From Leclercia sp. LSNIH1 (lineage in GTDB: Bacteria; Pseudomonadota; Gammaproteobacteria; Enterobacterales; Enterobacteriaceae): a DNA stretch of 64,000 bases. Shown here one piece after another: positions 1-64,000 of the stretch. Made by a program: the position numbers and the translations under genes. A model generated the notes under the pieces. It ran no database searches. It was not told the DNA's origin and worked only from the letters and a program-made list of their open reading frames with translations. Position 1 is the first letter of the stretch. Each line of letters starts with the position of its first letter. Where the stretch lies: contig NZ_CP026167.1 in the NCBI RefSeq assembly GCF_002902985.1, positions 2,604,001 through 2,668,000 on the forward strand. Direction: 5' to 3'.

Positions 1-430
1 CGCCGGTGTCATGGTCGTCGCCAGCGATGCTGTTGCTGGAGTCTGCACGCCATACCATGCCGCCCAGACGGGTGTAGATGTCTACAGCGTCATTTACTGG
101 GTAGCCCAGTTTAGCAGTCAGCTGAACGCCCTGAGCTTTGAATGCGCCGTTAACGTTGTCGCCTTTGTAAGGCATACGGCCCAGCCAGTCGTAACCCATT
201 TCGAAGCCAACGTACGGGTTAACCTGATAACCACCGAACGCGCCTGCGCCCAGCTGGCTTTCATGAGTTGGACCGTCGTTGTTCAGAGCGTCGTTATACC
301 AACCAGTGTCATGGAACTGAGACCAGCCCAGTTTACCACCAGCGTACCAGGTATTATCTTTCGGAGCGGCCTGCGCTACGGTAGCGAAACCAGCCAGTGC
401 CACTGCAATCGCGATAGCTGTCTTTTTCAT
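1..430 (-). CDS. ompA: Outer membrane protein A, N-terminal part (cut by window edge)
   Basis: OmpA is an eight-stranded outer membrane beta-barrel with a periplasmic peptidoglycan-binding domain. The visible part begins with a signal peptide ([21 protein letters not shown]) and continues into the first barrel strands, with the typical [17 protein letters not shown] start of the mature protein. The rest lies left of the window. The start at 430 follows an AGGCGCAAAAA leader typical of ompA. It is transcribed away from sulA, as in E. coli. Identification rests on near identity with the known enterobacterial protein. Confidence 0.98.
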
Positions 431-600
431 TTTTTGCGCCTCGTTATCATCCAAAAATCGCCATGAGAATCTCAATGAGAGTCACGGTTAAATCCTTCAC
501 CGGGGGGCGGGGACAAAGAGTAAACCTACCGATATCTTCGGCTTAGGCCGAGCACCCCTGGCGATGTAAAGTCTACAACGTACCTGAAAACTTACAAGTG
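431..600 (-). promoter_or_regulatory. ompA long 5' leader and promoter region
   Basis: The bases just upstream of ompA match the well-known long, stabilising ompA leader. A GCCAGGGGTGCTCGG segment, where transcription starts in E. coli, lies at about 548-562 on the minus strand, roughly 130 nt from the start codon, and is preceded by GTAGACTTTACATC. Near the start codon the leader is also where the sRNA MicA pairs in E. coli; that is knowledge of the family, not shown here. Confidence 0.7.
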
Positions 601-687
601 TGAACTCTGTCAGGCATATGAAAAAAAAAGTTTTGTATACACAATATTTAACATTTATTGCGCAATTTAAGGCGTGCTAAAATGAAG

Positions 688-725
688 AAAGCCGCGGCAG
701 ACAAGACTTTTCGCGGCTTTTTTAT
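688..725. terminator. Hairpin between ompA and sulA
   Basis: A 9-bp stem (AAAGCCGCG / CGCGGCTTT at 688-696 and 712-720) is flanked by T-rich sequence, best on the plus side but also usable for sulA transcripts coming from the right. Confidence 0.7.
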
Positions 726-784
726 AGAGAACCAACGGCGTACAGAGGGCGCAAAAAAAATTCCAGGAATACTCTTATTTTTAC

Positions 785-1294
785 TTAATGATACAAATTG
801 GAGTGAATTTTTAGCCCAGAAAGGTGTCCGTTGCCCAGAGCATTCATTCGAATGGGACGCATTATGAAGCCGAGCGCATTACCTTCTTCGGCGGCTTCAG
901 CCAGACGATGTTGCTCCGTTTCCGTCAACTCGTGCGTAAACCAACCGATCACGACGCTGTAATTTCCGGTACGTAACGCCCTCACCATTGAATCTACAGT
1001 ATGGCATGGATCCATCTGGCTTATCTGCATCACTTTTGTGAGCGGCAAGCCGGCGGACTGCACCCATTCCCGGCTCAATTTCTGCTGCGGCGTAAGCCAC
1101 AGCTGCCAGCGCGACTGCTGACCAAGCTGCTGTAACAGTGGCAGCAATAACAGCTGCGTCATCATGGGCTGGTCTTCACGGTAGAGCACTTCACTAATCA
1201 GCCCGGTGGAAACAGGCGCAGTGGAATTCAGCGCGCTTTTACCTGCGGTAGAAGAGAAAGTAGTTGAACGGTTTGCATAGCCTGAAGAGTACAT
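785..1294 (-). CDS. sulA: SOS cell division inhibitor SulA
   Basis: SulA binds FtsZ and blocks septation during the SOS response, and is then destroyed by Lon. The 169-residue length equals that of the E. coli protein. The central block ([14 protein letters not shown] through [15 protein letters not shown]) and the Lon-recognised tail (HSNLYH) are conserved, while the N-terminal 40 residues are more variable. An open frame reaches 1363, but it would run through the LexA box, so the ATG at 1294 ([10 protein letters not shown]) is chosen. Position between ompA and sxy is the enterobacterial norm. Confidence 0.97.
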
Positions 1295-1314
1295 AATCAA
1301 TCCAGCCCTGTAGT

Positions 1315-1334
1315 TACTGTATGGATATACAGTA
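1315..1334. promoter_or_regulatory. LexA (SOS) box of sulA
   Basis: TACTGTATGGATATACAGTA matches the consensus CTGT-N8-ACAG with nearly perfect symmetry and lies about 20 bp upstream of the sulA start codon, where LexA would cover the promoter. Confidence 0.95.
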
Positions 1335-1511
1335 ACCCCTGTGCGACTAAAGATCAACCTCATTTTCGGAAAGCTCCTCGCAAATTTGGTTTGTAATTCA
1401 GTCGTATTGAAAAATCAGCTTGCCGTTCAATCATAAGTTACCTATTTTTTGGCTAACGGATCCGTTAACAAGCGACTTCATCATTACTCCATGATTTAAA
1501 AGGGAAATATC

Positions 1512-2141
1512 ATGAAAAAGTTATCGTATGAACGGATCTATCAATCAGCAGAATACCTGTCTCCTCTGGGCGAGGTTCAGTATCGTGCCCTGTTTGGCGG
1601 TTACACTCTGGCGGTAGATGACACGGTATTTGCCATGGTGTCGGAAGGGGAGTTATACCTGCGGGCCTATGAAGAGAGTGCACCCTACTGCGTAAAGCAT
1701 GCCTCGTCTTTCCTGACGCTGGTGAAGCGGGGGCGGCCGGTGTTGTTAAACTATTTTCGCGTCGATGAAGGACTCTGGCAGGATCGCGAAACGCTTCTGC
1801 AGCTCTCGTCGTTTGCGCTGGAGGCGGCGCGGCGGGAGCGCTGCGAACGCTACAAGCGCGAGAGGCTGAAAGATTTACCCAATCTCACCTTTCAGCTGGA
1901 GATCCTGCTCTATGAAGCGGGCATCACCAATGAAGAGGCATTACGTGAGCTGGGAGCAGAACAGTGCTGGCTGAAGATCAGAGCGCTGAACAAGCACCTC
2001 AGTTACAAGGTGCTGTTTGCGCTGGAAGGGGCGATCACCGGGCTCCACGTCGCTGCGCTCCCGGAAGTCAGACGCCAGGAGCTGGTGGAGTGGTACAAAA
2101 AGCTGCCGGTTGAGACGCCCGTCACTCCGGCAGTTGATTAA
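1512..2141 (+). CDS. sxy: Competence/CRP-S regulator Sxy (TfoX)
   Basis: Sxy works with CRP to activate CRP-S promoters such as competence and type IV pilus genes. The 209-residue protein has the same length as E. coli Sxy, with the N-terminal TfoX domain (residues about 10-95, including the LFGGYTLAVDDTVFAMV stretch) and the C-terminal TfoX domain (about 110-190, LKDLPNLTFQLE onward). It is divergent from sulA and overlaps the convergent yccS by 20 bp at its 3' end. The start has a GGGAAATATC leader. Confidence 0.95.
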   Translation: MKKLSYERIYQSAEYLSPLGEVQYRALFGGYTLAVDDTVFAMVSEGELYLRAYEESAPYCVKHASSFLTLVKRGRPVLLNYFRVDEGLWQDRETLLQLSSFALEAARRERCERYKRERLKDLPNLTFQLEILLYEAGITNEEALRELGAEQCWLKIRALNKHLSYKVLFALEGAITGLHVAALPEVRRQELVEWYKKLPVETPVTPAVD

Positions 2142-4257
2142 CGTGCTGTTGTAGATGGCAAATTTCTGGCAGCAACGCGATGAGCAGACCAATCTGCTGC
2201 AGCACCAGAGGCGCCTTGCTCTCTGCGCCTGGCTCAATATGTGAAATGCGTTGCGCCAGTTCGCTTAGCGCCTGTTGAACACGAGGCTCATCCGCCGGAC
2301 GTTGATGAAGCGCATCATCAACATAGCAGACCGCATCGTCGAGCAACCCCAGGATTGCGGGGTTGTTGAGCCGCTCGCGGTGTGCGCCCAACGCGGCGAT
2401 GTAGCTGGTAAAAGTATGGTTCAGGCACAGCAAACGGAATGCGATTTCACGAGTTTCTGCGGTTGCCCGCGGCTCCGTGGACATATTCGACACCACAGAA
2501 GCCAGCTCCGCGTCGCGGTTATAGGCGTCACGCCGGGCTATACGGTACGCCAGACGGTTATCGCGCCCCTGGTGATACTGCTCAAGGATGGCATCGAGAT
2601 AACGGCAGTTAGCATTCATCGCCTGATCCAGCACCCGAGGCAGATTACGGAACCGCCAGTCTGGCCAGATGAAACTCACTGCAGCCCAGGCAATGGCGCA
2701 GCCAATTAACGTATCAATGACGCGCGGCAAAGCTACCTCAAAGCCTTCCCCAAGCAGGTTAAAGCAGAGCAGCACCAGCAGGGTGATAAACATGGTGGCG
2801 TGGGCATATTGCACATTGCGAAACGCAAAAAACAGCACGCCGGTGATCACAATTAAGATCAGCTGGCCTTCCAGCGAAGGGACAAAGTAAAGGATGGGTA
2901 ACCCGACAGCGACCCCTACCAGGGTGCCGAGAATACGCAGCGCCAGCCGATGGCGGGTGGCGTTGTAGTTGGGCTGACAGACAAAGAGGCTGGTAAGCAA
3001 AATCCAGTAGCCGTGATTAAGCCCGGTTATCTGTATAAAAGCATAACCAATACAGAGCACCAGCGACATCCTCACCGCATGGCGAAACAGCGCCGATTCC
3101 GGAGAAAAATGACGACTTAAACGCAGCCAGATATCGCTAAACCCATGCAGACTGTCATCCGCAAGCTGGTTATTCACATCATTACCGGGTGTTGCCAGCG
3201 CCTGCTCAGATTCGATGGTGGCGAGCTGGGCATCTATGGCGCGTAAGTTATTTAACAGAAAACCCAGCGCTTTCATCTGCTCAGCAGAGGTGCCGCTGGC
3301 CTGAACGCGGTCGAGCGCTGCATCCAGGTGGGTAAACGCCCGTTCAAATCGCGGATCGTGCTGATAAGGGGTGCGCAGCAGAATGGAGCGCGACAGCTGC
3401 TGGCAGGCTTGCGACTGCATGGACAACAGACGCTGGAAGCGGAACATCACGTCGCTGTAGCGAAACTTTTCGCGCAGATCGGCGTACTGAATATGCGATG
3501 AGCTGGCGCGCTCGTGGATATCCTGCGCCACAAAGTAATAATGTAAGGTTCGGCGGGTGCCGCGCTGACCGCGATCGCCGCGTAAACGGGTGAGTAACGA
3601 TGCTTTGGTCTGGTTTAGTGTGGTCACCAGTTGCCCGTTCGCCAGGGCCAGATCGTACAGCGGTGCCTGGCCATCATCTTCAATATCCGGATCGAAGAGC
3701 CGGGACTTTAATTCCAGATAGTGGGCCAGCTGCTCATAGCTGCGGGCCAGATTATCCTGCAACGGGCGAATGGGAAAAATAAGATGCCCGGCGAGCGTCA
3801 GCAGGTTATACCAGACCGCGCCCAGCAACAGCAGCACCGGCTGTTGATACCACTGGTCATACAGCGACACCCCCAGCATGGTATAGATGGCAATAAGCAG
3901 CGCGCCAAAGGCGATGGTGGCGTAGCGCTGGCCCAGCCCACCCAGCAGAATAAAGACGCTGGTGGAGAGCGTCAGCCCAATCGCGAAAAACCATGGCCAC
4001 GGGAAGAGCAGCTCAACCGATGCAGAGGCGATAAAAAAGCAGATCAGGGTGATAACCAGATTGCGCAGCCGACCGGTAAGGCGATCGTCCAGGTCGGCCA
4101 GCGCACCGGCAACCACCCCCAGCGTCAGCGGGATGGTCAGCTTTACTTCGCCCAGCCACCAGGGCAGGGCGGTGCTGCCACACAGGGCAATAAAGATCCG
4201 GGCATTGTAGAGCCAGGCGCTGTTCAGGGTGTAGCGGCGAAGCAGGGGGCTTAGCAT
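2122..4257 (-). CDS. yccS: FUSC-family inner membrane protein YccS
   Basis: This 711-residue protein has the FUSC/YccS layout: a first block of about six membrane segments (residues 15-165), a long soluble region (about 170-370) and a second membrane block (about 375-510) followed by a cytoplasmic tail. The family is related to aromatic-acid exporters such as AaeB, but the role of YccS is not established. It follows yccF by 18 bp on the same strand, so the two form an operon. Its end overlaps sxy. Confidence 0.93.
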   Translation of the reverse strand: MLSPLLRRYTLNSAWLYNARIFIALCGSTALPWWLGEVKLTIPLTLGVVAGALADLDDRLTGRLRNLVITLICFFIASASVELLFPWPWFFAIGLTLSTSVFILLGGLGQRYATIAFGALLIAIYTMLGVSLYDQWYQQPVLLLLGAVWYNLLTLAGHLIFPIRPLQDNLARSYEQLAHYLELKSRLFDPDIEDDGQAPLYDLALANGQLVTTLNQTKASLLTRLRGDRGQRGTRRTLHYYFVAQDIHERASSSHIQYADLREKFRYSDVMFRFQRLLSMQSQACQQLSRSILLRTPYQHDPRFERAFTHLDAALDRVQASGTSAEQMKALGFLLNNLRAIDAQLATIESEQALATPGNDVNNQLADDSLHGFSDIWLRLSRHFSPESALFRHAVRMSLVLCIGYAFIQITGLNHGYWILLTSLFVCQPNYNATRHRLALRILGTLVGVAVGLPILYFVPSLEGQLILIVITGVLFFAFRNVQYAHATMFITLLVLLCFNLLGEGFEVALPRVIDTLIGCAIAWAAVSFIWPDWRFRNLPRVLDQAMNANCRYLDAILEQYHQGRDNRLAYRIARRDAYNRDAELASVVSNMSTEPRATAETREIAFRLLCLNHTFTSYIAALGAHRERLNNPAILGLLDDAVCYVDDALHQRPADEPRVQQALSELAQRISHIEPGAESKAPLVLQQIGLLIALLPEICHLQQHVNQLPE

Positions 4258-4275
4258 GGGCGCGCGGAGTCCTTG

Positions 4276-4722
4276 TTACGGAAAACGACGGCGGGCGTTG
4301 GCTTCCCGCGCGGCGCGGGCCACTTCCACCGGCACAACCCGGCGTCCGACCGGCCATAGAGCGATGGCGGCAATTTTGAAATTGGCGATCCCGACGGGGA
4401 TGCCAATCAGGGTCAGGCACTGGGCGATCCCCGCCGCAATATGCATCACACACAGCCACCAGCCGAAAAAGATCAGCCACAGAATATTGAGCAGCGTTCC
4501 GCCGGTGTTCATCAGCGTACTTTTACTGTCAGGCTCCAGTTCATCCACGTGAACCGCTTCGTTACCGTAAGGCACCAGCGAGAGTTTGGTGATTTCCCAG
4601 CAGGAGCGCGTCAGCGGCAGGGTGAAGATCAGCACCACGCTGACCAGCGTCGCCAGCAGCCAGGAGAGGGTAGTGACAAAACCACCCAGCACAAAATTCA
4701 AAATATTCAGAACGGTACGCAT
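4276..4722 (-). CDS. yccF: YccF family inner membrane protein
   Basis: The 148-residue protein has the same length as E. coli YccF, two duplicated YccF domains each with hydrophobic hairpins (residues about 8-35 and 65-125), and the conserved NTGGTLLNILWLIFFGWW block. Its function is unknown; the family has been linked to mechanosensitive-like membrane activity, but nothing here tests that. It is the first gene of the yccF-yccS operon and diverges from helD. Confidence 0.93.
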   Translation of the reverse strand: MRTVLNILNFVLGGFVTTLSWLLATLVSVVLIFTLPLTRSCWEITKLSLVPYGNEAVHVDELEPDSKSTLMNTGGTLLNILWLIFFGWWLCVMHIAAGIAQCLTLIGIPVGIANFKIAAIALWPVGRRVVPVEVARAAREANARRRFP

Positions 4723-4845
4723 AAAACCTCAATTCTTGCCGTAATGTTGAAGCCCTGCTGATTGTAACGTTTTTTTGCGCTGGAGCACCTGAAAACTGGC
4801 AGTTAAACTGTTATGCAATTATTCACGTCGTGGATCAGGCTGGAC

Positions 4846-6900
4846 ATGGAACTGAAAGCAACATCGTTAGGCAAGCGCCTGGCACAACATCCGTACGACA
4901 AAGTCGTTCTGCTCAACGCCGGGGTCAAGGTCTCAGGCGAACGTCATGAATATCTCATCCCTTTCAACCAGCTATTGGCCATTCACTGCAAACGCGGCCT
5001 GGTCTGGGGGGAGCTGGAGTTTGTTCTGCCCGATGAAAAAGTGGTCCGTCTGCATGGCACCGAGTGGGCGGAAACCCAGCGTTTTCACCACCATCTGAAC
5101 ACGCTCTGGCAGCAGTGGAGTGCTGAAATGAGTGAGGTGGCGGCGCAGGTCCTGCAAAACGCGCTGAATGACATTGCCGCAACAAATGAGCAAAACAGCT
5201 GGCTGACGCGGGAAAAAACGCTCGGTTTGCAGCAAAAAATTCGCCAGGCGTTACAGGCCTTGCCATTGTCCGTCTCACGGCTCGACGAGTTTGATAACTG
5301 CCGGGAAGCCTGGCGTCAGTGTCAGGCCTGGCTGGAAGACATTGACCAGAGCAGGCTGGCGCACAATCAGGCGTGGACCGACGCCATGCTCAGCCAGTAT
5401 GCCGACTTTTTTGCCGGTATTGAGTCTTCCCCCCTCAATCCGGCCCAGGCCCGGGCGGTGGTCAATGGCGAGTCGTCGCTGCTGGTGCTGGCCGGTGCCG
5501 GTAGTGGCAAAACCTCGGTGCTGGTGGCCAGGGCAGGCTGGCTGCTGACCCGCAATGAAGCCTCTGCCGATCAGATTTTACTCCTGGCCTTTGGCCGTAA
5601 GGCGGCCCAGGAGATGGATGAGCGGATCGAGGCGCGGCTGCATACCCGCGACATTACCGCCCGAACCTTCCACTCCCTTGCCCTGCACATCATTCAGCAG
5701 GGGAGTAAAAAGGTGCCCGTGGTCAGCGAGCTTGAAAATGACACCGCGGCGCGGCAGAAGCTATTTATCGATGCCTGGCAGCAGCAGTGTAGCGAGAAAA
5801 AAGCGCAGGCCAAAGGCTGGCGCCAGTGGCTGGAAGAGGAGCTGAACTGGGACGTGCCGGAGGGCAGTTTCTGGCAAAACGAGAAGCTGGCGCGCCGACT
5901 GGCACCCCGGCTCGATCGCTGGGTAAGCCTGATGCGCATGCACGGTGGCGCTCAGGCAGAGATGATTGCCGGCGCCCCTGAAGAGGTGCAGGCGCTGTTT
6001 TCAAAGCGGGTGAAGTTGATGGCACCGCTGCTTAAGGCGTGGAAAGCTGCCCTGAAAGCAGAAAACGCCGTTGATTTTTCCGGCCTGATTCATCAGGCGA
6101 TCGTTATTCTGGAAAAAGGTCGTTTTATCAGCCCCTGGAAACACATACTGGTGGATGAGTTTCAGGATATCTCCCCTCAGCGTGCGGCGCTGCTGGCGGC
6201 GCTGCGGGCACAGAACAAGCACACCACTCTGTTCGCCGTGGGGGACGACTGGCAGGCGATCTATCGCTTCAGCGGCGCGCAGCTGTCGCTGACTACCGCG
6301 TTTCATCACTACTTTGGCGAAGGCGATCGCTGCGATCTCGACACGACTTACCGGTTCAATAACCGGATCGGTGAGATTGCCAACCGCTTTATCCAACAGA
6401 ACCCGCATCAGCTGGCAAAACCGCTGAACAGCCTCTCGGCAGGGGACAAAAAAGCGGTCACGCTGCTGGCAGACGATCAGCTTGATGCCCTGTTGGATAA
6501 GCTCAGCGGTTACGCCAGACCGGAGGAGCGCATTCTGGTGCTGGCGCGCTATCACCATCTCAAGCCCGCCAGCCTGGAGAAAGCCGCGACCCGCTGGCCA
6601 AAGTTGCAGCTGGATTTTATGACCATCCACGCCAGCAAGGGGCAGCAGGCGGACTATGTCATCGTCGTGGGGTTACAGGAAGGAAGCGACGGTTTCCCGG
6701 CGCCTGCGCGCGAATCGGTCATGGAGCAGGCTCTGCTGCCTGTGACTGAAGACTTTCCCGATGCCGAAGAGCGGCGATTGTTATATGTGGCGATGACCCG
6801 CGCCCGCCACCGGGTCTGGTTGCTGTTCAATAAACAGCAGCCGTCACGCTTTGTGGAGATGTTGAAAAACATCGATGTGCCGGTGGCACGGAAACCGTAG
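4846..6900 (+). CDS. helD: DNA helicase IV
   Basis: HelD is a 3'-5' superfamily 1 helicase of the UvrD/Rep type. At 684 residues it matches E. coli HelD when the ATG at 4846 (MELKATSLGKRL) is used; an upstream ATG at 4813 lacks family support. Visible motifs are Walker A (LAGAGSGKTSVLV), the DEFQD Walker B/motif II, the GDDWQAIYRFSG motif III and the C-terminal VAMTRARHRV motif VI. Position between yccF and mgsA is conserved. Confidence 0.97.
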   Translation: MELKATSLGKRLAQHPYDKVVLLNAGVKVSGERHEYLIPFNQLLAIHCKRGLVWGELEFVLPDEKVVRLHGTEWAETQRFHHHLNTLWQQWSAEMSEVAAQVLQNALNDIAATNEQNSWLTREKTLGLQQKIRQALQALPLSVSRLDEFDNCREAWRQCQAWLEDIDQSRLAHNQAWTDAMLSQYADFFAGIESSPLNPAQARAVVNGESSLLVLAGAGSGKTSVLVARAGWLLTRNEASADQILLLAFGRKAAQEMDERIEARLHTRDITARTFHSLALHIIQQGSKKVPVVSELENDTAARQKLFIDAWQQQCSEKKAQAKGWRQWLEEELNWDVPEGSFWQNEKLARRLAPRLDRWVSLMRMHGGAQAEMIAGAPEEVQALFSKRVKLMAPLLKAWKAALKAENAVDFSGLIHQAIVILEKGRFISPWKHILVDEFQDISPQRAALLAALRAQNKHTTLFAVGDDWQAIYRFSGAQLSLTTAFHHYFGEGDRCDLDTTYRFNNRIGEIANRFIQQNPHQLAKPLNSLSAGDKKAVTLLADDQLDALLDKLSGYARPEERILVLARYHHLKPASLEKAATRWPKLQLDFMTIHASKGQQADYVIVVGLQEGSDGFPAPARESVMEQALLPVTEDFPDAEERRLLYVAMTRARHRVWLLFNKQQPSRFVEMLKNIDVPVARKP

Positions 6901-6930
6901 GCCGGGTAAGGCGAAGCCGCCACCCGGCAG
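6898..6930. repeat. REP-type hairpin between helD and mgsA
   Basis: GCCGGGT...ACCCGGC with the central AAGGCGAAGCC element is a typical enterobacterial REP sequence. It lies between two convergent genes and may also stop transcription or protect 3' ends. Confidence 0.75.
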
Positions 6931-6939
6931 GGCGGGCAT

Positions 6940-7398
6940 TTACTTCAGACGTTCAGCCAGATAGCGCTGATAATCCGGGATCAGGATCTCCACCGGCGAG
7001 TTGAACTGTGGGGATTCGATAATAAAGTCCGCCGTCGACAGGTTAGTGGCGACCGGAATATTCCACACCGTTGCCAGACGCAACAGAGCTTTTACGTCCG
7101 GATCGTGCGGTACTGCATTGAGCGGGTCCCAGAAGAAGATCAGCACATCAATCTTTCCTTCCGAAATCTGGGCGCCCACCTGCTGATCGCCCCCCATAGG
7201 GCCGCTCAGCATGGCATTCACCTGCAGCCCGGTCTCACGATGGATCAGGTTGCCGGTTGTTCCGGTGGCCGAAAGCTGATGTTGTCCCAGCAGGGATTTA
7301 TGGCGCTGAACCCAGTTGAGCAGCATCTGTTTGCAGTGATCGTGCGCGACAAGGGCGATATGTTTGCGTTCCGGCAGTGTGCGGGTTGTGAGTTCCAT
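6940..7398 (-). CDS. mgsA: Methylglyoxal synthase
   Basis: MgsA converts dihydroxyacetone phosphate to methylglyoxal and phosphate, a glycolytic bypass under phosphate limitation. Its 152 residues equal the E. coli length. The catalytic Asp71 (GPMGGD), Asp91, His98 and Asp101 (NAVPHDPD) are all present. It is transcribed alone, convergent with helD. Confidence 0.98.
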
Positions 7399-7477
7399 AG
7401 TCTCTATCCGTTAGTTAACTGGCTACAGATTACTGGAAGCACCTGACGCTGCAAGAGAAAGGGATAAAAAATGCGGC

Positions 7478-8140
7478 TCAGGACGAGGGTTGTTGCTTCG
7501 CCCATTGCAGGAAACGGCTTCGGGTCTCGGGATCGGCCTGGGCAAACCAGTATTTCAGGCGCTGCTCCGTCATGCTCTGGGATTGCGGTGGCGGCATATC
7601 CAGTTCAGACACGCCGGACAAGAGCGTGCTGTCATCCGCCATGGTGGTAGAAAACTGCGGTATCGAGGCGCTCTGCCCGGCTTTGTTATAGCGCTCGGTA
7701 TCGTACTCGTAATTGACGCCGTTCGGCGTATTGGTGATCGCCAGAATATCCAGCTTGACCGGAATCGGGGTCGCGTCACCATCCAGCAATTCGATTTGCG
7801 GTGATTTATCAAAAAGTTGTGACTCTTTTTCTGTTTCCAGCCGCGGAAGGCTAAAATTAACCTGACTGATCCGCTGGGTGTTAAAGCTGGCGACCAGAGG
7901 AGGGGAGATATAGATGCGCTCCTCGTGATTGCCAAGGCGAATGGTTTTTTCTACCCGGAAGACAATCTGATGCGGACCGTTGTCGAGCTCTATGCTATCG
8001 GCGCCGCGCAGCAGGGAACTGGAGACTTTTTTGCCATCAAGTACCAGCAGGTCGATGTCTGTAGAGAGCCGCAGCGTTGTGGCGAAAACGCAAACCGGCA
8101 TGAGCAGCGCAAACAGACTCCAGGCAATGCCGGTTTTCAT
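7478..8140 (-). CDS. yccT: YccT (CsgI), curli subunit polymerisation inhibitor family
   Basis: A 220-residue DUF2057 protein with a signal peptide (residues 1-20, ending CVFA), so it acts in the periplasm. E. coli YccT has been reported to inhibit CsgA polymerisation and is also called CsgI. The length and the domain ([15 protein letters not shown], then a basic binding-fold body) match. The proline- and glutamine-rich linker near residues 160-190 is poorly conserved. It diverges from yccU. Confidence 0.93.
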
Positions 8141-8310
8141 AGAGAGCCCTCTTAAAAGACATGCGTCTTGAATAATGTATCAAAATTTTTCGTTAATCAT
8201 ATTTACTAACATATAGACAGGGTCCGGCAATTTGCCCTCATACAGACGTATGGGATGAGAAGATACTTAACGGCGTTGATACCCGGTTTGAACGAGCCAG
8301 GAGGAGATAA

Positions 8311-8724
8311 ATGAAAGAGAACAACATAGCTGACATCCTTACCACCACCCGAACCATTGCGTTGGTAGGGGCGAGTGATAAGCCCGATCGCCCAAGTTAT
8401 CGGGTGATGAAATACCTGCTCGACCAGGGCTACCACGTGATCCCGGTATCACCAAAAGTGGCAGGTAAAACATTGCTGGGCCAGCAGGGATACGGCACCC
8501 TGGCGGAAGTCCCGGAAAAAATCGATATGGTGGATGTGTTCCGCAACTCTGAAGCGGCCTGGGGGGTGGCGCAGGAAGCCATTGCGGTCGGGGCGAAAAC
8601 GTTGTGGCTACAGCTCGGGGTAATCAATGAACAGGCGGCGGTGTTGGCACGGGATGCAGGCCTGAATGTGGTGATGGATCGCTGCCCGGCCATTGAGATC
8701 CCACGTCTCGGGATGGCGAAGTAA
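8311..8724 (+). CDS. yccU: CoA-binding domain protein YccU
   Basis: A 137-residue single Rossmann-like CoA-binding domain related to the N-terminus of succinyl-CoA synthetase alpha subunits. [19 protein letters not shown] is the nucleotide-binding start and [12 protein letters not shown] the conserved end. The biochemical role is unknown. An AGGAGG Shine-Dalgarno lies 6 nt before the ATG. Confidence 0.95.
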
Positions 8725-8727
8725 TAA

Positions 8728-8759
8728 AAAACCCGGTCAGCCGTGGGCTACCGGGTTTT
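8728..8759. terminator. Bidirectional terminator between yccU and hspQ
   Basis: AAAACCCGGT and ACCGGGTTTT form a 10-bp stem (8728-8737 and 8750-8759), with A and T tracts on either side, between two convergent genes. Confidence 0.9.
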
Positions 8760-8761
8760 CA

Positions 8762-9139
<378 letters not shown>

Positions 9140-10330
9140 TTACATGATGCGACAGGCAAATCCTTTCAGATACAGCCCTTCCGGATAGGTAGCGATCACC
9201 GGATGATCGGCCGCCTGACGGAACTGCTCTATAAATTGTACATCACGACCAGCATCTACAGCGGCATCCGCGATAATTTTCTGGAATAATTCGGTGGTCA
9301 TCAGGCCGGAACAGGAGAAGGTCAGCAACACTCCGCCCGGGTTAAGCAGCTGGATGGCGAGCATATTAATGTCTTTATACCCACGGCAGGCGCCCATCAG
9401 CTGGTTTTTATTTTCCACGAACTTCGGCGGATCCATGACGATCACGTCAAACGTCTCGCCCTGGTCGCGGTATTTGCGCAGCAGCTTAAAGACGTCATCG
9501 CGCACAAACTCAGCTTTACTGAGATCCAGCTTGTTCAGCTCGACGTTCTGCTTCGCCACGTCCAGCGCTTCCTGGGACGTATCCACGCTCACCACCTGAC
9601 GACATCCGCCCATCAGCGCCGAAACCGCAAAACCGCCGGTATAGGAGAAGCAGTTCAGCACGCGCTTGTCGGCAACGTACTGGCGTGTTGCCAGACGGCT
9701 GTCGCGCTGATCGAGGTAGTAACCGGTTTTGTGGCCGCCCTGAATATCCACCAGCAGTTTCATGCCGTGCTCTTCGATAGGCAGCAGGGCAGGTGGCAGT
9801 TCGCCCGTTACCGGACCCTGGGTCAGTTCCATGCCCTCTTTTTTACGCACCGCGACGTCGCTGCGATCGTAAATGGCACACTCAGGGAACAGCGTCAGCA
9901 GCGCGCTGATTAACGCCGCGCGTTGATACTCCGCCCCCGCGCTTAGCAGCTGCAGCACCAGGAAATTGCCAAAACGGTCGATGGTCACGCCTGGCAGACC
10001 GTCGGATTCACCGGCGATCAGACGATAGCTGTCCAGCCCGTCGCGTTTTGCCAGCCAGTCGCGCCACTGCTGCGCCTGCTGCAGGCGACGGACAAAGAAG
10101 TCGATATCGATGGATTCATCTTTATCAAACGTCCAGACGCGCGCCCGGATCTGGGACGCAGGCGAGTATGCGCCGCGCGCTAACCATTTACCCTGGTGGT
10201 CAACGATATCGATGGTTTCACCGAGGCTGGCTTTGCCTTCCATACAGGCAACTGCACCGGAGAAGACCCAGGGATGGCGGCGCAGCAATGATTTCTCGCG
10301 CCCTTTGGCTAACACTAAACGTACACTCAT
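9140..10330 (-). CDS. rlmI: 23S rRNA m5C1962 methyltransferase RlmI
   Basis: RlmI methylates C1962 of 23S rRNA. The 396-residue length equals that of E. coli RlmI from the ATG at 10330 ([20 protein letters not shown]). It has an N-terminal PUA domain (about 1-80) and a SAM-binding Rossmann domain ([18 protein letters not shown], then [13 protein letters not shown]). A longer open frame to 10393 lacks family support. In E. coli its upstream neighbour is acyP; here two genes intervene. Confidence 0.97.
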
Positions 10331-10505
10331 AATTTTCTGTTCTGTCGATTCCAGGGAAATGGCGCGTAGAGTAGCACAGATGGTCAGTGGCAATCATCTG
10401 CGGACACTATTGAGCGTTTCGGCACATTTTAAAATCGCTCAGGCACATTATGAATTCGTCGTGAGCTTTACAGTGAGGTTTCCGGTTCAGCAAAAGGAAA
10501 CCACA

Positions 10506-11063
10506 ATGAAAAAGCACATTGCCATCGCCGTCATTACGCTGGCGACAATCAGTTTTACTGCGTCTGCGGCGTTGCCGTTTAGTCTCAGCAGTCAGGATAT
10601 CGCCGATGGCCACCCCTTAACGCAACAGCAGGTTTTTACTGGCTTTGGCTGCAAGGGAGGAAATGCCTCGCCACAGCTGGCCTGGCAGCATCCCCCGGCT
10701 GGCACAAAAAGTTTTGCCATCACGGCCTACGATCCAGCCGCCCCCACGGGCAGCGGCTGGTGGCACTGGACCCTGGTCAATCTTCCCGCTCACACGCTGA
10801 GCCTGCCCGCTGGCGCCGGAAAAACGGACAGCGATAAATTACCCGCAGGGGCGGTGCAGGGGCGGAACGATTTCGGGTATGCTGGCTTTGGTGGGGCGTG
10901 TCCGCCGGAAGGGGATAAACCGCACCCCTATCAGTTCACCGTCTGGGCGCTGAATGTGGATAAACTGCCAATCGACAGTAATGCCAGCGGCGCGCTGGTC
11001 GGTTTCATGCTCAACAGCCATGTACTGGTTAAAGCGCAATTAACCGCAACATACGCACGATAA
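10506..11063 (+). CDS. YbcL-like periplasmic PEBP/RKIP-family protein
   Basis: A 185-residue secreted protein (signal peptide 1-21, ending SASA) of the phosphatidylethanolamine-binding/Raf kinase inhibitor fold. Key blocks are AYDPAAPTGSGWWHW (the DPDAP-like motif) and AVQGRNDFGYAGFGGACPP, as in E. coli YbcL. YbcL of uropathogenic E. coli modulates neutrophil migration; this is not shown for this homologue. The open frame extends upstream to 10110 antisense to rlmI, but the ATG at 10506 after CAAAAGGAAACC with a signal peptide is clearly the start. An AraC regulator follows 11 bp later. Confidence 0.9.
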   Translation: MKKHIAIAVITLATISFTASAALPFSLSSQDIADGHPLTQQQVFTGFGCKGGNASPQLAWQHPPAGTKSFAITAYDPAAPTGSGWWHWTLVNLPAHTLSLPAGAGKTDSDKLPAGAVQGRNDFGYAGFGGACPPEGDKPHPYQFTVWALNVDKLPIDSNASGALVGFMLNSHVLVKAQLTATYAR

Positions 11064-11074
11064 AAGGTGGTCCG

Positions 11075-11863
11075 GTGCAGGATTTTCATTTTCAACATAA
11101 TCATCTGACAGCGGCTGAGGTCAATGCCAGCAAGATGCATCGCCTGCACCACGTAAAGCTTTTTTACCCGGCCATTTGCCATATTACACACGGCAGCAAG
11201 GTGATTATTCAGGATGAGCGGCGCTTAGTGGCGACGCCGGATGAGCTAATCATTATTCCGGCGAATACCCCAATGGAGATCATTAATCAGCCCGCGCAGG
11301 AGCTGTTTCATTCCGATCTGCTGCTGTTATCCCCCGACATTATCGCCGAGTTTAAAACGCGCTACCTGCAATCCTGGCCGCGCGCCAGAACGGACTCGTT
11401 GTGTGCTCCGCTCAGCGAAGGGCTGGTCTTTATGTGGAGCAATCTGCTGCATGCGGTGCGGCACGGTTTTCCGGAAGAGCTGCAAAAGCATCAGGCCTTC
11501 GGGCTCCTGCTGGCGCTGCTGCATGATGGGGTGGCAGGGCCGCTGCTTATCGAGAGAAATATCAATCTTACCGAGCAGGTACGGCATTTCATCATGGTGT
11601 CGCCCGGTAAGGCATGGACCGCGCAGGAGATCGCCAGCCGTCTGGCCGTAAGCGTACCCACCTTGCGCCGACGCTTACGGGAAGAGTCGCAAAGTTTTCG
11701 CCAGATTGTGGAGGAGGTACGCATGGCGGTAGCGCTCTCGCAGCTACAGTCGACCCGCCTGCCCATCGGCGAGATCGCCATGCAGTGCGGGTACCTGTCC
11801 AGCTCGCGTTTCACGGCCCGTTTCCGCCAGCATTACGGCTGTTTGCCCAAAACGCTACGCTAA
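11075..11863 (+). CDS. AraC-family regulator, YbcM-like
   Basis: A 262-residue protein with an N-terminal cupin-like sensing region and a C-terminal double helix-turn-helix (about 160-260, ending [21 protein letters not shown], the classical AraC signature). It starts at GTG 11075 behind AAAAGGTGG, 11 bp after the YbcL-like gene, so the two are cotranscribed. In E. coli ybcL and ybcM are neighbours in the DLP12 prophage; the same pairing here supports a mobile two-gene unit. The target is unknown, probably its own operon. Confidence 0.88.
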
Positions 11864-11924
11864 ACCTGGAGCCATAATTTGCTATTCTTTGGGTTCAGGT
11901 CAGGCATGGATAAGGGGAGGGAGT

Positions 11925-12206
11925 ATGGCAAATGTCTGCATCATCGCGTGGATTCACGGCACGGTTCAGGGTGTGGGCTTTCGTTACAGCACGCAGCGAG
12001 AAGCCACGGAGCTGGGGCTGACCGGTTACGCGCGTAATATGGATGACGGAAGCGTCGAAGTGGTGGCCTGCGGCGAGGCGGAACAGGTCGATAAACTGCT
12101 CGCCTGGCTTAAGGCGGGCGGGCCGCGCATTGCACGGGTTGAAAAGGTTCTGTCAGAACCGCATCAACCCGGCCGGGAATACGTGAACTTCGGTATTCGC
12201 TATTAA
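11925..12206 (+). CDS. acyP: Acylphosphatase
   Basis: Acylphosphatase (YccX) hydrolyses acyl phosphates. The 93-residue product has the family signature [13 protein letters not shown] with the phosphate-binding loop and catalytic Arg, and NMDDGSVEV with the catalytic Asn. An upstream in-frame start at 11889 exists, but the GGGGAGGGAGT Shine-Dalgarno fixes the ATG at 11925. Its stop overlaps the stop of convergent tusE by 4 bp. Confidence 0.95.
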
Positions 12207-12532
12207 ATGCACTTCACGGGCTTAGGCAGACCGGCGATTTTGGTTGCCTGTTTTGCCGGGCCTTTCGGGAACAGACGATAGAGGTAGCGGCTGTTGCCTT
12301 TCTCCTCGCCATACTTATTGGCCATCGCTTTCACCAGCATGCGGATGGCGGGAGAGGTGTTAAATTCCAGATAGAATTCGCGCACAAAGCGCACCACTTC
12401 CCAGTGCTCTGGCGTCAGGGCAATAGACTCTTTTTCGGCGATAATCGCCGCCAGCCCTTCGCTCCACTGGCTGGTCTCTTTCAGATAGCCTTCGCTATCG
12501 GTCTCAATCTCTTTACCTTCAAAGTTCAGCAT
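12203..12532 (-). CDS. tusE: Sulfur relay protein TusE
   Basis: TusE accepts sulfur from TusBCD and passes it to MnmA for 2-thiouridine formation at tRNA wobble U34. The 109-residue DsrC/TusE protein ends KPVKCI, carrying the essential penultimate cysteine. The conserved [19 protein letters not shown] and [13 protein letters not shown] blocks are present. The ATG at 12532 ([12 protein letters not shown]) aligns with E. coli TusE; an upstream ATG pair at 12541 is less likely. Confidence 0.97.
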
Positions 12533-12570
12533 AATCATCACGGAATTATCGAAAACCGCGACAGTTTACC

Positions 12571-12600
12571 AAAAAAGAAAGCCCCGCATAAGCGGGGCTG
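12571..12600 (-). terminator. Terminator downstream of yccA
   Basis: Read on the minus strand, AGCCCCGC-TTAT-GCGGGGCT is followed by TTCTTTTTT, a strong intrinsic terminator. Confidence 0.9.
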
Positions 12601-12618
12601 GTTATAGAGCACTGTCGG

Positions 12619-13278
12619 TTAATCGCGGCTGGCGAAGCCCAGGATGCTCAACAGGCTGACGAAGATGTTGTACAGCGATACATACAGGCTCACGGTAGCG
12701 CGGATGTAGTTCGTCTCACCGCCATGAATGATGTTGCTGGTTTCCATCAGGATCGCCCCGGAGGAGATCAGGATGAACACGGCGCTGATAGCCAGGTGCA
12801 GAGCTGGCAGCTGCAGGAAGATGTTCGCCACCATACCGATCAGCACCACCACGATGCCCGCCATCAGCATACCGCCAAGGAAAGACACGTCCTTGCGGGT
12901 GGTCAGCACATAGGCAGAACAGCAGAAGAAGACCAGTGCTGTCCCCCCCAGCGCCAGGCCGATCAGATCGCCCATACCGGCAGACAGGTAGGTGTTAAGC
13001 ATTGGCCCCAGGATGTAGCCCAGGAAACCGGTGAAGGCGAACGCCGACAAAATACCTACCGGCTTGTTAGCCGTTTTGTAGGTCAGGAACATCAGACCAT
13101 ACATACCGACCAGGGTCAGGATCAGCCCCGGCGATGGCAGCATCAGTACGGTGCTGGCGGTGGCCGTCAGCGCGGAGAAGGCCAGCGTCAGGCTGAGCAT
13201 AAAGTAGGTATTGCGCAGCACCTTGTGGGTGCTGAGCAGCGATGTGCGGTCGCGTGAAGAACTAATAATACGATCCAT
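12619..13278 (-). CDS. yccA: BAX inhibitor-1 family membrane protein YccA (FtsH modulator)
   Basis: A 219-residue, seven-helix inner membrane protein of the Bax inhibitor-1 family with the same length as E. coli YccA. E. coli YccA is both a substrate and an inhibitor of the FtsH protease. The N-terminal cytoplasmic stretch [21 protein letters not shown] is the part FtsH grips in E. coli. The C-terminal [21 protein letters not shown] block is conserved. It is usually followed by serT, as here apart from one inserted gene. Confidence 0.96.
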
Positions 13279-13545
13279 GAGTCACTCTCTTATGACAGAT
13301 GTAATTGACGGCAAGAATAGAAAACGACGCGCCGGTTATAAAATGGTTTTACCCATCTTTACTCAGCATCTTAGGTATTGAGGTAGCATGAAATGTTTCG
13401 CAATGCGCTCAATGCAGCACGAACCCCGGTTTGTCAGGATTAATCAGATCAAGCTCTTATAGGTCACTGAAATATATTGCCTTATTCCAGCCCCAGCGCT
13501 AAGAGTTATTTTGCATCGTCAAAACTAAACTATAAGGCGAAGGAC

Positions 13546-15174
13546 ATGAAACCCTCATCACAAGCAACATTTACCCTCTCTTTACTGACGGCAGGCATCC
13601 TGTGCGCAAGCACAACGGCGTTCGCCGCCAGTGTACCGGCAGGAACAGAGCTGGCAGAGAAGCAGGAACTGGTCAGGAATAATGGCAATGAGCCGGCATC
13701 GCTCGATCCGCATAAAGTCGAAAGCGATGTCGAATTCAATATTATCAGCGATATATTCGACGGGCTGGTAAGCGTCTCGCCGCAAGGTGAGATCCAGCCG
13801 CGGCTGGCCGAGAAATGGGAGAACAAAGACAACACCGTCTGGACCTTCCATCTCCGTCCGGGGATTACCTGGAGTGACGGTACAGCGATTACTGCCCAGG
13901 ACGTAGTCTGGAGCTGGCAGCGGCTGGTGGACCCCAAAACCGTCTCGCCGTATGCCAGCTTCCCAGGCAACATGCATATGGTCAACGCCACCGATATCGC
14001 CGAGGGGAAAAAAGCCCCTGATACCCTGGGGGTGAAGGCGCTGAACGACACCACTCTGGAAGTGACGCTGGATCAGCCCAACGCGGCATTTCTTGCCATG
14101 CTGGCGCACCCGTCGCTGGTGCCGGTGGATAAGGTCCTGATTGGTCGCTACGGCGATAAATGGTCCAGGCCGGAGCACTTTGTTGGCAGCGGGGCCTATA
14201 CCCTCAAGCAGTGGGTGGTCAACGAGCGGATCGTCGCCGAGCGCAACCCGCGCTACTGGGACAATGCCCATACGGTGATCAACAAGGTGACTTATCTGCC
14301 CATCACCTCCGAAGCCGCCGACGTGAACCGCTACAGGGCGGGTGAAATCGATATCGCTTATACGCTGCCTATCAACCAGTTCGCGCAGCTGCAAAAAACG
14401 CTGGGCAAAGAGGTGGATGTTTCCCCGCAGCTGGCAACCTACTACTACCAGTTCAATACCTCCCGGCCGCCGTTTAACGATCCGCGCGTGCGCAAGGCGC
14501 TGAACCTGGCGCTGGATAAAGAGATTATTGCCGGGAAGGTGCTGGGGCAGGGGCAACGTCCGGCCTGGGTGATTAGCCAGCCGGATATCGGCGGGGTGAA
14601 ACTGAAAAATCCGGATTACGCCAGCTGGCCGATGGATAAACGCATCGCCGAAGCGAAAAAACTGCTGAACGAAGCAGGCTTTAACGACGGCCACCCGCTC
14701 AGCTTTAATCTCCTGTATAACACCTCGGAGTCACACCAGCGGATTGCCATTGCCGTCAGCTCGATGTGGAAGAAAAACCTCGGCGTGGAGGCGAAGCTGC
14801 AAAACCAGGAGTGGAAAACGATGCTGGACACCATGCATACCCACAACTTTGACGCGGTGCGCTACGCCTGGATCGCCGATTTCGACGATGCGGCGACTTT
14901 CCTGAATAACTTCCGTACCGGTGACAGTCAGAACACCAGCCAGTACAGTAATGCGGCCTATGACGAGGCGCTGGCTAATGCCGCGAAGGCGAAAACCACC
15001 GCCGAGCGCGGGGCATTTTACCAGCAGGCCGAAGATCTGCTGGCGCGGGATGTCCCGGCTATTCCGGTCTATCACTACGTGCGCACCCATCTGGTGAAGC
15101 CGTGGGTGGGCGGATTTACGCCGGATAAGCTGGGGTACTACTTCACCAAAGATATGTATGTCAAAAAACACTGA
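13546..15174 (+). CDS. Orphan OppA/MppA-type peptide-binding protein
   Basis: A 542-residue periplasmic solute-binding protein of family SBP_5 with a signal peptide (1-28, ending TAFAA). It resembles OppA throughout: LVRNNGNEPASLDPHK at the N-terminus, WTFHLRPGITWSDGTAIT and the C-terminal VKPWVGGF. OppA binds tri- to pentapeptides; MppA, the murein peptide paralogue, borrows OppBCDF. No permease or ATPase lies nearby, so this protein probably feeds a distant Opp-type transporter. The ATG at 13546 is preferred (AAGGCGAAGGAC) over 13477. It is inserted between yccA and serT relative to E. coli. Confidence 0.85.
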   Translation: MKPSSQATFTLSLLTAGILCASTTAFAASVPAGTELAEKQELVRNNGNEPASLDPHKVESDVEFNIISDIFDGLVSVSPQGEIQPRLAEKWENKDNTVWTFHLRPGITWSDGTAITAQDVVWSWQRLVDPKTVSPYASFPGNMHMVNATDIAEGKKAPDTLGVKALNDTTLEVTLDQPNAAFLAMLAHPSLVPVDKVLIGRYGDKWSRPEHFVGSGAYTLKQWVVNERIVAERNPRYWDNAHTVINKVTYLPITSEAADVNRYRAGEIDIAYTLPINQFAQLQKTLGKEVDVSPQLATYYYQFNTSRPPFNDPRVRKALNLALDKEIIAGKVLGQGQRPAWVISQPDIGGVKLKNPDYASWPMDKRIAEAKKLLNEAGFNDGHPLSFNLLYNTSESHQRIAIAVSSMWKKNLGVEAKLQNQEWKTMLDTMHTHNFDAVRYAWIADFDDAATFLNNFRTGDSQNTSQYSNAAYDEALANAAKAKTTAERGAFYQQAEDLLARDVPAIPVYHYVRTHLVKPWVGGFTPDKLGYYFTKDMYVKKH

Positions 15175-15278
15175 GCAGTCAGCGCGTGATTTTGTGCTGA
15201 TAAAATGGTCAGGGTGTTGGCTATTCAACCGATTAACCGCATTTTGACTATTTTTCAGGCGAACGATCGCGGGCACGC

Positions 15279-15307
15279 TTTACAGGGCGCAAGGAGCTGT
15301 TTATAGT
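15279..15307 (+). promoter_or_regulatory. Promoter of first tRNA-Ser
   Basis: TTTACA (15279-15284) and TATAGT (15302-15307) are separated by 17 bp. The mature tRNA starts 12 nt later. The second tRNA-Ser copy has the identical boxes and spacing. Confidence 0.8.
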
Positions 15308-15319
15308 TCGCCTCATTCT

Positions 15320-15407
15320 GGAAGTGTGGCCGAGCGGTTGAAGGCACCGGTCTTGAAAACCGGCGACCCGAAAGGGTTCCAGAGTTCGAATCTCTGCGCT
15401 TCCGCCA
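15320..15407 (+). tRNA. serT: tRNA-Ser(UGA), conserved serT copy
   Basis: An 88-nt class II tRNA with encoded CCA: acceptor stem GGAAGTG/CGCTTCC, long variable arm, anticodon TGA at 15354-15356 and the GTTCGAATC T-loop. Position beside yccA matches E. coli serT. It reads UCA and wobble-related serine codons. Confidence 0.98.
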
Positions 15408-15417
15408 GATTAGATAA

Positions 15418-15450
15418 GCCCTGCGATAGCAATATCGCGGGGCTTTTTCT
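15418..15450 (+). terminator. Terminator of first tRNA-Ser
   Basis: AGCCCTGCGATA-GCAA-TATCGCGGGGCT followed by TTTTCTTTT. The core CCTGCGATAGCAATATCGC is repeated after the second tRNA copy. Confidence 0.92.
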
Positions 15451-15635
15451 TTTGTCGTTTTACCTGTCCGATGACATTATGTCAGCCAACTAAAGACCCG
15501 ATCTCAATAAATTAAACCCAGTAATCACAAGGAGATAATCCGATGACAATGTCATCAGCACCTGCATAAGCAGCGTAAATTTGCTAACCTCAAAGAGGTG
15601 ATTCCTCACATCCGGATTAATGGAATAGATAAAAT

Positions 15636-17633
15636 ATGAGTGAAAATAACACCATCCCCCAGAAGTCTGAAAGCAAGATTAACAAAGCGGTATTCTATAC
15701 ATCTGCTTTGTTAATTTTCCTTCTCGTTGCTTTTGCAGCGATTTTTCCTGACGTAGCTGACAAAAATTTTAAACTGCTACAGCAGCAAATATTCACCAAC
15801 GCCAGCTGGTTCTACATCCTGGCGGTCGCGCTGATCTTACTCAGCGTGACCTTCCTGGGGTTGTCGCGCTACGGCGATATCAAACTTGGCCCCGATCATG
15901 CCCAGCCCGATTTCAGCTATCACTCCTGGTTTGCCATGCTCTTTTCAGCGGGTATGGGGATCGGCCTGATGTTCTTCGGCGTGGCCGAGCCGGTTATGCA
16001 CTATCTCTCTCCACCGGTAGGTACGCCCGAGACCGTCACCGCCGCGAAAGAGGCGATGCGGCTGACCTTCTTCCACTGGGGGCTTCATGCATGGGCTATC
16101 TACGCCATTGTGGCGCTAATCCTGGCCTTTTTCAGCTACCGGCACGGCCTGCCTCTGACGTTGCGCTCGGCGCTTTATCCCATTATTGGCGACAAAATTC
16201 ATGGTCCGATAGGCCATGCCGTTGATATTTTTGCCGTTATCGGTACCGTTTTTGGGGTGGCGACCTCGCTGGGTTATGGCGTGCTGCAGGTGAACGCCGG
16301 GCTCAATCATCTCTTCGGGGTGCCCATCAACGAAACGGTGCAGGTTATCCTGATCGTGGTCATCACCGGGCTCGCGACAATTTCCGTGGTCTCCGGGCTA
16401 GACAAAGGCATTCGTATCCTGTCCGAGCTTAACCTGGGGCTGGCGTTACTGCTGCTGGCGCTGGTACTGTGCCTGGGGCCCACCGTGCTGCTGCTGAAAT
16501 CCTTCGTGGAAAACACCGGCGGCTATCTCTCCGAGCTGGTGAGTAAGACGTTCAACCTTTACGCCTACGAGCCAAAATCCAGCAACTGGCTGGGTGGCTG
16601 GACGCTGCTCTACTGGGGCTGGTGGCTCTCCTGGTCACCGTTTGTCGGGATGTTTATCGCCCGCGTCTCCCGCGGCAGAACCATCCGTGAATTCGTCACC
16701 GGCGTGCTATTTGTTCCCGCGGGCTTCACGCTGATGTGGATGACCGTCTTCGGCAACAGCGCGATCAATCTCATCATGCGCGAGGGGGCAACCGATCTGG
16801 CGAATACGGTGCAGCAGGACGTTGCGCTGGCGCTCTTCAACTTCCTTGAGCACTTCCCGTTCTCGTCTGTGCTGTCGTTTATCGCCATGGCGATGGTCAT
16901 CGTCTTCTTTGTCACCTCGGCCGACTCCGGGGCGATGGTGGTGGATACGCTGGCATCCGGCGGCGAGGCCAATACTCCCGTCTGGCAGCGCATTTTCTGG
17001 GCCGCGCTGATGGGCGTGGTGGCGATTGCGCTGCTGCTCGCGGGTGGGTTAAGCGCGCTGCAAACCGTCACCATCGCCAGCGCGTTACCGTTTTCCATCA
17101 TCCTGCTGATTTCCATCTACGGGCTGCTCAAAGCGCTGCGTCGGGATTTAACCAAACGCGAGAGCCTGAGCATGGCGACCATTGCGCCGACCGCGGCCCG
17201 CAATCCTATTCCGTGGCAGCGTCGTTTACGCAACATTGCCTATCTGCCAAAACGATCGCTGGTGAAACGCTTTATGGACGAAGTCATCAAACCGGCGATG
17301 ATCCTCGTGCAGGAGGAGTTGAGCAAGCAGGGCACGGTGAGCCGAATCAGCGATGCCTCCGACGATCGTATTCGTCTTGAGGTGGACTTAGGCAACGAAC
17401 TGAACTTCCTCTATGAGGTGAGGCTGCGGGGCTATAACTCTCCGACCTTTGCCCTGTCGGCGATAGACAACGACGAACAGCAGGCGGAGCAACACCGATA
17501 CTATCGTGCGGAAGTCTACCTCAAAGAAGGGGGACAGAATTACGACGTGATGAGCTGGAACCAGGAGCAGCTGATCAACGATATTCTCGACCAGTACGAA
17601 AAGCATCTGCACTTCCTGCATCTGGTTCGTTAA
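15636..17633 (+). CDS. BCCT-family betaine/choline-type transporter
   Basis: A 665-residue secondary transporter with 12 predicted membrane helices (residues about 15-500) and the long cytoplasmic C-terminal domain found in BetT/BetU-type proteins (ending NDILDQYEKHLHFLHL). The BCCT tryptophan-rich segment is clear (TLLYWGWWLSWSPFVGMFIARVS contains it). The unwound-helix motif reads GMGIG, as in Na+/betaine carrier BetP, not the GIGID of the proton-coupled choline carrier BetT, so betaine or another trimethylammonium solute is likelier than choline. No betIBA genes are adjacent. It follows tRNA-Ser on the same strand and has its own terminator. Confidence 0.88.
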   Translation: MSENNTIPQKSESKINKAVFYTSALLIFLLVAFAAIFPDVADKNFKLLQQQIFTNASWFYILAVALILLSVTFLGLSRYGDIKLGPDHAQPDFSYHSWFAMLFSAGMGIGLMFFGVAEPVMHYLSPPVGTPETVTAAKEAMRLTFFHWGLHAWAIYAIVALILAFFSYRHGLPLTLRSALYPIIGDKIHGPIGHAVDIFAVIGTVFGVATSLGYGVLQVNAGLNHLFGVPINETVQVILIVVITGLATISVVSGLDKGIRILSELNLGLALLLLALVLCLGPTVLLLKSFVENTGGYLSELVSKTFNLYAYEPKSSNWLGGWTLLYWGWWLSWSPFVGMFIARVSRGRTIREFVTGVLFVPAGFTLMWMTVFGNSAINLIMREGATDLANTVQQDVALALFNFLEHFPFSSVLSFIAMAMVIVFFVTSADSGAMVVDTLASGGEANTPVWQRIFWAALMGVVAIALLLAGGLSALQTVTIASALPFSIILLISIYGLLKALRRDLTKRESLSMATIAPTAARNPIPWQRRLRNIAYLPKRSLVKRFMDEVIKPAMILVQEELSKQGTVSRISDASDDRIRLEVDLGNELNFLYEVRLRGYNSPTFALSAIDNDEQQAEQHRYYRAEVYLKEGGQNYDVMSWNQEQLINDILDQYEKHLHFLHLVR

Positions 17634-17640
17634 CATCATT

Positions 17641-17668
17641 ATGCCGCCTCCTCAGGCGGCATTTTTTA
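17641..17668 (+). terminator. Terminator of BCCT transporter gene
   Basis: ATGCCGCCT-CCTC-AGGCGGCAT followed by TTTTTAT, 8 bp after the stop codon. Confidence 0.92.
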
Positions 17669-17865
17669 TGCCCAACTACGCGGCTATGCCGTGTTTGCAC
17701 GCCCCCTTTAAAATCCTTCTTCTATACTCAGTTACGTTTAGTGATCTATGCCGCTGTTTTTCTTACTGCCTGAGTTTTTCGCTATTGCCCATGCAAGTCG
17801 CAGCCGCATAAATCCACGAGCCTGAATTATTGGTTAATTTTGTTTTGATAGGGGGAGTTCCTGGT

Positions 17866-18231
17866 ATGTTACATTCTCAATCCTCCCGCGCTGGCACGAT
17901 ATTGCTGCTGCTGGCTGCGGTCATTGGCGTCGCGGTGGCGTTATACGCCTGGCTGACGCCTCTTACCGGCGTTACCGATACCATCGGTGCGCTGGGCGTC
18001 GCCATTGCCAGCGCGGTACTGGCGGTACTGACCTTGATGTTACGTGCCGCATCTGGTCGTGGGGCGCGTATCTTTCTGGTTATCGTCACCCTCGTGGTAC
18101 TCATTGGTATTGGGTTCGCCGCCGCGCTGCTGCACCAGTACATCATTACTGCAGCGATGGTGGTCGGCCTGATTGGTCTGATTATGCTGAGCAGCAAGCC
18201 CGTTCACCACAATACCCGCGTCAGAGCCTGA
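17866..18231 (+). CDS. Small four-helix membrane protein preceding a PQQ dehydrogenase
   Basis: A 121-residue protein made almost wholly of hydrophobic segments (about 9-30, 38-58, 68-90 and 92-112), so a polytopic inner membrane protein. A start at 17866 is chosen because GGGGGAG lies 8 nt upstream; the frame is open from 17830. Its stop codon overlaps the AGGAG of the next gene, a PQQ-type dehydrogenase, so translation is probably coupled. Membrane-bound glucose/quinate dehydrogenases carry such a hydrophobic anchor as their own N-terminus; here it appears to be a separate subunit. That role is inference. Confidence 0.75.
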   Translation: MLHSQSSRAGTILLLLAAVIGVAVALYAWLTPLTGVTDTIGALGVAIASAVLAVLTLMLRAASGRGARIFLVIVTLVVLIGIGFAAALLHQYIITAAMVVGLIGLIMLSSKPVHHNTRVRA

Positions 18232-18243
18232 GGAGTCCCACCC

Positions 18244-20340
18244 GTGTATAACGATAAACACTACCCCTTTATGAAAGTCAGCATGACGGCGCTGGCGCTG
18301 CTGATCGCGCCACTCTCTGTGCAGGCGCAGGAGAAAGCCACTGAGGCCTCTCAGGGAACGCAAGAAGAGCTCAACGTGGATGCAGCGGATCAGCAGGCGC
18401 CGGGAACCACCAAAACCACCGATGAAGCCTCTACCGGGCAGAGTGAGGGACAAAAAGTGGCTTCGGCTGAGCAACCAGCGACCCCGCTGGTGCCCTCTGC
18501 CGCCACCTGGGACAGCTTCCACGGACAGCTTAACGCGCAGAAATACAGCCCGTTGACCCAGATCACGGCGGAGAACGTCGGTAAATTGACCAAAATCTGG
18601 GAGTTCCATACCGGCGACGTGTCGGATGGTAAAGGCGACACCCCTGCAACCGTCTGGTCAGCAACGCCCATTTTTGCTAACGAGACGCTCTATATCGGTA
18701 CCCCTTTCGATCGCCTGATTGCGCTGGATCCGGGCACCGGGAAAGAGAAGTGGCACTACGACACGAAGTCTTCGCGTAAAGCGCTAACCCAGCCGGTGCT
18801 GAAAAACCGCGGCGTCTCCTACTGGCAGGCCAAAGAGCCGGTCGCCGGTGAAGCCTGTCAGAAGATCGTCTATATGGGCACCGTGGACGGCAAGCTCTTT
18901 GCGCTGGATGCCGATTCAGGCAAACCCTGTACCGGTTTTGCGGACAACGGCGTGCTGGATGTGAATCAGTGGAACACCGTTAACGCCAAATTCCCGCTCT
19001 CCATCCTGCAACCGCCAACGGTGGTGGGTAACCACCTGCTGGTGGGCTGGGCCGGCAAAGACTGGGCTTATGCCGAAGCACCTCCGGGCACCGTATTTTC
19101 TATCAATGCCCAGACCGGCGAGCGGGAATGGTCCTTCGAGGCGATCCCGGAAGAGATTCGCCAGCGCACCGGGACGGCCAACGTCTGGACGCACATGTCT
19201 GCCGACGAGGCCAACGGCCTGGTTTATCTGCCGGTCTCCTCTCCGTCGCCTAACTACTGGGGCGGTAACCGTGTAGATGCGATCCCGCTTGGCACCTCGA
19301 CAACCGCGCTGGATATCAATACCGGTAAAGTGGTCTGGTCCCGCCAGTGGGTGCATCACGACGTGTGGGATTACGATATCAACTCCGCGCCAACGCTGAT
19401 GGATATCACCGTAGACGGCAAGCAGATCCCGGCTCTGGTTCAGGCCACCAAGCAGGGCTTCCTGTTTGTGGTTAACCGCCTGACGGGGGAGGACGTCTGG
19501 CCTATCGAGGAGCGTCCGGTGCCGCAGGGCGACGGTTCAGTGCAGGGGGAAAAACTTTCGCCAACCCAGCCGTTCCCGACCAAACCTGCGCCGCTGCTCG
19601 ATCAGTCGAAAAAGCCGGAGATCTGGAAGCTGGCCGATATGGTGGGTGCCGGTCAATGTTCCCGCCTGTGGGATAACCTGACCTATGAGGGGATGTACAC
19701 ACCGCCTACCGCCAAAGGCGAGGGGGCGCTGACCTATCCGGACAGCGCCGGTGGCGTGCAGTGGGGCGGGGTGGCGTTCGATCCGAATAAGCAGATCGCT
19801 ATCGTCAACACCTCGCATATCGTGCAGTACGTGAAGCTCTACAGCCGCGAAGATTACGATAAAGCCGATAAAACTGCCGGTAACGAGAGCGGCTTTGCAC
19901 CGCAGGAAGGCGCGCCTTACGGCATGCGTCTGCTGGTGGCCAATAACTGGCTGGGCATGCCGTGCTGGAAACCACCGTTTGGTGAGATCGTCGCGCTGGA
20001 TATGCATACGGGTGACGTGAAGTGGCGTCGTCCGGTTGGCGCCTCGCAGCAGTACGGCTTCTTTATGCCGGAAAGCTGGGGCTCCCCAACCATCGGCGGA
20101 CCGGCTATCACCGCGGGTGGCGTGATCTTCATCGGTGCCTCTATGGACGCCAAAGTACGCGCTTATTCCGTGGAAAGCGGTGAAGAGCTATGGTCCGATC
20201 AGGTTGAAGCCCCGGCTGTGGCGAACCCGTCGGTCTATGAGTACAAAGGGCGTCAGTATGTGGCGTTTGTCGCGGGCGGGAATACGATCCTGAAGGATCA
20301 GGTAGGCGACCAGGTTGTCGTTTACGCCCTGCCTGAATAA
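18244..20340 (+). CDS. Periplasmic PQQ-dependent dehydrogenase, glucose/quinate/shikimate type
   Basis: A 698-residue quinoprotein. A signal peptide (about 1-28, ending SVQA) and a low-complexity acidic linker (30-80) precede an eight-bladed propeller with repeated Asp-x-x-Thr-Gly-Lys/Asp-x-x-Trp blade ends. Compared with E. coli Gcd it keeps the HHDVWDYD segment (Asp376, matching Gcd Asp466) and Lys403 in ATKQGFLFVV (matching Gcd Lys493), so it should be active. The five-helix N-terminal anchor of Gcd is absent; the preceding small membrane gene may replace it. It starts at GTG 18244, 8 nt after AGGAG. The sugar or cyclic-acid substrate cannot be told from sequence. Confidence 0.88.
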   Translation: MYNDKHYPFMKVSMTALALLIAPLSVQAQEKATEASQGTQEELNVDAADQQAPGTTKTTDEASTGQSEGQKVASAEQPATPLVPSAATWDSFHGQLNAQKYSPLTQITAENVGKLTKIWEFHTGDVSDGKGDTPATVWSATPIFANETLYIGTPFDRLIALDPGTGKEKWHYDTKSSRKALTQPVLKNRGVSYWQAKEPVAGEACQKIVYMGTVDGKLFALDADSGKPCTGFADNGVLDVNQWNTVNAKFPLSILQPPTVVGNHLLVGWAGKDWAYAEAPPGTVFSINAQTGEREWSFEAIPEEIRQRTGTANVWTHMSADEANGLVYLPVSSPSPNYWGGNRVDAIPLGTSTTALDINTGKVVWSRQWVHHDVWDYDINSAPTLMDITVDGKQIPALVQATKQGFLFVVNRLTGEDVWPIEERPVPQGDGSVQGEKLSPTQPFPTKPAPLLDQSKKPEIWKLADMVGAGQCSRLWDNLTYEGMYTPPTAKGEGALTYPDSAGGVQWGGVAFDPNKQIAIVNTSHIVQYVKLYSREDYDKADKTAGNESGFAPQEGAPYGMRLLVANNWLGMPCWKPPFGEIVALDMHTGDVKWRRPVGASQQYGFFMPESWGSPTIGGPAITAGGVIFIGASMDAKVRAYSVESGEELWSDQVEAPAVANPSVYEYKGRQYVAFVAGGNTILKDQVGDQVVVYALPE

Positions 20341-20360
20341 TTCCTCGACGCGCAATGTCA

Positions 20361-21260
20361 TCATAATGGGGCCTGCGGGCCCCTTTTTATATTCACTGCT
20401 CGCTCAATCTGGGCACTGACTCGCCAGCCATTGTCCGACAATGGGCCATAATGTTTCCGCACAGCGCGTGCGGAAAAACCCCATATGCCCCACGCCGGGC
20501 AGGCAAAATCCGCATGACGGATCTCGCGGCGGTCGATTTTTGCGTTTTTGACCGGCTCTATCAGGCGCGTAATGGCCTCAGGATTAGCCCACGGATCGTC
20601 GTCAAACCCCATAACCATCAGAGGGAGCCTGACCTCAGCCGCTCTTCGACGCGCATCCCAGTCAGGATCGTCGTAGAAGTAACCCGGCATGGCGCTCCAG
20701 CGCCCCCACTGCCGCATGACAGGCGCCGGTAAATCTTCTCCCAGCCCGAGGCGTTTTGCCGGCATATAACCAAATATACGGCAGAGGAGTGGACCGAGAA
20801 CGCGCAGCAAGCACCAGACGCGCACTTTTTCCGCCGTCTGTTTTATGGAGCGGGTCACCCCGGCGTGGGATGCCACAATGACCGCAGCCTGAAGATGCCG
20901 GGTAGCCGTCGACAGCAGAACGGCGTGCCCACCCACGCTGTGCCCAACAGCCAGCAGGCTAAGATCGGGGAAACGTGACCTGGCCCAGGCCGTAATGCAG
21001 CCCACATCCTGTTCGATCCAGTCTGACATGGAGACATTGCAGCTGCGGAGCATCCCCGACGTTGAACGACCTGTACCCCGAAAGTCATAGGTCAGGACGC
21101 TGAATCCATACTCGTAAAGATACTCAGCAAAACGCTGATAAAATTCCTGCACAACCGCTGTCGCGGGGTGAAGGATAACCAGCGCGCGGGCATCTTCTCT
21201 CTCCCAAAGCGTGGCAGCGAGAGAGTCGCCTTCATTTAGCGGTATCATCATTGAATGCAT
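20361..21260 (-). CDS. Serine alpha/beta hydrolase
   Basis: A 299-residue soluble hydrolase of the COG4757 type. The nucleophile elbow GHSVGG (Ser108), an oxyanion region with HPATAV, the YDFRGTGRS loop and a late IRHADFACP histidine motif are visible. Its substrate is unknown. The last 10-15 residues read through the terminator of the convergent PQQ gene, and the true family end is probably near the AQIERAV segment. It stands alone between the PQQ gene and the second tRNA-Ser. Confidence 0.82.
   Translation of the reverse strand: MHSMMIPLNEGDSLAATLWEREDARALVILHPATAVVQEFYQRFAEYLYEYGFSVLTYDFRGTGRSTSGMLRSCNVSMSDWIEQDVGCITAWARSRFPDLSLLAVGHSVGGHAVLLSTATRHLQAAVIVASHAGVTRSIKQTAEKVRVWCLLRVLGPLLCRIFGYMPAKRLGLGEDLPAPVMRQWGRWSAMPGYFYDDPDWDARRRAAEVRLPLMVMGFDDDPWANPEAITRLIEPVKNAKIDRREIRHADFACPAWGIWGFSARAVRKHYGPLSDNGWRVSAQIERAVNIKRGPQAPL
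20368..20388 (+). terminator. Terminator of PQQ dehydrogenase gene
   Basis: GGGGCC-TGC-GGGCCCC followed by TTTTTAT. It overlaps the last codons of the convergent hydrolase gene. Confidence 0.85.
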
Positions 21261-21427
21261 AGGTAAACCTTGGTTGAGTGGTCATACCAGTTATGAATTA
21301 AAGACAATAGCCGCTTCTGATGTGTCTGGCGATTTTTTCTTGTCTGGAATTTGACGGTTGTCAGCAGAAGATGATGCGTGCGGGGTTGTACAAAAGGCGA
21401 ACACATTCAATTTCCTGAATTTTTTGC

Positions 21428-21456
21428 TTTACATAACCACCAGAGATGTTTATAGT
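21428..21456 (+). promoter_or_regulatory. Promoter of second tRNA-Ser
   Basis: TTTACA (21428-21433), 17-bp spacer, TATAGT (21451-21456), the same arrangement as at the first copy. Confidence 0.8.
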
Positions 21457-21468
21457 GCGCCTCACTCT

Positions 21469-21556
21469 GGAAGCGTGGCCGAGCGGTTGAAGGCACCGGT
21501 CTTGAAAACCGGCGACCCGAAAGGGTTCTAGAGTTCGAATCTCTACGCTTCCGCCA
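21469..21556 (+). tRNA. tRNA-Ser(UGA), second and diverged copy
   Basis: An 88-nt tRNA-Ser with anticodon TGA at 21503-21505 and encoded CCA. It differs from the copy at 15320 by a T-to-C change in the acceptor stem that turns a G-U pair into G-C, and by a paired C-to-T/G-to-A exchange at the base of the T-stem. All changes preserve pairing, so the gene is likely functional. Confidence 0.97.
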
Positions 21557-21563
21557 AATTTAA

Positions 21564-21597
21564 AAACCCTGCGATAGCAATATCGCAGGGTTTTTTG
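21564..21597 (+). terminator. Terminator of second tRNA-Ser
   Basis: AAACCCTGCGATA-GCAA-TATCGCAGGGTTT followed by TTTGCTTTTG. The stem core is the same as after the first tRNA-Ser. Confidence 0.92.
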
Positions 21598-21757
21598 CTT
21601 TTGTGCTTTTTCAGCAAAAGTTGACGTCTTCTGCGCAACTTATTTCCCTGGTTGAAGGTAAGCGCTGTCATAAATTTTATCGATACGTGATTTTGCCACT
21701 AACATCATTTTCATCGAAACATGATTGATCTAACATAAAATTATCTACTCTGCGGAC

Positions 21758-22780
21758 GTGAGGCGAAGTGCTACATTGAATGATAAAAAGAAAAGCACCA
21801 TCAAAGATGTCGCTGCTTTAGCCGAAGTATCAATCGGTGTTGTCTCCCGTGTATTGAATCCCGGAACCGGTTCAGTTTCCGAACGTACCCGGCAGCGGAT
21901 TATCGCTGCCATGCAAACCCTAAGTTACACCCCGCAGAGCGCCGCGCGTGAACTCAAGACAAACCTGAACAATACCATCGGCTTGGTTGTGGCCGACATC
22001 AGTAACGACTTTTTCTCTGAAATTTCGGATCTCATTGTACGGCGCGCTCGCGAAATGGCGATGAACGTCATCCTGGTCACGACGCAGGAAGATCCCTTGC
22101 TTGAGCGGGAAAGCCTGGAAATGTTGATGCAAAAGCGGGTCAAAGCCATCATCGCAACGCCGACAAGCGCTAATAAGGATATGTGGCAATCGATCAGTAA
22201 CATGGGGATAGCGATCGTGTTTATCGATCGCTATCTGGAGGATTTTACAGGCGCCAGTGTTATTGGGTTTAACAATGAAACCTCTGCTCGCCAGGCGACC
22301 TCTTATCTGGTCGAGCAAGGCCATCGGCGTATTGGGTGGATAAGTGGGCCCCTCAATACATCCACTTCTTTGCAAAGACTGGAAGGTTACAAGAAAGGTC
22401 TGCAGGCGCAGGGAATTGAATGTAATAAACAGCTTATCGCAGTGAAGAATTTTCGCGATCCACTCGCCAGCCAGTCGCTTGATGAATTGCTGTCGCTTGC
22501 AGATCCACCGACAGCAATCATTATTGGCAATACGTCAATCGCACCGGTCATCATGTCGCGGATCCGCGAGCTAAAATTGGCTGTGCCCGATGACCTTTCC
22601 GTCATCGTTTATCATGACAGTCACTGGAGTCGTCTACTGAGCCCGTCCATTAGCGTTATAAAACATCCCCTTGAAGAACTGGCCAGTAAAGCACTGTTGA
22701 GTTTATCCAGTGAACAGCAAAAACCCTGCGAACTGGATAGCATATTAGTTAAAAGAGAAAGTGTTTCCAGGATTAAATAG
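21758..22780 (+). CDS. LacI-family transcriptional regulator
   Basis: A 340-residue repressor-type regulator with an N-terminal helix-turn-helix (TIKDVAALAEVSIGVVSRVLN, then the hinge AARELKTNLNNTIGLVV) and a periplasmic-binding-like effector domain. The best start is uncertain: GTG at 21758 or TTG at 21776, neither with an ideal Shine-Dalgarno. It converges on the three-gene catabolic operon at 22773-26447 and overlaps its end by 8 bp. A 28-bp palindrome with the LacI-type central CG upstream of that operon is the likely operator. Confidence 0.88.
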   Translation: MRRSATLNDKKKSTIKDVAALAEVSIGVVSRVLNPGTGSVSERTRQRIIAAMQTLSYTPQSAARELKTNLNNTIGLVVADISNDFFSEISDLIVRRAREMAMNVILVTTQEDPLLERESLEMLMQKRVKAIIATPTSANKDMWQSISNMGIAIVFIDRYLEDFTGASVIGFNNETSARQATSYLVEQGHRRIGWISGPLNTSTSLQRLEGYKKGLQAQGIECNKQLIAVKNFRDPLASQSLDELLSLADPPTAIIIGNTSIAPVIMSRIRELKLAVPDDLSVIVYHDSHWSRLLSPSISVIKHPLEELASKALLSLSSEQQKPCELDSILVKRESVSRIK

Positions 22781-23657
22781 CCACATTATTTAAACGCTGA
22801 ATTTGCTTAATAATGGCGCAATGATCCAGGTCACCCTCTCCGGCATCAATCATCTGGCTGAAGAGTTGATTCACTGTTTCTGTTAACGGTAGGGTCAAAT
22901 TAAGCTGCTTCGCCAGTGCTACAGCACTGCGCGTGTCTTTAAGCTGCCACTTTGCAGCGCCCCGAGCTTTAAAGTCCCCTTTAACCATGCGTTCGCCCTG
23001 GTGTTGCAACAATGTGGAATCTGCAAACCCGCCTAGTAGGGCTTCGCGCACTTTTTCTGGATCGGCACCGCCGCGTTGCGCGAGAGTAAAAGCTTCTGAC
23101 AATAAACTTAAGGTTCCGGCGACAATAATCTGGTTTGCAAGTTTGGTGAGCTGACCGGCTCCAACTTCTCCGACATGCGTGACTTTCCCCAGGTGTGATA
23201 GCAAAGGACGAAGGCTATCAATGAGCTGCCTGTTTCCTCCCGCCATTAAGGATAATGAACCTTTCTCTGCGCCTGTTGTTCCGCCGGAAACAGGGAGATC
23301 GACATAGTGGGCCTGAACACTATGGGCCTTACGCGCTTGTTCAACCACAATGTCCGGCGACAGGGTACTCATCATGAGGATGATTGTATCTGGACCAATG
23401 TACTGAAGTGAGTCGTGATTGAATATCACCTCATCGCACGCTGTTGCATCACTTAACAAACAGATGATGAGCTCACTGTCAGCCAGTAACTGCGAAGCAG
23501 ATTGTTCGATCTTTACGCCAGCGCTTGCCAGTTGCAGCGCTTTTTCTTGCGACCTGTTCCACACCGTGACCGAATATCCGGCAGCGACAAGTCGACGCGC
23601 CACTGGTTGTCCCATCAACCCCGTACCCAACAAGCCAATACGCATTTCGCTTTTCAT
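22773..23657 (-). CDS. NAD(P)-dependent beta-hydroxyacid dehydrogenase (GarR/LtnD-like)
   Basis: A 294-residue member of the 3-hydroxyisobutyrate dehydrogenase family, which includes tartronate semialdehyde reductase and L-threonate dehydrogenase. It has GLLGTGLMGQPVARRL for NAD(P) binding, DLPVSGGTTGAEKGSL for substrate binding and the catalytic lysine segment GAGQLTKLANQ. AGGAGGACAA fixes the start at 23657. It is the last gene of a minus-strand operon behind an MFS carrier and an SAF-domain oxidoreductase. Probable substrates are short sugar acids; no aldolase or kinase lies nearby to decide. Confidence 0.85.
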   Translation of the reverse strand: MKSEMRIGLLGTGLMGQPVARRLVAAGYSVTVWNRSQEKALQLASAGVKIEQSASQLLADSELIICLLSDATACDEVIFNHDSLQYIGPDTIILMMSTLSPDIVVEQARKAHSVQAHYVDLPVSGGTTGAEKGSLSLMAGGNRQLIDSLRPLLSHLGKVTHVGEVGAGQLTKLANQIIVAGTLSLLSEAFTLAQRGGADPEKVREALLGGFADSTLLQHQGERMVKGDFKARGAAKWQLKDTRSAVALAKQLNLTLPLTETVNQLFSQMIDAGEGDLDHCAIIKQIQRLNNVAI

Positions 23658-23707
23658 TTGTCCTCCTGATATACCCGCAACAGTAGCCGTTGCGGGTATC
23701 ACCCTGT

Positions 23708-25063
23708 TTATAATCCCGCAAGATTGACCATTTGCTTGCGCAATTCGACGATATCCAGATTGTTGTCAAAATGAACATCGGAGAAACGAATCGCCTTATC
23801 TTTTGCGACATCCTTCACCAGTCGGACATGATGGGCCAGCCCCATTGGCAAAAAATCTTGTGCCACACTGATGCTGGCTGGCAAGGCATTGGCCCAGACA
23901 GTAAACCCGCCTTCACCATCCAGCATCTCACCCGCTTTGAGATCGCGTTTTGCCGTTGCAACCGCATCGCCCCGGAAACTTAATGCTGTCCCGGTAGCTT
24001 CTCCTCGTAATACCGCGGAGAGAATACTGATGCTGGTTTCCAGACCAATCAGATGGAAAGGGCGCCACATCGACGCGTACCAGCCGCTTGGGTCGGTCAG
24101 TAATCCGTACTGTTTGAAACAGGCCCGGCTGTATTCATCCCGGGCTTTAAATGTCACGAAAACGCCGTAGCGGATATTGTTAAGCACCTCACGTCCGTCA
24201 GGCTCCTGACTGGCTGCGATATCCACAAGCCCACTGCGACCCAGGCGCCCGCCATCAGATGCCGGTGAGAAGACCCGCGCCAGGTCATGCACCCCGGCAG
24301 GGGGAAATTCCAGTCCGTTATCGGGACAGTCTAATCCGGTTGCGTTGGCGACAGCCGCCATCTCAATGGCCGCTTTAGTACCATCGGTAAACGAGTTGTA
24401 CATTTTTGGGTTAAAGTCCCCGGCAGCAACTTCTTCGTCAGACCAGCCAAAGAATCCCCAGACGGTATCCGGTGTGGAGTAGCGGTATCGCGGTTCGTAA
24501 TTCATCCCTTTACCTGCGGCAACGATTTCAAAGCCACAGGCTTTAGCCCAGTCAACCAGTTCACAAATGATCGCCGGTTGATCACCATAAGCCATGCTGT
24601 AAATCACCCCGTTCTGGCGCGCACGTTCCGCTATCAAAGGCCCGCACAACACGTCGGCTTCCACATTTACCATCACCACGTGTTTTCCATTTTCGACCGC
24701 ATGGAGAGCGTGACGAGTGCCGGCCAGAGGATGTCCCGTCGCTTCAACTATGCAATGGATTTGCTCACACCGGATCAGCTGTTCTGCATCCTCAACGACG
24801 CAGGTTGTGCCTTCGCGTAAAGCTGCTTCGATGTTATGCGCCTGATACTGCGATTCTGGCCATCCCACACGCGCCAGGGCATCACGGGCTTTCGGGACAT
24901 CCAGGTCTGCAACGGCCACCACATGCAGCCCTTCCAGGTGTCGCAGTTGGGCAAGTACCATCGAACCAAATTTGCCGGCGCCGATAATGCCCACACGAAC
25001 AGGCTGTGCTGAACCCGATTTTGCGGCACAGGCACGCTCAGCTAACAATGCTGCTAAGTTCAT
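23708..25063 (-). CDS. NAD(P)-binding oxidoreductase with C-terminal SAF domain
   Basis: A 451-residue protein with an N-terminal homoserine-dehydrogenase-like Rossmann domain (VGIIGAGKFGSMV at about 23-35, EATGHPLAGTRHAL at about 110) and a C-terminal SAF-like region (about 365-440, RDLKAGEMLDGEGG). AAAGGAGAAGAAA fixes the start at 25063, 25 bp after the carrier gene. Members accompany carbohydrate-acid catabolic genes, but the exact reaction is not known to me. Together with its neighbours it suggests oxidation or dehydration of an imported acid. Confidence 0.75.
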   Translation of the reverse strand: MNLAALLAERACAAKSGSAQPVRVGIIGAGKFGSMVLAQLRHLEGLHVVAVADLDVPKARDALARVGWPESQYQAHNIEAALREGTTCVVEDAEQLIRCEQIHCIVEATGHPLAGTRHALHAVENGKHVVMVNVEADVLCGPLIAERARQNGVIYSMAYGDQPAIICELVDWAKACGFEIVAAGKGMNYEPRYRYSTPDTVWGFFGWSDEEVAAGDFNPKMYNSFTDGTKAAIEMAAVANATGLDCPDNGLEFPPAGVHDLARVFSPASDGGRLGRSGLVDIAASQEPDGREVLNNIRYGVFVTFKARDEYSRACFKQYGLLTDPSGWYASMWRPFHLIGLETSISILSAVLRGEATGTALSFRGDAVATAKRDLKAGEMLDGEGGFTVWANALPASISVAQDFLPMGLAHHVRLVKDVAKDKAIRFSDVHFDNNLDIVELRKQMVNLAGL

Positions 25064-25088
25064 TTTCTTCTCCTTTAAGGGGGATGGA

Positions 25089-26447
25089 TTAACGCCAGCC
25101 AGCAATCTGACGGCGATTTCTGCTCATGAGATAAATCAGCAACGGCGAGAACAAAACCAGGACAGCTAACAGATAGAGACCGCTCTGTGATTTACCGGAA
25201 ATCGAGATAACGAGGCCAACCAGGAAGGGCCCGAAGAACCCACCAATATTGCCAATTGAGTTAATCAGTGCCATGCCACCGGCACAGCCTCGGCTGGTAA
25301 GAAAGGATGCTGGAAGGGTATAAAACGTCGGCACGCATGACAGCATACCCACCGTCGAAAGCGTTAACCCCACCATGGATATCACGGGTGAGTCGCTGAT
25401 AGCGGCGACCACAAATCCGACAGAAAAGAGCAGCGATGGAAGAATAAAATGCCAGGTTCGCTCATTGGTTTTATCAGAGTGATTCGACCACCAACACATC
25501 ACCACCGCGCCTGCGATATAGGGAATCGTACCCAGCATGCCGACAACAGTATCAGAGTAATCGAAGCGCTTGATAAACTGCGGCATCCAGAAACCGAGGC
25601 CTGTGAGACCAATGACGGTAAAGAAATAGGCCATCCCCAGCAGCCAGACTCGTCGGTCTTTGATCATTTCCCTGAAACCGGAGTGTCCGGCGGACAAGGT
25701 CGCCTGTTGGTCTTTTTCCATCAGGTCCTGATAAGCCTGACGCTCTTCGGGTTTAAGCCAGGACGCTTTGGACGGTTTATCGGTAAGATAAAGAAAAACC
25801 ACAACGGATAAGATGACAGGCGGGCAGCCTTCAATTAAAAATAGCCACTGCCAACTCTCCAGCCCCCCAACATTATGGAAATTATCGAGAATATAACCCG
25901 AGATCGGATTGGCGATAATAGCAGCCAGCGGAACACCCAAATAGTAAATGGAGAAGACCTTAGCCAGCTCCCTTTTGGGAAACCAGGTTGTGAGATAGAA
26001 AACAATACCTGGCGCCAGTCCCGCCTCGGCCACGCCCAGTAAAAAGCGCAGGATACTAAGCGTCACCACGCCTTGTGCAAACGCCATCGCCATGGAAATA
26101 ATGCCCCATGTGATCATGATTCGGGCTAACCAGAAGCGTGCACCGTATCGTTCCAGCAGCACATTGCTGGGAATTTCAAACAGAATATAACCGAAGGAGA
26201 ATATCCCCACAGCAAATCCAAAATGTTCAGGCGTTAACCCCAGGGATTGATTCATGGTTAACGCGGCCATGCCGATATTTGAGCGATCTATAAACGCAAG
26301 CAGATACATCAGCAGTATCAGGGGCATCAGCCGAAATTTGGCTTTTTTTATCGCCCCCCTTGCCAGCGATGAAATTTCTGTTTGGCCTGGCTCAGGCGTA
26401 ACACTCACACCGGCCAGCGTACTATCGAACTCTTCTACGTGTTTCAT
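25089..26447 (-). CDS. MFS transporter, anion:cation symporter (tartrate/phthalate) type
   Basis: A 452-residue carrier with 12 predicted helices, the MFS motif between helices 2 and 3 (LLERYGARFWLAR) and the ACS-family hallmarks FIDRSNIGMA and RFLLGVAEAGLAPG. This family imports organic and sugar acids (tartrate, galactarate, phthalate). It is the first gene of the operon. A perfect palindromic operator lies about 70 bp upstream, implying control by the LacI protein at 21758. Confidence 0.88.
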   Translation of the reverse strand: MKHVEEFDSTLAGVSVTPEPGQTEISSLARGAIKKAKFRLMPLILLMYLLAFIDRSNIGMAALTMNQSLGLTPEHFGFAVGIFSFGYILFEIPSNVLLERYGARFWLARIMITWGIISMAMAFAQGVVTLSILRFLLGVAEAGLAPGIVFYLTTWFPKRELAKVFSIYYLGVPLAAIIANPISGYILDNFHNVGGLESWQWLFLIEGCPPVILSVVVFLYLTDKPSKASWLKPEERQAYQDLMEKDQQATLSAGHSGFREMIKDRRVWLLGMAYFFTVIGLTGLGFWMPQFIKRFDYSDTVVGMLGTIPYIAGAVVMCWWSNHSDKTNERTWHFILPSLLFSVGFVVAAISDSPVISMVGLTLSTVGMLSCVPTFYTLPASFLTSRGCAGGMALINSIGNIGGFFGPFLVGLVISISGKSQSGLYLLAVLVLFSPLLIYLMSRNRRQIAGWR

Positions 26448-26514
26448 GATGTATCCCAGTAGCGTTTAACCCACTGAAAATCACGGAAAATGCATGAATA
26501 CCGCGACAGTTTTA

Positions 26515-26542
26515 TGAAAAAGTAAAACGTTTTACTTTTTCA
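26515..26542. promoter_or_regulatory. 28-bp perfect palindrome, likely LacI-family operator
   Basis: Two 14-base arms mirror exactly around a central CG; the core is AAGTAAAACGTTTTACTT. Central CG dyads of this type are the standard binding sites of LacI/PurR-family regulators. It lies 68 bp upstream of the carrier gene start. Confidence 0.8.
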
Positions 26543-26647
26543 AGAGTTTTACGACTGATACAGAAACAGTCAAGAGATGCGCGGGGAAAGTTAATAAATT
26601 GTGACTAGGTTAACGAGTTGTAAATGATCATGCTTTCAGACGGGGAA

Positions 26648-26673
26648 GGATACCCGTGATGCCACGGGTATCC
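26648..26673 (-). terminator. Hairpin downstream of ene-reductase gene
   Basis: GGATACCCGTG and CACGGGTATCC form an 11-bp stem with a 4-nt loop just after the stop codon. No T-run follows, so it may be a weak terminator or a 3' stabiliser. Confidence 0.5.
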
Positions 26674-26679
26674 GAAACA

Positions 26680-27786
26680 TCAGGACTTAAACAGGTTCTT
26701 CAGGGTGTGCGGCTGGCAACGAAGATACTGTTCCGGCGCATGGACCTGGGCGCCCAGCGCCGCTGCCGCATGCCATGGCCAGCGCGGGTTATAGAGTGCG
26801 CCGCGGGCGATGGCAATAAAATCAGCATCCCCGCTGGCTACGATGGATTCCGCATGCTCGGGCTCGGTAATTAATCCCACCGCCACCACCGGAATATTTA
26901 CCGCAGCTTTCACCGCCCTTGCCAGCGGCACCTGATAGCCCGGATAGACCTCAATCTTCTGATCCGGATGCAGACCGCCGCTGGAGACATGGATCACGTC
27001 AACGCCACGCGCTTCCAGCATTCTGGAGAACTCGACCGCTTCTTCAAGGTTAAATCCGCCTTCCACCCAGTCCGTCCCGGAGATACGCACGCTGATGGCT
27101 CTCTCCGCCGGGAAGGCTTCCCGCACCGCGTCGACAATTTCCAGTGGGAACCGGGCTCTGTTTTCCAGCGAACCGCCGTAATTATCCGTGCGCTGATTAG
27201 AGAGCGGCGATAAAAACTGATGGAGCAGATAGCCGTGGGCGGCGTGGATCTGGATCAGATCGATATTCAGTCTGGCAGCACGTTTTGCGGCCTCAGCGAA
27301 CTGGTTGCGGATTTCGGCTAAGCCCTCGCTGTCGAGAGCGGTTGGCGGGACATAGCCCTCGTTGTAAGGCACTGCAGAAGGGGCTAACGTCTGCCAGCCC
27401 CCTTGCTGGTCGGGTGGGATTTGCTGCCCCCGATGATCCCACGGCTTGTGCGTTGACGCTTTTCTGCCCGCGTGGGCCAGCTGGATGCCAACAGGAATAT
27501 CTGACCACTTACGCAGGGTATCCAGCACCCGGCCCATCGCTTCCTCGGTTTTGTCATCGTAGAGCCCGACGTCAGCGTAGGTAATGCGGCCTTCCGGGGA
27601 GACGGCTGCCGCCTCAATGGTAAGCAGACCCGCACCGGAAAGGGCCAGTTGCCCCAGATGAAGGGTATGCCAGTCATTCATGCAGCCCTCTTCGGCAGAA
27701 TACTGACACATGGGGGCGATCACGATGCGATTGTCGAGTTCAAGATTGCGGATACGTAACGGTGTAAACAGCTTGGGTTGAGACAT
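26680..27786 (-). CDS. YqjM-type flavin ene-reductase (old yellow enzyme family)
   Basis: A 368-residue NADPH-dependent FMN enzyme that reduces activated C=C bonds. IAPMCQYSAEEG carries the Cys characteristic of the YqjM (thermophilic-like) class; the paired histidines are in IHAAHGYLLHQFLSP, followed by NQRTDNYGGSLENRARF. GGAG sits 8 nt before the ATG at 27786; an earlier GTG at 27795 falls on the Shine-Dalgarno. A LysR remnant lies upstream on the same strand. Physiological substrate unknown. Confidence 0.92.
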   Translation of the reverse strand: MSQPKLFTPLRIRNLELDNRIVIAPMCQYSAEEGCMNDWHTLHLGQLALSGAGLLTIEAAAVSPEGRITYADVGLYDDKTEEAMGRVLDTLRKWSDIPVGIQLAHAGRKASTHKPWDHRGQQIPPDQQGGWQTLAPSAVPYNEGYVPPTALDSEGLAEIRNQFAEAAKRAARLNIDLIQIHAAHGYLLHQFLSPLSNQRTDNYGGSLENRARFPLEIVDAVREAFPAERAISVRISGTDWVEGGFNLEEAVEFSRMLEARGVDVIHVSSGGLHPDQKIEVYPGYQVPLARAVKAAVNIPVVAVGLITEPEHAESIVASGDADFIAIARGALYNPRWPWHAAAALGAQVHAPEQYLRCQPHTLKNLFKS

Positions 27787-27934
27787 ACATGTCACTCCAG
27801 ATTGCAGCGTTAGAAACAGGGGAGGGCGATTTTTACCCTTATATATTCATCAACATAACGCAGAGATAACGATAACTGAACCTGCCGTTTATGCAAAAGT
27901 CCGCTGCGTCAGACGCAACGCTTTAATGATTACG

Positions 27935-28050
27935 CTATTCACTTTGCGACGTTGCTGAAAGATGCGCCATCAGAAAATCGACAATCACTTTCACTTTTTT
28001 GCTGTTCCTGCGGGTGGGGTGTGCCGTGAGTATGTGGCGGGAGGCGCGAT
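27935..28050 (-). pseudogene. C-terminal remnant of a LysR-type regulator
   Basis: The minus strand reads ...HILTAHPTRRNSKKVKVIVDFLMAHL and then a TAG stop. This is the typical closing segment of a LysR regulator (proline, charged residues, VDFL). No start codon or upstream LysR sequence is present; beyond about 28050 the reading frame loses similarity and the DNA becomes AT-rich. It is the 3' stub of a lost gene. Confidence 0.65.
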
Positions 28051-28644
28051 GCGCGCCGTGACATGGGCGGCTTTATTGTTGCTCCAGATAATGGCAGTAA
28101 AACATGGTGCGGGCTTTATTTAAAAACCTGTCCAGAGCATTCGAAATAAAACTTCAGTTGTCTGTATAGGTATTTTAAAGTAAACATTAATATTCGATTT
28201 TTGTTTATTGGTTCGTTATAAGATTTATCTTAATATTAATTTCACTGCTAGTTTTCCTCATGGGTATAATTGCAAAGGTAGCCAATTTATAGGGCTGAAT
28301 GTTATTTTTATGTGGCCATTTCTCACCATGATAGTGCAATAAAATACAAAAATATTAAGATTAATCAATGATATCAATGTTGACATGTCAACATTGCCGG
28401 GACGGCTAGTTTGCGCAGCAGATCCCCGGTTGTTTTTTAGGGTGACGGGAAATATTATTTTCTGTGCGTAGGTGTATTAAACGCATTTTATTATTTTATA
28501 AAGGGCGATTAATCAGGAGAGTAATGCATTCTGGTTAACCAGTAGCGGCATTCTGTTTAAAGGGAAACGCAGAAGGGATGAATATCATGACCGAAGGGCA
28601 TCGGTCCACCTCATCATGAATAACAAGTAAAGTTGAGCGTAATA
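28051..28644. other. AT-rich non-coding region upstream of fimbrial operon
   Basis: About 590 bp without a convincing gene, strongly AT-rich between 28130 and 28380, as is common for H-NS-bound fimbrial control regions. It contains the palindrome at 28375-28396. A 13-codon frame at 28578-28619 follows AGAAGGG but is too short to call. Confidence 0.6.
28375..28396. promoter_or_regulatory. 22-bp perfect palindrome in fimbrial upstream region
   Basis: The core AATGTTGACATGTCAACATT is an exact dyad and extends one further pair on each side. It is a probable binding site of a dimeric regulator, about 250 bp upstream of the major fimbrin. Which protein binds is unknown. Confidence 0.5.
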
Positions 28645-29205
28645 ATGAAAGATCAAATTCGCGTAGCTGCAATTCTGGCGGGCGCGCTGGCCTCTGGTGC
28701 CGCATTTTCTAATAATATGACCACGAATCCGGGTGCTGCCGCGGGTACGCAAAACACCGGCGGGATCGTGGAGTTCAGCGGTGAAATCGTCGACGCCTCC
28801 TGCAATATCACTACCAAAAGCAAAGACGTGCAGGTTGACCTGGGGAAATGGGGCGCAAGCTATTTCACCGCAGCAGGCACCGAAACGACTAAAACCCCTT
28901 TCAAAATTGAGGTAGATAACTGTCCGGCATCGGTGACGACGGTTGCCGTGCTGTTCGATGGTCAAAAAGATGCCCTTGATGCCACCCTGCTGGCGGTGGC
29001 CGGTGGAGCGAAAGGTGTGGGTATTAAATTGTATAACAACGGCGCTTCCAGCTCTCAGGTTGCCCTGGGGACGGTTTCAGCGAGCGTTCCGGTAGCCTCC
29101 GGTAAAGCCACGGTGCCCTTTTTTGCCGACTACGTCTCCACGGAGAAGACCGTCACCCCGGGTGCGGCTAATGGCGTTGCAAACTTCCTGATGGTTTATA
29201 ACTGA
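28645..29205 (+). CDS. Major fimbrial subunit (type 1-like)
   Basis: A 186-residue secreted pilin with a signal peptide (about 1-22) and the fimbrial family features: GIVEFSGEIVDASCNI with the first cysteine of the disulfide, the second cysteine in VDNCPASVTT, and the penultimate tyrosine in the ending FLMVYN needed for chaperone donor-strand complementation. The ATG at 28645 is used. It is the first gene of a chaperone-usher operon. Confidence 0.9.
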   Translation: MKDQIRVAAILAGALASGAAFSNNMTTNPGAAAGTQNTGGIVEFSGEIVDASCNITTKSKDVQVDLGKWGASYFTAAGTETTKTPFKIEVDNCPASVTTVAVLFDGQKDALDATLLAVAGGAKGVGIKLYNNGASSSQVALGTVSASVPVASGKATVPFFADYVSTEKTVTPGAANGVANFLMVYN

Positions 29206-29266
29206 TCCCCGCATGAGCAGGCCCTGCGCCTGTTCATTTTCTTTTTTGTCCAATGGTATCTGCACG

Positions 29267-29929
29267 ATGAAACAGCTTCTTGCCGCTGTGATGACCGCTT
29301 TTCTTCTGGTCTGCGCCACCGCTCAGGCCGGGGTAGTGATGGGCGGAACCCGCGTGATCTATGAGGAAGGGAAACGCGAAGCCACCATTACGGTGACGAA
29401 CATGGATACCCGTGTTCCCTACCTGGTGCAGTCGTGGGTTGAAAACCAGGCCGCAGACGATAAACGCCCGGTGCCTTTTGTGGTTACGCCGCCGCTCTTT
29501 CGCCTCGATCCTGAGCAGGAGAACGTCCTGCGGATCAGCTTCACCGGGGGCGCATTGCCTACAGACCGGGAGTCAGTGTACTGGCTGTGCGTGAAAAACA
29601 TCGCCCCGACGCAAAAAGCGGCGTCCAACAAGCTCCAGATCAACGTGAAATCGAAGTTCAAGCTCTTCTGGCGGCCAAAAGGGCTGGGCGAGGCCAAAGA
29701 CGCCTGGCAGAAGCTGACCTTTACCCGGCAGGGTAACCGGCTGGTGGCCCATAACCCGACGCCGTTTTATGTCTCCCTCTACAGCCTGACGGTCGGCGGA
29801 AAAGCGATCCCCGAACCGGGCATGATCGCGCCTAAGAGCAGCCAGATATGGACGGGGGTCGGCACCGGGCAGGTGACGTGGCGCGCCATTAACGACTCTG
29901 GCGGTATCACTGACGCCGCGCAGCAGTAA
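29267..29929 (+). CDS. Periplasmic fimbrial chaperone
   Basis: A 220-residue PapD/FimC-type chaperone with a signal peptide (1-21, ending AQAG). The GTRVIYEEGKREATI start of the first Ig domain, the G1 strand motif SKFKLFWRPKGL with the subunit-anchoring basic residue, and PTPFYVSLYSL in the second domain are visible. The Shine-Dalgarno is weak. It lies 61 bp after the pilin. Confidence 0.93.
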   Translation: MKQLLAAVMTAFLLVCATAQAGVVMGGTRVIYEEGKREATITVTNMDTRVPYLVQSWVENQAADDKRPVPFVVTPPLFRLDPEQENVLRISFTGGALPTDRESVYWLCVKNIAPTQKAASNKLQINVKSKFKLFWRPKGLGEAKDAWQKLTFTRQGNRLVAHNPTPFYVSLYSLTVGGKAIPEPGMIAPKSSQIWTGVGTGQVTWRAINDSGGITDAAQQ

Positions 29930-29941
29930 CCGGGGGCGAGG

Positions 29942-32437
29942 GTGAAAACGAACACTTCACGCCGCGACGGTGCGTTACTGCTGGCAACGCTCCCCACTGC
30001 GCTGTTGATGATCTCGAGGCCCGGGGTGGTGCGGGCAGAAGATTACTTCGATCCGGCGGCGCTGGAACTGAGCTCTGCGCAGCAAAAAACCGCCGATCTG
30101 CACTATTTTGCCACCGCAGGCGGGCAGCAGCCCGGCACCTGGCCGGTCACCATCTGGGTCAATGACCAGCAGGTCAGCGAGGGGAATATCACCTTCGTGG
30201 AGGAGAATGGTACCCTTGTGCCAGTGCTGACGGCGGCCCAGCTGGCGGAATATGGCGTCAACGTTAGCGCGTTCTCCTCATTTGAACGCCTGCACGACGG
30301 GGAAACCTTCACCCGTATCGGCCAGTACATCCCGGATGCCAGCAGCCGGTTCGACTTCCCGACCCAGCGGCTGAACCTGAGTATTCCCCAGGCGGCAATG
30401 AACGTTCAGCGCGAGGGGTATATTGATCCCGCACGCTGGGATGAGGGGATACCGGCGGTGTTTGTCGACTACACGCTCTCCGGCGCGCAAACCGGGCAAT
30501 CCACCCATAACGGGCGCTCCACCTTCCTCAACCTGCGCAGCGGGGTGAACCTCGGGCCGTGGCGGCTGCGCAACACCTCGTCCATGCAGTACGACTCCAC
30601 CCGGCGCTGGCAGTCGCTCAGTACATACCTGCAACGGGACGTCGCCCCGCTGAAAAGCCAGCTGCGGATTGGGGATACCTACACCAGCGGGGAGGTGTTT
30701 GACAGCGTGCAGTTTCGCGGCGTCCAGCTGATGTCAAATGAAGAGATGCTCCCGGACAGCCTGCGCGGTTTTGCTCCGGTGATCCGCGGCGTCGCCCACA
30801 GTAACGCCAAAGTGACCATCTCCCAGCATGGCTATGTGATCTACGAAACCTACGTCTCCCCGGGGGCGTTTGCCATTAAGGATCTCTATCCGACCGCGCA
30901 GAGCGGCGACCTGGAGGTCAACGTGAAGGAGAGCGACGGTTCGGAGCGCACCTTTACCCAGCCGTTCTCGTCCGTGCCGTTTATGCTGCGGGAGGAGCGG
31001 GTAAAATACAGCCTCAGCGCCGGGCGATTTCACCCAGGCCACGATGAGAGCCGCACCCCGGCGTTTATCCAGAGCACGCTGTTTTACGGTTTACCGGCAG
31101 CCTTTACCCTGTCTGGCGGCACGCAACTGGCCGATGATTATTACGCGCTGGCCCTCGGGGTGGGGCATAGCTTAGGGAAGCTGGGCTCGCTGGGTACCGA
31201 CGTGACGCTGGCAGACACCACAACCCCCTCCGGCAAGCGCTACCGCGGCCACTCCCTGCGGGCGCAGTATCAGAAAAGTTTTGCCCGGGCGGGCACCTCG
31301 TTCAGCCTCGCCAGCTACCGCTACTCCTCCAGCGGGTTTTACGACTTCAGTGAGGCGATGAGGCTGGAGCAACGTTACGGGCTGGTGGATAACAAACGCA
31401 CCCGGGAAGAGGTTGCCATCAGCCAGACCCTCGGCGAGGTGGGTAACCTGTCGTTGTCCGCTTACGTTCAGGATTACTGGCACAACCAGAGCAGCGACAA
31501 AACGCTCCATGCCGGCTTTTACAGCGCCTGGAAAGGGATCTCCTGGGGGCTGGGCTACTACTATACCCAGTCCAGCGGACACAATAATCCCGATCGCTCC
31601 TGGTCCTTCAATATCACCATTCCGCTGGGTGGTTCGCTTGCCAGCAGTTCAGTGAGCTACACCACCTCGTCGGATAATCGCGGCTATACCTCGCACCAGG
31701 TGTCGATGTATGGCTCGGTGCCGAAGAGCCCGAATCTTTACTACGCCGTGCAGCAGGGCTACGCCAGCCAGGGGCAGGGGAGTAACAGCGGCGCATCCCT
31801 CGACTACCACGGCGGCTATGGGCAGGCGCAGCTGGGTTACCGACACGATCGCGACAGCAGCCAGCTCACCTGGGGAGCGTCGGGCTCCATCGTTGCGCAC
31901 CCGCATGGCATCACATTGGGGCAGAGTCTGGGGGACAGCTTTGCCATCGTGCGTGCGCCGGGGGCGATCAACGTGGCTGTTCAGAACGGCAGCAACGTTC
32001 ATACCGACTGGCGGGGTTACGCGGTGGTGCCTGCGCTGACGGCCTGGCACAAAAACGTCATTACCCTTGATACCGAATCGATGACCAGCGACACCGACGT
32101 AGAACAGTTCGGCGCGACGGTGATCCCCGGCGGTGGGGCGGTGGTCGAGGCAAACTTCCGGACCCATATCGGCCATCGCGTGCTGTTTACCCTGCATGAC
32201 CGTTCGGGGCCAGTGCCGTTTGGCGCCAGCGCCCAGCTGGCAGGCGATCGCAATGCCGCCACCGGCATGGTGGCCGACGGCGGAATGGTCTACCTGAGCG
32301 GTATTCCGGATACCGGCACCCTGGAGGTGAACTGGAATGACAAAGGGGAAGCCCACCGCTGCACGCTGCCTTTCCACATCGCCGCCGACCAGCCGGATGC
32401 GGTGAAGCGTATCGAGGCAGCCTGTTTATCACAATGA
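29942..32437 (+). CDS. Outer membrane fimbrial usher
   Basis: An 831-residue usher of the PapC/FimD family: N-terminal chaperone-binding domain (about 35-150), 24-strand beta-pore with a plug domain (GFAPVIRGVAHSNAKVTISQ), and C-terminal domains with the conserved cysteine pair at the end. A GTG start at 29942 sits behind GGGGGCGAGG, 12 bp after the chaperone stop. It assembles the fimbria at the outer membrane. Confidence 0.95.
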   Translation: MKTNTSRRDGALLLATLPTALLMISRPGVVRAEDYFDPAALELSSAQQKTADLHYFATAGGQQPGTWPVTIWVNDQQVSEGNITFVEENGTLVPVLTAAQLAEYGVNVSAFSSFERLHDGETFTRIGQYIPDASSRFDFPTQRLNLSIPQAAMNVQREGYIDPARWDEGIPAVFVDYTLSGAQTGQSTHNGRSTFLNLRSGVNLGPWRLRNTSSMQYDSTRRWQSLSTYLQRDVAPLKSQLRIGDTYTSGEVFDSVQFRGVQLMSNEEMLPDSLRGFAPVIRGVAHSNAKVTISQHGYVIYETYVSPGAFAIKDLYPTAQSGDLEVNVKESDGSERTFTQPFSSVPFMLREERVKYSLSAGRFHPGHDESRTPAFIQSTLFYGLPAAFTLSGGTQLADDYYALALGVGHSLGKLGSLGTDVTLADTTTPSGKRYRGHSLRAQYQKSFARAGTSFSLASYRYSSSGFYDFSEAMRLEQRYGLVDNKRTREEVAISQTLGEVGNLSLSAYVQDYWHNQSSDKTLHAGFYSAWKGISWGLGYYYTQSSGHNNPDRSWSFNITIPLGGSLASSSVSYTTSSDNRGYTSHQVSMYGSVPKSPNLYYAVQQGYASQGQGSNSGASLDYHGGYGQAQLGYRHDRDSSQLTWGASGSIVAHPHGITLGQSLGDSFAIVRAPGAINVAVQNGSNVHTDWRGYAVVPALTAWHKNVITLDTESMTSDTDVEQFGATVIPGGGAVVEANFRTHIGHRVLFTLHDRSGPVPFGASAQLAGDRNAATGMVADGGMVYLSGIPDTGTLEVNWNDKGEAHRCTLPFHIAADQPDAVKRIEAACLSQ

Positions 32438-32448
32438 GGATATTAACC

Positions 32449-33513
32449 ATGCGGTTAGTCTGTTTACTTATGACGGTCGCCGGGCTGTTCAGCCCTGGCG
32501 TATGGGCGGCAGCCTGCAATGGCGATACCGGCCAGATGACCATCAACGTTCAGAACATCAAGTATCTCCCTTCGCTGCGTAACAACACCCAGATGACCAG
32601 CATCATGGCCGACAGCGGCAGCGGGTTTCGTTTTAGCTGCGATCAGGAGGCCCGGCAGGCCGGGGCAATAGCGGTGAAATATGAACAGGAGCGCACCGGG
32701 AATGAGACCTTTATCAATGGCCGAATGGTGTTTGAGTCGGCCATTCCGGGTATCGGCTATGCCCTGGGCTTCCAGTGTAGCGGCGGGCCGATCCACTACC
32801 TGGACGGCTCCGGTATGCATGAGACGCAGGTCTGTAACAGCAGCGAAAACCCCGCGCTGCTGCACCAGGAACATATCGTGGTGAAGGCGTTTATCACCTT
32901 CTTTAAAACCGGTGACGTCAGCCTCGTCAGCGGCAACCACGCCAACGCTTCGCCGTTGGGGGCGGTCGGTAAACTCTATGTCGATATTCCCGGCTCAGGC
33001 ACAACCGGCACGCCCATCAGCGCCGACCTGACGGCGATGAACGTGGATATCGGCGCGGTGGGCAGTTGTAATGTCACCACCCCGACCATTTTTGTCGATT
33101 TAGGCAAGGTTAACCGCGCCGATTTTAAAGGGGTGGGGCAGACGGCGGGGACGGCGAAGAGATTGACCATTCCGGTCTATTGTTCGCAGCCAGCGCAGAT
33201 CAAAATTGGCTTTTTTGGCACGCCAGCCGCCACCGGCATCACCGATACGCTGGCCATTACCCCGTCGCCGTCGAGCGCCAGCGGCGTGGGGGTCAGGCTG
33301 AGCTACGGCAATAATGGCGCCAGTGCGCCGGTCGCGGGCACTGCCCTGCACATCAACGAGGCCGGAAACCTGCCGGGTCTGGGACAGGTGACCGCGACAA
33401 ATGCCGCCAGCGCCCAGCCTTTCCACTTTGTTGCCCAGCTGGTACAGACTGACCCGACCGTGACGGCGGGGTGGGCAAACACCACTGCCACCTTTGCGCT
33501 GGAGTATAACTAG
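32449..33513 (+). CDS. Fimbrial tip adhesin (two-domain)
   Basis: A 354-residue secreted protein with an N-terminal lectin-like domain (about 25-185, four cysteines) and a C-terminal pilin domain (about 195-354, SCNVTTPTIFVDLGKV and FALEYN end). This is the FimH-type tip-adhesin arrangement, but the receptor domain is unlike FimH in sequence and the ligand is unknown. The ATG at 32449 has AGGA 8 nt upstream; an ATG at 32434 overlaps the usher stop and is a possible coupled start. Confidence 0.85.
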   Translation: MRLVCLLMTVAGLFSPGVWAAACNGDTGQMTINVQNIKYLPSLRNNTQMTSIMADSGSGFRFSCDQEARQAGAIAVKYEQERTGNETFINGRMVFESAIPGIGYALGFQCSGGPIHYLDGSGMHETQVCNSSENPALLHQEHIVVKAFITFFKTGDVSLVSGNHANASPLGAVGKLYVDIPGSGTTGTPISADLTAMNVDIGAVGSCNVTTPTIFVDLGKVNRADFKGVGQTAGTAKRLTIPVYCSQPAQIKIGFFGTPAATGITDTLAITPSPSSASGVGVRLSYGNNGASAPVAGTALHINEAGNLPGLGQVTATNAASAQPFHFVAQLVQTDPTVTAGWANTTATFALEYN

Positions 33514-33522
33514 CCTTCTGCG

Positions 33523-33553
33523 AACGGGCGTCGGTTCACGCGTGCCCGTTTTA
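33523..33553 (+). terminator. Terminator of fimbrial operon
   Basis: AACGGGC and GCCCGTT arms with an imperfect inner stem, followed by TTTAC, 10 bp after the adhesin stop and before ampC. Confidence 0.65.
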
Positions 33554-33580
33554 CATCTTCCCGTCAGGCCTGCAAAATAG

Positions 33581-34753
<1,173 letters not shown>

Positions 34754-34768
34754 GGTTTATGCCCTGAA

Positions 34769-34798
34769 AGGCCCGGCAAGCGTAGCGCTGCCGGGCCT
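34769..34798. repeat. REP-type hairpin between ampC and M24 gene
   Basis: AGGCCCGGCA-AGCGTAGCGC-TGCCGGGCCT is a REP-like inverted repeat between convergent genes and can serve as terminator. Confidence 0.75.
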
Positions 34799-34819
34799 GT
34801 AAAGTGGCAGAAACAAACT

Positions 34820-36190
34820 TCAACAGGTAAACGCCATCTCCTTTGCCAGCAGGAACGGACGCAGATAACCCACGGTATTCGACAGCGGGATCACCTCATC
34901 CGCCAGATTGATATTTAACACCTCGCGAATGTATGCCCGGCGGCTGGCAATCCGCGCCCACAGTTCCGGGTACGCCGCCTGAATTTTCTCCTGCAAGGCC
35001 TGGTCCGCCAGAGCGACGCTCTCCTCAGCGCTCACGCCGGTATAGCCGGAAACAGAGGGGATGATATCGAGTTGCAGGATCATGCCGCTTTTTAGCGTCT
35101 CGGCAGAGCCCGGGTAGATGGGGGAGGACATCCACTCCTCGTCGGCGCTAAGGTGCCCGGGATTAAGATGCCAGCCATACTGCGCTTTATTGAGCACCTG
35201 TTCGATATGGGCATACAGCTCGCCGCCCGGCATGCCGATTTTAATCTGCTCAAGCCAGCTGGCGATGGCGGCAAAATAGGGTTTCGCCACCCGATCCAGA
35301 TAATCTTTCTGGCCGTCCGGCAGCTCGCTCTCGTCAGCAATCACAAATCCGGTCCGGCTGGACAGCCCACCCTTAAACCCGGTGGTCAGCGACAGCGGCT
35401 GCCCGCGCACCAGCTTTTTATAGGTGGGGTAAAAGTTTGCCTTCTCAAAGCGCTGCCCGGCGGCGGCAATGGTCACCACCGTCTGATACTGCCCCTCTGC
35501 CGCCAGCCGCGCCCCCAGCTCGGTTTCGCGGATCCCCGGCTCCACTGCGTTCATGGCGTTCAGGATGCAGGTCGAGGCCAGGTTCGCGCCATATTCATAA
35601 TGCGCGATTTCATTCTCGTTGTTGGTGATGCGGGCGCCGTTTTCGCCGCCGATAAACAGGTGTGTGGCGTTCTCAAGCGACGCATCGGTGCTGTTTTTCA
35701 GCGCCTCGACGATAAAATAAGGGAGATCGAAAAGCTGCCTGTTATCCGCTCCGGCTGCGGTAAACATCTTCCAGCCCACCACCCCGATTCGGTCATATGC
35801 ATGCAGACCCGCTTCGCGAAACAGCGACTCCAGCGAGGTTTCATTATCCATCGGCTGATTGGGCAGCGAGAAATACGGGCAGTGTTTGAGGGTAACCGGA
35901 ATGCGGGAATGGCGGGCCATCTTGAGATTTTCATTGCCGAGGATCGCCGTCGCCGCGCCGCTCTTTTCCAGAATCAGCAGACCCTCCTCAAAGCGCGGCA
36001 CAAACCCGGTCAGATACTCAAAGTTGCTGCCGTGTTCTTTGTCGGCATAGATCACCAGGGCATCATAGCCCGCCTCGTTGATGCGGGCCAGCACCCTGTT
36101 TTTGCGCTCAAGCAGGGTGGCATCGGTAAGCAATACCGGAGCCACATCGGTGAAAGTACGCGGAGCAGGAATGGTCTGCAGCTGGATCAT
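34820..36190 (-). CDS. M24-fold (aminopeptidase P/creatinase-like) protein, probably not a metallopeptidase
   Basis: A 456-residue protein with an N-terminal creatinase domain (about 25-170) and a C-terminal pita-bread domain (about 185-420). In active M24 enzymes a strand carries two metal-binding Asp; here the corresponding stretch at about 266-281 reads LSLTTGFKGGLSSRTG with neither. The NPGHL histidine and a SAEES glutamate remain, and the usual TIEP glutamate is replaced in LQLDIIP. Peptidase activity is therefore doubtful. GAGAGA precedes the ATG at 36190. The DUF1272 gene lies 26 bp upstream in the same operon. Confidence 0.82.
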   Translation of the reverse strand: MIQLQTIPAPRTFTDVAPVLLTDATLLERKNRVLARINEAGYDALVIYADKEHGSNFEYLTGFVPRFEEGLLILEKSGAATAILGNENLKMARHSRIPVTLKHCPYFSLPNQPMDNETSLESLFREAGLHAYDRIGVVGWKMFTAAGADNRQLFDLPYFIVEALKNSTDASLENATHLFIGGENGARITNNENEIAHYEYGANLASTCILNAMNAVEPGIRETELGARLAAEGQYQTVVTIAAAGQRFEKANFYPTYKKLVRGQPLSLTTGFKGGLSSRTGFVIADESELPDGQKDYLDRVAKPYFAAIASWLEQIKIGMPGGELYAHIEQVLNKAQYGWHLNPGHLSADEEWMSSPIYPGSAETLKSGMILQLDIIPSVSGYTGVSAEESVALADQALQEKIQAAYPELWARIASRRAYIREVLNINLADEVIPLSNTVGYLRPFLLAKEMAFTC

Positions 36191-36216
36191 GATTTCTCTC
36201 GTCATCAGAAGGCGGG

Positions 36217-36453
36217 TCAGGCGCTTTTTTGCGCATGAACCCGCACGGTGGAGGCAGGCGCGTTCATCAGCTTATTTGCCGGACGCACCGGGCGACGCAC
36301 CAGCTCCCCCTGGCAGTTAGGGCAGCGATGATTAAGGTGGGTGTCGGCGCAGGTCGCGCAGAAGGTGCACTCAAAGGAGCAGATCCGCGCGTCCAGATCA
36401 TCAGGAGGCAGGTCACGATCGCACCATTCGCAGTTCGGGCGGAGTTCAAGCAT
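36217..36453 (-). CDS. DUF1272 small zinc-ribbon-like protein
   Basis: A 78-residue cysteine-rich protein. Paired cysteines (NCEWCDRDLP, ICSFECTFCATCAD, HRCPNC) form two likely zinc sites, the DUF1272 pattern. Function unknown. It probably heads the operon with the M24-like protein 26 bp downstream. Confidence 0.85.
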   Translation of the reverse strand: MLELRPNCEWCDRDLPPDDLDARICSFECTFCATCADTHLNHRCPNCQGELVRRPVRPANKLMNAPASTVRVHAQKSA

Positions 36454-36546
36454 GGTTCTTATCCTGTTGGGTTAGTGGCCTTTTTTTACTATGCCAGAGA
36501 GTAAAAAAAGCCGCGACAGCATAATAGTAACGTGACGCGGGGAGCG

Positions 36547-37113
36547 TTAACTCCCCTGTTGCACGCTTCTGAAATCGTCAGGGGTATCGATATCAACAAT
36601 AATTTCCGGGCGATCGAGGGCCACGCACTGGTGTTTACCCTCCATCAGGGCCTGGCGCATGCTGCGGATAGCCGGACGGGAGATCGCCTGTTGCAGGCTG
36701 CCGCGATCAATCAAAACAGGGTGGCCGGGCGTACCGTGATAGTACGGCAGGATCGCCCCCCCGGTGCGTAATGCCCAAAGTTGGCGGTAAATCTCCCCGT
36801 CCAGGCAGGGCAGATCGCCGGGGGTAATAAAACAGTAATCCGTGCTCACCGCCCGGGCACCGGTTATCACCGAACTGACCAGTCCGTTTTCATAATCGGG
36901 ATTATGAACCAGGGTGACATTTTCCCGGTGCTGATATCGCGCCTGTAGCTCCTGGGCGCGAAAACCGGTGACGAGAATAATGCGCGAGCAAAACTGCAGG
37001 GCGTTGTTGATACTGGCATCCAGAAGGGTTCCCTCGCGCCAGGGTAACATCATTTTCCACGTCCCCATGCGGGAGGAGAGTCCTGCGGCAGTAATAATAC
37101 AGTCGACCGGCAT
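36547..37113 (-). CDS. mocA: MocA/YgfJ-like nucleotidyltransferase
   Basis: A 188-residue NTP transferase-fold protein close to E. coli MocA (YgfJ), the molybdenum cofactor cytidylyltransferase that makes MCD. It has the nucleotide-binding start IITAAGLSSRMGTWKMMLPW, the metal-binding TPGDLPCL aspartate and the ending VDIDTPDDF. In E. coli mocA sits elsewhere, among xanthine-dehydrogenase-type genes; none occurs here. Confidence 0.82.
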   Translation of the reverse strand: MPVDCIITAAGLSSRMGTWKMMLPWREGTLLDASINNALQFCSRIILVTGFRAQELQARYQHRENVTLVHNPDYENGLVSSVITGARAVSTDYCFITPGDLPCLDGEIYRQLWALRTGGAILPYYHGTPGHPVLIDRGSLQQAISRPAIRSMRQALMEGKHQCVALDRPEIIVDIDTPDDFRSVQQGS

Positions 37114-37201
37114 TGTCTTATCCCTTTATCAACGTGAGAGAAGGTAAAGAGAAAATATACCGCAAATTTCGGGATTTAACGCGCTGACCGTCGCCTGCTA
37201 A

Positions 37202-37227
37202 AACGCCCCTCTGAGCCAGAGGGGCGA
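37202..37227 (-). terminator. Terminator of SDR gene
   Basis: Read on the minus strand, CGCCCCTCT-GGCTC-AGAGGGGCG is followed by TTTTAGC, just after the SDR stop codon. Confidence 0.85.
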
Positions 37228-37239
37228 TCCGCGCAATCC

Positions 37240-38034
37240 TCAGCGCGTCAGGTAGCGGGGGGCGGGTACGCCGGTGCGGGCGCTGGCAAACAGCGCCAGG
37301 CGCGCCTCTTCGTAGCGCGTCCACAGGGTTTCATCGTGCATCGGCGGGATAGTGATCAGCTCACCCTGGTCGAGCCCCGCCAGCGCCGCATCCACCATAT
37401 TGTCGGTGGTCATCACCGACCCGGCGGGCAGATCGTCGGCGCTGATGCCGGACAGCTCCCAAATCTCCGTGGCCGTGGCTGCGGGCAATACCGCCTGGAT
37501 ACGCACCTGGCTGTCGGCAAACTCCTCCTGTAATCCGCGCGTAAAATTCAGCACCCAGGCTTTGGTGGCGCTGTAGAGCGCGCTGCCCGCCCGGGCATGG
37601 ATCGACAGTACCGAGGCGATATTAATCAGGGTACCGCGGTTGTTTTGCGCCAGACGCGGCAGCAGGGCATAAGTGAGACGCATCAGCGCCGTGGTGTTGA
37701 GCATATTGATCGCCTGATGCTGCGCCACATCTCCCGCGAGGAACGGCGCCATCTGCGCAGTACCGGCATTGTTGATCAGGGTGTCGATAGCGGCGTTGTT
37801 GCGCAACATCTCTTCCACGGCGCGGATCCCGCTTTCATCGGTAAGATCCGCCGTCAGGGGGGTGACCTTTACCCCATAGCGCTGCCTGAGCTGTTCCGCC
37901 AGCGCCAGCAGACGCGCCTCCCGGCGGGCCACCAGCACCAGATCGTAACCGCGAGCGGCGAGACGGTCGGCGTAGACCGCGCCAATGCCGGAAGATGCGC
38001 CTGTAATTAAAGCTGTTGAACGTTGCGTAGTCAT
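37240..38034 (-). CDS. Short-chain dehydrogenase/reductase
   Basis: A 264-residue classical SDR: TGASSGIG cofactor loop at about 12-19, NNAG at about 92-95, catalytic Ser in IASVLS and YSATK (Tyr-x-x-x-Lys) near 160. An Arg at the end of strand 2 (VARREARL) suggests NADPH preference. Substrate unknown. It has its own terminator and no functionally linked neighbour. Confidence 0.88.
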   Translation of the reverse strand: MTTQRSTALITGASSGIGAVYADRLAARGYDLVLVARREARLLALAEQLRQRYGVKVTPLTADLTDESGIRAVEEMLRNNAAIDTLINNAGTAQMAPFLAGDVAQHQAINMLNTTALMRLTYALLPRLAQNNRGTLINIASVLSIHARAGSALYSATKAWVLNFTRGLQEEFADSQVRIQAVLPAATATEIWELSGISADDLPAGSVMTTDNMVDAALAGLDQGELITIPPMHDETLWTRYEEARLALFASARTGVPAPRYLTR

Positions 38035-38248
38035 TGTCGTACCTCGTAATGGGAGATAGTGGTTTTAATATGAAACTAAATAAACTGTGCGCCATTTGGT
38101 TTTATTATGCAACCAAGTCAGCGAATTTTTTTGATCCCTGCGTTGGGCGGTGGAGATGCGCGTCCGCAAAAGTGCGGTTTTACAGTAAAGTAAATAGACA
38201 AACTCACGATCCCACCGTCGGTCCGGAACGGTCTCTCTCAGGAAGGGT

Positions 38249-39109
38249 ATGAAAAAGCTGTTGCTGGTTCTCTTTGTCTTAACTGCATTTGCAGCGAACT
38301 CCATTCTTTGCCGCGTAGCCCTGAAGAATGGCCATGCCGATCCTGAAACCTTCAGCATGCTGAGATTACTGGGGGGAGCGGCAGTGCTGTTTGTCTGGCA
38401 TCTGGCGCGGGGAAGGCTGCAAGAGATACGCTGGAAAATTATCGACGCCCTGCTGTTGTGCGCCTATGTCCTGTTTTTCTCGCTGGCGTATGTTCAGCTC
38501 AATACGGCGACAGGCGCATTGCTGCTGTTTGGCGCAGTCCAGGTCTGTATGATCGGCTGGAGCGTGGTAAAAGGCGAGAGACTGAGCGGCTATAAGGCCT
38601 GCGGGATACTCATTGCCGTAGGGGGCATTATTACATTACTGCTTCCTGGGGCGGCCGCGCCTCCGCTTGCGGCGGCCATTACGATGGTAGCCTCTGGCTT
38701 CGCGTGGGGCGCCTATTCGCTGCGCGGCAAAAATATCCAGGCTGCGGCGGGAACAACGAGCGGTAATTTCATCCTCAGCCTGCCGGTTATTCTCCTCCTG
38801 AGCCTGGTACGACAGACGCCAGTCCATATTGACGCCAGCGGCATTATCCTGGCCCTGCTTTCCGGCGGGCTGGCATCTGGCGTTGCCTACGTGCTCTGGT
38901 ATGCCCTGGTCACCACGCTCTCTTCAGCAACCGCCAGCACCCTGCAGCTGAGCGTTCCGTGTATCGCGGCGGCAGGCGGCGTGTTATTTCTTGGTGAGGT
39001 ACCGGATCTGCGGATGTTGCTTTGCACGCTGGCGGTGCTGGCCGGAATAGCACTGGTTATCGCCGCTGATAACAAGAAGCGGCAGCAGCCGGAAAAAAAC
39101 GGTTTCTGA
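38249..39109 (+). CDS. DMT-superfamily (EamA) transporter
   Basis: A 286-residue, ten-helix carrier with two EamA repeats (about 3-125 and 145-275) and a basic C-terminus. EamA proteins usually export metabolites or amino-acid derivatives. AGGAAGGGT sits directly before the ATG. It diverges from the SDR gene across about 210 bp; the substrate is unknown. Confidence 0.87.
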   Translation: MKKLLLVLFVLTAFAANSILCRVALKNGHADPETFSMLRLLGGAAVLFVWHLARGRLQEIRWKIIDALLLCAYVLFFSLAYVQLNTATGALLLFGAVQVCMIGWSVVKGERLSGYKACGILIAVGGIITLLLPGAAAPPLAAAITMVASGFAWGAYSLRGKNIQAAAGTTSGNFILSLPVILLLSLVRQTPVHIDASGIILALLSGGLASGVAYVLWYALVTTLSSATASTLQLSVPCIAAAGGVLFLGEVPDLRMLLCTLAVLAGIALVIAADNKKRQQPEKNGF

Positions 39110-39436
39110 ACGGGAAGGAGGTCATCATTCTCCCGCTGTCATCTCGCTTCTACTGAGCAGGGATAAAAAATAAAACCTTTATATTCTTGTGTGTTTAATT
39201 GCATTATATAAGTGGGTAGATTATTTTTTGTACAGATTCAATAAAATTTGCTCTAAATGAAATAAATGTACAGACTTTAGTTAATCATTTTTATAAGAAG
39301 GAAAATTTAACTTATTGATTTTAATGATTTATTGTATAAACGGTTTTGTTGCTGCAATAATAGGCAAGGAGCATATATTAATAGCACGTTAACTAAATTA
39401 TAATTCTTTCATATCCGGCAGATAGGTGAGGTTAGT
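39110..39436. other. AT-rich intergenic region upstream of sensor pair
   Basis: About 330 bp with no gene seen, very AT-rich. TGTACAGA(T/C)T occurs twice (39229-39238 and 39267-39276), 38 bp apart in the same orientation, a possible regulator site. GGTGAGG precedes the next start codon. Confidence 0.55.
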
Positions 39437-39931
39437 ATGCGGTTTATTGTCATGTTCTTAAGCGTTGTGGTTGCCACCCATGCCTGGGCAGGTGAACTGC
39501 CCAAACCCGCCGGTAAAGCCCTTTTAACCCTGTCCGGTAATATACAAAATACAAACGAAGACGGGAAAGCCGTTTTCGATGTCGCCAGCCTTGAGAAACT
39601 CGGGATGGTCAGTTTCCAGACTACTTCACCCTGGTATAATGGGCGCACAACCTTTACGGGCGTGCCGCTGCAAAAGCTTATGGATTACGTTGGGGCAAAA
39701 GGCACCGTTGCTAAGGTCATTGCGCTCAATGACTACACCACCGTTATCCCGCTCAGTGATTTTAAAAAATACAACGTTATCCTTGCCTTGAAAGTCAACG
39801 GTGAATACATGCGTATCCGTGACAAAGGCCCGTTATTCATTGTGTATCCCTATGACAGTCTGCACGAACTGAATAATCAAATTTATTATTCACGATCGGC
39901 ATGGCAGGTCAGCAAAATGAATATTGAGTAG
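39437..39931 (+). CDS. Periplasmic oxidoreductase molybdopterin-like domain protein
   Basis: A 164-residue secreted protein (signal peptide 1-18, ending HAWA) with a single sulfite-oxidase-like molybdopterin-binding fold (LEKLGMVSFQTTSPW, FTGVPLQKLMDYVG, KGPLFIVYPYD). It contains no cysteine at all, so it cannot carry the Cys ligand of the molybdenum centre and is unlikely to be an enzyme. It lies 17 bp upstream of a membrane GGDEF-EAL protein with a periplasmic domain, so it may be a ligand-binding partner that controls c-di-GMP turnover. That role is inference. Confidence 0.82.
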   Translation: MRFIVMFLSVVVATHAWAGELPKPAGKALLTLSGNIQNTNEDGKAVFDVASLEKLGMVSFQTTSPWYNGRTTFTGVPLQKLMDYVGAKGTVAKVIALNDYTTVIPLSDFKKYNVILALKVNGEYMRIRDKGPLFIVYPYDSLHELNNQIYYSRSAWQVSKMNIE

Positions 39932-39948
39932 GAGTTCAGAAGCGCAAC

Positions 39949-41880
39949 ATGAACAGGATACTGGCGGGCATCATTTTTTTCCTTTTTATCTCTACGGGAT
40001 ATATCTCTTTCCTTGTGCACGAGAGGCAACAAGAGTTACAAAAACTGACGCACTATACGGACTCATGGTCCGCAGCTCAGCTGGTATCAGAATTTTATCG
40101 ATTCGAATCAACGCTCGGTCTTTACGCCAACGGTATTGACGCTTTGACGATTGACGACGTGCGCCTGCGTCTTGACATTATGCTCAGCCAGAGCGGTTTA
40201 ATGAAAGAAGGTGATTTGGGGCGCTATATTGCCAGCAATAAAGCGCACCATGAACTGGCGGTAAATATAGAAAATATTCTCAAAGATCTGGACGCTAACC
40301 TTGAGAAAATGGACCGTCCAGCGCTCCAGACCTACCTGATTAAAATGCACCTGCTTGATGCCCCCTTAAGCCGCCTGTCATCCAGTGCGTTAGACAATGA
40401 TATTAACTCGATCAATAAAGCTAATCTCAAAATACAAACGTTATATTATATTTATTCAGCGGCTTCTCTACTGTTAATCATTTTGAGTGCCATTCTTGGC
40501 GTGCTGATATTCTTCCAGAACAGAAATATTCTGACGGCGCATCTTCAGGTCAAAAGCCTTGCTGAAGAGCTGCAAAAATCTAAGGAGAAACTGCAAATCC
40601 AGAATACACGGCTGGAATATGACGTTTACCATGACTCGTTGACAGGCATGAATAACCGCCAGTTTTTCTGGGAAAATATAAAGAAAATCATTCAGGTGGC
40701 GGAAAAAAATAATGAATCTGTGACCGTCATGCTGTTTGATCTGGACCGCTTCAAGGAGATCAATGATACCTACGGTCATGATGTTGGCGATATGCTGCTG
40801 CGCCAGATCTCCGAACGCCTGATTGCCATGAGCCTGACGACCGATACCCTTTATCGCTTAGGCGGGGATGAGTTTGCCTTTCTCTCGAGCGGTTTGACAG
40901 AGAGTAGCGCCGTTTCGCGCGCGCAAAAAATATGTGCTTCTATCAACCAGCCGTACACCATTTATAACACCATCATTAATATCGCCACCTGTGTCGGCAT
41001 TGTTATCTCGGACACGGAGCGCCGCTCCGACTTTCTCTATAAATTTGCCGATCTGGCCCTGTTTGAAGCCAAAAAAGAGGGCCCCGGACAGATAAAAGTC
41101 TTCCGGCCGATCATGTTACAAAAGCTGCAGGAGAGCAGAACCCTTGAGCACGATCTGGCGATGGCCTTAGCGAATAAAGAATTCGTGGTTTATTATCAGC
41201 CCATTGTCGATTCGTTCAGCCGGGAAATTTACAGCTATGAAGCCCTTGTTCGCTGGGTGCATCCATTAAAGGGGCTTCTGTCGCCGGACAGCTTTATTCC
41301 CGTTGCGGAAAAGACAGGCATGATTAATGAGCTGGGAAGGTCGGTGCTTGAACTCGCCTGCCGGGAAGCGGCGACCTGGGCGGTTCCGGCAAAAATCTCG
41401 GTAAATGTTTCGCCTATCCAGCTCAGCAGCAAAGCCTTTGCCGGCATCGTGCTCTCCATTCTCGAAGAGACAGGGCTTGCGGCCGATCGTCTGGAGCTGG
41501 AGGTGACGGAATCCTCTCTCTTTACCGATAACGATACTCCGCTCAATACCCTCAACACGCTCAGAGCCCGTGGCGTGCAAATCTCCATTGATGATTTTGG
41601 TACGGGGTATTCTTCCCTTTCGCGGCTGAGCAAGCTCGCCTTCGATAAAATTAAAATCGATAAATCCTTTGTCCATTCGATCTCTGACCAGGATGATGCC
41701 CTGACCATCATCAAACTGATTACCGGGATGGCGAAGTCCCTTAATATGAAGGCGGTTGCCGAAGGGGTCGAAACGCAGGAACAGCTGGAAAGTCTCCAGG
41801 CGCTGGGTTGCGATCTCGCGCAGGGTTATCTGTTTGGTAAACCGCAGCCGGGAATCGATGGCAGGATCCGCAACGGATAA
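39949..41880 (+). CDS. Membrane-bound GGDEF-EAL cyclic di-GMP enzyme
   Basis: A 643-residue inner membrane protein: helix 1 (about 4-23), a periplasmic helical sensor region (about 25-162), helix 2 (about 163-189), a GGDEF domain (about 215-385, GGDEF at 305-309) and an EAL domain (about 395-640, YEALVRW with EAL at 431-433, DDFGTGYSS, AEGVET). All key catalytic residues for synthesis and breakdown of c-di-GMP are present. The inhibitory RxxD site before GGDEF is degenerate (Leu replaces Arg). It is cotranscribed with the periplasmic molybdopterin-fold protein, its likely sensory partner. Confidence 0.92.
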   Translation: MNRILAGIIFFLFISTGYISFLVHERQQELQKLTHYTDSWSAAQLVSEFYRFESTLGLYANGIDALTIDDVRLRLDIMLSQSGLMKEGDLGRYIASNKAHHELAVNIENILKDLDANLEKMDRPALQTYLIKMHLLDAPLSRLSSSALDNDINSINKANLKIQTLYYIYSAASLLLIILSAILGVLIFFQNRNILTAHLQVKSLAEELQKSKEKLQIQNTRLEYDVYHDSLTGMNNRQFFWENIKKIIQVAEKNNESVTVMLFDLDRFKEINDTYGHDVGDMLLRQISERLIAMSLTTDTLYRLGGDEFAFLSSGLTESSAVSRAQKICASINQPYTIYNTIINIATCVGIVISDTERRSDFLYKFADLALFEAKKEGPGQIKVFRPIMLQKLQESRTLEHDLAMALANKEFVVYYQPIVDSFSREIYSYEALVRWVHPLKGLLSPDSFIPVAEKTGMINELGRSVLELACREAATWAVPAKISVNVSPIQLSSKAFAGIVLSILEETGLAADRLELEVTESSLFTDNDTPLNTLNTLRARGVQISIDDFGTGYSSLSRLSKLAFDKIKIDKSFVHSISDQDDALTIIKLITGMAKSLNMKAVAEGVETQEQLESLQALGCDLAQGYLFGKPQPGIDGRIRNG

Positions 41881-41917
41881 ATCGCGTGGCCGGATGAAGG
41901 CGTGGTGAAAAAAGAAA

Positions 41918-41951
41918 AAAACATAAATGCCCGTCAGGGCATTTATGTTTT
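41918..41951. terminator. Bidirectional terminator
   Basis: A perfect 15-bp stem (AAAACATAAATGCCC at 41918-41932 with its complement at 41937-41951) and a 4-nt loop, between the convergent GGDEF-EAL gene and the 24-codon gene. Confidence 0.93.
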
Positions 41952-41960
41952 AAAAAGCGA

Positions 41961-42035
41961 TTAATGGAAGAACAGTGCAATCAGGATAATGATTGGAATA
42001 GGTACGCCTAAAAAGAAGAGTAATAGTGAGCGCAT
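41961..42035 (-). CDS. 24-residue hydrophobic membrane peptide
   Basis: A very short gene encoding MRSLLLFFLGVPIPIIILIA then LFFH, a single membrane-spanning segment. The evidence for translation is a textbook AGGAGG 6 nt before the ATG at 42035 and a strong terminator just after its stop. It follows the stress-type membrane protein gene at 42061 by 25 bp on the same strand, so it is cotranscribed. Function unknown; it could be a regulator or subunit of the upstream membrane protein. Confidence 0.7.
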   Translation of the reverse strand: MRSLLLFFLGVPIPIIILIALFFH

Positions 42036-42060
42036 TTTAAACCTCCTGCTTAATTAAGAA

Positions 42061-43050
42061 TTATAAATCACGTTGACGACCACCGAAGGTCGCACACAGG
42101 CTGGCAACGAAAGCACCGGCCAGCAGCGCAATAAATGTCCAGAGCATCAGATAGCTTGTGGTTTTACGTGCGGCATCAGCAGCTTGCTGCGCTTTCTCCT
42201 TCGTTTCTTTTAATTTAGCCTGGGCTTTGTCATAGGTGGTTTGTACACGCTGTTCAGCTTCTTGCTGACTGATACCGGTCTTTTGTGCAATCAGTTGGGC
42301 GACATACTGACGATCTTCCGGCGGTAAGGTACCGGTGGAAATGCTGTTGGCAAAAATACCGGTCACTTCACTTACCTGCGCAGGCGTTAATGGCTCAGCA
42401 GGTGCGGCTGGCGTGGCGGGAGCAGGTGCAGCGGTTGGATCAGCAGGATCGGTAGCACCGTTTGCCGGTGTGGCAGGGTTACTGGCCCTGAACATCGAAT
42501 TCACAAAATAGTCCATGGATGAACCCGGCGCCTCAGACGAACTGTTCGCCATACCCGCCGCGCCAGCTGCTGTGGCCGTCGCAGCCCCGCCGGCAACGGT
42601 ACCCACGACTTTAGCGCCGCCACCAATAAGGGCGCCCACGGTGCTTGTAAACAGCGCCGCAGAAACCAGTGCAGCGACAGCCCAGGTTAAAAACCCGTGG
42701 GCAGTATCGCGGAAGTAGACTTCATCGGTACGGGTATCGACCCATTTGGTACGCAGTCGCCCGGCTAAATAGCCGCCCATGCCAGACGCCACGATTTGCG
42801 TGAACGTCAGCCAGGCGATGGCAGCAATGCCCACCGTGCCGGCGTCGAGCCCGCGGTTTTCCCAGGGTGAAATCGTTGTCAGGCCCAGCCCGGTGCCCAG
42901 CATTAGCAAAATTAACGACAGGGATGCCGCTGCCGCTGCGCCGGCAAAGATGGCGCCCCATGATACGGCACTGCTGTTCGTCGTGGGCAGGGGCAGCCGC
43001 GAATCGGGATAGGTTGTGTTAACCGTGGCGTGTTCATGAATGTGAGTCAT
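42061..43050 (-). CDS. Membrane protein with Ala/Pro-rich linker, unknown function
   Basis: A 329-residue protein with about four membrane segments: 29-55, 72-97, 118-165 (glycine- and alanine-rich) and 300-320. Between them lies a soluble Ala/Pro-rich linker (about 190-225) and a charged helical stretch (about 250-300, KAQAKLKETKEKAQQAADAA). I do not recognise a named family. It sits among small membrane and lipoprotein genes and a YghA-type SDR that look like envelope or general stress genes. Confidence 0.8.
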   Translation of the reverse strand: MTHIHEHATVNTTYPDSRLPLPTTNSSAVSWGAIFAGAAAAASLSLILLMLGTGLGLTTISPWENRGLDAGTVGIAAIAWLTFTQIVASGMGGYLAGRLRTKWVDTRTDEVYFRDTAHGFLTWAVAALVSAALFTSTVGALIGGGAKVVGTVAGGAATATAAGAAGMANSSSEAPGSSMDYFVNSMFRASNPATPANGATDPADPTAAPAPATPAAPAEPLTPAQVSEVTGIFANSISTGTLPPEDRQYVAQLIAQKTGISQQEAEQRVQTTYDKAQAKLKETKEKAQQAADAARKTTSYLMLWTFIALLAGAFVASLCATFGGRQRDL

Positions 43051-43258
43051 AGCTGTTGTCCTTTAATTAATCTTTGCGTTCGGAACCAGGAACTGATTGA
43101 AAAACAGGAAACATTATCAACGTGAACGTTTAAGCCCTTCAGGGACCGGATGATGTCATTTATAACGAGGAAGGCTGTAAAACTGACCGAAATAAAAAAC
43201 AAAAATCAACGATCTAAGAATAGTTGATAATTTTGCGCCGGACGGCTTTTCAGATTTA

Positions 43259-43290
43259 AAAATCCGTTACCGCTTCGGATAACGGATTTT
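43259..43290 (-). terminator. Terminator downstream of YghA-like SDR
   Basis: AAAATCCGTTA and TAACGGATTTT form an 11-bp stem at 43259-43269 and 43280-43290. On the minus strand it ends in TTTTTAAATC. Confidence 0.88.
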
Positions 43291-43338
43291 ATAATAAGTC
43301 TTGTCGTCGTCAGGCGCGTCAAAATAAAGGCAACAGAA

Positions 43339-44223
43339 TTAGGCTACGCCGGTACCGCCGTCAGAGCACCAGACCTGACCGGAAGCATAGGAACACTCTT
43401 CAGATGCCAGCAGAACATACAGCGGTGCAATCTCCACGGGCTGACCCGGTCTGCCCAGCGGCGTATCTGCCCCGAACTGCTGCACCTTCTCCTGCGGCTG
43501 ACCACCGCTTGACTGCAACGGCGTCCAGTAAGGGCCCGGCGCCACGGCATTCACGCGGATCCCTTTCGGCCCAAGCTGTTTTGCCAGTGATTTGGTAAAC
43601 GCCACGTTACAGGCTTTGGTCTGGGCGTAATCGAGCAGGATTTCGCTGGGCTTAAAGGCCTGAACCGAAGAGGTATTGATAATCACCGCGCCTTCCGTCA
43701 GGTGACGCAGGGCGGCGCGGGTGATCCAGAAGGGGGCATAAACGTTGGTTTTGAAGGTCGCGTCGAAAGCGGCGGTGGTCAGATCTTCAATGGATTCGCA
43801 GAACTGCTGTCTACCCGCATTGTTGACTAGAATATCGAGCCCGCCGAGCTCCGTCACGGCGCGCTCAACCAGTGTCTCACAGAACGACTCCACCCGAATA
43901 TCACCCGGGATCGCGACAGCTTTGCGTCCTTCCGCCTGAATCAGGGCAATAACGGCTGCCGCATCGGACTCCTCTTCCGGCAGATAGCCTATGGCCACGT
44001 CTGCCCCTTCACGGGCGTAGGCAATCGCCACCGCGCGACCAATCCCGGAATCGCCGCCGGTAATCAGCGCTTTTTTACCAGAAAGTCTGCCCGAGCCGGT
44101 ATAACTCGTCTCGCCATGATCGGGGATTGGCTTCATCTCTGACGCCAGTCCGGGCATTTGCTGCGGCTGTTCCACAAACGGGGGTTGTGGGTAGTTTTTT
44201 GAAGTGGTGTTTCCTGATGTCAT
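43339..44223 (-). CDS. YghA-like SDR family oxidoreductase
   Basis: A 294-residue SDR with the same length as E. coli YghA and its long N-terminal extension (about 1-45, PQPPFVEQPQQMPGL and YTGSGRL). It has TGGDSGIGRA for cofactor binding, NNAGRQ, and the catalytic YAQTK. E. coli YghA acts on aldehyde/ketone substrates. AAGGAGGTCGGG fixes the ATG at 44223. It lies in the stress-type cluster. Confidence 0.9.
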   Translation of the reverse strand: MTSGNTTSKNYPQPPFVEQPQQMPGLASEMKPIPDHGETSYTGSGRLSGKKALITGGDSGIGRAVAIAYAREGADVAIGYLPEEESDAAAVIALIQAEGRKAVAIPGDIRVESFCETLVERAVTELGGLDILVNNAGRQQFCESIEDLTTAAFDATFKTNVYAPFWITRAALRHLTEGAVIINTSSVQAFKPSEILLDYAQTKACNVAFTKSLAKQLGPKGIRVNAVAPGPYWTPLQSSGGQPQEKVQQFGADTPLGRPGQPVEIAPLYVLLASEECSYASGQVWCSDGGTGVA

Positions 44224-44398
44224 CCCGACCTCCTTTATCAATGAATTTAAAGCGTAGCCACTGTGACGGAACGCACCTTTCTGGAAGGGATAATTCAGAT
44301 TATTCTTCTTCTGGATATATTTTTGATTTTATCTTCACTTTGTAAGGCTATTAAACACGCGCCCCCTTTTTTGGCTGCAAGCATGAGGGCGGATGAGA

Positions 44399-44623
44399 TT
44401 ATTTCTGCTGTCGTTTACGGGTAATACCGGAAATGAAGCGTCTGAGATGTTTTTTAGGTGAGCGCCTGCGTGTGGCGTTGATTTTTGCCGGATCGACGAC
44501 GACCTTATTCGCTTCCGGGAGGATCGGCTTTTGGCTGCCCGAGCGATATTGCCAGAGGGCGCCTGAATCGCCATGAATAAACAACGCGCATGACAGGAGG
44601 AGGGGAAATAAGATCTTCTTCAT
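44399..44623 (-). CDS. Small basic secreted protein, unknown
   Basis: A 74-residue protein with a hydrophobic N-terminal signal (about 1-20) and a very basic C-terminus (RRRSPKKHLRRF...RKRQQK). GAGAGAGG precedes the ATG at 44623. I do not recognise the family. It neighbours a YgdI/YgdR lipoprotein and may belong to the same envelope-stress group. Confidence 0.55.
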   Translation of the reverse strand: MKKILFPLLLSCALFIHGDSGALWQYRSGSQKPILPEANKVVVDPAKINATRRRSPKKHLRRFISGITRKRQQK

Positions 44624-44698
44624 CGTCTTTAGCCTCTCTCCTGAACGAGCATGCAAGCAGGGCAGAGTTTCCGGCGATCCTCTGCCCGCTGTGCTACC

Positions 44699-44917
44699 TT
44701 ATTTCTCTATCATCTGGATAATCTGATCCCGGTTGATCGCATGTTCATTTCCCGCGATATCTTCATAAGTAATGAGGCCATTATCATCATCAACTTCGGG
44801 TTTGCCGTGAGTAATAATCATCTCACCATTTTTCTTCTGTAAAACATAATCGCTTGAACATCCGGCGACGGTGAGGCTCAATAGCACCAGGCTAATGACA
44901 GCCACAACTTTCTTCAT
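44699..44917 (-). CDS. YgdI/YgdR-family lipoprotein
   Basis: A 72-residue lipoprotein with a lipobox ending VAGC at Cys20, followed by SSDYVLQKKNGEMIITHGKPEVDDDNG, the DUF903 fold seen in E. coli YgdI and YgdR. AAGGAG lies 6 nt before the start. IS5 is inserted 55 bp upstream of its start codon, so its original promoter may be displaced. Confidence 0.9.
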   Translation of the reverse strand: MKKVVAVISLVLLSLTVAGCSSDYVLQKKNGEMIITHGKPEVDDDNGLITYEDIAGNEHAINRDQIIQMIEK

Positions 44918-44971
44918 TACAACTCCTTATTTACTCAAGCCTGTCACAGGCACAATGATGCCGCACGCTAG

Positions 44972-46167
<1,196 letters not shown>

Positions 46168-46293
46168 CTAGTTAAATTGCGTCAGAAGCAGTGCAGCATA
46201 AATCACGAACATGAAAAAGAGCGTACCGATAACGACGCGGCGTTCGAGAACCAAACTATTTTTTTCAGAACTCTTTTCTGGTTTATTTAACAT
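46168..46293 (-). CDS. 41-residue single-span membrane protein after cutD
   Basis: A short gene encoding a charged N-terminus (MLNKPEKSSEKNSLVLERR) and one membrane helix (VVIGTLFFMFVIYAALLL). AGAGG lies 5 nt before the ATG at 46293. It begins 15 bp after the activase gene, so it is the last gene of that operon. Its TAG stop is part of the CTAG target duplicated by IS5, so the insertion left the coding sequence intact. Function unknown. Confidence 0.7.
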   Translation of the reverse strand: MLNKPEKSSEKNSLVLERRVVIGTLFFMFVIYAALLLTQFN

Positions 46294-46308
46294 GATTACC
46301 TCTTTTCG

Positions 46309-47268
46309 TTAGCCCACCATTACCCCTGAAACCCTTACCGGTAGGTTATATTTGTGGGTATGTTGTAAGAAGTTTTCTACTTGTGCAGCAGAGTCGTTCC
46401 ATTCGTAGGCCTTATTAAGTAAGGCATATTTCCCGGTGCCAAAACGATGGTAGGGAAGTAATTCGATAAATTTGAACGCAGGACGGTGCCAGGTCAGGGA
46501 ATGTATCAGCATGAACAATTTTTCAGCCTGTTCGGGGCTATCGTTAAAGTCTGGAATAACGGGGATACGGATAACGATCTGTCGATCTCCCTGCAATAAT
46601 CTTTCAAGGTTACGCAGGATGATCTTATTACTCACCCCGGTATAGCGTTTATGCTGCTCGTCATCGGCGCTTTTCAGGTCAAAGAGAATCAGATCGCAAA
46701 CCGATGCGATCTGTTTTACGGCGCGCCAAGGGGCGTACCCGGCGGTTTCAATTGCCGTGTGAATATCCTCTGCGCTAATTTTTTGCATGAGTTGTCTGGC
46801 AAACTCGGGCTGAGTGCACACTTCACCCCCGCTGAGGGTGATGCCGCCCCCGGATTGACGAAACCAGGTTTCATCCGCCATGACGCGGTTAAAAACGGCC
46901 TCTGAGGTCAGTTTTTCCCCTGTCACATTAAGTGCACCAGCCGGGCAGCTCTCTTCGCATCGCCTGCAACCCTGACACTGACGCGAGCGATCAAGCGTGT
47001 GCACACCGTCCACCCAACGATGTACGCCGGCTGGGCAGTGCAGGGCACATTTTCCACAGTGAAGGCAGCGCTCAGCATGCCAGAAGATCTCGCAGCCAGG
47101 GTTGAGCCCTTCCGGGTTGGCGCACCAGCGGCAGCGCATCTGGCAGCCTTTCAGAAACACAACGCTGCGAATACCCGGTCCGTCATGCAGCGAAAACCGC
47201 TGAATATGTGTTATCCAGCCGGATGCCGGCTCAGAAGCGACGTTGAGTGGTTCGGCTGATGATCTCAT
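46309..47268 (-). CDS. cutD: Glycyl radical enzyme activase, choline TMA-lyase type (CutD)
   Basis: A 319-residue radical SAM enzyme. Cys42, Cys46 and Cys49 (GCQMRCRWC) hold the SAM [4Fe-4S] cluster. Two ferredoxin-type clusters are in CLHCGKCALHC and CQGCRRCEESC, as in other activases of non-PFL glycyl radical enzymes. It abstracts hydrogen from the partner's glycine to make the radical. GAGGTG lies before the ATG at 47268, inside the lyase gene; the 38-bp overlap implies coupled translation. Confidence 0.9.
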   Translation of the reverse strand: MRSSAEPLNVASEPASGWITHIQRFSLHDGPGIRSVVFLKGCQMRCRWCANPEGLNPGCEIFWHAERCLHCGKCALHCPAGVHRWVDGVHTLDRSRQCQGCRRCEESCPAGALNVTGEKLTSEAVFNRVMADETWFRQSGGGITLSGGEVCTQPEFARQLMQKISAEDIHTAIETAGYAPWRAVKQIASVCDLILFDLKSADDEQHKRYTGVSNKIILRNLERLLQGDRQIVIRIPVIPDFNDSPEQAEKLFMLIHSLTWHRPAFKFIELLPYHRFGTGKYALLNKAYEWNDSAAQVENFLQHTHKYNLPVRVSGVMVG

Positions 47269-49612
47269 CCTGCACCTCTTTACTTAATTCAACGAAAAAG
47301 GCGCTGTATCCTGCGACACGGATCATCAGGTTGCGGTACTCCGCCGGGTTTTGCTGCGCCTTCAGCAGCGTTTCATCATCCAGGTAGCTGAACTGCAACT
47401 GGGCATTTCCCAGGATACTGGCTGTCCGCAGCAGATGGATAAGGCTGTTTTGCCCTTCCGGCGTTTCCAGCATGCCGTACATAAGCTTGATGTTATGGAC
47501 CATGCCGATATCCATCTCTTCAACATTGATTCGGCTGACCGAGTTGATGATCGCGGTGGGGCCCAGATAATCTGTCTGCTGGGCAGGGCTTATTCCATCC
47601 GCCAGCGGCTTGCCCGCAAGGCGACCGGATGGAAGGGCGCCGGTTATTAGCCCAAACGGCGTATTGTTCGAGATGGAGAGCGTGCCGAATGCAAAAGGTG
47701 CATACAGCATCCGATACTGACGATGCTCCTTTTCCAGAAAGTGCACGCTTTCACGGGCCATCTCATCCACGTCGGCAATGTCGTTACCGTATTTCGGCAC
47801 CCGCAGGCATGCAGTAAGGAGCGCCTCATAACCGACAAAATTATGGTCGAGCGCGTCAACAAGCTCTTGCAGCGTGAAGCGGGAGGTTTCAAATACCAGC
47901 CTCCTGATGACCATCAGAGAGTTCACGAAGTTGGCAAGCCCCGTCCAGATAAGACCCGGCCCCGCATTCAGAAACGCGCCGCCCTGGGTGACATCCTTCG
48001 CGGTGGCCATACAGCCCTCGATGAGGCTCGACATCAGCGGTTTTCTGGCATGATCCGCATGCAGTTTTTGTACGATGAGCGTGACCTGCGCGGCCTTTCT
48101 GACCATAGCGGATAACTGGGCCATAACCGCACGTTTGACATCTTCATAGCAGTGGAACTGCGACACCTCGCCGGTGCGGGGGCCTGTCTGCTTCCCGGCG
48201 CGCGAGCGGCCGTTATGCAGCGCCATCTCGATCGCTGCGGTGAAGGTGGTATAACCCACCGAGGTCCACTGGTACATTTTCCCTGCTTTCTGTGGCTCGA
48301 CGCAGCCCATCAGACAGTAGTCCCGGGCATCTTCATAGCTGAACCCTTTATGCAGCATCATGCGAATATGCGCATCATCGAAATGGCACGCCGGAAACCC
48401 CATTCCGCCGCGCACCACATCCACCACCTTGCGCACAAAGGACTGCGGCGACTGATTGTGAATTCGCACGGCCAGGCCCGGTTGATAAATTTTTAATCGC
48501 GCGGAGCAGTCCATAATGAGCAGCGTGAGCGGATTGGTGGCATCGCCGCCTTCACGCTTCTGCCCGCCGACCACGAGGTTGATAAAGGGCTGATACCCGG
48601 CGAAGTACATCGCCGTCGATTCGCTGCAAATCCACAGGGTTTCCGCCATCTTGATCAGCCAGCAGCAAAGCAGCTCTTCAGCCTGGGCATGCGTTAAGGT
48701 TCCGTCCCTGAGCTCGCGCTCCAGCAACGGCCAGAGATATTGATCGACGCGGCCAAGGGAGATCCCGGTCTGATTCTCTTCCAGCATAAACAGCGAATGC
48801 ACGAACCAGATAGCCTGCAGGGCATCGTAAAAATGCTGCGGAGGATGTTCAGGGACACGCTCGCAAATCGTGGCAATCTGCAGCAGTTCTTCCCGGCGAA
48901 GGGGGCGGGTCTCGGCTCCGGCCAGCTGGCGCAGATAACGCGCATAGCGCCGGGTGTAAGCCATCACGCCGTCACAGGCGTGCTGCACGGCGGTATAAAA
49001 ATTAAACGCCTCGATGCCGTCGGAGGTAGCGGGATCGAGGGCGGCCAGGTGCGCGGCTGCCTCATCCCGTATTCCCTTTATCCCTTTGGTCAGCAGAATA
49101 TTGTCGTAGCCCGGGCAAGCGTCACCGCCGCCGTTTTGGGTTTTAATCGTGACGTCGCATATCGCATCGTCATGACACCACTCCCACAGCCCGACGGTTT
49201 TTAGCTGCGTCTCCGCCATCTCATCCAGAGAGCGGCCTTGCCAGTAAGGAAATACCTCTTCCCGCAGGAGACGTTTCGTCTCGTCGTCAATCTGGTAAGG
49301 ATCCTGGGCCCGGAAAGGGAGGTTATCCAGCTCGTCGGCCACCCAGCGCCAGTTTATTTCCGGCGAAACTTCACCCCCGCGCGCGCCGCCCGCAGGGTGG
49401 CTGACGATAAGCTCGTTTTCGGCGACATATAAAGGCGCGTTCTCGCAGGCATGACGAAACGCTAACGCCCTGAGCAGAATATTATCCATTCCCGGATTGG
49501 CCTGATAAACCCGGGTGACGCTGACAGCCCGATGGGCAGAAATAAAGGGCTTCGCCTGTAAAAAGGCGTCGCGCAGCCGTTCCACACGCGATGGAAGGGG
49601 TTTGCTATTCAT
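47231..49612 (-). CDS. cutC: Glycyl radical C-N lyase, choline trimethylamine-lyase (CutC) type
   Basis: A 793-residue glycyl radical enzyme. The radical Gly768 (RVAGYSAFF) and thiyl Cys437 with Glu439 (GCVEPQ) are present. With a constant offset of 52 residues to the Desulfovibrio CutC numbering I remember, Asp216, Phe389, Phe395, Cys489, Glu491, Thr502 and Tyr506 match Asp164, Phe337, Phe343, Cys437, Glu439, Thr450 and Tyr454, which argues for choline or a close analogue. The position of Tyr208 is Ile156 if no gap occurs. The N-terminal extension of microcompartment CutC is missing and no shell genes occur nearby. AAGGA precedes the ATG. Reaction expected: choline to trimethylamine plus acetaldehyde, anaerobically. 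Confidence 0.82.
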   Translation of the reverse strand: MNSKPLPSRVERLRDAFLQAKPFISAHRAVSVTRVYQANPGMDNILLRALAFRHACENAPLYVAENELIVSHPAGGARGGEVSPEINWRWVADELDNLPFRAQDPYQIDDETKRLLREEVFPYWQGRSLDEMAETQLKTVGLWEWCHDDAICDVTIKTQNGGGDACPGYDNILLTKGIKGIRDEAAAHLAALDPATSDGIEAFNFYTAVQHACDGVMAYTRRYARYLRQLAGAETRPLRREELLQIATICERVPEHPPQHFYDALQAIWFVHSLFMLEENQTGISLGRVDQYLWPLLERELRDGTLTHAQAEELLCCWLIKMAETLWICSESTAMYFAGYQPFINLVVGGQKREGGDATNPLTLLIMDCSARLKIYQPGLAVRIHNQSPQSFVRKVVDVVRGGMGFPACHFDDAHIRMMLHKGFSYEDARDYCLMGCVEPQKAGKMYQWTSVGYTTFTAAIEMALHNGRSRAGKQTGPRTGEVSQFHCYEDVKRAVMAQLSAMVRKAAQVTLIVQKLHADHARKPLMSSLIEGCMATAKDVTQGGAFLNAGPGLIWTGLANFVNSLMVIRRLVFETSRFTLQELVDALDHNFVGYEALLTACLRVPKYGNDIADVDEMARESVHFLEKEHRQYRMLYAPFAFGTLSISNNTPFGLITGALPSGRLAGKPLADGISPAQQTDYLGPTAIINSVSRINVEEMDIGMVHNIKLMYGMLETPEGQNSLIHLLRTASILGNAQLQFSYLDDETLLKAQQNPAEYRNLMIRVAGYSAFFVELSKEVQDEIISRTTQRRF

Positions 49613-49624
49613 ACTGTCGATCCT

Positions 49625-49948
49625 TTAAAACGCAATCACGATGAGTCCGGCGACGATGCAGCCGATCCCCACCTTTTCCAGGGCGCTGCTGCGCAGTTGA
49701 TAAAAGATGCTGCTCAGGAGTGAAATCATCACAATGCCGGTTCCTGACCAGGCCGCTTAGGCGACAACCGGTGAAATCCAGCCCATCAGCATCGACAGGG
49801 CAAAAAAGGCTGTCGCGTAACAGATCAGGCAGAGAACCGTTATCAGCGTATTTTTGAATGTATTGGTTTGCGGCAGCATTAAGGTGGCAATCACTTCCAT
49901 TGAGACGGAAATAAAAAGCCAGAAAAAGCCAAATAAAATATTAACCAT
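49625..49948 (-). pseudogene. SMR-family exporter with in-frame stop codon
   Basis: The frame encodes a complete 107-codon SMR protein (E18 in VSMEVIATLML, four helices, ending GCIVAGLIVIAF) except that codon 64 is TAA at 49757-49759. The context VVA-stop-AAWSG corresponds to the AYAxWSG motif, so a Tyr codon, essential in EmrE-like proteins, has become a stop by one base. Downstream sequence remains in frame and intact, implying a recent change. It lies 14 bp from the intact SMR partner and 12 bp upstream of the lyase gene. Confidence 0.85.
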
Positions 49949-49962
49949 TTAAAACCACACTG

Positions 49963-50301
49963 TTATCTTTTTTGTTTGATAGCAAGGTTGAGAATTAATG
50001 TGCCAATAATAACCATGCACACACCTATCCACGAATCCTGTGTCAGGGTGAAATCAAAGTAACGGGTTTGTATAAAGGTAATACTAATGATCCCGACCGC
50101 AGACCAGATAGCATAGGCCACACCTATATGAATCCGCCTCAGGGCGAGAGATAAAAAATAGTAGCTAACGCCATAACAGATAATGGCCAGTACGCCAGCG
50201 GAGATAATTTTAAAACTGTCAGAAAGCGATAATAATGTTGTCGCGACGATTTCAATGGATACGGCAGCAATAAGCGCAGTAACGCACCTGGTTAAAGTCA
50301 T
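49963..50301 (-). CDS. SMR-family small multidrug/quaternary-amine exporter
   Basis: A 112-residue, four-helix protein of the small multidrug resistance family. The proton- and drug-binding Glu17 (VSIEIVATTLL) and GVAYAIWSAVG motif are intact. AAGGATAATCC precedes the ATG. SMR proteins often act as pairs; the partner downstream is broken. In this operon a role in moving quaternary or tertiary amines (choline, trimethylamine) is plausible but inferred. Confidence 0.9.
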   Translation of the reverse strand: MTLTRCVTALIAAVSIEIVATTLLSLSDSFKIISAGVLAIICYGVSYYFLSLALRRIHIGVAYAIWSAVGIISITFIQTRYFDFTLTQDSWIGVCMVIIGTLILNLAIKQKR

Positions 50302-50422
50302 TGGATTATCCTTGGTTATAAGTCACCAATAGTGTTTGGTTCAGGTAACAGGATGCCGGGCAGAATTTAATCCGCTTATTCTATTCTCGGTGAATTAAAT
50401 GAATACTTTTAAATAGCTCTGT

Positions 50423-51226
50423 TTAAATAATAAATATCCCCTCAAGGACCAGACAGGCCTCGCCCGTCAGCGTCACGCGGCCCGTATCGTTAATATGGCA
50501 GATCAACTCTCCTTTACGGCTGCCGCCCTGTTGTGCATGGAGCGTTTTTTTCGCCAGCTTATCGCTCCACAGCGGGGCCAGAAAGGTATGCGCCGAGCCG
50601 GTAACGGGATCTTCATTGACGCCCACCTGGGGCCCAAACCAGCGGGAGCGAAAATCAAACTGACGAGAAGGCGCCGTCACGACCACGCCGCGGGTGTTGA
50701 ATTTCGCCAGGGCGGTGAAATCTGGCGTTAAGCCGTCGAGTTGCGCTTCGTCATCCATGACCACGATCAGATCGGAGGCCTGCCAGATTTCAGTCGCCCC
50801 GGCAACGATGCCAAGTGCTGACAAAAGCCCGTCCGGGGCCGCAATCCTGCGGGGGGTGACGAGGGGAAAATCCATCGAGAATTTTCCATTATCCGAGGTA
50901 ACGGTCAGCTCACCGCTGCGGGTGGAAAAACGAACCGTCTTGCCCGACTCTTCATGGCGCAGAAGCACACTGGCTGCGGCAAGCGTCGCATGACCGCAAA
51001 GGTCGACTTCAACGGCAGGGGTAAACCAGCGAAGGGCGTAATCGTGGCCCTGCTTAACAACAAACGCCGTTTCGGAGAGATTATTCTCGCTGGCTATACG
51101 CTGTAACAGCGCATCCTCCGGCCACGCTTCCAGCAGACAAACCGCTGCGGGATTACCCGTAAACGGCCCCTGAGAGAAAGCATCCACCTGGTAAAAAGGA
51201 ATGCGTTGCGGATAACTATTTTTCAT
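50423..51226 (-). CDS. PhzF-family isomerase-like protein
   Basis: A 267-residue protein of the PhzF/diaminopimelate-epimerase fold with two similar halves. GNPAAV, the catalytic Glu52 in NLSETAF, and the VDLCGHATLAAA and EDPVTGSAHT blocks are present. PhzF isomerises a phenazine precursor, but most family members have unknown roles. Its start overlaps the regulator gene by 11 bp, so both are one unit. A 121-bp gap separates it from the SMR genes. Confidence 0.87.
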   Translation of the reverse strand: MKNSYPQRIPFYQVDAFSQGPFTGNPAAVCLLEAWPEDALLQRIASENNLSETAFVVKQGHDYALRWFTPAVEVDLCGHATLAAASVLLRHEESGKTVRFSTRSGELTVTSDNGKFSMDFPLVTPRRIAAPDGLLSALGIVAGATEIWQASDLIVVMDDEAQLDGLTPDFTALAKFNTRGVVVTAPSRQFDFRSRWFGPQVGVNEDPVTGSAHTFLAPLWSDKLAKKTLHAQQGGSRKGELICHINDTGRVTLTGEACLVLEGIFII

Positions 51227-51887
51227 TCATCACCTCAAGATCGTTATAAACCGTATAACGTGTCACACCCAGCGCCTGGGCCGCATGTTGCACGCCCCCC
51301 CTCATTTTAAAAATGCCTTTATCGCGCATCTCCGCAACGATTTTAAGGCGTTGCGTTTTCTGAATTTTCTTTCCGGTAACGGTATGTTTTTCAATAATTT
51401 CCTGAATTGATTGCTCAACAAGGCCACCCAGGTTGAGATCGGCTGCATCCGTTTCGGCAGGCGCGGTGGCCATGATGATGTCGAGACTTTTGCGAATGTG
51501 TTCATACGGCGAGGTGTCGACATTAATGCAGAAAGCCATCAGCGGATGGCCGTCATCGCTGTAGTAGATGGTGGAGGCGCTGTTGAGGATCTTCTCCGAG
51601 GCGGTCACGGTTTTATAATCTTTAACCGTCAAGGACTTACGTCCCTCGTTTTTACCGAGCAACAGGGCAAATCCCTTATCTTTCTCGGGGCCAGATAACA
51701 GGTGGTCGCCTTTACGTCTGCCGCTGACATGCCCGTTAATGATTTTGACAATCGAGCATTCGGGCGTGGTGAGATTGTGTAAAACGGCTTCCTGATTGGC
51801 GGAGAGCGTACCCGCCAGCGCCTCCATGGCGGCTTCCAGTGGCCCGGAAATTAGCTCAATCTGTTCTGCATATTCTGACTTCATCAT
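51216..51887 (-). CDS. YheO-like PAS/HTH transcriptional regulator
   Basis: A 223-residue regulator with an N-terminal YheO-like PAS domain (about 10-130) and a C-terminal helix-turn-helix (about 165-220, ALGVTRYTVYNDL). E. coli YheO and P. aeruginosa DauR belong to this group, which often senses small metabolites. It overlaps phzF and lies upstream of the lyase operon, so it is a candidate regulator of both. AAGGAAAA precedes two adjacent ATG codons. Confidence 0.87.
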   Translation of the reverse strand: MMKSEYAEQIELISGPLEAAMEALAGTLSANQEAVLHNLTTPECSIVKIINGHVSGRRKGDHLLSGPEKDKGFALLLGKNEGRKSLTVKDYKTVTASEKILNSASTIYYSDDGHPLMAFCINVDTSPYEHIRKSLDIIMATAPAETDAADLNLGGLVEQSIQEIIEKHTVTGKKIQKTQRLKIVAEMRDKGIFKMRGGVQHAAQALGVTRYTVYNDLEVMNEK

Positions 51888-51981
51888 TTTTCCTTCGTCT
51901 GGGTCATTGTCAGGGCCACGAGTTTACCATTTGCCACCCGAACCTTCGCCTCTGTAGGGGAGAATGGGCTGGCAGTCTTAA

Positions 51982-52011
51982 ATTATACTCATAATGTTTA
52001 ATTATCAACAA
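51982..52011 (-). promoter_or_regulatory. Candidate promoter of the YheO-like regulator operon
   Basis: On the minus strand a TATAAT box (51982-51987) is preceded by TTGTTG at 18 bp (or TTGATA at 15 bp) in an AT-rich stretch, about 95 bp upstream of the regulator gene. Confidence 0.5.
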
Positions 52012-52100
52012 AAAGTTGATTTATGGTTTTTGCAGGGGTAAATTCACCGCCACTGATGGCGGGCTTCCTTCCCGGGAGCCTCTGAAAAGTGGGAACTAGT

Positions 52101-52457
52101 ATGAAAATCATTGGACTGATAGCGTTAGCGGGTATCCTGACGGCGTGCAGTGTTATCCATCCCTTTGGTGATGCGACGGTGTATCAGGTCTATTCGGTCT
52201 CTTCTCACCCGGGGCTGGTGGGGCGCTACCACTGTATGCGGGATGCCTTGTCGGCAGAGGGCTATGGCGTTGAGGTGATTTATCCTGAGGCGGATACCCC
52301 TAACTTTTTTGATATCAGCAAAGCGCAGCAGCGGATCGCTCAGGTAGATATGTACCATGTGCGCGGGTCAGAAGAGATCAATATCACGCTCATAGCCGGG
52401 GCAAAAACAGATCTCCGTACCCTGGATGACATCATGCAACCCTGTGTAAGAGGGTAA
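52101..52457 (+). CDS. Small lipoprotein, unknown function
   Basis: A 118-residue lipoprotein with a signal and lipobox (LTAC, Cys14). The rest has alternating beta-like strands and two further cysteines (about 44 and 115). The ATG at 52101 is chosen so that the lysine-containing signal peptide starts the protein; the frame opens at 52089. No family recognised. Confidence 0.65.
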   Translation: MKIIGLIALAGILTACSVIHPFGDATVYQVYSVSSHPGLVGRYHCMRDALSAEGYGVEVIYPEADTPNFFDISKAQQRIAQVDMYHVRGSEEINITLIAGAKTDLRTLDDIMQPCVRG

Positions 52458-52537
52458 TAAGCTGAGGGAAACGCTAATAATGATGGGGCAATATGTTAGG
52501 ATAAATAATCAGGCGCGAATAAGAGAGAGGGAGAGGC

Positions 52538-53125
52538 ATGATAAGAAAAAACAGGATCGTTGTGGAATATTCATTATCAGCACTGGAACGTACTAAAGCG
52601 GGCAAGCTCATCAACGATCATAAAAAAGAACACCTCAAACCTTACGGTTCTCTTTTTCTCATTCATAAGGCTGCGGTCTCTGTTTTAGCGGTGGCGGCCT
52701 TATTTAATTTTATCACCCTGTTGCAGTTAAGCCTGCAAACTGCCCCCGACGGTGATTTTCTCGCCAGAGCAAAAATGTTCAGTATCGCGCTGCTCGTGCT
52801 GTTTGGCGTCGGGTTGGCGCTGTTCAAACTCTATGATGTAGTTATGAATAAGGTCATGCAAAAGCAGCAGCAGGCTGAGCAGGAAGACGAGGAGACTTTA
52901 CAGAAAGTGAAGCTCAACCGCTTCTTTATTGAAATTATCACTAACACCGCCAGCGTTAAAATCTATTGGGAAAAAGTGAAGGAAAGCTACAGAAAAGGGG
53001 GTTTTATTTTTATCCATATGCGGAGTGATAATTGTGTGGTGATACCCGAGAGAGTATTTGCCTCAGCAAACGAAGCCGCGGACGTGTTTGACTTTATCAA
53101 CGCGCAGATAGCGCAAAATAGATAA
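52538..53125 (+). CDS. YcxB-like membrane protein
   Basis: A 195-residue protein with two membrane helices (about 45-65 and 80-102), a charged coiled region (about 108-125) and a C-terminal YcxB-like domain (FFIEIITNTASVKIYWEKV through VVIPERVFAS). Function unknown. GGGAGAGGC precedes the ATG. It ends 3 bp before the AraC gene and may be cotranscribed. Confidence 0.75.
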   Translation: MIRKNRIVVEYSLSALERTKAGKLINDHKKEHLKPYGSLFLIHKAAVSVLAVAALFNFITLLQLSLQTAPDGDFLARAKMFSIALLVLFGVGLALFKLYDVVMNKVMQKQQQAEQEDEETLQKVKLNRFFIEIITNTASVKIYWEKVKESYRKGGFIFIHMRSDNCVVIPERVFASANEAADVFDFINAQIAQNR

Positions 53126-53128
53126 TCG

Positions 53129-53923
53129 ATGACAACCCAACAGCAGTTCAGCTTTGCCACCCGCCCGCTGGTGCCTTTTGCCCATGATTACACCCATGGC
53201 GAAACGGAGCCCTGGCACAGCCATAGCTGCGCCCAGCTTCTGCATACCCTCAGCGGAGTGGTGCGGGTAGAGACCGGGCAGGGGATCTGGATTGTACCGC
53301 CGGGGCGAGGCGTCTGGCTGCCTGCCGGGACGCAGCACCGGCTGCTGATCACCGGTGACGTGGCGGCCCGGACGCTCTTTATCGATCCCTTCGCCCGGGC
53401 GGATTTACCCTCAGTCTGCCAGGTTGTGCAAATCTCCACCCTGCTGCGCGAGCTGATCGTCGCCTCGCTGCAACTGCCGGAAAGCTACGCCGCGGGCAGC
53501 CGGGCGGAGCGCATTTACGAGCTGATCCTCGATGAAATCAGGGGGATCGGCGTGCTGCCGTTTAACCTGCCGGAACCCCAGGCCCCCGCGCTGCTGGCCC
53601 TGTGCCGCCAGATCCAGGCCGAGCCGGGAACAAAATGGACGACGGCGCTGGCAGCAAAAACGCTCAATATTAGTGAACGCACCCTGCTGCGGCACTTTCG
53701 CCAGCAGACCGGGCTGGCCTTCAGCGAATGGTTGCGCCGGGCGCGGCTGATGGAGGCGCTGAACCGCCTCGCGCAGGGGCAATCGGTGCTACGGGTGGCG
53801 CTGGACCTCGGTTATGAGAGTCACAGCGCCTTTAGCGCCATGTTCCGCCGCACGCTCGGCGTGGCGCCGAGCGACTACTTCCCGCCCGAGGCGCTCTCCG
53901 GCAACGCATTCAGCAAAGCCTGA
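53129..53923 (+). CDS. AraC-family regulator with cupin sensor domain
   Basis: A 264-residue regulator: N-terminal cupin (HSHSCAQLLHTLSG at about 31-44, VPPGRGVWLPAGTQH at about 56-70) and C-terminal AraC DNA-binding domain (LNISERTLLRHFRQQTGL, ALDLGYESHSAFSAMFRRTLG). This arrangement resembles NimR/YeaM-type regulators of efflux genes. Its 3' end overlaps the convergent leuA-like gene by 49 bp. Targets unknown. Confidence 0.88.
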   Translation: MTTQQQFSFATRPLVPFAHDYTHGETEPWHSHSCAQLLHTLSGVVRVETGQGIWIVPPGRGVWLPAGTQHRLLITGDVAARTLFIDPFARADLPSVCQVVQISTLLRELIVASLQLPESYAAGSRAERIYELILDEIRGIGVLPFNLPEPQAPALLALCRQIQAEPGTKWTTALAAKTLNISERTLLRHFRQQTGLAFSEWLRRARLMEALNRLAQGQSVLRVALDLGYESHSAFSAMFRRTLGVAPSDYFPPEALSGNAFSKA

Positions 53924-55551
53924 AGCGACGCCCGGGAAACATCGTTGTCGATGCCCGTTCCCCAGCGGCTGGCTCCCTGCTTAAAGCTGCAGCGGATATA
54001 GGCCGCCGAGCGGCTTTCGCTGCACCTGCCGAGGGTATGCTCGTGATAATCCTCAATGGCGAAGGCCAGATGAAAACTGGCTTTTATCGCGCTGGCGGCG
54101 GCAGAGAGCAGGCCGTTGCCGTTCCCCTCCAGGATCACAATCCCGTCGACGGTCTGGACGCGGGCCCACAGCAGCAGCCCGCCGTCGGCCTGGCTTTCGG
54201 TTCGGTAATCCAGCAGCTGCCGTGGGGCGTGCTGATGCGGCCCATACAGCTCGCGATAAAGCTGCCACAACGCACTTAGCGTCATCTCGGTACCTTCCCG
54301 ATCGGTGTGCGCCTGAACGTGGCGGCTAAAGTCCTGTTGCAGGGCCCGGGGCAGCGCCAGGCCATGATTTTGCTCCAGCATCCACGCCGCGCCGCTTTTG
54401 CCGGACTGACTGTTAACGCGGATCACCGCCTCATAGCTACAGCCGATATCTTCCGGATCCACCGGGAGATAGGGCATCTCCCAGCGCGGGGAGAGGGACT
54501 GTTCCCGGGCGTGAAACCCTTTTTTAATGGCATCCTGATGCGAGCCAGAGAAGGCGGTAAAGGCCAGCTTACCGGCGTAAGGATGGCGGGGATGCACCGG
54601 CAGCTGGTTGCACTGTTCCACAAGTTCCACCACCTGCTTCATATCGCTGAAATCGAGCTGCGGCGAAATCCCCTGGCTGTAGAGATTCATCGCCAGGGTC
54701 ACCAGACAGACGTTCCCGGTGCGCTCCCCGTTACCGAACAGGCAACCTTCCACCCGGTCGGCACCCGCCAGCAGGGCGAGCTCGGCGCTGGCAACGCCGC
54801 TGCCGCGATCGTTATGGGGATGGACGCTGATGCAGACCTCGCTCCGACGGGAGAAGTGGCGGCAGAAATACTCGATCTGATCGGCATAGACGTTGGGGGT
54901 GTTGACCTCCACCGTGGCAGGCAGGTTGACGATCATGGGCCGTTCGGCAGAGGGTTCCCAGACATCCGCCACCGCCTCGCAGATGTGCAGGGCAAACTCC
55001 GGTTCGGTAAAGCAGAAGGTTTCCGGCGAATACTCATAGGTCCAGCGCGTCTGCGGGTTGGTCTCGCACAGCGCACGTATCTGCCGCGTGGCGCTGACCG
55101 CCAGCTGGACAATCTCCTCCTGGCTCTGGCGAAAGACCAGCTGGCGGAACAGCGGCGCAGTGGCGTTATAGAGATGCACCGTGGCGCGTTTTGCCCCGTC
55201 GAGGGAAGCGAAGGTGCGCTCAATCAGATCGCTGCGGGCCTGGGTAAGCACCTGAATGGTGACATCATCCGGGATGCGCTGCTCCTCAATCAGCTGGCGG
55301 ACAAACTGGAAGTCCGTTTCGGAGGCGGAGGGGAACGCCACCTCAATCTCCTTGAAGCCGCATTTGATCAACTGCTCCCAGAAGCGCAGCTTGCGGGGGA
55401 TATCCATCGGTTCGGCCAGCGCCTGGTTGCCGTCGCGCAGGTCGGTTGAGAGCCAGCGCGGGGCGTGGGTCAGCCTCTTATCAGGCCACTGACGGTCGGG
55501 TAACGAAATGGGGGCATAGGCCACGTACTTTTGCGAAGGGTTGCGCAACAT
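53875..55551 (-). CDS. 2-isopropylmalate synthase, type 2 (LeuA2)
   Basis: A 558-residue enzyme of the long LeuA class (as in actinobacteria and pseudomonads), not the 523-residue type standard for Enterobacteriaceae. The TIM-barrel start RWLSTDLRDGNQAL with the metal- and substrate-binding Arg-Asp, the HPHNDRGSGVA metal histidines and GERTGNVCLV are present, followed by a C-terminal regulatory region with ILEGNGNGLLSAAASAI. It should condense acetyl-CoA with 2-oxoisovalerate, or a related 2-oxoacid. GGAGAACCCCT precedes the ATG. A LysR gene lies upstream on the same strand. Confidence 0.88.
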   Translation of the reverse strand: MLRNPSQKYVAYAPISLPDRQWPDKRLTHAPRWLSTDLRDGNQALAEPMDIPRKLRFWEQLIKCGFKEIEVAFPSASETDFQFVRQLIEEQRIPDDVTIQVLTQARSDLIERTFASLDGAKRATVHLYNATAPLFRQLVFRQSQEEIVQLAVSATRQIRALCETNPQTRWTYEYSPETFCFTEPEFALHICEAVADVWEPSAERPMIVNLPATVEVNTPNVYADQIEYFCRHFSRRSEVCISVHPHNDRGSGVASAELALLAGADRVEGCLFGNGERTGNVCLVTLAMNLYSQGISPQLDFSDMKQVVELVEQCNQLPVHPRHPYAGKLAFTAFSGSHQDAIKKGFHAREQSLSPRWEMPYLPVDPEDIGCSYEAVIRVNSQSGKSGAAWMLEQNHGLALPRALQQDFSRHVQAHTDREGTEMTLSALWQLYRELYGPHQHAPRQLLDYRTESQADGGLLLWARVQTVDGIVILEGNGNGLLSAAASAIKASFHLAFAIEDYHEHTLGRCSESRSAAYIRCSFKQGASRWGTGIDNDVSRASLQALLNALPESASGGK

Positions 55552-55645
55552 AGGGGTTCTCCAGGTGATGTTCTGTTTTTATCCTGGCGAAGAACGGAGC
55601 AGGGTACTGGCGCAAAACTGACAACCTGTGGCGAGGATCCGCCAT

Positions 55646-56527
55646 TTATTTCACTCCGAGCAGAGCCTGCTCCATCAGTTGCGCCAGCAGGGCCTGCGCC
55701 CGTGGTTCTGCCTCGCTGCCGTGCTGTTCGAGGGTGATCCCCAGCCTGCCCGGCGTGGGCAGCACGCTTCCCGCCGCCCGCAGGCTGGCAGGCATCCCGA
55801 TCCGGGTCCGCAGCGTCACGCCGAGCCCGGCCTGCACCGCCGCCCAGATCCCGCTCAGGCTGTGGCTGACAAAGACCACCCGCCAGGGGATGCCCGCCCG
55901 GTTCAGGCAGTCGATGGCGTGGGTGCGCATCAGGCAGGGGGTGTCGAACATCACCAGCGGCAGGGGCTCGCCCCGGGCAAGCAGGGAACGGATCTCCATC
56001 TCCGGAGGCTGGATCCACACCATCTGGCTCTGGCCGATCGACCGTCCCTTGCGTGGCTCGCTCTCGTTCTGCCACAGCAGCACCATATCCAGGGCGTGAT
56101 CGTCAAAGGCGTTGAGCAGCGCCCGGTTGCGATCCACTCTGGCAACGATCCGCACTCCCGGATGGTGGCGTCTGAATTCGCCCAGAATGCCCGGCATCAG
56201 CGACTCACCAAAATCCTCCTGCATGCCGATGCGGATCTCCGCCTGCAGCAGCTCGCCTTTCAGCGCAAACTGCACCTCGTCATTCAGCGCCAGCATGCGG
56301 CGGGCGTAGCTCATGACGATCTCTCCGTTGCGGGTCAGCGTCAGGCCACGGCCCTTTTTCATCACCAGCTCTGCACCGCACTGCTGCTCCAGCTTTTTGA
56401 GCTGGGCGCTCACCGCCGAGGTGGAGCGGCAGAGATGGGTGGCGGCCAGGGCAAAGCTGCCGCACTCAATGCCGGTGACAAAACTGCGCAGCGCATCGAG
56501 GTCGAGCGTCGGAGGGAGCTTGTTCAT
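55646..56527 (-). CDS. LysR-family transcriptional regulator
   Basis: A 293-residue LysR regulator: winged HTH at 9-68 (ALRSFVTGIECGSFALAATHL, RSTSAVSAQLKKLE) and an effector-binding domain. It diverges from the CMD-tautomerase-DUF4865 operon, the arrangement expected for its regulator. An inverted repeat TCCTGAAA/TTTCAGGA lies between them. It could also affect leuA2, 94 bp downstream on the same strand. Confidence 0.9.
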   Translation of the reverse strand: MNKLPPTLDLDALRSFVTGIECGSFALAATHLCRSTSAVSAQLKKLEQQCGAELVMKKGRGLTLTRNGEIVMSYARRMLALNDEVQFALKGELLQAEIRIGMQEDFGESLMPGILGEFRRHHPGVRIVARVDRNRALLNAFDDHALDMVLLWQNESEPRKGRSIGQSQMVWIQPPEMEIRSLLARGEPLPLVMFDTPCLMRTHAIDCLNRAGIPWRVVFVSHSLSGIWAAVQAGLGVTLRTRIGMPASLRAAGSVLPTPGRLGITLEQHGSEAEPRAQALLAQLMEQALLGVK

Positions 56528-56532
56528 AAATG

Positions 56533-56578
56533 TCCTGAAATACGGGATGGTGGTGCAAATATAATTTGATTTTCAGGA
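56533..56578. promoter_or_regulatory. Inverted repeat between LysR gene and CMD operon
   Basis: TCCTGAAA (56533-56540) and TTTCAGGA (56571-56578) face each other across 30 bp in the divergent promoter region, a candidate LysR-binding region. Confidence 0.4.
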
Positions 56579-56627
56579 TGAAACTATGGGGCCAGAATCG
56601 CCTTACTGTCAATGCGGAGAGAACATC

Positions 56628-56930
56628 ATGGCCACATCCCTTACTTCTGAAACCCTGAGCCGCGTCGCGCCGAAACTGGCCGAGCTGAGCAAGGAGGTGC
56701 TGTTCAATGACATCTGGAAACGCGACGCGCTCTCCCCGCGGGATCGCAGCCTCATCACCCTGGGCGCGCTGACGGCGCTGGGGCGTGTACAGCAACTGCC
56801 CTGGCATATCGACTTTGCCCAGCAAAACGGCCTGACCCGGGAGGAAATTACCGAAGTGTTCACCCACCTGGCGTTCTACGCCGGCTGGCCTGCGGCGGTC
56901 TCCGCCCTCGGCTGCCTGGAAGAGGAGTAA
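56628..56930 (+). CDS. Carboxymuconolactone decarboxylase-family protein
   Basis: A 100-residue AhpD/CMD-like protein (RDRSLITLGALTALGR and EEITEVFTHLAFYAGWPAA are the family blocks). The paired CxxC cysteines of AhpD peroxidases are absent, so a disulfide-based activity is unlikely. GGAGAGAAC precedes the ATG at 56628. It is first in a three-gene operon under the divergent LysR regulator. Confidence 0.87.
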   Translation: MATSLTSETLSRVAPKLAELSKEVLFNDIWKRDALSPRDRSLITLGALTALGRVQQLPWHIDFAQQNGLTREEITEVFTHLAFYAGWPAAVSALGCLEEE

Positions 56931-56934
56931 CCCG

Positions 56935-57276
56935 ATGCCCTTTACACGTGTCTCCCTGCGGCCGGGGTACAGCGACGCGCAGATAGCGCAGATCTCCGAC
57001 CTCCTCCAGCAGAGCCTGGAGGCAGAATTCGCGGTTCCGCCGGGGGACCGCTTCCAGATTTTTGAGGAGATCCCGGCCACGCGGCACCTGTTCGATCGCC
57101 ACTATAAAAGCGGCGGGCGCAGCGACAAATTTATTCAGTTTCACATTCTGGCGGGCAAGCCCCGCACCGCTGCGCAAAAGCAAAATCTCTGCCGCAGGCT
57201 GTGTGAAGAGCTGCACAGGACGCTGGCTATTCACCCGGATGACGTCATGGTGATGATCCAGTTCAATACCGCCTAA
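56935..57276 (+). CDS. Tautomerase-family protein
   Basis: A 113-residue protein starting Met-Pro, so Pro2 can become the catalytic N-terminal proline of the 4-oxalocrotonate tautomerase superfamily. Two beta-alpha-beta halves and the ending DVMVMIQFN fit the cis-CaaD/MSAD-like length class. It starts 4 bp after the CMD gene. Likely acts with it on a small unsaturated acid; inference. Confidence 0.85.
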   Translation: MPFTRVSLRPGYSDAQIAQISDLLQQSLEAEFAVPPGDRFQIFEEIPATRHLFDRHYKSGGRSDKFIQFHILAGKPRTAAQKQNLCRRLCEELHRTLAIHPDDVMVMIQFNTA

Positions 57277-57320
57277 GAGTGGAGCTTTAGTCGGGGAAGG
57301 ATGCTGTCTGAGGAGGGGTT

Positions 57321-57827
57321 ATGATCGTTATGCAATATCGCTTCACGCTGCCAGCCGACTACGATATGACCATTATTGATCGGCGTATTGCGGAGCATGG
57401 CGCGAAGCTGAACGGCTTTCCCGGCCTGCTGTTTAAGGCATTCCTTGTTGCCAGACGCGATGCCGCTTTTAGCGTGGAAAACCGCTATGCGCCGCTCTAC
57501 GTCTGGAAGAGTGCCGCCGGGATGACGCAGTTTTTACAGAGCCCCGGTTTTCGCAGGTTGACGGAGGATTTTGGCTGGCCGCAGATCGACACCTGGCTGG
57601 CGCTGCGCCTGCCGGCTGTGGCTGAGGTGAAAAGTGCCGCCTGGCTATCGATTGCCCGCGAGACGATCCCCGCGCACAGCGACCTGTCGGCACTGCAACT
57701 GCATGCCCCGCTTTGCGGGTGGGATGTCAGCCGCTGGCAACTGTTGCAGGTAAATTTTGGCGAGACGCCGCAGGAGGGGAGGGAGAATTACCGGGTTGCG
57801 TATGTGGCGAGTGAGGACATACGTTAA
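57321..57827 (+). CDS. DUF4865 family protein
   Basis: A 168-residue protein with the DUF4865 features: MQYRFTLPADYDMTIIDRRI start and FENRYAPLYVW-like monooxygenase-fold strand followed by LYVWKSAAGMTQFLQSPGF. Function unknown; family members repeatedly occur with tautomerase and CMD genes. AGGAGGGG precedes the ATG at 57321. Confidence 0.82.
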   Translation: MIVMQYRFTLPADYDMTIIDRRIAEHGAKLNGFPGLLFKAFLVARRDAAFSVENRYAPLYVWKSAAGMTQFLQSPGFRRLTEDFGWPQIDTWLALRLPAVAEVKSAAWLSIARETIPAHSDLSALQLHAPLCGWDVSRWQLLQVNFGETPQEGRENYRVAYVASEDIR

Positions 57828-58032
57828 GCCCTCCACCGTTGATCAGGCTTAACTCTTGATACAAGGTGTCCGGCGAACCGGGCACCTGTTTTTTTCCTTT
57901 CAAGGCTCGCTATTTCGGATGGACATAAAAGAATAGATGCTAAGGCGCTGGACGCTGGAAGGGCAAAATGCCGGTTACATATGGGATTTGCCCAGGATGG
58001 AGCGGCCTCAAAAGCATTCAAACAATGCCCAT

Positions 58033-58425
58033 CTATCCAGGATAATAGAATTCGATTCTGATGCCGCTCGGTTCGTAACACATCATATGCATTGATGGCC
58101 CCTCCCGGATTAAAGTGGGTTCAAATTCGATTTCAATCTGATTCGCCTTTAACAGGTCAACAAGCCTGAACAGATCCACTTTATTTTCGACCCGTAAAGC
58201 TAAGTGATGAAGTCCGACATTGGTTTTACGATTAAATGTAATGGGCTCATCGGTTTGTGTTTTCCATAGCGTGATGGTCAGCGCATCATCTCTTACGAAG
58301 ATAGCGGGATAATCTTCACGTCGTTTCACTTCCTCCCAGCCCAATATATTGGTAAAAAACGCAGCGCTTTCTTCAAGCTTAGATACGGCTAAGCCGATAT
58401 GTTGCACACCAGCAGTAACAGCCAT
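58033..58425 (-). CDS. VOC-family (glyoxalase-like) protein
   Basis: A 130-residue protein with the two beta-alpha-beta-beta-beta modules of the vicinal oxygen chelate fold. Metal ligands His (VQHIGLAV), His (GLHHLAL) and a terminal Glu (IRIEFYYPG) are present. GGAG lies upstream of the ATG at 58425. It is cotranscribed with the alpha/beta hydrolase and may process the same compound. Confidence 0.85.
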   Translation of the reverse strand: MAVTAGVQHIGLAVSKLEESAAFFTNILGWEEVKRREDYPAIFVRDDALTITLWKTQTDEPITFNRKTNVGLHHLALRVENKVDLFRLVDLLKANQIEIEFEPTLIREGPSMHMMCYEPSGIRIEFYYPG

Positions 58426-58450
58426 CGTTGTGTTCTCCAGAGAAAGTGTT

Positions 58451-59383
58451 TTAGCCAACGCTTACATCACCCATCGGTGAAGAGGTCTGGCGGATGTGGC
58501 GGTCAAGGAAGACCCGAATATCAGACCCTATCTCTCTGGCGTGCGTTTCAAGGGCAAAGTGGCCCGTGTCGTAGAAGCGGATTTCCGCGTCTGGCAGATC
58601 GCGTTTCCAGGCTTCAGCGCCCGCCGCCATGAAAAAGGGATCGTGTTTACCCCACACGGCCAATAAGGGGGGCTGATGCTGACGAAAATAGTGCTGAAAC
58701 AGAGGATACATCTTCACGTTTGAGGCGTAATCCAGTAACAGGTCAAGCTGAATCTCGGCATTACCAGGCCGTAATACCTGCATTCCTTCAAGGGAATAAC
58801 CATCGGGTGAAACCAGGCTTTGATCGGCAACACCTTCCAGATATTGCCATTTGATTGAAGCCGGGGTCGGAAACTCACGCAGCGCATGCCGGTTTTCAGG
58901 CGTGGGCTCGCGCCAGTATCTCTGAATGGGTTCCCAGGCCTCGCCCAGGCCCTCTTCGTAGGCATTGCCATTCTGGGAAATAAGCGCTGTCACACGCTCC
59001 GGATGGGCTAATGCCAGCCGCCATCCGACAGGGGCACCGTAGTCATGAACCATCAGCGCATAGCGGTTGAGATTAAGTGCTTCGGTAAACCGGTCAATGG
59101 TTTCCGCGAGCTGGTCAAAGGTATAAGCGTATTCACCGCGCGCTGGCGCCTCGGTAAAACCGAAGGCCGGCAAATCTGGCGCGATTAAGTGATAACGATC
59201 CGCCAGCTGGGCAAAAAGATCCCGAAACATAAATGATGAGCCCGCGAAGCCGTGAAGTAACAACAATACAGGCGATGCCGGATCGCCGGCCTCACGGTAG
59301 AAAACGTTAACATCACCTGCCTGTTTATAGCGGTAATGCACCGGCGTAGCGGGAGCAGATAAATCCGTAGTGGAAGAGATCAT
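58451..59383 (-). CDS. Alpha/beta hydrolase, haloalkane dehalogenase/epoxide hydrolase type
   Basis: A 310-residue hydrolase with an oxyanion HGFAGSS, the nucleophile elbow VHDYGAPVG (Asp114 rather than Ser), an acid in WGKHDPF and the base in DTGHFALE. An Asp nucleophile marks the dehalogenase/epoxide hydrolase branch. GAGG precedes the ATG at 59383. It heads a two-gene operon divergent from a CGNR regulator, with inverted repeats between. Confidence 0.88.
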   Translation of the reverse strand: MISSTTDLSAPATPVHYRYKQAGDVNVFYREAGDPASPVLLLLHGFAGSSFMFRDLFAQLADRYHLIAPDLPAFGFTEAPARGEYAYTFDQLAETIDRFTEALNLNRYALMVHDYGAPVGWRLALAHPERVTALISQNGNAYEEGLGEAWEPIQRYWREPTPENRHALREFPTPASIKWQYLEGVADQSLVSPDGYSLEGMQVLRPGNAEIQLDLLLDYASNVKMYPLFQHYFRQHQPPLLAVWGKHDPFFMAAGAEAWKRDLPDAEIRFYDTGHFALETHAREIGSDIRVFLDRHIRQTSSPMGDVSVG

Positions 59384-59392
59384 GATAAGCCT

Positions 59393-59443
59393 CATGTAAC
59401 CTTTAAAGTGGTTATTTGAAGGTTACATGTAAATTTGGTAACC
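59393..59443. promoter_or_regulatory. Triple GGTTAC inverted repeat between hydrolase and CGNR regulator
   Basis: CATGTAACCTT (59393-59403) is matched exactly by AAGGTTACATG (59419-59429), and GTAACC appears again at 59438-59443, forming a second dyad with the middle copy. The sites overlap the promoters of both divergent genes and are the likely operators of the CGNR protein. Confidence 0.65.
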
Positions 59444-59475
59444 TGTCAAAATGATTTTATGAGTTACGGAGCGGT

Positions 59476-60051
59476 ATGGAATTTAAACCACCTTCTTCTC
59501 AGCCCCTCTTCCTGGCTGACAACCTTGCGCTGGATTTTATTAACAGTGAATACGGGACAGGGGATGAACGGCACGACTGTTTTGAAGACGATACCCGCGT
59601 CATCGACTGGCTGGTGATAGCGGGGCTTGTGCCGAAAGGTACTAAGGCACCTGATGGGCTCGTGGCGGAAGCCCGGCAGCTGCGCGATGCCGCCAGGGCA
59701 GTCGTGCATGCCGCGATGAAGTCCGTTGCGGCTGACCTGACGGTGATTAACCACGTACTCCAGGCGGGGCGTCCTGAGACGACTCTGCAGTGGGACAAAG
59801 AGACGCAGCGATACCGGATTACTGTTCGGCCGGAGGTGCTCAGCCCCGCAGGCCTGCTCTGGCCTGTTGCGGATGCGTTGGTGAAACTCATCGCTGACGA
59901 TAAGTTTGAATACGTGCGGCAATGTGAAGCGCATAACTGTATTTTGCTGTTTCATGATTTGAGTAAATCCCATCGCCGCCGCTGGTGCAGTATGGCGACG
60001 TGCGGCAATCGCATGAAGGTAGCGGCATTCCGGAACAGGAAAAATTCGTAG
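59476..60051 (+). CDS. CGNR zinc-finger (ABATE domain) regulator
   Basis: A 191-residue protein with an N-terminal ABATE/stress-response domain (LALDFINSEYG, LRDAARAVVHAAM) and a C-terminal CGNR zinc finger (C..HNC...RRRWCSMATCGNR). CGNR proteins are probable DNA-binding regulators. GGAGCGGT lies directly before the ATG. It diverges from the hydrolase-VOC operon that it most likely controls. Confidence 0.88.
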   Translation: MEFKPPSSQPLFLADNLALDFINSEYGTGDERHDCFEDDTRVIDWLVIAGLVPKGTKAPDGLVAEARQLRDAARAVVHAAMKSVAADLTVINHVLQAGRPETTLQWDKETQRYRITVRPEVLSPAGLLWPVADALVKLIADDKFEYVRQCEAHNCILLFHDLSKSHRRRWCSMATCGNRMKVAAFRNRKNS

Positions 60052-60072
60052 CGATTCTGGACGAAAAGAGAA

Positions 60073-60101
60073 TTGACTGAGGAGAACGATCGTTCTACCA
60101 T
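60073..60101 (+). promoter_or_regulatory. TetR-gene promoter with embedded operator
   Basis: TTGACT (60073-60078), 17-bp spacer, TACCAT (60096-60101). The spacer holds AGAACGATCGTTCT, a perfect dyad. The same layout recurs at 61010-61038. It predicts autorepression by the TetR protein. The start codon lies at the expected transcription start. Confidence 0.75.
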
Positions 60102-60107
60102 TACTCT

Positions 60108-60674
60108 ATGAACAAAAATACGACTGACACACGAGAAAAAATCCTCGCGTCCGCTGAAGAACTCATTTACCAGAACGGCATCCATGCCACCGGTATGGAC
60201 CTTCTGGTGAAGACCTCAGGTGTGGCCCGGAAAAGCATCTATCGCTATTTCGCGAACAAAGACGAAGTGGCGGCTGCCGCGCTGAACGCGCGGGATGTCC
60301 GCTGGATGGAGTGGTTCAGGAGCGAGTGCGACAAAGGGGACACGCCGCAGGAACGTATCCTGAATATGTTCACCGTGCTTAAAGGCTGGTTTGAGTCGGA
60401 AGGATACCGCGGGTGTGCATTCATCAATACCGCCGGGGAAGTGGGGGACAGTGCCGATCCCATCCGGCAGATTGCCAGGCTGCATAAACAGAAAATACTG
60501 GATTACGCTCTTGAGCTAACCGGGCAACTGAATATTGAGCACGCTTCAGCCCTGGCAAGGCAATTGCTGTTATTGATTGAAGGCGCTATAACCGTATCAC
60601 GCGTCATGGGCGAATACAGCGCCGCCGATGATGCAAAAGATATTGCTCAGTTATTACTGAAACAGGTCTCGTAA
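60108..60674 (+). CDS. TetR/AcrR-family regulator
   Basis: A 188-residue repressor with an N-terminal HTH (TREKILASAEELIYQNGIHATGMD, SGVARKSIYRYFANKDEV) and a C-terminal ligand domain with CAFINTAGEVGD. No Shine-Dalgarno precedes the ATG at 60108, and the -10 box ends 6 bp upstream, so the transcript may be leaderless. The operator inside its promoter is shared with the promoter at 61010, giving a two-promoter regulon. Confidence 0.9.
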   Translation: MNKNTTDTREKILASAEELIYQNGIHATGMDLLVKTSGVARKSIYRYFANKDEVAAAALNARDVRWMEWFRSECDKGDTPQERILNMFTVLKGWFESEGYRGCAFINTAGEVGDSADPIRQIARLHKQKILDYALELTGQLNIEHASALARQLLLLIEGAITVSRVMGEYSAADDAKDIAQLLLKQVS

Positions 60675-61009
60675 AAGAGACCTGAACTCACAGGGAAACA
60701 GACACTGAAACAGAAATAATTCATCCTCATACCTTTCACACTTATATTCTGTTTTTATGAACAGGATATAAAATTTCATAAAATATCTCCTCCCTTGTCG
60801 GATATTAATTCCCGACGCTATTCCCTGCCGCCTTTTTTCTATTCTGACCGGGTGCGATTTTCGTACCTCAAAGGCCATAAAATTAAGATGCTATAATCAT
60901 ATCCTATTGTATATAAAAGTATTTTGTCGGCTTGCTTGTAAGGGGACGGTAAAATAATTATATCGATAATGACATTTTTTATTTTTTTAATCATTTTACA
61001 GACTCGCGC
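60675..61009. other. AT-rich intergenic region after TetR gene
   Basis: About 335 bp without a gene I can support. Directly after the TetR stop AGGTCTC and GAGACCT form a short hairpin without a T-run. The remainder is AT-rich. Confidence 0.5.
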
Positions 61010-61038
61010 TTGACGAGGTAGAACGATCGTTCTACCAT
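61010..61038 (+). promoter_or_regulatory. Second TetR-type promoter-operator
   Basis: TTGACG (61010-61015), 17-bp spacer and TACCAT (61033-61038), with the exact 20-bp dyad GGTAGAACGATCGTTCTACC (61017-61036) lying between and across the boxes. It should drive the DUF1348 gene and be repressed by the TetR protein at 60108. Confidence 0.78.
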
Positions 61039-61044
61039 GAATGC

Positions 61045-61113
61045 ATGGACAACAAGAACCCTCTGGTAAATGGATATTGGCGCGACGGCATTTTGCAAAA
61101 CTGCCATGAATGA
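61045..61113 (+). other. 22-codon frame at the predicted transcription start
   Basis: MDNKNPLVNGYWRDGILQNC plus two residues, ATG exactly where transcription from the upstream promoter should begin. It could be a leaderless mini-gene or the 5' stub of a lost gene; no family recognised. Confidence 0.25.
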
Positions 61114-61203
61114 AAAGGACGTTAAATAACAGGGGAATTAGTCTATATGTCTATATCGAAAAGGCGTTTTAACCCTCTCTGCCAATTTACAGGAGTCTTA
61201 ACC

Positions 61204-61680
61204 ATGTCTGATGCACAAATTCGCCCTCCACTGCCTCCGTTTACGCTTGAATCAGCCATTGAAAAAGTCAGGCTTGCTGAAGATGGCTGGAATAGCCGCG
61301 ACGCTGAAAAAGTCGCGCTGGCCTATTCTCTGGATACCAAATGGCGTAATCGCGCAGAATTTGCGAATAATCGCGAAGAAGCCAAAGGCTTCCTTGAGCG
61401 CAAATGGAAAAAAGAACTTGAGTATCGCCTGATTAAAGAATTATGGGCATTTGGCGGCAACCGCATTGCCGTCCGTTACGCTTATGAATGGCGCGATGAT
61501 TCCGGTAACTGGTTCCGCTCTTATGGAAATGAGAACTGGGAATTTGGCGAAGATGGCCTGATGCAGCGCCGTTTCGCCTGTATCAACGATATGCCTATCA
61601 AGGAAAGCGAACGTAAATTCCACTGGCCGCTGGGGCGTCGTCCTGACGATCATCCGGGGTTATCGGAACTGGGTCTTTAA
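61204..61680 (+). CDS. NTF2-like DUF1348 protein
   Basis: A 158-residue cystatin-like/SnoaL-fold protein of the DUF1348 family: [10 protein letters not shown] start, [36 protein letters not shown] and the closing [15 protein letters not shown]. Function unknown, usually seen beside TetR regulators. AGGAG lies 9 nt before the ATG at 61204; the frame opens at 61147. Controlled by the TetR-type operator about 190 bp upstream. Confidence 0.9.
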
Positions 61681-61698
61681 CGTCCCGATTGATTCCGC

Positions 61699-61727
61699 AA
61701 TGCCCGGCGACTCTCCTGTCGGGCATT
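61699..61727. terminator. Terminator between DUF1348 and HxlR genes
   Basis: AATGCCCGGCGA and TGTCGGGCATT form a near-perfect stem between convergent genes, followed by TGTGTTGTTT. Confidence 0.75.
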
Positions 61728-61745
61728 TGTGTTGTTTCTCTCACG

Positions 61746-62195
61746 TTATTTCGTCTGCGGATACTTCGCCACCACCTCACCTGGCTCCAGCTCCCGCCCA
61801 TCGCTCGCCACCATCGTGAGCTTGCGTAGCGGCTGGCGATCCCGCGCGTCCACCAGCACCGTACCGGTATCCCCCTCGGCAAACAGGTGTTCATTTCCCC
61901 ACTGGGAGAGCGCCAGCAGCACGGTTTGCAGCTCGCGGCCTTTTGCGGTCAGCACATACTCCTGCCAGGCGCTGCCGTCGGAGGCGGGTTGCAGCGTCAG
62001 TATGCCTTCGTCCACCAGTAGCTTTAGTCGGGTCGCCAGCATGTTTTTGGCGATGCCGAGGCTTTTCTGAAACTCACCAAAACGCGTTATGCCGCTCAGG
62101 GCATCACGCACAATCAGCAGGGACCACCAGTCGCCGATAATATCCAGCGAGCGGGCGACAGGGCAGGGGCTCTCTTCGAGGCGGGTACGTTTCAC
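61746..62195 (-). CDS. HxlR-family transcriptional regulator
   Basis: A 149-residue winged-helix regulator: CPVARSLDIIGDWWSLLIVRD with the family cysteine near residue 11, RFGEFQKSLGIAKNMLATRLKLL recognition region and a C-terminal extension (about 105-149). HxlR proteins usually sense aldehydes or redox stress via the cysteine. Target unknown; upstream, across about 145 bp, is agp. Confidence 0.9.
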   Translation of the reverse strand: MKRTRLEESPCPVARSLDIIGDWWSLLIVRDALSGITRFGEFQKSLGIAKNMLATRLKLLVDEGILTLQPASDGSAWQEYVLTAKGRELQTVLLALSQWGNEHLFAEGDTGTVLVDARDRQPLRKLTMVASDGRELEPGEVVAKYPQTK

Positions 62196-62340
62196 GGTCT
62201 CTCCTTATCAGCGGTAAGTTTAATTATAAAACCAATTACCCCGGCGCACAAAGCAAGCTGTCACTTTGCGGGCAGGCTCCAGGTAATTCGTCACAGATCT
62301 GTCACACTGTTAACGACAATAAACAGGTGAGGAATTAGGG

Positions 62341-63582
62341 ATGAGAAAAGCACTAATCGCTGTCGCCGTGGCGGGCACCATCGGGCTCTCTGGCGGCGTT
62401 CAGGCGCAAACCGCGCCGGAAGGGTATCAGCTGGAACAGGTTCTAATCATGAGCCGTCATAACCTGCGTGCGCCGCTGGCCAATAACGGCAGCGTGCTGG
62501 AACAGTCGACCCCGGAAAAATGGCCAGAGTGGGATGTGCCTGGCGGGCAGCTCACCACCAAAGGTGGGGTGCTGGAAGTCTACATGGGGCACTACATGCG
62601 TGAATGGCTGGCAGAGCAGGGGCTGGTGACCGCCGGGGAGTGTCCGGCAGCGAACAGCGTCTATGCCTATGCCAACAGTCTGCAACGCACGGTGGCGACC
62701 GCGCAGTTCTTCATTACCGGCGCGTTCCCGGGGTGCGATGTGCCGGTGCACCATCAGGAACAGATGGGCACCATGGACCCCACGTTTAACCCGGTGATCA
62801 CCGACAACTCCCCGGAATTCCGCGAAAAAGCGCTACAGGCGATGAACAAAGAACGTCAGGGGATGCAGCTTGACGAGAGCTACAAACTGCTGGAGCAGAT
62901 GACCGACTACAAACAGTCTCCGTCCTGCAAAGAGAAACAGGTCTGCTCCCTGACGGACGCGAAAGACACCTACAGCGCCGAGTACCAGAAAGAGCCTGGG
63001 GTATCCGGTCCGCTGAAGGTGGGTAACTCGCTGGTGGACGCCTTCACGTTGCAGTATTACGAAGGCTTCCCGCTGGATCAGGTGGCGTGGGGCGAGATCA
63101 AAACCGACCAGCAGTGGCGGGTGCTCTCTCAGCTAAAAAATGGCTATCAGGATTCGCTTTTTACCTCGGCAGAGGTGGCGCGTAACGTGGCGAAACCGCT
63201 GGTGAAATATATCGATAACGCGCTGGTCACCGACCGGACGAAAGCGCCGAAAATCACCGTGCTGGTGGGGCATGACTCTAACATTGCCTCCCTGCTGAAG
63301 GCGCTGGATTTTAAACCCTATCAGCTGCACGGCCAGTATGAGCGCACACCCATTGGCGGCAAGATCGTCTTCCAGCGCTGGCACGACAAAACCGGCAATC
63401 GCGATCTGATGAAAATTGAGTATGTCTATCAGAGTACCGAGCAGCTGCGTAATGCCCAGGTGCTGACGTTAGAAGCCCCGGCCCAGCGCGTTACCCTGGA
63501 GCTGAACGGCTGTCCGGTGGATGCGAATGGATTCTGCCCGGTGGAGAGCTTTAATAAGGTATTGAATACCGCGGCGCAGTAA
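62341..63582 (+). CDS. agp: Periplasmic glucose-1-phosphatase
   Basis: A 413-residue histidine acid phosphatase with the same length as E. coli Agp. It has a signal peptide (1-22, ending VQAQ), the catalytic SRHNLRAP (Arg-His-x-x-x-Arg-x-Pro) and the distal VGHDSNIAS proton donor. It scavenges glucose from glucose-1-phosphate and has phytase-like activity in relatives. With yccJ and wrbA it marks the return of the conserved backbone. Confidence 0.97.
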
Positions 63583-63583
63583 G

Positions 63584-63618
63584 TTCAGCCCCTCTCCCTG
63601 AAGGGGAGAGGGGCTGAA
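63584..63618. terminator. Long hairpin after agp
   Basis: TTCAGCCCCTCTCCC and GGGGAGAGGGGCTGAA form a nearly perfect stem with a short loop directly after the agp stop. No T-run follows. Confidence 0.65.
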
Positions 63619-63620
63619 AT

Positions 63621-63707
63621 GTCCGGTGGCGCTTCGCTTACCCGACCTACAAAATCCAACTCTGGTTCCGAATCCCGTAGGCCTGATAAGCGTAGCGCCA
63701 TCAGGCG
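63621..63707. repeat. Pair of REP elements (BIME-like) between agp and yccJ
   Basis: A REP unit with GGTGGCGCTTCGCTTACCCGAC (about 63625-63646, core GCGCTTCGCTTACC) is followed by a second in opposite orientation (63679-63707, GCCTGATAAGCGTAGCGCCA). Such pairs are bacterial interspersed mosaic elements in intergenic space. Confidence 0.75.
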
Positions 63708-63726
63708 TTTTTTGTCCGCACGATTA

Positions 63727-63954
63727 TCAGACGTTTTTACGCTCAATGGTCTGCTCGCCCCAGAACAGCGAGTCTTTGTCGGTTTTTTGGAAGGCTAACA
63801 TCAGAACTTCATCATTACCTTCTTCCCAGATTTTCTCTGCCAGTTTTTCGTCATATTTTGCGACTTCAAAAATCGCCTCAGCGATCTCCGGTGACGTATT
63901 ACGTAAACGCGCAAATTCCCCGACGCGATGTGCTTTAGCTTCTTGAGTTGGCAT
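63727..63954 (-). CDS. yccJ: YccJ family protein
   Basis: A 75-residue protein matching E. coli YccJ in length and sequence ([29 protein letters not shown]). Function unknown; in E. coli it is cotranscribed with wrbA and induced with RpoS. AGGAGG precedes the ATG. Confidence 0.96.
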
Positions 63955-63974
63955 AGTAATCCTCCTGTTGAGAG

Positions 63975-64000
63975 TTAACCTTTCAGTTTAGCAGCCAGGC
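63975..64000 (-). CDS. wrbA: WrbA C-terminal end (cut by window edge)
   Basis: The last bases read LAAKLKG and a TAA stop on the minus strand, 20 bp before yccJ, as expected for the 3' end of the NAD(P)H:quinone oxidoreductase gene wrbA in its conserved position. Too short to prove alone; synteny gives the name. Confidence 0.7.

What the first reader, a model, noticed from the sequence alone, without database searches (positions are those of the whole stretch)
46168..51887. Microcompartment-free CutC/CutD-type glycyl radical locus with SMR, PhzF, YheO and a 41-residue membrane gene
Known choline TMA-lyases occur in large cut clusters with microcompartment shell proteins and aldehyde/alcohol dehydrogenases. 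Here the lyase and activase stand with two SMR exporter genes, a PhzF-like protein, a YheO-like regulator and a tiny membrane protein, and no shell or acetaldehyde-handling gene occurs in the window. Acetaldehyde would be released in the cytosol. This may be a separate form of anaerobic quaternary-amine cleavage, using the SMR protein to move the amine. Gene content is seen; substrate and role of the accessory genes are inferred.
Basis: partly seen in the sequence, partly recalled or inferred. Interest (0 to 1): 0.75.

Follow-up and report, generated by a model that had tools for sequence, protein, structure and literature searches.

The report
Shell-less choline-lyase-like operon
A bacterium of the Enterobacter group carries a compact gene set for an oxygen-sensitive enzyme that looks like the known choline-splitting enzyme but lacks one of its substrate-contacting residues and has no matching protein-shell genes, so its true substrate should be tested before it is counted as a trimethylamine producer.

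Summary
The genes are real and in the stated order: YheO-like regulator, PhzF, SMR1, SMR2, CutC-like lyase, CutD-like activase, 41-residue membrane protein. SMR2 is interrupted by an in-frame stop in this strain but intact in four relatives. The locus type occurs in 5 of 61 genomes of the genus (own genome included), with a conserved promoter palindrome.

No PF00936 shell gene was found in this genome or in any of 7 genomes with this enzyme type; 33 of 35 Enterobacterales genomes classed as canonical CutC have shell genes. AdhE is present, so acetaldehyde has a possible cytosolic sink.

The lyase passes NCBIfam's CutC cut-off (1116.6 against 1050 bits), but belongs to a short type with Ile/Val-Lys where all 44 canonical sequences of the tree set have Tyr208-His209. 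Tyr208 contacts choline. Ten other catalytic and pocket columns tested are kept. The canonical sequences form one clade.

Verdict: new variant of a known kind. A cytosolic lyase for choline, or a close quaternary amino alcohol, is most likely; the substrate is unproven. Shell-free CutC is already in print, and Klebsiella's classical cut cluster also has SMR genes, so those points alone are not new.

The parts
52004..52020 (-). Palindrome ATCAACTTTTTGTTGAT in front of a TATAAT box, upstream of the yheO-like gene; proposed operator
   Evidence: 15-column core identical in 5 of 5 loci, full 17-mer in 3 of 5; only copy in the window with up to 3 mismatches, 0.10 expected. Not listed by the generic promoter scan. 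Function inferred.
51216..51887 (-). YheO-like PAS/HTH regulator (223 aa)
   Evidence: PAS_6 and HTH_22; 77-91% identity in L025, L026, L004, L103
50423..51226 (-). PhzF-family protein (267 aa)
   Evidence: PhzC-PhzF 198.6 bits; TIGR00654 134.5 bits over its cut-off 76.2; 74-89% identity in the same four loci
49963..50301 (-). SMR1, intact SMR-family membrane protein (112 aa)
   Evidence: Multi_Drug_Res 66.7 bits; below every NCBIfam SMR cut-off listed
49625..49948 (-). SMR2, interrupted by an in-frame stop at codon 64; the 63-residue ORF is 49757-49948
   Evidence: Stop positions 64 and 108 of the frame; Multi_Drug_Res on the 63-residue piece 29.1 bits; no stop in L025, L026, L103, L004
47231..49612 (-). 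CutC-like glycyl radical enzyme (793 aa); Ile156-Lys157 at 49147-49142 stand at Tyr208-His209; Cys437, Glu439, Gly768 kept
   Evidence: TIGR04394 1116.6 bits, cut-off 1050; columns
46309..47268 (-). CutD-like radical SAM activase (319 aa)
   Evidence: TIGR02494 338.9 bits over 174.35; TIGR04395 (CutD) 311.1 bits under its cut-off 360
46168..46293 (-). 41-residue predicted membrane protein, function unknown
   Evidence: 10 protein clusters at E 0.01 or better, all 41 aa; 21 of 41 columns invariant in the 10 sequences aligned
44972..46167 (+). IS5-family element directly after the operon (transposase 45040-46020), with CTAG duplicated on both sides; not part of the system
   Evidence: NF033581 366.8 bits; ends and duplication; absent at that place in L103 by alignment coordinates

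Best explanation
The locus is a small anaerobic operon for cleaving the C-N bond of choline, or of a very close quaternary amino alcohol, in the open cytosol. Inferred steps: the YheO-like regulator acts at the promoter palindrome; the CutD-like activase makes the glycyl radical on Gly768; Cys437 takes a hydrogen from the carbon bearing the hydroxyl, with Glu439, Asp164 and Phe343 holding the substrate; trimethylamine (or its analogue) and acetaldehyde leave; AdhE removes acetaldehyde without a shell; an antiparallel SMR1-SMR2 pair moves amine across the membrane (probably not in this strain, where SMR2 is interrupted). Shown: gene content, order and conservation, family scores, kept catalytic residues, no PF00936 shell gene, an AdhE gene, the Tyr208-His209 to Ile-Lys difference, the SMR2 stop. 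Substrate, regulation, transport, use of AdhE, and the roles of PhzF and the 41-residue protein are inference.
For: TIGR04394 cut-off met. The eleven best PDB sequences are all choline TMA-lyases, 936.8-1078 bits, the next enzyme 513.2. The equivalents of Asp216, Thr334, Phe389, Phe395, Met487, Cys489, Glu491, Thr502, Tyr506 and Gly821 are kept. 0 PF00936 matches in 7 of 7 genomes of this type. AdhE over its cut-off in 8 of 10 genomes searched, the window's included. SMR pair directly upstream of cutC in 6 of 7 loci of this type, the seventh cut off by its contig end. Conserved palindrome.
Against: Tyr208, a substrate-contacting residue of proven CutCs, is Ile and His209 is Lys; the Y208F/Y506F double mutant is reported to lose about 83-fold in catalytic efficiency (PMC12451663, passage), although the same paper computes little direct electrostatic effect of either Tyr, and Tyr506 is kept here. 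The CutD cut-off is not met. AdhE is not over its cut-off in G033 and G785. No choline transporter was sought or seen among the operon's genes. SMR2 is interrupted.
Confidence: 0.55

Rival explanations
1. Enzymes of this type cleave a substrate other than choline. With Tyr208 gone and a Lys beside it, the amine pocket fits a different amino alcohol (for example with larger or fewer N-substituents), and the CutC name given by databases is a mis-transfer.
For: The Ile/Val-Lys pair is fixed in 60 of 108 tree sequences, against Tyr-His in 44 and 4 outgroup rows. In D. alaskensis CutC Tyr208 is described as a substrate-binding residue (PMC8473560, passage). All Tyr-His rows form one clade. The activase also falls below the CutD cut-off. 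I saw no characterised member of this type in the passages read.
Against: Ten other pocket and catalytic columns are unchanged, including the cation-binding Phe395 and Asp216 equivalents; CutC cut-off met; no outside evidence for any particular other substrate.
Confidence: 0.3
2. The operon is decaying in this strain and does little here, whatever its relatives do.
For: In-frame stop in SMR2 against none in 4 relatives; IS5-family insertion directly after the last gene, absent in L103; in genome G610 the cutD match is also only partial.
Against: CutC, CutD, SMR1, PhzF, YheO and the 41-residue gene are open frames under purifying selection against L103; the IS lies after the last gene and opens none of them; the stop affects one gene only.
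Confidence: 0.15

Closest known systems
Type II.a cut cluster of Klebsiella pneumoniae (L031, CP125156.1)
   Same: CutC (56% identical over 789 residues), CutD (38%), an annotated SMR gene and a second SMR-like frame whose start is unclear
   Different: Four BMC genes, a EutN gene, PduQ-type dehydrogenase and phosphotransacylase in the cluster; CutC long (1128 aa) with Tyr-His; no yheO, phzF or 41-residue gene found by tblastn
D. alaskensis CutC (PDB 5FAU/5FAY)
   Same: Same fold family and catalytic residues, 937-940 bits
   Different: Tyr208-His209 there, Ile-Lys here
CutC not associated with a Cut microcompartment (Ravcheev and Thiele 2019, PMC6620236)
   Same: CutC outside a microcompartment, stated for 21 of 646 gut genomes (passage)
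   Different: Their sequences and gene orders were not seen (supplements not read), so overlap with this type is unknown
Tyr-type CutC-CutD-SMR-SMR locus of genus g32 (L066, L067, L068)
   Same: No shell gene within the fetched stretches; SMR pair beside cutCD; two of three genomes have no PF00936 match at all
   Different: Tyr-His enzyme, 86-87% identical to Klebsiella CutC, SMR pair downstream, no yheO, phzF or 41-residue gene found

Membership tests
Choline TMA-lyase CutC (TIGR04394) | Score over the curated equivalog cut-off | tested here: met
   1116.6 against 1050 bits
Choline TMA-lyase CutC (TIGR04394) | Catalytic Cys and Glu of the CxE motif and the glycyl radical Gly | tested here: met
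   Cys437, Glu439, Gly768
Choline TMA-lyase CutC (TIGR04394) | Choline pocket of the proven enzymes, including Tyr208 (and neighbour His209) | tested here: not met
   Ile156 and Lys157 at these columns; eight other pocket residues plus Cys, Glu and Gly kept or tested as stated; Leu698 and Ile700 not tested by column
Choline TMA-lyase CutC (TIGR04394) | Trimethylamine released from choline | not testable with these tools
   No assay
CutD activase (TIGR04395) | Score over the curated equivalog cut-off | tested here: not met
   311.1 against 360 bits; the general glycyl-radical activase family TIGR02494 is met, 338.9 against 174.35
Choline-utilisation microcompartment cluster (cut type I/II, GRM1/GRM2) | BMC shell genes | tested here: not met
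   0 PF00936 matches in the genome; EutN/CcmL family not searched
Choline-utilisation microcompartment cluster (cut type I/II, GRM1/GRM2) | Aldehyde and alcohol dehydrogenases and phosphotransacylase beside cutC | tested here: not met
   None among the seven operon genes; AdhE lies about 1 Mb away
Paired (heterodimeric) SMR transporter | Two adjacent SMR genes with opposite charge bias | tested here: inconclusive
   Bias is opposite in the intact pairs of L025, L026 and L065 (loop limits set by hand); in the window SMR2 is interrupted

The most novel reading that the evidence does not exclude
The Ile/Val-Lys enzymes are an unmeasured sister or ancestral group of glycyl radical C-N lyases with their own substrate; the familiar choline lyase arose from within them by one change to Tyr208-His209 and only then was taken into microcompartments. 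Databases and surveys that count every CutC hit would then mislabel plant-associated and sediment bacteria as choline-to-trimethylamine producers.
Probability: 0.25. Interest if true: 0.75.

Novelty: new variant of a known kind. Interest (0 to 1): 0.5.

Why it matters
CutC is used as a marker gene for bacterial trimethylamine production. Here is a widespread type that passes the standard annotation cut-off yet lacks a residue that contacts choline and, in the seven genomes checked, comes without PF00936 shell genes. If it makes trimethylamine, choline cleavage needs neither a microcompartment nor Tyr208; if it does not, counts of 'choline TMA-lyase' genes are partly wrong and a new substrate awaits. 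One in vitro assay decides.

Tried and rejected
Searches that gave no further locus of this type: plasmids, 11 records, all under 60% identity; E. coli genomes, no match at megablast level; the order of Desulfovibrio sp. DV, 36 of 199 genomes with a hit, 30 loci fetched and read at the key columns, only G785 of this type, the remaining hits not read; the genus of G785, 1 of 14; relatives of G610, 9 of 394 at 1e-300, only G610 of this type; genus of G610, 1 of 2. The contexts of the Brenneria, Erwinia, Serratia, Pantoea and Phytobacter members, known only as proteins, could not be reached.

Considered and dropped: (1) 'shell-free means new': in print (PMC6620236, passage) and found again in a Tyr-type lineage. 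(2) 'SMR genes mark a new system': Klebsiella's cluster has them too. (3) Ile-Lys as a trait shared with YbiW-like enzymes: pairwise alignment put Ile-Lys there, the multiple alignment Gly-Asn, so nothing is built on it. (4) Structure prediction was not run: solved CutCs at over 900 bits already fix the fold, and the tool gives no coordinates for pocket distances. (5) The type as an ancestral grade is favoured by the best trees, but one clade of it is not rejected (p-AU 0.143); offered only as the novel reading.

Against my reading: AdhE under its cut-off in G033 and G785; CutD cut-off not met; the promoter scan does not list the palindrome promoter; the phzF-SMR1 spacer shows no evident conserved block; YheO, PhzF and the 41-residue gene were not found in L065 or L001 (upstream of L001's cutC the contig ends), so they are features of the Enterobacter-group loci, not shown for the whole type; two Tyr-type genomes also lack PF00936.
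Full report
What is there. On the - strand of 46168-51887 lie, in transcription order, a YheO-like regulator, a PhzF-family protein, SMR1, SMR2, a 793-residue CutC-like glycyl radical enzyme, a CutD-like radical SAM activase and a 41-residue membrane protein. yheO and phzF overlap by 11 bp, cutC and cutD by 38 bp; the other spacers are 12-15 bp, except 121 bp between phzF and SMR1 (coordinates). SMR2 has one in-frame stop at codon 64 of 107 in this strain; L025, L026, L103 and L004 have none. An IS5-family element (44972-46167) sits directly after the 41-residue gene with CTAG on both sides; it is absent at that place in L103.

Which organism? Not told. A same-genus genome, G034, carries the locus at the same coordinates as the named record Enterobacter cloacae DSM 26481 (L002), and G033 matches the named MAG Leclercia sp. 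UBA7405; 'Enterobacter group' is inferred from this.

More than chance. tblastn finds YheO, PhzF, SMR1, SMR2, CutC, CutD and the 41-residue gene in order in L025, L026 and L103. In the incomplete MAG the same genes lie on pieces L004/L029 and L030; its 41-residue gene was seen only by reading frames. In the genus search 6 of 61 genomes, the window's own included, matched at E 1e-150; G992 at 38% identity is another enzyme, so 5 of 61 have this locus type. dN/dS against L103 is 0.081 (YheO), 0.107 (PhzF), 0.118 (SMR1), 0.088 (CutC), 0.179 (CutD) and 0.195 (41-residue gene); SMR2 was not tested. The 41-residue protein has 10 clusters at E 0.01 or better, all exactly 41 aa. Of 10 sequences aligned (the window, 8 of those 10 clusters, and the L030 frame) 21 of 41 columns are invariant.

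A conserved promoter element. Upstream of yheO stands ATCAACTTTTTGTTGAT (52020-52004, - strand), followed by TATAAT. Its 15-column core is identical in the window, L103, L025, L026 and L004; the full 17-mer is in the window, L103 and L026; TATAAT is in all but L026. It is the only copy in the window at up to 3 mismatches, 0.10 expected. The generic promoter scan did not list it. That the YheO-like protein binds it is inference.

The shell. PF00936 has no match in the window's genome, while the E. coli and Synechococcus controls ring. It is absent in 7 of 7 genomes with this CutC type: G000, G987, G009, G034, G033 (79% complete), G610 and Desulfovibrio sp. DV (G785). G786 and G787, reached through L002 and L004, also have none and are taken to be copies of G034 and G033. 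Of 35 Enterobacterales genomes classed as canonical have PF00936 somewhere in the genome; G161 and G702 do not. In 31 of the 35 the Tyr-His pair was read; G436, G471, G535 and G564 were classed by 54-55% identity and long frames. G161, G702 and G761 are one genus whose locus is CutC-CutD-SMR-SMR; G761's PF00936 matches listed lie near 4.63 Mb against cutC near 22 kb. A missing shell is thus typical of the window's type in this sample but not unique to it. EutN/CcmL was not searched.

Acetaldehyde. The genome has AdhE at C1:3662269-3664881 (1507.5 bits, cut-off 951). 8 of 10 genomes searched pass the cut-off; G033 and G785 do not. Its use here is inference.

The enzyme. TIGR04394 (CutC) is met, 1116.6 against 1050 bits; TIGR04395 (CutD) is not, 311.1 against 360. 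The eleven best PDB sequences are choline TMA-lyases at 936.8-1078 bits; the next enzyme has 513.2. A QM/MM paper lists around choline in D. alaskensis CutC: Cys489, Glu491, Asp216, Thr502, Tyr208, Phe395, His209, Thr334, Phe389, Met487, Tyr506, Leu698 and Ile700 (PMC12451663, passages; similar list without His209 in PMC12838924, one passage). It names 5FAY as the Y208F structure; in the alignment to 5FAY the substituted Phe stands opposite Ile156, which fixes the numbering. So Tyr208 is Ile156 and His209 is Lys157 here. The equivalents of Asp216, Thr334, Phe389, Phe395, Met487, Cys489, Glu491, Thr502, Tyr506 and Gly821 are kept (numbering by offset). Leu698 and Ile700 were not tested by column. 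The same paper reports an about 83-fold loss for Y208F/Y506F, and computes little direct electrostatic effect of the two Tyr.

How wide is it? In 124 sequences (the 120 listed of 1414 homologues, plus window, Klebsiella, Desulfovibrio sp. DV and Peptoclostridium) the column is Ile in 53, Val in 2, Tyr in 68, Ser in 1; each Ile/Val sequence is short, at most 822 aa. In the tree set of 108, 60 are Ile/Val-Lys, 44 Tyr-His and 4 outgroup rows; position 204 is Cys in the first set and Ser in the second throughout. Members named by their sources include Enterobacter cloacae complex, Brenneria, Erwinia mallotivora, Serratia ficaria, Phytobacter, Pantoea, Solidesulfovibrio and Desulfuromonas, all labelled choline trimethylamine-lyase.

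Tree. With two outgroup rows and the two trait columns left out, 17 Tyr-His rows form one clade (support 100) and the K/H state changes once on 48 rows, the outgroup counted as K. In the best tree the 29 Ile/Val-Lys rows surround that clade; holding them together is not rejected (p-AU 0.143). The larger FastTree run has the same outline, with weak support (0.498) at one deep split. These were quick runs without a mixture model.

The SMR pair. It stands directly upstream of cutC in six of seven loci of this type: window, L103, L025, L026, L004/L029 and L065; in L001 the contig ends there. In the intact pairs of L025, L026 and L065 the positive charges of SMR1 and SMR2 lie on opposite sides, as expected of a fixed antiparallel pair (loop limits set by hand). 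Klebsiella's cluster has an annotated SMR gene and a second SMR-like frame. YheO, PhzF and the 41-residue gene were not found in L065 or L001.

What is known. Two CutC types are described, I and II, with II.a long and II.b short (PMC5026066, passages; also PMC6325248, passages, and PMC7019844, passages). CutC not associated with a Cut microcompartment is stated for 21 of 646 genomes (PMC6620236, passage). Searches, as listings, showed no paper on a CutC group without Tyr208. The library leaves out most subscription papers, among them the primary structure paper (not held), so this is weak evidence of absence.

Verdict. It works like a choline lyase locus, and the enzyme meets the CutC cut-off and catalytic motif. 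One tested pocket feature of the proven enzymes is not met, nor is the CutD cut-off, and it is not a microcompartment cut cluster. I call it a new variant of a known kind. Choline or a close analogue is the most likely substrate (0.55); a different amine is the main rival (0.3).

Noticed in passing
window 44972-46167: IS5-family element with CTAG on both sides, inserted at the stop codon of the 41-residue gene; its end matches thousands of plasmid records over about 85-105 bases.
   Followed up: partly
L066, L067, L068 (genomes G161, G761, G702): A Tyr-type CutC-CutD-SMR-SMR locus without shell genes in the fetched stretches, 86-87% identical to Klebsiella CutC: a second, separate case of CutC without a shell cluster.
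   Followed up: partly
L065:11793-12353: In G610 the cutD-like frame is only 186 residues and matches the window's CutD over part of its length; it looks shortened.
   Followed up: no
L031 (CP125156.1): A 5.37 Mb record labelled as a Klebsiella plasmid in the plasmid collection; its size and genes suggest a chromosome.
   Followed up: no
L003 and L032: Pectinatus and Peptoclostridium glycyl radical enzymes about 40% identical to the window's, with Ser-Lys at the Tyr208-His209 columns; L032 has no annotated shell gene in the stretch fetched. Substrate unknown to me.
   Followed up: no
L028 (G057:C1:4832-7243): G057 has a second, divergent CutC-like enzyme (50% identical) with Tyr-His kept but Cys at the Thr334 and Phe at the Tyr506 column, on a long branch.
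   Followed up: no
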